Shown one piece after another: positions 1 through 20,380 of a stretch of 20,380 bases of DNA (position 1 is its first letter; every line of letters begins with the position of its first letter). This stretch comes from a virus. The translations under genes were made by a program, and so were the position numbers. The notes beneath the pieces are model-generated. The model was given only the letters and a program-made list of their open reading frames with translations, did not search any database and had not been told where the DNA came from. The DNA lies in the IMG/VR virus record IMGVR_UViG_3300030109_001402, positions 1 to 20,380 of that record; one strand, given 5' to 3'.

Positions 1-2
1 GC

Positions 3-2294
3 GATAAACTTTTATTATATATAAGAACAAACATTGCAACTCAAGATTTTGTAATACACGGGCCTAAATCTAGTACCTCTAGTGCACAACCAGAAATTAA
101 GGTAAGATTTACTTGTAAACCACCTATTCCTAGAATAACTGTAAACCCAGATACTAACGGCATTGATGGTCTTATTAACATTACTCCACCTTCAGATGAT
201 GCGTTTATTACTGATGGTAAATTCCATATTGCATGGAAAACTGCGGCAGATGTAGTTTATAATGAAAGCGGTCAAACTACTGCTTTTACAGATACGGGAC
301 TTACTGTTGTTAATACAAATGAGGTAGCTGGGTCGTTGTTAAGTGCGGATGGCACTAATTATTACATTGGAATGTTTACTGAAGATGGGTTATCTGTAGA
401 TGCAAATTCTGGACAAAGTAACGTTGTTTACATAAAAAGACCTGAAGCTGCTGCTGCATTAGATGATTATTCACCAGACATTGGTCAAGAAGTTACGCTT
501 ACTATTACTCCTTCTAATGGTTTGTATAGTGGAAAAGTCAAAGAGTTTAGAGTTAATTGGGACTCTGGAACAAGTGATTTAGATTCAGATTATAGTTCTT
601 ATAAATTAGAAACTGCATCAGCAAGTGCATATACTATTAAACATAAATTTCACAAGGTAGCTACATTTCAAGTTAAGGTACAAGTTGTAGACCAAGATGG
701 TTGGGCTAGTGATAAGACTGCAACAGCTACAGCAAACACTACAACAAACGAACCTTTACCTGTGGCAAACTTATCTTTGTCAAGAGAAAAAGTTACACAA
801 GCAAAGTATTTAGATAGAACTACAGTAATGACAGCAAGTCTTTCTAGGAGTAAATCAAATGCAAGTAACCGTGAAATATCACAATATTGGTTTAGATATG
901 TTCCTACTTTATCTACAACAGTATGTACTTCTGGTGCAATTAACAATGATAATTCGGCTTTTGACAATCACAGCAGTGCAGTTTCTTTTCAAGCTGTAGA
1001 TAAGACAGACGACTTTTCAGACACTTCTGTACAAATTTATGGCTTGGCTTCTTTTACTTCTGGTGGAGTTCCAATATTAGATAACCAACCTGAGTTTGAC
1101 CATTATAAATATGTTACAGAAAAGTTATTTTGTGACCCTACAAGATTAACTGATTCGGCAGCAAAAGGTAGTGAAACCGCAGAAGCTAATGTTGGAACTT
1201 CTTATTATAAATATAAAACAATTGAAATAGTAGTTGGTACAGCCATTGCTTCTGAAGATGCAGGAACATTTTTTACAAGATATATACTAAGAAAGTTTAA
1301 TGCAGACGATTCAAACAGGACTGTTATTAATCCAAGTATAAGATTAGTTGCAAAAACTGGAGACTTAAATATGGAAAATCTTTATGCATGGGGAGGTTTT
1401 GCAAGGATATTAGATAGTGGTGTTACGTTTAATGCTTCTGGAAAATACATACAAGCAGGCTCTAAAGATTGGCAAGACTACGGATTTTTTGTTGGAGACA
1501 TTGTAAAAGTAAAAGATGGCAATGGTACAAACGGTAGTTATGCTTCGCCTAAGTTCTTTAAAATTAAAGAATTTTCAGCAAGTTCAGGTTCAGGTGTAAG
1601 TGCAACTAACAACAGATTAGTTATTGAATCAGATTCTTCATTGTTAACATCACACGAAAAATCATACGTTTCTACATCTATATCAGATTCTAGTTCGGCT
1701 ACTGGTGAAATTGTATTAGATGCATCAGACGTTCCAGCTATTTCTTTTGCAGTTTACAACAATGCTGGATATGATGACACAGTAACAATACACAGCAGAG
1801 TTTGTGATAACGACGAAATATTTGATAATGCAGGCAACGAGTTCTTTCCTTTTAATGAAAGTTTAGAAGTTTCTCAATCTTTTAGAGCGGTAGTTCCTAA
1901 AACATTAGATTTAGATTCTTTGGTAGATAGTTCTGACATTGCAATATTAAGTTCTACTATAAGTCGAAGTGGAGGTATCTCAGCACAGATGCCGTTAGGT
2001 GAGCGTAAATATCCTATTGGAGTAGTTCGTACAAAAGTAGGAAATCCTAAGCTATCATTAAATTTACGTATTTTAAGTCAAACAGGTTTGTCTAATGTTA
2101 ATAATTTAATAGAAGGAGATGTGTATGATTTTGTTTTCTTAGACAGTGATAAGATAGATACGCCTTCTGCTGCATTCAAATCATATCGACTTAGAGCAGA
2201 AAGCGGAAGCCTAAGTCAAGACCCGTCTTCAGCTACACAATACTTAGCAACAATAGAGTTTTCAATAATAGGTGAAGAGTTACAGGTAGCATAA
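3..2294 (+). CDS. Large tail/baseplate structural protein with PKD-like domain (5' partial)
   Basis: The frame is open from the window's left edge, so the N-terminus lies outside; the 763 codons seen are the C-terminal part. Internal TTG/ATG codons such as 336 are not the real start because coding-like sequence precedes them. Around base 480-760 there is an Ig/PKD-like beta domain with a typical ending (residues KHKFHKVATFQVKVQVVDQDG). The rest is Ser/Thr/Asp-rich and beta-predicted, with almost no Cys, as in virion fibre or baseplate proteins. The last ~110 residues (from GGISAQMPLGERKYP) look like a compact terminal domain. It overlaps the next gene, a hub-like protein, by 1 bp (TAATG), which supports a tail assignment. 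The exact role (tail tip, fibre or receptor binding) cannot be decided from this fragment. Confidence 0.75.
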   Translation, partial: DKLLLYIRTNIATQDFVIHGPKSSTSSAQPEIKVRFTCKPPIPRITVNPDTNGIDGLINITPPSDDAFITDGKFHIAWKTAADVVYNESGQTTAFTDTGLTVVNTNEVAGSLLSADGTNYYIGMFTEDGLSVDANSGQSNVVYIKRPEAAAALDDYSPDIGQEVTLTITPSNGLYSGKVKEFRVNWDSGTSDLDSDYSSYKLETASASAYTIKHKFHKVATFQVKVQVVDQDGWASDKTATATANTTTNEPLPVANLSLSREKVTQAKYLDRTTVMTASLSRSKSNASNREISQYWFRYVPTLSTTVCTSGAINNDNSAFDNHSSAVSFQAVDKTDDFSDTSVQIYGLASFTSGGVPILDNQPEFDHYKYVTEKLFCDPTRLTDSAAKGSETAEANVGTSYYKYKTIEIVVGTAIASEDAGTFFTRYILRKFNADDSNRTVINPSIRLVAKTGDLNMENLYAWGGFARILDSGVTFNASGKYIQAGSKDWQDYGFFVGDIVKVKDGNGTNGSYASPKFFKIKEFSASSGSGVSATNNRLVIESDSSLLTSHEKSYVSTSISDSSSATGEIVLDASDVPAISFAVYNNAGYDDTVTIHSRVCDNDEIFDNAGNEFFPFNESLEVSQSFRAVVPKTLDLDSLVDSSDIAILSSTISRSGGISAQMPLGERKYPIGVVRTKVGNPKLSLNLRILSQTGLSNVNNLIEGDVYDFVFLDSDKIDTPSAAFKSYRLRAESGSLSQDPSSATQYLATIEFSIIGEELQVA

Positions 2295-3382
2295 TGCCAC
2301 TTATTCTTAATAACCAATTAGGTAACAATTTAGAAATTGAAGCTACAATAGATGGCCGAGAGTTTGTAGATTGGCTTACTATAAAATATACTGCTGAAGC
2401 AAACAAAGCTCGTTCTATATCTTTTTCGATAGCAGGGCTAGAATCATTAGAACGATGTAGGTTAGGCGGTATTGTTAGAGTAGAAATAGGTAGAGGTGGG
2501 CAAGCTCATAACTTAACGTTTGAAGGAATTATACAACAAGTCCGACCTTCGGTTTCAGTAAGTTCGGTAACTGCTGTAGATTTTATATCGCAACTAGCTA
2601 ATTCTGAAATTGTTAGATATACAGAAGAAGATGTTGTTGGTCATGATTTGTATTACTTAGCAGCAGATGCAGCAAACTACAAGTCCGTTGATACTTCACA
2701 ATTGTTAGAAGGTTCAGGTTTAATGGTAACTTCTGACCTTGCACCTAAATTAACAGGCCACATGACACGTAAAGATTTTATTGATAAATGTTTTACTTAT
2801 ATGGTAAAACCTTTTGATGACATATATCACGAAGCTTTGACTTATGTTCCTTGGCGTTATGCAATACATGAGCGTGGTTTGATGGAGTTTTACTTAGCAG
2901 ATTATGCTCACATTCGTGACCGTTCAGTTATTACACTTTCTCCTGAACATATGAATTTAGTAGGCGAAGGAGTTCAAGCTCAAATAGATACAACTCGTAT
3001 GTGTAACTCGGCAAGATTTGTAAGCAGCAATGATGAATCAGTATTTTCTACAGTCTCAGATGCTAGCAAAATTAAACAATACGGACCTCATGGTAAAGTA
3101 TTTACTTTTGATACTGACCGAAAAGATAAACTAGAAGAGTTAGCTTTAGATGAAGTGCGTCGATTTAGTGACCCTACAATTACATACACAGTAGAAATGG
3201 CTGATGGTGAGTGGATTGCTTTAGGTGATTTAGTTAGGGTGCGTATGCCTTCGTTAAAACGTGATGAGATTTTACCAGTTGTAAGATACGAAACTACTAT
3301 TTCTGAAGAAATAACTACACTGTTAACTCTAGGAGAACCAGCTCTTAGTATGGCAGAATACATAGACTTACTAAAATCATAG
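2294..3382 (+). CDS. Baseplate hub / late-control-D-like tail protein
   Basis: A 362-aa protein, start ATG fused to the previous stop (TAATG). The N-terminal ~110 residues contain a beta-rich pattern ending in FEGIIQQVRPSVSVSSVTAVDF, which matches the oligosaccharide-binding-like first domain of phage hub proteins (gpD of P2, gp27 of T4, and tail-associated proteins of siphoviruses). The C-terminal third (…VEMADGEWIALGDLVRVRMPS…) resembles the later hub domain where a 'path' of beta strands re-forms the ring. Such proteins form the trimeric or hexameric ring connecting tail tube and tail tip. Family assignment is by pattern recognition only; no catalytic motif is visible. It is the last gene before the accessory block and is followed by a promoter. 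Confidence 0.6.
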   Translation: MPLILNNQLGNNLEIEATIDGREFVDWLTIKYTAEANKARSISFSIAGLESLERCRLGGIVRVEIGRGGQAHNLTFEGIIQQVRPSVSVSSVTAVDFISQLANSEIVRYTEEDVVGHDLYYLAADAANYKSVDTSQLLEGSGLMVTSDLAPKLTGHMTRKDFIDKCFTYMVKPFDDIYHEALTYVPWRYAIHERGLMEFYLADYAHIRDRSVITLSPEHMNLVGEGVQAQIDTTRMCNSARFVSSNDESVFSTVSDASKIKQYGPHGKVFTFDTDRKDKLEELALDEVRRFSDPTITYTVEMADGEWIALGDLVRVRMPSLKRDEILPVVRYETTISEEITTLLTLGEPALSMAEYIDLLKS

Positions 3383-3386
3383 GCAT

Positions 3387-3398
3387 GGTTATATAGCC
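3387..3398 (+). promoter_or_regulatory. TATA-like promoter GGTTATATAGCC (copy 1)
   Basis: A 12-bp near-palindrome just after the tail gene, centred about 39 bp before the ATG at 3432. The same core recurs at 4453 and 5008 at very similar distance from the next start, with close variants at 7592 and 13061. A TATA box near -26 would put transcription start near 3418, followed by a good AGGAG ribosome site at 3421-3425. Promoter identity is inferred from recurrence and position. Confidence 0.65.
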
Positions 3399-3431
3399 TT
3401 ATCTTCTGGCTTGATTTGCTAGGAGTCAAAC

Positions 3432-3593
3432 ATGGATTATAAATGCGACAATTGTGACAACATAGGATTACGTCAGTTTTGCTATGAGCATAAGAAACAT
3501 CATGGTCACGGTATGGTGCATCTTGAAAAACAACATAAGAACGGGTCGTTTGCATATTGGTTATGCAATGCCTGTGCGGAGAAAGAACGATGA
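3432..3593 (+). CDS. Small zinc-ribbon protein (53 aa)
   Basis: First gene of the unit behind the 3387 promoter, with AGGAG six bases before its ATG. It has CDNC at residues 5-8 and CNAC near the C-terminus, with a His-rich middle (YEHKKHHGHGMVH), which fits a metal-binding treble-clef or zinc-ribbon fold. The spacing CDNC…GLRQFCYEHK is reminiscent of small phage zinc proteins. Its stop overlaps the next start (ATGA), implying translational coupling. Its target (DNA, RNA or protein) is unknown; a regulatory or host-takeover role is a guess. Confidence 0.6.
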   Translation: MDYKCDNCDNIGLRQFCYEHKKHHGHGMVHLEKQHKNGSFAYWLCNACAEKER

Positions 3594-3727
3594 AAGAGTT
3601 TGACAAAGTAATAGAAAAATGGGAAACGTGGATTAAAAAAATAAAAGAGGACATAAATGATAGAGACAAAAAAGACAAAGAACAACAGAATACTAAACAA
3701 AAAAGTACACGAGATAGTAAAGACTAA
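3590..3727 (+). CDS. Hypothetical charged helical protein (45 aa)
   Basis: Starts in a 4-bp ATGA overlap with the zinc protein upstream. The sequence begins MKEFDKVIEKWETWIKKIKE and is almost wholly Lys/Glu/Asp/Gln, so it is probably one amphipathic helix with a disordered tail. Its 3' half overlaps the next ORF (3657) by 71 bp in another frame, which is unusual even for this compact genome. Either this gene or its overlap partner may be the less important one. No function is recognised. Confidence 0.45.
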   Translation: MKEFDKVIEKWETWIKKIKEDINDRDKKDKEQQNTKQKSTRDSKD

Positions 3728-3806
3728 GACTAAATGCTGTGGAGAACCAGCTATAGTTCTGATACTTTGCCCTAAGTGTCACTCTACTATGAGAGTCGAG
3801 CAATGA
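3657..3806 (+). CDS. Com-like small zinc-finger protein preceding mom (49 aa)
   Basis: ATG 3657 has a GAGG ribosome site about 9 bases upstream. The N-terminal half is Lys-rich and basic. The C-terminal half carries CCG followed 11 residues later by CPKC, a probable metal site. Its TGA stop (3804-3806) is immediately followed, in the same frame, by the GTG start of the Mom-like gene. In phage Mu the small zinc-finger protein Com is encoded directly upstream of mom and activates mom translation; the position, size and Cys pattern here suggest an analogous regulator. Homology to Com cannot be shown by eye. It overlaps the 45-aa ORF at 3590. Confidence 0.55.
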   Translation: MIETKKTKNNRILNKKVHEIVKTKTKCCGEPAIVLILCPKCHSTMRVEQ

Positions 3807-4451
3807 GTGGGCTTAAAAGATAGATACGAAATAAAAACTATTAGCTGTAAATCAGCTATGGAAGTTTTAGTAAAGAATCATTACTTACATCGAAAGTGTC
3901 CATGCACTCATGCTTATGGTTTATTTGATACTAAAACATTAAATCTGTGGGCAGTTCCAGAAATGGTAGGATGTATTACTTATGGTACGCCAAGCAGTTC
4001 TCCTTTAAGAAAAGGAGTATGTGGAGAAGAAGAACAATATAATGTAATTGAATTAACTAGGTTATGGATTCAAGACGGCACTCCTAAGAATGCTGAGAGT
4101 TTCTTAATAGGAAATACAATTAAATTAATAGATAAAGAAATAATTGTTAGTTATGCTGAAATGGAACAAGGTCATTTAGGTATAGTATATCAAGCAACGA
4201 ATTGGATTTACACAGGACTAAGTGCTAAACGTACAAACTGGACAGTTGAAGGTCTTGACAAACATAGTCATACTTTAGCAGATAAATACACTTCAAAAGA
4301 AATTAGACAAAAATATGGAGATAAGTTTACATTAGAAGATAGGCCAAGAAAACATAGATACATTTATTTTAACACAAATGCTAAACGCAAAAAGAAGTTA
4401 CTTAAGAAATTAAATTATCCTATTCAACCTTACCCTAAAGCTATAGGATAA
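3807..4451 (+). CDS. mom: Mom-like DNA adenine modification protein
   Basis: A 214-aa protein matching the Mom family of phage Mu, a GNAT-like enzyme that converts adenines in viral DNA to N6-carbamoylmethyl-adenine and so shields DNA from restriction. Visible family blocks are HYLHR (25-29), GCITYGTP (55-62), ELTRLWIQD (82-90), KNAESFLIG (94-102), the strongly conserved SYAEMEQGHLGIVYQATNW (115-133) with YTG after it, and a basic RKHRYIYF (181-188). Length is close to Mu Mom (about 230 aa). The only plausible start is GTG directly abutting the TGA of the upstream zinc-finger ORF, with no strong ribosome site, which suggests coupled or activated translation. It is followed at once by a new promoter. 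The chemistry in this virus is inferred from the family. Confidence 0.85.
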   Translation: MGLKDRYEIKTISCKSAMEVLVKNHYLHRKCPCTHAYGLFDTKTLNLWAVPEMVGCITYGTPSSSPLRKGVCGEEEQYNVIELTRLWIQDGTPKNAESFLIGNTIKLIDKEIIVSYAEMEQGHLGIVYQATNWIYTGLSAKRTNWTVEGLDKHSHTLADKYTSKEIRQKYGDKFTLEDRPRKHRYIYFNTNAKRKKKLLKKLNYPIQPYPKAIG

Positions 4452-4452
4452 G

Positions 4453-4464
4453 GGTTATATAGCC
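4453..4464 (+). promoter_or_regulatory. TATA-like promoter GGTTATATAGCC (copy 2)
   Basis: Identical 12-bp core to the copy at 3387, here within GGGTTATATAGCCC, an extended near-palindrome. It lies directly after the mom stop codon and about 37 bp before ATG 4495. A start at about +26 would give a leader of only about 11 bases, consisting essentially of the GTTAGAGACAAACC segment (4481-4494), with no Shine-Dalgarno. Confidence 0.65.
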
Positions 4465-4494
4465 CTACCCTAATGACATAGTTAGAGACAAACC

Positions 4495-4668
4495 ATGACA
4501 ACTAAACAAGACATGATTGGAAAAAGAGTTAGAGCAATAGTATGTACCTATGAAGGTAGAGAAGGAATAGTTACTTCTATAGGTAATGAAAAACTAGGAG
4601 TCCATGTTACTTTGGATGGAGAAACTTGGGAAACTGATTTTATGAAAAACGAATTGGAGGTAATTTAA
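4495..4668 (+). CDS. Small KOW/SH3-like barrel protein (57 aa)
   Basis: The sequence begins MTTKQDMIGKRVRAIVCTYEG and continues with EGIVTSIGNEKLGVHVTLDGETW. The alternation of short beta strands with a Gly turn is typical of KOW/SH3-like small barrels that hold a hydrophobic core around residues 8-45. Such folds usually bind nucleic acid or act as adaptors. It is the first gene behind the 4453 promoter and has no recognisable ribosome site. Its stop is followed directly by the next ATG, and that gene's GGAGG site lies inside this gene's 3' end. Fold is inferred from pattern; function is unknown. Confidence 0.6.
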   Translation: MTTKQDMIGKRVRAIVCTYEGREGIVTSIGNEKLGVHVTLDGETWETDFMKNELEVI

Positions 4669-5001
4669 ATGGGCGACGGTTTAATGCCAATAGACTATGC
4701 AGGAAAAGACTTCGAGTATCTTAAACTTAGAGTTGGTTACAAAGGAGAGATTAGAACTAAAGAAGAAAATCCTAGAACGTTAGATGAAAGCGATGAGGAT
4801 ACTTTGAAGTTAGCAATATATTTATGTGATAAATTACCTAGAGGAGGAGCTGCACGGATAGATTCTTACGGGAATTTATTCATTAGCGGCAAAAAAGATT
4901 TGTCTTTAGACTTTGTTCCAAAGCTAAAAGCATGGGAGAATCCAATGAAGAAAAGATGGACAGAGAAAGAAACAGAAGCTTTCTTTGACAAATATACGTG
5001 A
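4669..5001 (+). CDS. Hypothetical protein (110 aa)
   Basis: Starts immediately after the previous stop, with GGAGG (4656-4660) eight bases upstream. The N-terminus (MGDGLMPIDYAGKDFEYLKL) has no signal or membrane segment. The middle is mixed alpha/beta with GGAARIDSYGNLFISGKKD, a beta-hairpin-like turn, and the end is helical and charged (RWTEKETEAFFDKYT). I do not recognise the family. It is the last gene of a two-gene unit, and another copy of the TATA-like promoter begins 6 bp after its stop. A role in early takeover of the host is a contextual guess only. Confidence 0.65.
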   Translation: MGDGLMPIDYAGKDFEYLKLRVGYKGEIRTKEENPRTLDESDEDTLKLAIYLCDKLPRGGAARIDSYGNLFISGKKDLSLDFVPKLKAWENPMKKRWTEKETEAFFDKYT

Positions 5002-5007
5002 GGGTAA

Positions 5008-5019
5008 GGTTATATAGCC
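5008..5019 (+). promoter_or_regulatory. TATA-like promoter GGTTATATAGCC (copy 3)
   Basis: Third exact copy of the 12-bp core, about 39 bp before ATG 5052. The gene behind it has AGGTGAT (5039-5045), a close match to the complement of the 16S 3' end, six bases before the start. Confidence 0.65.
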
Positions 5020-5051
5020 CTATACGGTGAGAAGTTTAAGGTGATGAGACA

Positions 5052-5285
5052 ATGCAAACAGAAACATACACAATCAACTTAGGGATTACAATCCCAGGCC
5101 ACAAACAATACGAGTCTATCAGGGCAAGTATAAGTGAGACTGCAACCTTAGAAGGTAAAGAACTTGCTGATATATCTGCGAAGAATGATGCGTGGAAGAA
5201 ACTAAGAATGTCTGCTAAGGCTAAACTGTTAGAAGTTACGGCTGATGCTAGAGAAGCTGTAGCAATGACAAGGATGGATAAATGA
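5052..5285 (+). CDS. Small phage-type alpha/beta protein (77 aa)
   Basis: First gene of the third accessory unit, with a good AGGTGAT ribosome site. It begins with a beta strand pattern (TYTINLGITIPGHKQYESIRASIS), followed by a helix rich in Ala, Lys and Glu (from KNDAWKKLRMSAKAKLLEV to the end). Strand-then-helix proteins of this size with 'YESIRVSIS'-like text are common in tailed viruses, but their role is not known to me. It shares an ATGA overlap with the next gene, so the two are probably translated together. Confidence 0.65.
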   Translation: MQTETYTINLGITIPGHKQYESIRASISETATLEGKELADISAKNDAWKKLRMSAKAKLLEVTADAREAVAMTRMDK

Positions 5286-5440
5286 ATATTGACAAAATAA
5301 TAAAAGACATAATATCTTTGACAGATAAGTTAGAGAATGCTGAAGAAAGCAATAAAGCATGGCGAGAGCTTAGCAAAGCTTTGACTTATCTTAGTGCTAA
5401 AGATACAATGTTAAAATATAAAATGGAGATTGATGACTAA
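5282..5440 (+). CDS. Hypothetical coiled-coil-like protein (52 aa)
   Basis: ATGA overlap with the gene upstream. The sequence from MNIDKIIKDIISLTDKLENA through AKDTMLKYKMEIDD has hydrophobic residues at heptad-like spacing and no Gly or Pro, so it is probably a single helix or short coiled coil. It overlaps the next start by 8 bp. No family is recognised; coupling to its neighbours suggests a small accessory function. Confidence 0.55.
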   Translation: MNIDKIIKDIISLTDKLENAEESNKAWRELSKALTYLSAKDTMLKYKMEIDD

Positions 5441-5534
5441 CGGTTTGTGGAGATGCAAAGCATGCGGTATGGTATTATCAACAATGGAAGTAGAAATGAA
5501 CGGTGGTTACTGCAAGGAGTGTTGCAATGAATGA
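5433..5534 (+). CDS. Zinc-ribbon microprotein (33 aa)
   Basis: Overlaps the previous gene by 8 bp. Almost the entire protein is one metal site: CKAC at residues 8-11 and CKECC at 27-31, separated by a short beta hairpin (GMVLSTMEVEMNGGY). This is the minimal size for a zinc ribbon. Its stop lies within the start of the next gene (ATGAATGA). Because the ORF is very short, confidence rests on the paired Cys motifs and the tight coupling on both sides. Confidence 0.55.
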   Translation: MTNGLWRCKACGMVLSTMEVEMNGGYCKECCNE

Positions 5535-5652
5535 ATTTGTAATTGCTTTTATGATTGGTGGTTTTTTCATTTCTGGTTTTTGGCTAGGAGTTAGTTGGTA
5601 TCGTAACAAAATGATACAGGAGGCATTAGATGGTAAAACTAAGTCCAGATAA
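5527..5652 (+). CDS. Single-pass membrane microprotein (41 aa)
   Basis: Begins MNEFVIAFMIGGFFISGFWL, a continuous hydrophobic stretch over residues 4-23 suited to one membrane span, followed by a basic tail (YRNKMIQEALDGKTKSR). It could be a small membrane effector or a superinfection or lysis accessory, but nothing identifies which. It overlaps the zinc microprotein upstream by 8 bp and the next gene by 23 bp; the AGGAGG ribosome site of that gene lies in its 3' part. Confidence 0.55.
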   Translation: MNEFVIAFMIGGFFISGFWLGVSWYRNKMIQEALDGKTKSR

Positions 5653-5866
5653 ATATACTAAGCATGGAAAGCTTTGGAGACATGTTGGCAGAGGTTCTGC
5701 AATTATAGAGAACTGTGAAGACTGTGGTGATAATCTTTATAATAAAAACGCTAAGTTTCCTTTTGAAGGTGGTTGGATATGCAAACACTGTAAGGTTAAA
5801 AGGGAGCATGGTGTAGTTGACCCTAAGACTTGCTTTCAAGGCTCAGTAATTACATTGGAGGACTAA
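5630..5866 (+). CDS. Zinc-ribbon protein (78 aa)
   Basis: Strong AGGAGG ribosome site 8 bases before ATG 5630. The core is CEDC at residues 29-32 and CKHC at 52-55 around a two-strand segment (NLYNKNAKFPFEGGWI), followed by a charged tail with one more Cys. This is a classical zinc-ribbon arrangement as in many archaeal and viral nucleic-acid-binding proteins. The stop shares a base with the next start (TAATG). Function beyond metal binding is not evident. Confidence 0.65.
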   Translation: MVKLSPDKYTKHGKLWRHVGRGSAIIENCEDCGDNLYNKNAKFPFEGGWICKHCKVKREHGVVDPKTCFQGSVITLED

Positions 5867-5964
5867 TGAGTATAACAGAATATGATGAAGAAGCTTGCCC
5901 AGCTTGCGGAGCTGAACTTTTAGAAATGTGTTGTTTAAGATGTGGAGAGGTTTATCATGAATAG
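5866..5964 (+). CDS. Zinc-ribbon microprotein (32 aa)
   Basis: Start overlaps the previous stop (TAATG), and GGAGG lies six bases upstream at 5857-5861. It consists of an acidic lead (MSITEYDEEA), then CPAC and CCLRC separated by only seven residues (GAELLEM), which would make a very small zinc knuckle. It overlaps the following gene by 8 bp, and the GGAGAGG site of that gene lies within this ORF. No function is recognised. Confidence 0.5.
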   Translation: MSITEYDEEACPACGAELLEMCCLRCGEVYHE

Positions 5965-6157
5965 GTCTAAAGTAAAAGATATGTGGATTGTTGTTTTAAA
6001 CGAAGTAATGATACACATACAATCTTTTGTAGATAAGAATGTTATGGAGTATGAAGATAAAGAACTAGAAGCTTTTACTACTGGACTAGGAATGGTAAGC
6101 GTTCTATGTAAACAGATGATAGAAGACATACAAGGAGATATTGTAGATGAAAACTGA
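5957..6157 (+). CDS. Hypothetical acidic helical protein (66 aa)
   Basis: The ATG at 5957, eight bases after GGAGAGG, is preferred to the upstream in-frame GTG at 5942. The protein is helical throughout (MWIVVLNEVMIHIQSFVDKN, then a long amphipathic segment) with an acidic end (DIQGDIVDEN). No Cys pairs or membrane segment are seen; the hydrophobic residues are spaced as in a helical bundle. It overlaps the next gene by 11 bp. Family is unknown. Confidence 0.6.
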   Translation: MNRSKVKDMWIVVLNEVMIHIQSFVDKNVMEYEDKELEAFTTGLGMVSVLCKQMIEDIQGDIVDEN

Positions 6158-6482
6158 TTCGTTTAAACAATTAGATAAAACACAAGATATTGTTGCGCAT
6201 TATCTTAAGAAGAATGTACAAAGTAGAGACAGTACTACCTTTCTTTACTATTTAGTTTTACAAGAGTTTTACAAAGCTACAAACAAAAAAGGTAGATTAT
6301 GCGATGAAGATAAGTTCTTGTCTGATTTGTATGATTTGTTACATTATGCTCCTTGTGATGAAACAGTACAACGTACACGTCGTAAAGTACAAAACGATTA
6401 CAAACAATACAAACCTTCTAAGAAAGTACAGGAGAAAAGACAAACTAGACAAGATGACTTTAAGGACTGGTCAATCTCATGA
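6147..6482 (+). CDS. Conserved-looking small viral protein (111 aa)
   Basis: A fully alpha-helical protein. The C-terminal part CDETVQRTRRKVQNDYKQY followed by a Lys/Arg-rich stretch resembles the end of small proteins seen in many tailed viruses, where an 'x-ES-I-x-R-x-RRK-Q' segment precedes a basic tail. I know no firm function for these; DNA binding is plausible from the basic end. It overlaps neighbours by 11 bp upstream and 4 bp downstream (ATGA), so it belongs to the same coupled string. The ORF at 6304 in another frame is a shadow of this gene. Confidence 0.6.
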   Translation: MKTDSFKQLDKTQDIVAHYLKKNVQSRDSTTFLYYLVLQEFYKATNKKGRLCDEDKFLSDLYDLLHYAPCDETVQRTRRKVQNDYKQYKPSKKVQEKRQTRQDDFKDWSIS

Positions 6483-6655
6483 AATGGACATTTAGTTGTT
6501 TCATATGCGGACATAACTGGAAAGAAATGCATCGAAAACTAAAAAGAGATGATTTTGTTTATTCAGATAATAAAGAAGGTAGACCTGTAGTTGACTGCCC
6601 TAATTGTCTTGAACAAGATATACACGCACCGATTGTAGGCAATCTTATGCACTAA
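6479..6655 (+). CDS. Zinc-ribbon protein (58 aa)
   Basis: ATGA overlap with the preceding gene. CFIC at residues 7-10 followed by GHNW, and CPNC at 40-43, enclose a charged 29-residue middle. The layout (F-S-C-x2-C-G-H-x-W…D-C-P-x-C) is a standard zinc ribbon. It is the last gene of the long accessory operon, and the structured element at 6657 begins directly after its stop. Confidence 0.6.
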   Translation: MKWTFSCFICGHNWKEMHRKLKRDDFVYSDNKEGRPVVDCPNCLEQDIHAPIVGNLMH

Positions 6656-6656
6656 C

Positions 6657-6763
6657 TAGGATAGGATAGATGTTCAATACTCTTGTTTGATTTGTCTCTA
6701 ACATACACGGCTTCAAGAAGTCACTCATCTTTGTTGACCGCAAGTTTGAGCATCTATCCCCTA
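6657..6763 (+). ncRNA. Candidate structured RNA closed by a long stem
   Basis: Segment 6664-6677 pairs with 6746-6759: nine perfect pairs (GGATAGATG with CATCTATCC), then one T-G wobble and four more pairs. A bulge and further pairs near 6679-6684/6741-6745 extend the stem inward, and TAGG (6657-6660) can pair with CCTA (6760-6763) at the base. The wobble pairs only in a + strand transcript, which favours RNA made in this direction. The ~55-base interior includes CTTCAAGAAG and GATTTGTCTCTAAC. No protein-coding frame of note crosses it and it sits between the accessory operon and a 46-aa ORF. Not a tRNA. It could instead be a mRNA element, processing signal or DNA site. Confidence 0.4.
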
Positions 6764-6768
6764 AAAGT

Positions 6769-6909
6769 ATGAATAAAGAATACCTAACAGATAAAATAGA
6801 AGAAAACAACTTACTGATTAGAAAAGCAGAAACATCTTTTGAAAAAGGATACTACGAAGGTAAAGTAAACGCTTACATAGAAATACTAGCTAGTTTACTA
6901 GATAACTAA
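6769..6909 (+). CDS. Hypothetical small protein (46 aa)
   Basis: ATG 6769 lies six bases after the structured element. The protein begins MNKEYLTDKIEENNLLIRKA, continues with TSFEKGYYEGKVNAYIEILA and ends LLDN. Two helices joined at a Gly-Tyr turn (a helical hairpin) are likely; 'GYYEGKVNAYIEIL' looks like a helix-pair motif of small phage proteins. No clear ribosome site is visible. The ORF is short and stands alone between two inverted-repeat elements, so it is less certain than others. Confidence 0.45.
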   Translation: MNKEYLTDKIEENNLLIRKAETSFEKGYYEGKVNAYIEILASLLDN

Positions 6910-6911
6910 AC

Positions 6912-7066
6912 ACACACACACCTTCGCTTCCACTGGAACTTTGACTAATCTGTCTGTCGCTTTTTTTCTAAAAAAAGAAAAAGATTCGGCGGCTTATTAT
7001 GATTTCTATTATATTTTGTTTTATACTTTACAATATAATCTCCAGTGGAAATGGAGGTGTGTGTGT
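6912..7066 (+). repeat. 26-bp imperfect inverted repeat around a 103-bp AT-rich centre
   Basis: The left arm 6912-6937 (AC-repeat then CCTTCGCTTCCACTGGA) is mirrored by 7041-7066 (TCCAGTGGAAATGGAGG then GT-repeat). 23 of 26 positions are complementary as DNA. In a + strand RNA two of the three mismatches become G-U pairs, leaving one mismatch. Within the centre, GTCGC (6956-6960) can pair with GCGGC (6989-6993), and T7/A7 tracts (6961-6976) form a smaller hairpin; the rest is very AT-rich. This is the largest gene-free stretch in the window (6910-7107). It may be a replication origin, a structured leader RNA or a transcription end; the sequence does not decide. Confidence 0.7.
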
Positions 7067-7077
7067 CTTACATAAAG

Positions 7078-7086
7078 TATAAATAA
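7078..7086 (+). promoter_or_regulatory. TATA-box-like promoter TATAAATAA
   Basis: Located 22-30 bp before ATG 7108, immediately after the inverted repeat. Archaeal TATA boxes lie about 26 bp before transcription start, which would make the 7108 transcript nearly leaderless, though AAGAGG also precedes the ATG. The same octamer resembles T4-type late promoters, so the bacterial alternative is noted. Confidence 0.45.
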
Positions 7087-7107
7087 TAGATTATAATAAG
7101 AGGTATA

Positions 7108-7374
7108 ATGGGCTTTGTTACATTAGAGAAAAGTGAAAGAGAAGAATTGTTTAAAATGAAAAATCCTTATGCAATGAGTGTTAAACAATTAGAAGTAGCA
7201 TTAGATGCTAACGCTAAAGAACAATTAGGAGTTAGAGAATATATTCAAAACCTAAAAAGATATGGTGGTTCAAAAAGCGATATTGATACTGCTAACAAAG
7301 TATGGTTAGCTTTAAAAACAATTAACACACAATTATCTAACATTAAAAGAAGAGCTATTCAACAAGGTAGATAA
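7108..7374 (+). CDS. Hypothetical helical protein (88 aa)
   Basis: Behind the TATAAATAA element, with AAGAGG four bases before the ATG. The protein is helical, with a Lys-rich middle (MSVKQLEVALDANAKEQLGV, then REYIQNLKRYGGSKSDIDTA) and a basic end. No Cys pairs, signal or membrane segment are seen. Its general look, small, basic and helical, is similar to the bodies of the small tandem proteins at 15328-17054, but it lacks their leader. Function is unknown. Confidence 0.65.
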   Translation: MGFVTLEKSEREELFKMKNPYAMSVKQLEVALDANAKEQLGVREYIQNLKRYGGSKSDIDTANKVWLALKTINTQLSNIKRRAIQQGR

Positions 7375-7375
7375 G

Positions 7376-7573
7376 ATGGGTTACTCTAGTTTAGATGCTG
7401 ATGAATTAAGTAAAAGAAGAGGTGACCGATATGCAGGTGACATTGATGACTTTGCAGATTTTGTAGTTTACAAACTTCAAGATATAAAAAATTCATTAAA
7501 ACGAAAAAATTATAATGCAGCTATGTCAACTCTCGATAAAACAATTAGAGAATTAGATAGGGCAAGAAGATAA
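7376..7573 (+). CDS. Hypothetical helical protein (65 aa)
   Basis: Begins two bases after the preceding stop, so the pair is one operon. The sequence is MGYSSLDADELSKRRGDRYA, an acidic middle (GDIDDFADFVVYKLQDIKNS) and a basic final helix (STLDKTIRELDRARR). The start MGYSS and the basic helical end recall the head-region small proteins, but similarity is too weak to group them. It is followed by a TATA-like element at 7592. No family is recognised. Confidence 0.6.
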   Translation: MGYSSLDADELSKRRGDRYAGDIDDFADFVVYKLQDIKNSLKRKNYNAAMSTLDKTIRELDRARR

Positions 7574-7591
7574 ATACTAATATTAAGATTA

Positions 7592-7603
7592 AACTATATA
7601 GCC
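7592..7603 (+). promoter_or_regulatory. TATA-like promoter AACTATATAGCC
   Basis: A variant of the GGYTATATARCC element (right half TATATAGCC identical). Its centre is about 26 bp before ATG 7624, which lacks any ribosome site, consistent with a leaderless transcript for the terminase operon. Confidence 0.55.
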
Positions 7604-7623
7604 TCCCTTCCAATATCTAGGCT

Positions 7624-7791
7624 ATGCCATACTCAAAGAGCAACAAACCACCGCATTATATTTTTGCTATTTCTAATAGCTTTGAGGAAGAATGGAATGA
7701 GTTCTGTTCACAAGCTAACAAAGAGAAGAAACATATATCGGAGCATTTGAGGCATGTCATCAAAAAACACAACAACTCGGACAATCGTTAA
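7624..7791 (+). CDS. Hypothetical protein (55 aa), first gene of the packaging operon
   Basis: The ATG lies about 26 bp after the centre of a TATA-like element and has no Shine-Dalgarno, suggesting leaderless translation. The protein begins MPYSKSNKPPHYIFAISNSF and ends in a His/Lys-rich helix (KEKKHISEHLRHVIKKHNNS). The helical end resembles the second half of a ribbon-helix-helix regulator (…KSEFLREAI-like), so a small DNA-binding protein is possible, but this is weak. The following ORF overlaps it by 38 bp. Confidence 0.5.
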   Translation: MPYSKSNKPPHYIFAISNSFEEEWNEFCSQANKEKKHISEHLRHVIKKHNNSDNR

Positions 7792-7927
7792 CATTGCTAA
7801 TACTGGCCCTTTAAAGCGCATTGAGAGGCATTTGTATTGGATTTCTATTGTTGCTAAGGTAATAGTACTTTTGATGTTTATTTTGCTGCTATTGCAGATA
7901 CCTACAGGAGGTGAAAATTTAATATGA
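7754..7927 (+). CDS. Single-pass membrane protein (57 aa)
   Basis: N-terminal 27 residues are polar and Thr/Asn-rich. They are followed by a hydrophobic span at about residues 28-48 (YWISIVAKVIVLLMFILLLL) and a short tail. GAGG precedes the ATG closely. It overlaps the gene before it by 38 bp and the next by 4 bp (ATGA). A one-span protein just before terminase could be holin-like or an envelope-interacting factor; the sequence gives no further hint. Confidence 0.55.
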   Translation: MSSKNTTTRTIVNIANTGPLKRIERHLYWISIVAKVIVLLMFILLLLQIPTGGENLI

Positions 7928-8055
7928 CTAATAAGAACAATCATATCTGGTTAGCTATTACTTGTAATTTATGCGGTAAAAAAGGTTCATGGGTTAATGA
8001 ATCATCAGGAAAACATTATTGTTTGAAATGCATGGAGGATGTTGCATTCAAATGA
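7924..8055 (+). CDS. Zinc-ribbon microprotein (43 aa)
   Basis: AGGAGG is about nine bases before ATG 7924. CNLC at residues 14-17 and CLKC at 34-37 flank a short hairpin (GKKGSWVNESSGKHY), a complete minimal zinc ribbon. Its stop overlaps the start of terS (ATGA at 8052), so it is coupled to the packaging genes. It might assist terminase or act as a small regulator; that is inference from position only. Confidence 0.6.
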   Translation: MTNKNNHIWLAITCNLCGKKGSWVNESSGKHYCLKCMEDVAFK

Positions 8056-8558
8056 CAACCAGAAAATACACTGTTCAAGATAAAGAAGAAGCCTTTGTAC
8101 TTTACAGTCAAGCATGGAGTTATGGAGACATTGCTAAAACAATGAATGAAAGGTACGCAGGAGAAGATTATAAACTATCTAAATCAACTGTACATGCTTG
8201 GGCTAAAGAGGGTAAATGGGATGAAAGAAAAGAGAAAGTTCTAAAGGAAGTACGGAACGTTACAGAACGTAAGGCAACTACTTCGATAGCTAGAGCAATC
8301 AAATTAGGAACTAAATTACAAGAGTTATTTGCTACTCAATTAAACGAAGGTATGGACATAAGACCAGCAGAAGCTTATGCATGGACAACTAAACTGATAG
8401 AATTAGAAGGAGCCGTAGAAGCTAGGAACGTTTTGATTGATGAGGTTGCTGAATTAGTATCTGATGCAATGGACAAAGCAGGTATAGAAAAACAGAAACA
8501 AGCAGCTTTTGCTCAACACTATACAGATATGGTTAGGAATTTGCAGAGCGATGGCTGA
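8052..8558 (+). CDS. terS: Terminase small subunit
   Basis: ATG 8052, inside the ATGA overlap and after GGAGG (8035-8039), is chosen over the in-frame ATG/TTG codons further upstream because those lie inside the preceding zinc gene. The 168-aa protein has an N-terminal helix-turn-helix (residues 7-60: KEEAFVLYSQAWSYGDIAKT, then SKSTVHAWAKEGKWDERK) followed by a long helical oligomerisation region, as in phage small terminases. It would recognise the packaging site on viral DNA and recruit the large subunit. It overlaps terL by 8 bp. Identification rests on the HTH, length and position. Confidence 0.8.
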   Translation: MTTRKYTVQDKEEAFVLYSQAWSYGDIAKTMNERYAGEDYKLSKSTVHAWAKEGKWDERKEKVLKEVRNVTERKATTSIARAIKLGTKLQELFATQLNEGMDIRPAEAYAWTTKLIELEGAVEARNVLIDEVAELVSDAMDKAGIEKQKQAAFAQHYTDMVRNLQSDG

Positions 8559-10023
8559 TTCTACAGACCATAAAAGTTTTATTACTTCTTTTGCTAAACA
8601 TCTAAATCCTGGTAAGATTCCGTTCTTAGAGTTTGCTAATGAAGCCATGATGGAGTACATGTCACATGAGCCAGATGAGTTTCATCCGCTTGCTGACATG
8701 CATAAAAACTGGCATGATACGATTGCAGAAAACGAAAGAGTAGCAATAATATGCGCTCGTGGACACTTAAAAACATCATTTAGCCTGACTTATTTGCTAT
8801 GGCAGATGTATAGTAACCCTAATTTTAGGGCTTTATACATTGGAAATACATTTACTCAGGTAGTAGATAAGTTGACCCAATTCGAAGAATTGTGTAGAAG
8901 AAGTTGGCGTGTGGCTCCTTTAATCCCATCAAAAGAAAATGTATTGCAGAACGATGTTAGATGGAACATGACACAGAAAGGATTTGCTAATGGTTCAAGA
9001 GTAAGGGGTGCAGTTATGGCTGGTGCAATGGAAGGACCGCACGTTCACTTAATAATTTTAGACGACGTACTAGAAGAGTTTCCTAGAATAAAAGATGATA
9101 AAATAATCAACTTTATGAATCGTGTTGTTTTACCAATGCGTTTACCTAAAGCTCGTATTATGTTAATAGGTACACAAAAAAGACCAGATGATATTACTGC
9201 ATACGTTAAAGAAAATCCATACTGGAATACTATTTGGCATCCTGCTTTGAAAGATGATGGAACTCCACGTTGGCCAGAATACTGGACAATAGATAGATTA
9301 GAAGAAGAAAGATTAGCAATGGGAACAAGAGCATTTGAATCTGAATATATGCTAAATCCTATTGACCCAGACAGTGCGGTTATACCTTGGAGTGTTATCG
9401 AACCATGCCTAAATAACGGTCTTGAAATGTTTTCTGGACCAATAAAAGGGTGGGTTACGGTCATGGGAGTGGACTTAGCAGTAGGTTTTGACACTCAACA
9501 TGACGAAACTGCATACTGTGTTTTGGCTTATAATCCTAAAACTGAGCAGCGTAAAGTACTACATCAATGGAGTGGAAAGATTCAGGGAGAAGGTGCAAGC
9601 TGGTTAAATGAACAGATAACTAATATATCTAAAATAGCTAGTATATACAATCCAGAAAAGATAATGATTGAAAGTAATGGGTTTCAAAGATTAGTTGCAC
9701 ACGCTGCTAGAGATGTTGAGAAGTTACCAATAGCCACACACCATACAGGAAATGAACGTAACCACGCACAGATTGGCATTCCTGGAATTGCAGTAGCAAT
9801 GGAAAAAGGACTATACGAAATACCATTTAGTGATACGGCAAAAGATAATACTAGGCCAGGAACCCGTGACTTAGTAAAAGGATTAACTCAGTTAATGTGG
9901 GATGGTAAAGGAAAGTTAGAAGGTCACGTTGCAGATACAGTTATTTCGCTTTGGATGTGCGAATTAGCAATAGAAGAAAGGGAACGCAAAAAGTTAAATA
10001 TGACCAACTGGACTTGGTTGTGA
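8551..10023 (+). CDS. terL: Terminase large subunit
   Basis: 490 aa from ATG 8551; the in-frame TTG at 8509 lies within terS and is less likely. The ATPase domain has a Walker-A-like ARGHLKTS (69-76), Walker B LIILDD with following VLEE (167-176) and coupling motif GTQ (207-209). The RNase-H-like nuclease domain has GVDLA (D308), an acidic residue in IESNG (E374) and HVADT (D462), the expected metal-binding acids. The enzyme cuts concatemers and drives DNA into proheads through the portal, whose gene begins in the TGATG overlap downstream. Walker A departs from the classic GxxxxGK[ST] form, which is common in viral TerL. Confidence 0.95.
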   Translation: MADSTDHKSFITSFAKHLNPGKIPFLEFANEAMMEYMSHEPDEFHPLADMHKNWHDTIAENERVAIICARGHLKTSFSLTYLLWQMYSNPNFRALYIGNTFTQVVDKLTQFEELCRRSWRVAPLIPSKENVLQNDVRWNMTQKGFANGSRVRGAVMAGAMEGPHVHLIILDDVLEEFPRIKDDKIINFMNRVVLPMRLPKARIMLIGTQKRPDDITAYVKENPYWNTIWHPALKDDGTPRWPEYWTIDRLEEERLAMGTRAFESEYMLNPIDPDSAVIPWSVIEPCLNNGLEMFSGPIKGWVTVMGVDLAVGFDTQHDETAYCVLAYNPKTEQRKVLHQWSGKIQGEGASWLNEQITNISKIASIYNPEKIMIESNGFQRLVAHAARDVEKLPIATHHTGNERNHAQIGIPGIAVAMEKGLYEIPFSDTAKDNTRPGTRDLVKGLTQLMWDGKGKLEGHVADTVISLWMCELAIEERERKKLNMTNWTWL

Positions 10024-11504
10024 TGGGAATATTGGATAGATTCTTCAACAGACCAAAAAAAAATAAGTCAGGATTGCAGAAATATCTTGACAATAATACT
10101 GACTCACTGCTAAAAGAAGCACGTACACCTGTTTATGATGCAGCGTCGGCATCGTCATATCAGCAAGGAAACCAACTGATTGAACCTCCATTTGACCAAC
10201 ATTACGTAGAATATCTTGCTGATAATTATTCCCATCTTCGTACTGTAATACAAAAAATAGCAGCTCAGGTTGTTGGAAAAGGCTGGGAAATATTGCCAGT
10301 AGATGATAAAGAAAACAAGTCTGAAGACCAAAAGGATGCAATAAATGCCCTAATAACGAATCCCTCAAGAGGTTCAGCAGACATAAATGGCTCTGAACTT
10401 ATCAAAGCAATGGTAAGACAATTAGAAATATTTGATGATGTTTGGATATCTATTTTGTATGAAAGAGTAGTTAGTGAAAGTGGAGACACTGTTGGTAAAA
10501 GAGTTAAAGAATTATGGATTGAAGATACTAAACAAATGCGATATAACACAGACCGATTTGGTAGATTCCAAGATGTTGATAGGTTTTGTCCTATATGTAG
10601 AAATGCTACTGGAACAGCAAAACATTGTGAAAACTCCAAGTGTAACGATGCCAAAACAGTTCTAATTGCATATACTTTTAAAGATAGTGAAGGAGATATT
10701 TATTTTGCACGTGATGAAATAATACACTTTAACAAGTATTCTTCTTATGCTAGATTGTATGGTAACCCACCAATTCTAGCTTTAGGAAAGAAAATAGAAA
10801 CTGCTTTAGCAGTAGAAGCTTATCAGAATAAAGTCTATTTGTTAGAGCGACCACCAAAAGGATTCTTAGATATTCCAGGCCACAATGAAGATTCGTTAAC
10901 TAGATTAGGAGAATACATTGCAGAAGAAACTGCACGTAATCCTAACTTTATTCCTATCATATCTTCAGGAGAAGGTAAGTCTGGAGCCAATTTCGTTACC
11001 GTTATGCCAGACCAAACAGAAATGGGAATGCTTCCATACATAGAAAAAATCAATAATGACATCAATTCTTCATACGGAGTTATGCCATTAGCTATGGGAG
11101 ATACCGCTGGAATCGGTGGATTAAATGCAGAAGGTGAACAAATAACTATGATGGACAGAACTATCATGGAAACACAAGCAGTAATAGAAGAAGGATTTTT
11201 CAAACCACTATTAAAATTAATGAATGTAAAAGACTGGGAAGTCAAGTTTACCCCTATTAACGAAGACAATGAGCAAATGGAATTAGCTAATTTAACACAA
11301 AAGTTAGAAATAATTCGTGGTTTCCAAGAGCTTGGCATTGACATTGACATGGATGAAAATGCAGAATTAATATTACCAGATGATGGAATTAAGGAGGAGT
11401 TAGAACGAGAAAGGGAAGAACAAGACGAGTTTCAGGAGGGCGAGGGGCAGCAAGAATCGACAGATACATTTCAGCCCTCAGAACCGCCATCCGTAAAACC
11501 TTAA
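10023..11504 (+). CDS. Portal protein with inserted zinc finger
   Basis: 493 aa from ATG 10023, which overlaps the terL stop; the longer in-frame ORF from 9951 lies within terL. It is a portal of the HK97/PBSX type: YVEYLADNYSHLRTVIQKIA (61-80) and VVGKGWEILP early, a FDDVWISILYE strand pair, LYGNPPILAL, and the clip/stem/crown region with MPDQTEMGMLPYIEKINNDI, SSYGVMPLAMGDTAGIGGLN and a long following helix. Portals form the dodecameric vertex for DNA entry and tail joining. Unusual is a CPIC…C…C insertion (Cys 189, 192, 202, 207). The C-terminal tail (EELEREREEQDEFQEGEGQQ) is acidic and overlaps the upstream extension of the MuF frame. Confidence 0.92.
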   Translation: MGILDRFFNRPKKNKSGLQKYLDNNTDSLLKEARTPVYDAASASSYQQGNQLIEPPFDQHYVEYLADNYSHLRTVIQKIAAQVVGKGWEILPVDDKENKSEDQKDAINALITNPSRGSADINGSELIKAMVRQLEIFDDVWISILYERVVSESGDTVGKRVKELWIEDTKQMRYNTDRFGRFQDVDRFCPICRNATGTAKHCENSKCNDAKTVLIAYTFKDSEGDIYFARDEIIHFNKYSSYARLYGNPPILALGKKIETALAVEAYQNKVYLLERPPKGFLDIPGHNEDSLTRLGEYIAEETARNPNFIPIISSGEGKSGANFVTVMPDQTEMGMLPYIEKINNDINSSYGVMPLAMGDTAGIGGLNAEGEQITMMDRTIMETQAVIEEGFFKPLLKLMNVKDWEVKFTPINEDNEQMELANLTQKLEIIRGFQELGIDIDMDENAELILPDDGIKEELEREREEQDEFQEGEGQQESTDTFQPSEPPSVKP

Positions 11505-11566
11505 AGGATGAACTTCGTCGGTTAAAAAGAGCCAAAGACTGGGAAGACCTCAGAGCCAGAAAGAAT

Positions 11567-12208
11567 ATGCTCATGGTAAGATTGCCTAGAATCTTAAAAA
11601 ATGAGTTAGGTAGATACATCATTAGAGCTTTCAAGTACACATATAAAGTAGAAAATCGTCAATTTAAGAAGTCTACTGGTGCTGTTGGCATTGATTTAGA
11701 TTATGATGCTTCTAATTTATTAAGACAATTACATGACGGAATCTTACGTACAGACTCTTTTTATCAACAATTTACTGGGGATTTAGGTACGGAGTTAGAT
11801 AAAGTATTAGCAGAAGCATACATTGAAGACACTAATTTAGATTCTATGGTTGACAGAATTATAGTAATGATGCAACGCAAAATTAACTTATCCATAGGTA
11901 GAGCTACACGAATAGCAAGAACTGAGTTAATTCATGTATCTAATGAAGCTCGATTAAAAGTGTATCAACAAAGGATGGCTGATACTGGAGAAGAATATAG
12001 ATTTACTTTATCAGTAGCTAGAGGAAACAGAACTTGTGCAGCTCACAAAGAACTTGCAAGGCGAATACCTAAAAAAGGACTCCCATTATCAGAATTAGTA
12101 GAATTGCAAATTGAAGTAGGAAAAGAATTTTTTGGCCCTCAATTTACATTGCAAGGTCATGCTATGATGCATCCTAACCAAAGAACAGTTCTAGTGAGAC
12201 AAGTATGA
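11567..12208 (+). CDS. MuF-like head morphogenesis protein
   Basis: 213 aa from the first in-frame ATG. Family marks: IGRATRIARTELIHVSNEAR (110-129), YRFTLSVARGNRTCAAH (144-160), PKKGLPL (168-174) and HPNQR (202-206, where HPNCR is usual, so one Cys is replaced). MuF/gp7-type proteins are minor head components that sit near the portal. Coding-like sequence continues in frame upstream of 11567 back to about 11450 (RIDRYISALRTAIRKTLK…), with no stop until 11390, yet no ATG, GTG or TTG. The true product may start at a rare codon (ATC 11456 or ATT 11468, after GAGG at 11442) or arise by -1 frameshift from the portal gene. Family assignment is firm; the start is not. Confidence 0.85.
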   Translation: MLMVRLPRILKNELGRYIIRAFKYTYKVENRQFKKSTGAVGIDLDYDASNLLRQLHDGILRTDSFYQQFTGDLGTELDKVLAEAYIEDTNLDSMVDRIIVMMQRKINLSIGRATRIARTELIHVSNEARLKVYQQRMADTGEEYRFTLSVARGNRTCAAHKELARRIPKKGLPLSELVELQIEVGKEFFGPQFTLQGHAMMHPNQRTVLVRQV

Positions 12209-12300
12209 GTAGAACACCAGACCATATCAAAATTCATATTTCTAATGCCAAATATGGGCATCATGGAAATGGGAGAAAATTAAAAGATGACGAGTTGTAA
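12205..12300 (+). CDS. Hypothetical microprotein (31 aa)
   Basis: ATGA overlap with the MuF gene and a 14-bp overlap with the next ORF. The sequence (MSRTPDHIKIHISNAKYGHH, then GNGRKLKDDEL) is His/Lys-rich with no predicted fold. Its only support is the tight coupling, which matches the habit of this genome, so it could be spurious. Confidence 0.35.
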   Translation: MSRTPDHIKIHISNAKYGHHGNGRKLKDDEL

Positions 12301-12523
12301 AAAGTGTAGAGCTGGAGCCATGCGTGTACATATCCTAAGCAATGGAATATGTAAAGAATGCAATGAAGAAATGGCTTGGAAAAATGGAGACAGAGAGGCC
12401 CGTAAACAAGCCAATCGAGCTAGACGAATGGCAATGTATGAAAAAGCACAAAAGGCTGTAAACAAAAAATGGAAAGAAAAATATGGTGATGATACTATAG
12501 AACAAGTATTAGGATATAAGTAA
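12287..12523 (+). CDS. Zinc-ribbon protein with basic helical tail (78 aa)
   Basis: CKKC at residues 4-7 and CKEC at 22-25 form a zinc ribbon around a short hairpin (RAGAMRVHILSNGI). It is followed by a strongly basic helix (DREARKQANRARRMAMYEKA, QKAVNKKWKEKYGDD). That combination suggests nucleic-acid binding. It is set between MuF and the gp10-like gene, overlapping the latter by one base (TAATG). Zinc proteins are not usual in this part of a head operon; the role is unknown. Confidence 0.65.
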   Translation: MTSCKKCRAGAMRVHILSNGICKECNEEMAWKNGDREARKQANRARRMAMYEKAQKAVNKKWKEKYGDDTIEQVLGYK

Positions 12524-12903
12524 TGGCTATTGTTGTCAAAGGTTTAACAGAATTAACTGCTAAAATTAAATCAACTAAAAATACTATACCCGACCAATTA
12601 GATTTAGCAATGAATGACACCGCAGACGCAATACTCTTAGAAGCGTTACGTTTAGTTCCTGTGGCTACAGGTGTTTTAAAGCAAAGTATCAAACATGATT
12701 TGTCAGAGCGATTGCGTAAGATAATATTTGCAAATGCAGATTATGCATCTAAAATAGAGTTTGGAGAACCTATCGGAGGCAATCCTAAAACCAAAGACGA
12801 CCCTAAACGTGCAACTCCAACAGGACCAAGACCTTTCATGCGCCCAGCTTTTGACACTCAATCTAAAAGGTTAGAAGATTTTTACAAACGACGAACTCAA
12901 TAA
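12523..12903 (+). CDS. HK97 gp10-like neck/tail-completion protein
   Basis: 126 aa. The pattern is that of the HK97 gp10 family: an N-terminal GLTELTAKIKST helix, ALRLVPVATGVLKQSIKHDL (the conserved P-x-x-TG-x-L-x-x-S-I turn), then FANADYASKIEFG (Y-A-x-x-x-E-F-G), and PTGPRPFMRPAFD (the A-x-P-F-x-x-P-A end). These proteins act at the head-tail joint or tail terminator. Its position after portal and MuF fits. The start forms TAATG with the preceding stop and its own stop overlaps the next gene in the same way. Confidence 0.85.
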   Translation: MAIVVKGLTELTAKIKSTKNTIPDQLDLAMNDTADAILLEALRLVPVATGVLKQSIKHDLSERLRKIIFANADYASKIEFGEPIGGNPKTKDDPKRATPTGPRPFMRPAFDTQSKRLEDFYKRRTQ

Positions 12904-13070
12904 TGCGTCAAAGACATTTAAGTTGTCCAAAAAGAAAATGGCACACACTTTGTGGACATCGCTGTACAGAACAAGAATATAAAAAAATAAGTAATAATAT
13001 TAACACTTTAACGTGTAAACGGTGCAAACTCATGCTCGTAAAGGGAAAATACCCGACAGAGGCTATATAA
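12903..13070 (+). CDS. Cys/His-rich small protein (55 aa)
   Basis: TAATG overlap with the gp10-like gene. It contains CPKRKWHTLCGHRC (residues 8-21) and CKRC (39-42), enough Cys and His for one or two zinc sites, in a basic background. The last codons, GAG GCT ATA TAA, are themselves the TATA-like element at 13061. Thus the end of this gene and the promoter of the next operon share the same bases. No family is recognised. Confidence 0.55.
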   Translation: MRQRHLSCPKRKWHTLCGHRCTEQEYKKISNNINTLTCKRCKLMLVKGKYPTEAI

Positions 13071-13072
13071 CC
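13061..13072 (+). promoter_or_regulatory. TATA-like promoter GGCTATATAACC (inverted form)
   Basis: GGCTATATAACCC here is the exact reverse complement of the GGGTTATATAGCC core at 4452-4464, so the element occurs in both orientations in front of + strand genes. It lies inside the end of the preceding gene and about 56 bp before the next ATG (13122). The leader region carries GGTAGAGACAAATG like the 4453 unit. Confidence 0.55.
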
Positions 13073-13121
13073 CCAGCCCCCTATGCTATTTTGCCTTGGG
13101 GTAAAATCAAGGTAGAGACAA

Positions 13122-13148
13122 ATGCAAAAAAACGAGGTAAAAAAATGA
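13122..13148 (+). CDS. Possible 8-codon leader peptide (MQKNEVKK)
   Basis: ATG 13122 follows TAGAGACAAA and reads eight codons to a TGA that overlaps the next ATG as ATGA. The GAGG in its middle is also the ribosome site of the downstream zinc gene. It could be a coupling or regulatory leader, or chance. Confidence 0.25.
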   Translation: MQKNEVKK

Positions 13149-13318
13149 GTTTAGTCGGTGCAGGAAACTGGTGGCCAAAGAAAGACAAATTTTCAATTTG
13201 TCCGAATTGCGGAAAGAAAGGATACTATACAACTAGTATGGTTGACAAAAACAACAAGATTCACAGATGGGCATCTTGTATGAAATGTCATGAAACAGAA
13301 ATCTTGGAGACTCACTAA
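13145..13318 (+). CDS. Zinc-ribbon protein (57 aa)
   Basis: The ORF is open from 13022, but the promoter at 13061 lies inside that extension, so ATG 13145 (GAGG seven bases upstream) is the better start. The protein begins MSLVGAGNWWPKKDKFSICP. CPNC (19-22) and CMKC (48-51) enclose a basic hairpin segment (GKKGYYTTSMVDKNNKIHRW), giving a complete zinc ribbon. Its stop overlaps the next start (TAATG). Probably nucleic-acid binding; the target is unknown. Confidence 0.6.
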   Translation: MSLVGAGNWWPKKDKFSICPNCGKKGYYTTSMVDKNNKIHRWASCMKCHETEILETH

Positions 13319-13890
13319 TGGTTAAGAAAATCGGAAAGAGACAAAAGAAGCAAAAGAAAAGCTGGACTAAGTTTGTTAAAACTAATCCAGTTCCAGATGA
13401 AACAACTATTCAAAACATAATGAAAGATACACAGAGATTGCTTGAAGGAGTAAGTGAAGCTCAAGCTCGACAATTAATTATTGATGAATATAATAATAAT
13501 GAAATCTATGTTAATAACAAATATCAAGTAGCTATTACTAGACAGAATCCAGAAAAACCTAAGTTTGGTTTTGTTTTAGATAACAACGGAGAAAGAATGA
13601 GTAGCGGTTCTTTTGGAGTAATTCACCTTTCTGTTAAGACTCACGACAAAGAGCCAATAAGAGATTGGAGAGATATGCAAAGAATAAAGAATGAATTGGT
13701 TGGTGAAGAACATGAGGCAGTAGAATTGTATCCAGCAGAAAGTAGATTAGTTGATACTGCAAACCAATATCATATGTGGGTGTTTGATAAACCAGTAAGT
13801 GATGGTGCATACTATCCATTTGGATTTCATGACAGATTGGTAAATTATGATAAGCCGTTAAGCGGAGCTGTACAAAGAGGTAAAGAATAA
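13318..13890 (+). CDS. DUF7694-like conserved viral protein (190 aa)
   Basis: N-terminal 25 residues are very basic (VKKIGKRQKKQKKSWTKFVK). Residues about 66-155 form an alpha/beta domain with GSFGVIHLSVKTHDKEPIRD, W-x-D-M-x-R-I-K (117-124), a G-E-E…AVELYPAESR strand and NQYHMWVF. This order is what I recall of the small domain now called DUF7694, found in many phages with unknown function. It is embedded by TAATG overlaps between a zinc gene and the peptidase gene. Name is from memory; it should be treated as tentative. Confidence 0.6.
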   Translation: MVKKIGKRQKKQKKSWTKFVKTNPVPDETTIQNIMKDTQRLLEGVSEAQARQLIIDEYNNNEIYVNNKYQVAITRQNPEKPKFGFVLDNNGERMSSGSFGVIHLSVKTHDKEPIRDWRDMQRIKNELVGEEHEAVELYPAESRLVDTANQYHMWVFDKPVSDGAYYPFGFHDRLVNYDKPLSGAVQRGKE

Positions 13891-14429
13891 TGCAGACGAC
13901 ATTAGATAGCTTTACAGCCAAACCAAAGCCTGTTAGAAACAAGAAAGGTAGAGCGCATAAGAATCCTAACGGAACGTCTTGGTGTGGACCTACTGCATTG
14001 ACTGTTCTTACTGGAAAAAGGTACGACATTATTGAGAAAGATTTACTTAAAGCAGTTAACAAAAACAAATCAACTGGTGGATTTAATACACGTACAGCAT
14101 CATTTGTTAGAAAACCAAAACGCAAAGTAAACGAAATCAAAGGAATGTACAATCATGAAATGCGTAATGCATTATACAGATACGGATACAGTATGAATCA
14201 TTCTAGTCTTTATGGTTGCGATACTTTTAGACAATGGACTAAAGAGTCATACGGACAACGTGGAAAGAAATGGTATCTAATACAAACTACTAGTCATTAC
14301 TTAGTTGTAAAAGGAAACAAAGTATGGGATAACAATACACCGCCAGAAGGAGTACCTATTACTAAATCAAGACTTTACAAAAGAGCTAGAATACAAAACG
14401 TATATGAAATAGAGAGGTTAAGAAAATAG
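13890..14429 (+). CDS. Papain-like (C39/NlpC-type) cysteine peptidase
   Basis: 179 aa. GTSWCGPTALTVLTG (28-42) is the catalytic Cys motif of papain-fold peptidases (Cys32 at the start of a helix). TTSHYLVVKGNKVWDNNTPP (133-152) gives the His strand (His136) and the acidic or amide partner (Asp147/Asn148) in the usual order. The first 27 residues are basic and possibly disordered. It may act in virion maturation, on the host wall at entry, or as a deubiquitinase-like effector. The position directly before the prohead protease favours a structural or maturation role, by inference. Overlaps the previous gene by TAATG; ends with TAG. Confidence 0.7.
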   Translation: MQTTLDSFTAKPKPVRNKKGRAHKNPNGTSWCGPTALTVLTGKRYDIIEKDLLKAVNKNKSTGGFNTRTASFVRKPKRKVNEIKGMYNHEMRNALYRYGYSMNHSSLYGCDTFRQWTKESYGQRGKKWYLIQTTSHYLVVKGNKVWDNNTPPEGVPITKSRLYKRARIQNVYEIERLRK

Positions 14430-14467
14430 TTTAATACTATTTCTACAATACAATGAATAATAGCCAA

Positions 14468-14482
14468 ACAGTTTTAAAGGAT
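14468..14482 (+). promoter_or_regulatory. Promoter element AACAGTTTTAAAGGA
   Basis: Matches AACAGTTATAAAGGA at 17923-17937 in 14 of 15 bases, and both end exactly 18 bases before an ATGAGTGATT start. The T/A-rich core is centred about 25 bp upstream of ATG, as for archaeal TATA boxes on leaderless transcripts. Neither gene has a clear ribosome site. Confidence 0.6.
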
Positions 14483-14500
14483 GATTTATCTGTAGATTCG

Positions 14501-15325
14501 ATGAGTGATTGTGTATGCAAGAATGTGAACACCGAATGGTCTACGTCTCGCAACTGGTACAACGATAGAGTAATGGATACATATATTTCAGCTCCTATTG
14601 TCGATAAACAGGGCGACATGATTCCTACAGAGACCATAAAAGAGTCAATGGAATTTTACATGAAGCATGGAATCTACTCATACAAACATGATGAGATACC
14701 AATTGGACAACCATTAGCTTACAAGATTAAAGATGGTAAAGTATTATTGAAAGTAGGCATTCACAATAAACTAGACATGCATGATAAAGTCTGGAAAGAA
14801 ATACAACAGTATGGTTCACGTGGAGCAAGCAGTATTAGGGGAGAAGCTTTGAATCAAAACAAAGTGTGTCCACCTAACGAAGCTTGTTTTACAAAAATAG
14901 ATAAGCTAGGACTATGGAGTGTTAGCTGGGTAGGAGATTCTCCAGCCAATCCAGAGGCAACAGTACAAACTGTGTCAATGGCAAAAGAAGAAGAACCTAA
15001 AAAAGAAAAAATATACGTAGACAAACCGTCTGATGCTCCAGAAGGCGCAGACGTAAAGAGAGGAAAAAGAGGCGGTTACTATTACTACGAAACAAAAAAA
15101 TCAGAGGAAAACGTGTCAGAAAACAAGTTAGAAGACATTTCGCATATAAAGAAATGTGCAAAATGCAATAAGCCAGTAAAAAAATGTGGGTCTTGTAATA
15201 AGCCCGTAGGAAAGAAAATGAACAACGGACAAATCATTAATCGCATGTTTCGATTGTTAAATACATATGCATTAAATCCTAAATTTGAACGAGAAATGGC
15301 AGATTTAATTGAAAGGTTACAATAA
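14501..15325 (+). CDS. Prohead serine protease (XkdF/S78-like) with zinc-knuckle tail
   Basis: 274 aa from ATG 14501, preferred to ATG 14453 because the promoter at 14468 would lie inside the longer form and because the scaffold gene begins with the same MSD-x-C start. Residues 23-150 form a prohead-protease domain: DKQGDMIPTETIKESMEFYM, then H63 in YKHDEIPIGQPLAYKIKDGK, and the Ser motif RGASSIRGE (Ser110/111). Residues 171-197 (a YVDKPSDAPEGADVKRGKRG stretch, then GYYYYET) form a linker, followed by two knuckles CAKCNKPV and CGSCNKPV (219-234) and a helical end. It would cleave scaffold, capsid and other prohead proteins during maturation. The domain call is good; substrates are inferred. 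Confidence 0.82.
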   Translation: MSDCVCKNVNTEWSTSRNWYNDRVMDTYISAPIVDKQGDMIPTETIKESMEFYMKHGIYSYKHDEIPIGQPLAYKIKDGKVLLKVGIHNKLDMHDKVWKEIQQYGSRGASSIRGEALNQNKVCPPNEACFTKIDKLGLWSVSWVGDSPANPEATVQTVSMAKEEEPKKEKIYVDKPSDAPEGADVKRGKRGGYYYYETKKSEENVSENKLEDISHIKKCAKCNKPVKKCGSCNKPVGKKMNNGQIINRMFRLLNTYALNPKFEREMADLIERLQ

Positions 15326-15327
15326 TA

Positions 15328-15714
15328 ATGAGCTACAATCAAACAAACAACATACACAACCCTTTTGAGGGTGAAGAATTAGAAAAAGGTCCAAGAGAGG
15401 AAATGGACTATGCAAGATTTATACAAAACAATGGCACAGTATCTCAAGCAATAGCTAGTGATTTAAAAGGCATGTTTACAGCAAGATTAATGTTCTTAAG
15501 GGATTACAATCAACAAGCATTAAGTAGATTTAACAAAGTATATCGACAACCATTAGATTCAGACGCAAAAAAATTAAAAGAGTTTGTAGAGCAATGTTTA
15601 CGAGAAACTTTAGAGTTAATGGTCGAAGGCAGTAAAATTGTAAAAAAAGCAAACGATTTAGACAGGTTAATGGATGAAACTTATAAAATGGCAAATCCAA
15701 AGAGGAGACGATGA
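15328..15714 (+). CDS. Leader-tagged small head-region protein 1 (128 aa, MSYNQ leader)
   Basis: Starts two bases after the protease stop. It opens MSYNQTNNIHNPFEGEELEK; the MSYNQ start is shared with three following genes. The remainder is one helical domain (MDYARFIQNNGTVSQAIASD … LKEFVEQCLRETLELMVEGS) ending in a basic tail (NPKRRR). Basic, helical and encoded beside protease and scaffold, it would suit a protein packaged with DNA inside the prohead, like T4 internal proteins, but that is inference. No known domain is recognised in the body. Confidence 0.7.
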   Translation: MSYNQTNNIHNPFEGEELEKGPREEMDYARFIQNNGTVSQAIASDLKGMFTARLMFLRDYNQQALSRFNKVYRQPLDSDAKKLKEFVEQCLRETLELMVEGSKIVKKANDLDRLMDETYKMANPKRRR

Positions 15715-16085
15715 GTTTTAATCAACACATAGGAGAGATTAACAGCAGGTCAGTAGAGAAAGTTAATCCTTATCCTCGAAGACCAGCAGATACAAAAAAA
15801 GAGTTAAAAAAAGCATTAGACAAGCTTGTTCTTCTTGAGCAAAATTTGATTAAGCTTATATCAGATAGCAATGAAATTGAAAATCATATTGTTAGAGCTA
15901 GTTGGAATCCTAGAGCGCCAAGGGGTCAGCGAAGTTTAATATCTGGAAATGCAGGTAAAGACGTTGAAGCTGCTGAAGCTGCTATTATTAGATGGCGTAC
16001 GGAAGTATATACAAAGACGTTACCTCCGTTAAAAAAGGCACGACAAAAGTTAGCAAGTGGTACAGCAGGAGTGATGATGCGATGA
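15711..16085 (+). CDS. Leader-tagged small head-region protein 2 (124 aa, MSFNQHIGE leader)
   Basis: ATGA overlap with gene 1 and GAGGAG just upstream. It starts MSFNQHIGEINSRSVEKVNP; the first nine residues equal those of the gene at 16082. The body is basic: a long helix (KKELKKALDKLVLLEQNLIK) and then a Arg/Gly-rich turn with RASWNPRAPRGQRSLISGNAG, ending in a further basic helix. Only the leader, not the body, resembles the neighbours. Possibly an internal or minor capsid protein processed by the protease. Confidence 0.7.
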   Translation: MSFNQHIGEINSRSVEKVNPYPRRPADTKKELKKALDKLVLLEQNLIKLISDSNEIENHIVRASWNPRAPRGQRSLISGNAGKDVEAAEAAIIRWRTEVYTKTLPPLKKARQKLASGTAGVMMR

Positions 16086-16375
16086 GTTTTAATCAGCATA
16101 TAGGAGAGACTAACACTCTGTTAGCAAAAGCAAGAGGCGATGATTTAATTAATGAAGAAGTTATTCAAAGATGGTGGAAAGTAAGATTTCCGCAACATTC
16201 AATGGACAGAGCTTATTACAAAGAATGGGTAAGTAGATTAAGAGCAGCATACCGTGATGAAGGTCCAGATGGATTCCCTTGGCAAGCTGACAATCAAAGT
16301 ATTCGCACTTGGAAAAGAGTGACAGGAAGAAGACAAGTAAGACTTAATACAAAGGATGAGGCTACAATTCGATGA
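16082..16375 (+). CDS. Leader-tagged small head-region protein 3 (97 aa, MSFNQHIGE leader)
   Basis: The ORF stays open to an in-frame start at 15992, but ATG 16082 (ATGA overlap with the previous stop) restores the shared leader MSFNQHIGETN and is clearly the right start. The body is Arg/Trp-rich (EEVIQRWWKVRFPQHSMDRA, then DGFPWQADNQSIRTWKRVTG), unlike its neighbours. Codons of the leader differ from the 15711 copy at synonymous sites, showing that the peptide is conserved. Function of the body is unknown. Confidence 0.7.
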   Translation: MSFNQHIGETNTLLAKARGDDLINEEVIQRWWKVRFPQHSMDRAYYKEWVSRLRAAYRDEGPDGFPWQADNQSIRTWKRVTGRRQVRLNTKDEATIR

Positions 16376-16716
16376 GTTACAACCAGTACAAGGGAGTTAT
16401 TCACAAACATTTAGTTAAAGACGACCCATGCTGGGAAAACTACGAGATGGTAGGAACTAAGGTTCAAGACGGTAAAGAAGTACCTAACTGTGTTCCTAAG
16501 AAAGAAAAAGATGATGAGCCTGTAAAAAAATTAAGTAACTTAGAAGCAACTACAGAAATGCATGAGGCTTCTATGGAATTAGCAAGAATGATTTATAAAG
16601 TTGGAAGAGATGAAGCAACTGCAAGAAGATTACAACCAAAAATGGTTAAAATTATAAATCGTTTAACAAAAAAATTATATAACTTAAAACTTTATTATAG
16701 AGCAGGTCAAAGATGA
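16372..16716 (+). CDS. Leader-tagged protein 4 (114 aa) with PCW…VPNCVP motif
   Basis: ATGA overlap with gene 3. After the leader MSYNQYKGVIHKHLVKDD comes PCWENYEMVGTKVQDGKEVP then NCVP (residues 19-42). This is a short motif I recognise from many uncultured marine tailed-virus and giant-virus proteins (PCW-x-GY-x-x-x-G-x-K … VPNCVP), whose role is not established. The rest is a basic helical domain (ATTEMHEASMELARMIYKVG … KMVKIINRLTKKLYNLK). The pairing of leader, motif and helix suggests a modular virion protein. Confidence 0.72.
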   Translation: MSYNQYKGVIHKHLVKDDPCWENYEMVGTKVQDGKEVPNCVPKKEKDDEPVKKLSNLEATTEMHEASMELARMIYKVGRDEATARRLQPKMVKIINRLTKKLYNLKLYYRAGQR

Positions 16717-16760
16717 ACTACAACACAGCAGAACTATGTAAGGATTGCAAGATGCCTGTT
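16713..16760 (+). repeat. Leader DNA repeat, copy A (48 bp)
   Basis: Encodes MNYNTAELCKDCKMPV. It differs from copy B at 17051-17098 at only two bases, both silent, while the sequence after it is unrelated. A duplicated 5' coding module of this kind fits gene-end exchange by recombination. Confidence 0.85.
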
Positions 16761-17054
16761 GAGAAAAGAAATCATGAAACTGATTACAGAGAGTTTGGAC
16801 CGATAGACAGGAAGTCAATTCGATTAGTAGCTCATTTAACAGATATAAATTATCACACTGAAGCTCGCATGGAATTAGCTGGAGCAATAGGAGCTAATCA
16901 ATTAGTAAATGCTTATCGAAATATTCAACGAGAACAAGACAGGGTAGGCCATTTACCACAAAGATTAAGTAATAAAAGAAATCAATTAGACCGTACATTA
17001 GAAAGAATGGTATTGAGATTTAAAAATGGCAGAGAAGCTATGAGGGCATTATGA
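16713..17054 (+). CDS. Leader-tagged protein 5 (113 aa, MNYNTAELCKDCKMPV leader)
   Basis: ATGA overlap with gene 4. The 16-residue leader contains CKDCKMPV, similar to the two CxxC-x-KPV knuckles near the end of the protease. The body is a basic helical domain: TEARMELAGAIGANQLVNAY then RNIQREQDRVGHLPQRLSNK and a final Arg-rich helix. The leader is repeated, nearly base for base, at the start of the next gene, whose body is unrelated. This supports a leader that works independently of what follows. Confidence 0.72.
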   Translation: MNYNTAELCKDCKMPVEKRNHETDYREFGPIDRKSIRLVAHLTDINYHTEARMELAGAIGANQLVNAYRNIQREQDRVGHLPQRLSNKRNQLDRTLERMVLRFKNGREAMRAL

Positions 17055-17098
17055 ACTACAACACAGCAGAACTATGTAAAGATTGCAAGATGCCTGTC
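17051..17098 (+). repeat. Leader DNA repeat, copy B (48 bp)
   Basis: Second copy of the 48-bp leader module, 338 bp downstream of copy A. It has 46 of 48 bases identical. Confidence 0.85.
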
Positions 17099-17407
17099 GT
17101 AAAAAATGAAAGGCTGATAGCAAACGAAATTAAACAACAGATAGGAATATCCACATTGATGTCATTAGGAGCGCATAAATTTCAGTATATGAGAAGAGAT
17201 AGTCGTATTCGTGGAGGTCTTGCATTTGCGATTAAATACAGAAGCAATCAAAGAGGCTATGTTGAAATAAGAGTAAACCCAATGGATATGTATGATATTA
17301 CAATAAAAGATTCTAAAAAAAGAGTAGTAATGACTAGCAATGACGTTTTTGCAGATTCATTAAGAAGAGTATTAGAAAGCGGATTTAAGAAACTACGCAG
17401 AGAATAA
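17051..17407 (+). CDS. Leader-tagged protein 6 (118 aa) with common viral alpha/beta domain
   Basis: ATGA overlap with gene 5; same leader MNYNTAELCKDCKMPV. Residues 38-118 (SLGAHKFQYM, GGLAFAIKYR, GYVEIRVNPMDMYDITIKD, DVFADSLRRVLESGFKKL) match a small domain I recognise from many phage and large-virus proteins (pattern 'LGA-x-x-F … I-x-L-x-x-x-D-x-Y-x-V … D-V-Y-x-D-x-L-x-x-x-F-E'), of unknown function. That domain normally has other N-termini, so its fusion to the leader here supports modular exchange. The stop overlaps the next start (TAATG). Confidence 0.72.
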   Translation: MNYNTAELCKDCKMPVVKNERLIANEIKQQIGISTLMSLGAHKFQYMRRDSRIRGGLAFAIKYRSNQRGYVEIRVNPMDMYDITIKDSKKRVVMTSNDVFADSLRRVLESGFKKLRRE

Positions 17408-17895
17408 TGAAAACTAAAAAACTTAAAGCACCAAAAGGTTATCACTGGATGCAGTTAAAAGATGGTCCTGCACTTATGGAAGGTGATTATGAACCGCATG
17501 ATGGAGCTATGGAGTATGCAACATTTATATTAATAGAAGACCACAAAGACGAACGTATTGTAAAAGCAGAGTATCAAGGTAAGAAAGTAGAGTTAAACAA
17601 TCCTTTTAGATTATCAGGAGAAAAAAAGAAGTTTGGAGTTTACGTAAAGAATCCTAAAGGTAATGTTGTACAAGTTAAGTTTGGCGACCCTAACATGGAT
17701 ATAAAACGTGATGACCCAGACAAACGTAGACAGTTCAGAGCAAGACACAATTGCGACAACCCAGGCCCAAAACATAAAGCAAGATATTGGTCTTGTAAGA
17801 TGTGGAGTTCTAAGAATGTGTCCGATGTATTAAAAACAAATTACAACAATGTTAGCATGTGTGATAGTTGTAAAAAACCTAAGCAATATAGCTAG
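17407..17895 (+). CDS. Viral protein with RARHNCDNPGP…YWSCKMW domain (162 aa)
   Basis: TAATG overlap with gene 6; no leader tag at its N-terminus (MKTKKLKAPKGYHWMQLKDG, PALMEGDYEPHDGAME). Residues 71-143 carry KKFGVYVKNPKGNVVQVKFG, DPNMDIKRDD, RRQFRARHNCDNPGP and KARYWSCKMWSSKNVSDVLK. This is a strongly conserved block I know from marine tailed viruses and giant viruses, often in capsid-maturation proteins. The end carries CDSCKKPKQ, the same knuckle style as the leaders and protease tail. It is likely a virion or prohead component. Role unproven. Confidence 0.72.
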   Translation: MKTKKLKAPKGYHWMQLKDGPALMEGDYEPHDGAMEYATFILIEDHKDERIVKAEYQGKKVELNNPFRLSGEKKKFGVYVKNPKGNVVQVKFGDPNMDIKRDDPDKRRQFRARHNCDNPGPKHKARYWSCKMWSSKNVSDVLKTNYNNVSMCDSCKKPKQYS

Positions 17896-17922
17896 TATTC
17901 TACACAAGGGCTATAGAGGCAA

Positions 17923-17937
17923 AACAGTTATAAAGGA
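17923..17937 (+). promoter_or_regulatory. Promoter element AACAGTTATAAAGGA
   Basis: Ends 18 bases before ATG 17956, the same spacing as the 14468 element to the protease start. It lies in the 60-bp gap before the scaffold and capsid genes, the only real gap in the head operon, and so probably drives abundant capsid expression. Confidence 0.6.
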
Positions 17938-17955
17938 CATTATAAGTGATAGGCC

Positions 17956-18534
17956 ATGAGTGATTTCTGTACTTGCGGTCAGCAAAAGACCCTTGAACTT
18001 GACTACGTAGTCAAGGAAGACGAAACCGAAGAAGTCCTCCCTCCAGCAGACGATACAGAAAAAGCTGAAGAAGAGGATGTCGAGGAAGAAGAACTTTTAG
18101 AAGAAGAGGGCAAGGGATATACCCGAAAAGACATATCTGAGTTAACATCTTTGTTAAAACAGACTCTAGCACATCTTACAAAAGAAGAGCATGAGGAAGA
18201 AGAAGACGAAGAAAAAGATATGCATATGGAAGAAGACGAAGAAAAAGATATGCATATGGAAGAAGAAAAGAATATGCACTATGACGAAGAAAAAGAAATG
18301 GATGAAGAAGTTCCGATGGCAGAACCTATGCTAGAAGAAGAAGAAGTATCTATGTCTGTCAAAGAAGCATTGAAAACTTTGGAAAAGTCTGGAATGTCCG
18401 TCTACGCTGGAAGTAAAACAACTCCTGCAACACGCAGAGTTGTAAGGGAAAAGCCTGTAGCTATTAACTGGTCAGAATTTTCTAAATCAGTTGATGAGAT
18501 ACACCGCATGGAAGAAAGAACTGGAGCAAACTAA
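17956..18534 (+). CDS. Scaffold-like acidic prohead protein (192 aa)
   Basis: Directly upstream of the capsid gene and behind its own promoter. It starts MSDFCTCGQQ, then is extremely acidic and low-complexity (Glu/Asp over residues 20-130), with tandem decapeptides KDMHMEEDEE. It ends with a helical segment (VSMSVKEALKTLEKSGMSVY) and a basic or hydrophobic C-terminus (TRRVVREKPVAINWSEFSKS) that could contact capsid protein. Order, charge and length are those of a scaffolding protein, expected to be degraded by the prohead protease. No sequence family is recognisable because such proteins diverge fast. The short MSD-x-C start is shared with the protease. Confidence 0.72.
   Translation: MSDFCTCGQQKTLELDYVVKEDETEEVLPPADDTEKAEEEDVEEEELLEEEGKGYTRKDISELTSLLKQTLAHLTKEEHEEEEDEEKDMHMEEDEEKDMHMEEEKNMHYDEEKEMDEEVPMAEPMLEEEEVSMSVKEALKTLEKSGMSVYAGSKTTPATRRVVREKPVAINWSEFSKSVDEIHRMEERTGAN
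18201..18260 (+). repeat. Perfect 30-bp tandem repeat in the scaffold gene
   Basis: Two perfect adjacent 30-bp units (18201-18230, 18231-18260), followed by a degenerate third. Each codes for ten residues including KDMHMEE. It probably varies in copy number by slippage without harming a disordered protein. Confidence 0.9.
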
Positions 18535-18536
18535 AT

Positions 18537-19646
18537 ATGGCAGGAATGAGTTTTGAAGAGTATGTGCAAGCATACTACGGTGGCACGCTTGGTATAGCTA
18601 AAAGATACGGTATTCAGAAAGCAGATGATACATTTGAAACATCTGACCCAGCAGGGGCTTTCAACACCATGTATGGTGCAGCCGTATTTAATCAGCTAAA
18701 CACCAAATCAGAAGTATTTAAACTTCTTAAGAAAGAGGCATGGACCCAATCAGGTTGGAGAGTTTTGACAGGTCGTCACGCAACAACCGCAGGTCTAGCA
18801 GAGGGAGCAGCTTTCCCTGATACTGACAAACCAGATATCACAGAAGTTACAGCAACTCTAAAAGAAGTTGTAACACCTTGGGAAGTTACAACCAGAGCTG
18901 AATTGCTTTCAGAAGCAGACGACGGAATTAAGGGAATCCTTAACTTCTTGAGAACTGAAAACGCTGAAGCACACACATTCTTTATGGACCAAATGTTATT
19001 GGCAACTGCTGACACAGCAGCAGGTAATAACATGGAATCTTTAGACCGTGTAACTCTAAGCGATGCAGCAGCACATGCAACATTATCTGCAAGAGCAGAC
19101 ATTGATATGTATGACATTGACCGTTCAGGAGCAAGCTGGGCAGATGCAACTGTTTCACACAACAGTGGAAGTGACAGAGCATTAACACTAGCTATGTTAG
19201 ATACAGTTATTCAAGGTGCATTAGAAAACGGTGTAAACTACAGTGATTTAATTCTATTAACTGGATATGATACATATCAAGATTTAAAAGCATTAATGTT
19301 ATCTACAACTAACAATACATTTAGAGCAGATTTATCAGCAGCAGGAGCAGGAAATGCAAATGGTGTTGTTGGAGAAGCTGGTTTGAATTTCGATTCAAGA
19401 GTTGGCGCATACGATGGAATACCAATATTCCTATCACAACACGTTGTAAAGGATACAACTTCCAGAATCCACTTGTTGGATATGGGTAACCTAGCAGTTC
19501 GTGTAGCAGCACCAACAACCTATGTAGACAATACTAACTTAGCAGTACTACAAAAACTAAGCAAAGAGTTTGCTTTTGTAACTGCTGGTGAATTGATTTG
19601 TTACAAGTTTAACACAAGTGGTAGCGTAAGAGACTTGAACGCTTAA
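18537..19646 (+). CDS. Major capsid protein (HK97 fold)
   Basis: 369 aa, three bases after the scaffold stop. N-arm MAGMSFEEYVQAYYGGTLGI; then FNTMYGAAVFNQLNTKSEVF, a spine-helix region (TPWEVTTRAELLSEADDGIK, GILNFLRTENAEAHTFFMDQ), a P-domain and A-domain with AMLDTVIQGALENGVNYSDL, ILLTGYDTYQDLKALM, a loop YDGIPIFLSQHV (the '-G-I-P-V-' turn common near the end of HK97 proteins), and a C-terminal AVRVAAPTTYVDNTNLAVLQ … FVTAGELICY strand set. Length and strand order fit an HK97 capsid protein with a separate scaffold. It should be the most abundant virion protein and forms the icosahedral shell. Confidence 0.88.
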   Translation: MAGMSFEEYVQAYYGGTLGIAKRYGIQKADDTFETSDPAGAFNTMYGAAVFNQLNTKSEVFKLLKKEAWTQSGWRVLTGRHATTAGLAEGAAFPDTDKPDITEVTATLKEVVTPWEVTTRAELLSEADDGIKGILNFLRTENAEAHTFFMDQMLLATADTAAGNNMESLDRVTLSDAAAHATLSARADIDMYDIDRSGASWADATVSHNSGSDRALTLAMLDTVIQGALENGVNYSDLILLTGYDTYQDLKALMLSTTNNTFRADLSAAGAGNANGVVGEAGLNFDSRVGAYDGIPIFLSQHVVKDTTSRIHLLDMGNLAVRVAAPTTYVDNTNLAVLQKLSKEFAFVTAGELICYKFNTSGSVRDLNA

Positions 19647-19668
19647 TGGTAGTAGGAGGACTAATTAA

Positions 19669-19983
19669 ATGGTCAAAATTACTAACATTACAGACAGGCC
19701 TCTTTACAGGAGGACTCCTCGTGGGACTGTACTCCGCTGGGATGCTGGAGAAACCCATGATGTCGAAAGTAAAAGGCTCATTGAGGAACTTAAGGCTTCC
19801 AACGGTTTCAAAGTCACAACTGGAGTTAACAAAAAAGACGTTGGCGCAGGGGTTAAGACTGGGGTCAGACGGCCTAAGTCTGACAGCAAACCTACTAAGT
19901 CCAAAGTCCAAAAAAAAGTAGATAAGTTAAAAGTAGAGCCACCTAAGAAAGGACTTAAGTCCAAGAAAGGGAAGGCTGACTAA
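19669..19983 (+). CDS. Small head/neck-associated protein with Lys-rich tail (104 aa)
   Basis: Strong GGAGGA site (19655-19660) before ATG 19669; the overlapping ORF from 19646 is a shadow. The N-terminal ~55 residues (MVKITNITDRPLYRRTPRGT, then LRWDAGETHDVESKRLIEEL) look like the small beta domain of phage proteins coded just after the capsid gene. The second half is a Lys/Pro-rich disordered tail (KPTKSKVQKKVDKLKVEPPK) that could contact DNA or the shell. Likely a minor head or head-completion protein; specific role unknown. Confidence 0.65.
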   Translation: MVKITNITDRPLYRRTPRGTVLRWDAGETHDVESKRLIEELKASNGFKVTTGVNKKDVGAGVKTGVRRPKSDSKPTKSKVQKKVDKLKVEPPKKGLKSKKGKAD

Positions 19984-20366
19984 TGGCATCTACAGTTGTC
20001 AGGACAAATCTAAGACTAGACGGCTCTCGAAATGCACAGTTATATGCAAACACCGAGACAGCCGTCGGTGGTTCTGAAACCACAGTATTAGACAAGTTTG
20101 ATTGCGCATTGTACAATCGATATTCAATACAGATATTCAACAGTGATGGTTCAGTAGCAGGAGTAGCTAAGGTTTATGGAAGTCTAAAAGATTCTCCTAG
20201 TACTGAGGGTGGTTCTGATTGGACACAAATTGGTGACGACATATCTGTTGGAACTAGCAGTAATGCATTGAAGGCAATATCAACAACGCCAATAAGACAT
20301 CTATGTGTAAGGGCTACAGGCAATGGTGCAGATTTGACAGTTATTGTCTATGCGGAGCAAGTTTAG
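19983..20366 (+). CDS. Beta-rich virion protein, possible capsid decoration or neck protein (127 aa)
   Basis: TAATG overlap with the previous gene. The sequence is all-beta in character (MASTVVRTNLRLDGSRNAQL, NRYSIQIFNSDGSVAGVAKV, then a YGSLKDSPSTEGGSDWTQIG strand-turn, ending LCVRATGNGADLTVIVYAEQ), with no Cys pairs or membrane segment. This is the look of a jelly-roll or decoration protein, and position after the capsid gene agrees. The alternative is a tail or fibre-related beta protein. Identification is weak. Confidence 0.6.
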   Translation: MASTVVRTNLRLDGSRNAQLYANTETAVGGSETTVLDKFDCALYNRYSIQIFNSDGSVAGVAKVYGSLKDSPSTEGGSDWTQIGDDISVGTSSNALKAISTTPIRHLCVRATGNGADLTVIVYAEQV

Positions 20367-20369
20367 TGA

Positions 20370-20380
20370 ATGGCGAATAT
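20370..20380 (+). CDS. Start of a further gene (3' partial)
   Basis: ATG GCG AAT begins three bases after the previous stop and runs off the window. Only MAN is visible, so nothing can be said of its product. Confidence 0.4.

Follow-up and report, generated by a model that had tools for sequence, protein, structure and literature searches.

Most known sets of packaged and injected proteins with a shared loading tag come from T-even phages, in which the injected proteins studied so far are counter-defence proteins. The internal proteins of T4 are cut after [I/L]-x-E by a gp21-type protease. IPI, IPII and IPIII of the T-even phages are small and diverse, with only a short N-terminal packaging leader in common; mature IPI is proteolysed, and the set differs between related phages (PMC3012670, PMC12373910). 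In T4, Ip1-3 inhibit different GmrSD enzymes (PMC12373910). In phage P1, the prohead protease processes DarA (PMC9024508, PMC12810830); the Dar proteins have no recognisable common leader (PMC9024508), and body swapping is not described there. In SPN3US, several head proteins carry N-terminal propeptides that a single prohead protease removes at a short motif (PMC10052503). These propeptides are mostly longer than 100 residues (two are 20-24), and the available passages of that report do not describe the swapping of cargo behind fixed leaders. Polyvalent proteins (Iyer et al. 2017) are multidomain proteins predicted to be packaged (PMC5512222).

The DNA analysed here, referred to as the window, comprises an entire IMG/VR record (20,380 bases, G+C 36%) from a group of marine tailed viruses that are probably archaeal. 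Its head region encodes, in this order, terminase, portal, Mu-F-like, HK97-gp10-like and C39-like proteins, the prohead protease, six small tandem genes, a GYHWM/RARH protein, a putative scaffold and the major capsid protein; all features given below lie on the plus strand. The six-gene leader array (15328-17407) is located between the protease gene (14453-15325) and the acidic putative scaffold (17956..18534; pI 4.3). As in T4, a short conserved N-terminal leader stands on unrelated bodies, but several leader families are present here rather than one: about eight unrelated families, together with a tail on the protease, occur at two loci. Bodies also move between leaders and onto the protease, which is HVTV-1-like with a predicted cut after K, not E. 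Since leader sequences, protease family and predicted cut residue all differ, the array is, as far as sequence comparison goes, a variant outside the T4 family. We consider it probable that the leaders act as N-terminal capsid-targeting propeptides, which the protease would cut after hydrophobic-x-K, freeing the cargo in the head. The use of N-terminal propeptides or tags for head cargo in T4, SPN3US and P1 supports this role. The preliminary description had proposed a cleavable prohead-targeting tag and considered it undescribed for such viruses. Selection on the leaders, placement in the head region, protease-fused bodies and a common junction favour the cleavable tag, while the notion of one tag has given way to multiple families; no such system was found for archaeal-type tailed viruses in the open-access literature.

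Each of the six tandem genes was found with its described leader (MSYNQ, MSFNQHIGE or MNYNTAELCKDCKMPV), and neighbouring genes overlap by ATGA. The first gene, g1 (15328..15714), consists of leader MSYNQTNNIHNPFEGEELEK (15328-15387) and a body that begins GPREEMDYARFIQNNG; this body (RERMRYARFIQ) forms the protease C-terminal tail in five relatives, namely L009, L013, L014 and two other contigs. In g2 (15711..16085), leader MSFNQHIGEINSRSVEK (15711-15761) precedes the body VNPYPRRP..., which stands behind an MSFNQHIG leader in the window and behind MSYNQT in L004, L005 and L015. The third gene, g3 (16082..16375), carries leader MSFNQHIGETNTLLAK (16082-16129) and body ARGDDLINEEVIQRWWK; its true start is 16082, and the start at 15992 in the mechanical list of reading frames is too early. 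Leader MSYNQYKGVIHKHLVK of g4 (16372..16716) occupies 16372-16419 and is followed by the CW module, DDPCWENYEMVGTK...DDEPVKK (16420-16530), and a further body. In L005 and L011 the CW module recurs behind the MSFNQHIG leader, and the clade B protease contains a fused version. The last two genes pair leaders MNYNTAELCKDCKMPVEK (16713-16766) and MNYNTAELCKDCKMPVVK (17051-17104) with the bodies of g5 (16713..17054) and g6 (17051..17407). Within the window, the two MNYN leaders are identical at 46/48 bases and the two MSFNQHIGE leaders at 25/27, while the bodies are mutually dissimilar, as the preliminary description had stated, with no BLASTP match below E 0.1 among the six. Its statement that the cargo is mostly basic also holds: 96% of bodies have a pI above 8.5 (median 9.9), which fits association with DNA. 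Pfam, PHROGs and PADLOC assigned no function to the bodies, and PADLOC, whose library consists mainly of defence genes, gave no match as an indication of anti-defence similarity.

The prohead protease domain (14453..14986) contains invariant H79 and S126/S127 and ends in VSMAK, a putative cut site. Comparison of profiles (hhalign) relates it to the protease domain of HVTV-1/HCTV-1 (E 6.7e-6, probability 85%), and the alignment pairs the hydrophobic-x-K ends, VSMAK here with VVSK in HVTV-1/HCTV-1. For the HVTV-1/HCTV-1 domain itself, the match to Peptidase_S78 is weak (E 0.0026) and falls below the curated cut-off. No direct Pfam family match was obtained for the window protease, and Peptidase_S78_2 (PF14550) matched neither the window, its relatives nor HVTV-1. 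Homology to known prohead proteases, combined with the conserved His and Ser, identifies the protein as a predicted S78-like caudovirus prohead protease. Herpesvirus protease is an expected relative of prohead protease, and several of the best fold hits of the AlphaFold model were to the KSHV protease, at non-significant scores and from a poor model (mean pLDDT 50). The capsid protein model is similarly poor (mean pLDDT 43), with capsid proteins among its fold hits; both models are too poor to place a cut site, and their fold hits weigh little. Behind the domain, the protease carries a tail tag, CAKCNKPVKKCGSCNKPVGK (15155..15214), that resembles the MNYN leader motif CKDCKMPVxK, followed by a fused candidate cargo body, KMNNGQIINRM... 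(15215..15322).

Searches with the protease and the capsid protein gathered 9 and 60 loci, respectively, which fall into two sets, clades A and B. Clade A (L003-L015, L019, L035, L077 and others) carries the array. About 12 relatives have it between protease and scaffold, with leaders specific to position and differing bodies, and in the complete cases counted each contig has between 5 and 8 leader genes. Run against 2.9 million viral contigs, a degenerate DNA pattern of the MNYN leader gave 12 stretches, all of them in this virus group; leader sharing is far beyond chance. Clade B is without the array, and in many of its members the protease is a long polyprotein with several small modules (CW, DUF5824-like, GYHWM and AEYQG/RARH); in L021, L045 and L047, one reading frame comprises the protease, any modules and the scaffold. 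In having long modular proteins among the head genes, clade B resembles polyvalent proteins, but differs in that its modules adjoin the prohead protease at putative cut sites, whereas clade A encodes them as separate genes, some with leaders. The description of the array as filling the interval between protease and scaffold is accurate for the six leader genes but incomplete, because a seventh gene (17407..17895; phrog_7595) also lies there and a second array is present at 7108-7573. The seventh gene encodes the GYHWM and AEYQG/RARHNCDNPGPK modules, which also occur within the clade B protease polyprotein, and its product ends in a leader-like CDSCKKPK.

This arrangement would also suit an assembly-core role, in which leaders place the array proteins in the prohead to build or size the head, after which the proteins are largely degraded or expelled. 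The position of the array genes between protease and scaffold and the joining of clade B modules in one chain with both agree with such a role, and P1 DarA is packaged yet also affects head assembly (PMC12810830). However, the number and identity of bodies differ between close relatives, which is odd for a conserved role, and the bodies are basic and diverse whereas the scaffold is acidic. We therefore regard an assembly-core function as unlikely.

The exchange of bodies supports the capsid-targeting reading. In a set of 97 sequences (leader-bearing proteins or protease tails), each leader keeps to its gene position and bodies are mobile: the same body occurs under different leader families in 52 protein pairs, and 9/29 body clusters (single-linkage, the largest merging several bodies via fused genes) have more than one leader context. 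Four of these nine include a protease tail. For example, the MNNGQI body is the protease tail of the window but stands behind MGYSSL in L091 and behind MSYNQT on contig 3300025300 (L072). Likewise, the MFQGL body forms the protease tail of L006 and stands behind MGYSSL in five contigs; the KRDPELYKMF body ends the protease of L015 and, in a more divergent form, that of L035, and stands behind MNYN in L009. With leaders fixed to position and bodies swapped at the junctions, the cargo appears exchangeable and the loading signals kept. The preliminary description had regarded bodies lacking a leader as evidence against a targeting tag. Some such bodies exist, but they then form part of the protease, preceded there by a similar CxxCxKPVxK motif. 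Because the protease itself must be inside the prohead, fusion to its C-terminus would provide a second route, and the bodies common to both routes argue most strongly for leader and fusion having one and the same function.

Unrelated leaders also end alike, in hydrophobic-x-K (EELEK, NPLAK, HLVK, MPVEK, DLQK and ELFK), as do protease tails (KPVGK or KTIEK). Of 97 leaders or protease tails, 96 have the motif no more than 16 residues beyond the leader core, and 85% have it within 8 residues; body sequence would give 27% and 13.5%, respectively. One leader, MNYNTAELCKDCKKVVAETDY on contig 3300001450, is without the K. Sequences of the same leader family are related to each other, which makes such counts non-independent. 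For nine swapped bodies in 18 contexts, hydrophobic-x-K was always 0-8 residues upstream of the shared block (null 0.19), and at distance 0 in 9/18 (null 0.023), with block starts set by the analyst. The motif was first noticed in the same leaders that were later tested, and the independent data on it come from the capsid protein and clade B only. In clade B, VALAK directly precedes the scaffold block ADKANNFINETNKIE in L047; in L046, VALAK is followed by a module of ~180 aa ending in RIVK and then by ADKANNFINETNKIE, so that the insertion is exact. AEYQG in clade B is preceded by RIVK, PIGK or PINK. The capsid protein begins with a highly conserved N-segment of ~28 residues, which ends in I-x-K (x = Q, S, A, E, K or R) and gives way to variable sequence; an alignment of 12 members shows no variation at I26 and K28. 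In the window, this predicted N-terminal propeptide, MAGMSFEEYVQAYYGGTLGIAKRYGIQK, spans 18537..18620, with a predicted cut after K28. Unrelated leaders, the protease domain, the fused modules of distant relatives and the capsid N-segment share a hydrophobic-x-K end, and swaps and insertions occur at or just after it. A K before the cut has precedent in HK97 gp5, which is cleaved at K103/S104 (PMC10275583). Within bodies, hydrophobic-x-K is not depleted (151 observed vs 149 expected). The motif is also short, so that the protease would need extra specificity or limits on access, and hydrophobic-x-K cannot by itself be the full recognition signal.

The leaders might instead be duplicated gene starts, serving only as recombination or translation-initiation cassettes with no role as protein. 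The ATGA overlaps and the near-identity of leader DNA within the genome could indeed seed homologous recombination. Across relatives, however, synonymous sites of the MNYN leader vary and the protein hardly does: its 23 genes comprise 21 DNA versions and 13 protein versions, with pS 0.465 and pN 0.066. Leaders overall show pS of 0.17-0.47 against pN of 0-0.11. In the other families, some with few distinct sequences, pN/pS ranges from 0 to 0.26; for most leaders it is 0.10-0.26. This variation at synonymous sites with a near-constant protein argues against pure DNA copying or an RNA or DNA element alone. The greater conservation of leaders than of bodies, which the preliminary description had proposed as a test, is accompanied by purifying selection on the leaders as protein. 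The convergence of unrelated leaders on a hydrophobic-x-K end and the similar motif inside the protease, where a start codon is unnecessary, also speak against cassettes, and we judge this explanation very improbable.

The second array lies just upstream of the terminase genes and has the leaders MGFVTLEKSE, MGYSSL and MSFNQHLGKTN. In the window, its first gene (7108..7374) has leader MGFVTLEKSEREELFK (7108-7155) and a body, and its second (7376..7573) has leader MGYSSLDADELSK (7376-7414) and a body whose relatives sit behind an MSFNQHxGKTNSP leader in other contigs. The DNA pattern for MSFNQHxG led to contigs in which a MSFNQHLGKTNSP... gene follows MGFVTLEKSE... and MGYSSL... genes, the three-gene set lying a short distance upstream of the gene for the terminase small subunit; of the three, the MGFVTLEKSE and MGYSSL genes, which come first, are present in the window. 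This pattern is shorter than that for MNYN and also matches many unrelated HNH/NUMOD-like phage proteins. The MSFNQHNGDG/MSFNQHNGAG proteins of many other phages were rejected as relatives, since their bodies are HNH/NUMOD-like and the sequence continues differently. Across the seven contigs examined, no leader gene falls outside the two head/packaging-region arrays. Leaders far from the head module, which the preliminary description had named as counter-evidence, therefore exist in the sense that some are ~7 kb from the protease, but these adjoin terminase genes. That the leaders direct proteins to another site in the infected cell, such as a host complex or the membrane, with the head operon providing late expression only, would accommodate this separation of the arrays and bodies without known function, but it is the least probable explanation, as some of the same bodies are prohead protease tails and the junction motif is common to the capsid protein and the protease domain end.

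Under the capsid-targeting mechanism, each array gene would encode a cargo protein, small and mostly basic, that its leader brings into the prohead during assembly; entry into the core would depend on binding to the scaffold, the protease or the capsid protein. The prohead protease would then cleave the leader-body junction after hydrophobic-x-K and release the body inside the head, where it would stay with the DNA; delivery to the host is probable. On the second route, a body would be carried in at the protease C-terminus behind its CxxCxKPVxK tag. Targeting, cleavage, retention in the head and injection are all inferred from sequence. The least certain part is a counter-defence role of the cargo, a reasonable guess by analogy with the inhibition of GmrSD enzymes by T4 Ip1-3. 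More tentatively still, and with the odds rather against it, these marine archaeal-type tailed viruses may possess a plug-in cargo platform, in which capsid protein, protease, scaffold and cargo all follow one hydrophobic-x-K cut code, and a common pool of small basic proteins circulates through three or more loading modes (the two leader arrays plus the protease tail). Such a platform might include zinc docking by paired CxxC half-sites of leaders and protease, and would constitute a fast-evolving injected arsenal outside the T4 lineage. If the capsid-targeting reading is true, an independent case in a distant, probably archaeal, group would make exchangeable-leader cargo loading a recurrent strategy. 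Every protein with these leaders would then become a virion candidate whose mature N-terminus is predicted, and the bodies would form a list of counter-defence candidates.

The protein encoded at 18537..19646 is an HK97-fold major capsid protein of the phrog_24667 group (E 3e-49), SU10_MCP/T5-like, with 34% identity to HVTV-1 and a sequence match to the T5 capsid protein at E 0.0067. Its closest annotated relatives belong to haloarchaeal Druskaviridae and a Methanofastidiosa virus, and a published tree places Druskaviridae among marine archaeal viruses (PMC8651126). The Druskaviridae HVTV-1 and HCTV-1 share with the window a related capsid protein and protease, a large protease gene immediately preceding that of the capsid protein, and hydrophobic-x-K at corresponding places: in the capsid protein, M-S-K in HVTV-1 and V-S-K in HCTV-1, each followed by AD. 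They differ in having no leader array between protease and capsid gene and a much longer capsid N-terminal region. The literature passages available gave no published N-terminus of the mature HVTV-1 capsid protein. These affinities make a marine archaeon the likely host. Two scans of genome contigs in the host search yielded no relatives of the capsid protein, and the affinity of the terminase is ambiguous, with Bacteroides and haloarchaeal phages among others. Some modules are also found in marine Roseobacter and Pelagibacter phages; the g6 body is related to phrog_9437 and to a protein of Pelagibacter phage Skadi that is without a leader.

The gene at 17407-17895, between the leader array and the putative scaffold, carries a module of the form AEYQG...RARHNCDNPGPK..ARYWSCKMW, which also occurs in the related loci L016, L020, and L040. 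This module sits in a separate gene in the window and within the protease polyproteins of clade B, the relatives that lack the array. It is also found in phages of Roseobacter, Pelagibacter, Flavobacterium, and Methylophilales, and is annotated as "HVA1 family" in one Roseobacter phage. Near the N-terminus of the acidic putative scaffold (17956-18534), a cysteine pair (CTC, CSC, or CDC) is kept both in the window and in clade B scaffolds. CxxC motifs occur twice in the protease tail and once in the MNYN leader, and it is possible that scaffold, protease tail, and leader dock through zinc by pairing of these cysteine motifs.

In L131 (vir519, a Methanofastidiosa virus), inspection by eye places PIQN-ADD in the capsid protein and TVLN-SDL in the protease region at the position of the predicted hydrophobic-x-K cleavage motif, with asparagine replacing lysine at both sites. 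In this single virus, cleavage specificity may have changed jointly at the two proteins. Another relative, L035, encodes a single gene (3327-3896) with two cargo bodies separated by the leader remnant KDCKMPVNK, likely a recombination product of adjacent array genes.

Proteins starting with MSFNQHNGDG or MSFNQHNGAG constitute a separate phage set, present at many loci in L079-L129; their brief likeness to the MSFNQHxG leader appears coincidental, as NUMOD/HNH-like repeats follow.

Directly 5' of the prohead protease gene lies a gene (13890-14429) with a weak match to the papain-like family Peptidase_C39_2 (E 1.6e-4). Further upstream, 3807-4451 strongly matches PF25680, the Mom family of DNA-modification proteins (E 4e-42), which suggests modification of the viral DNA.
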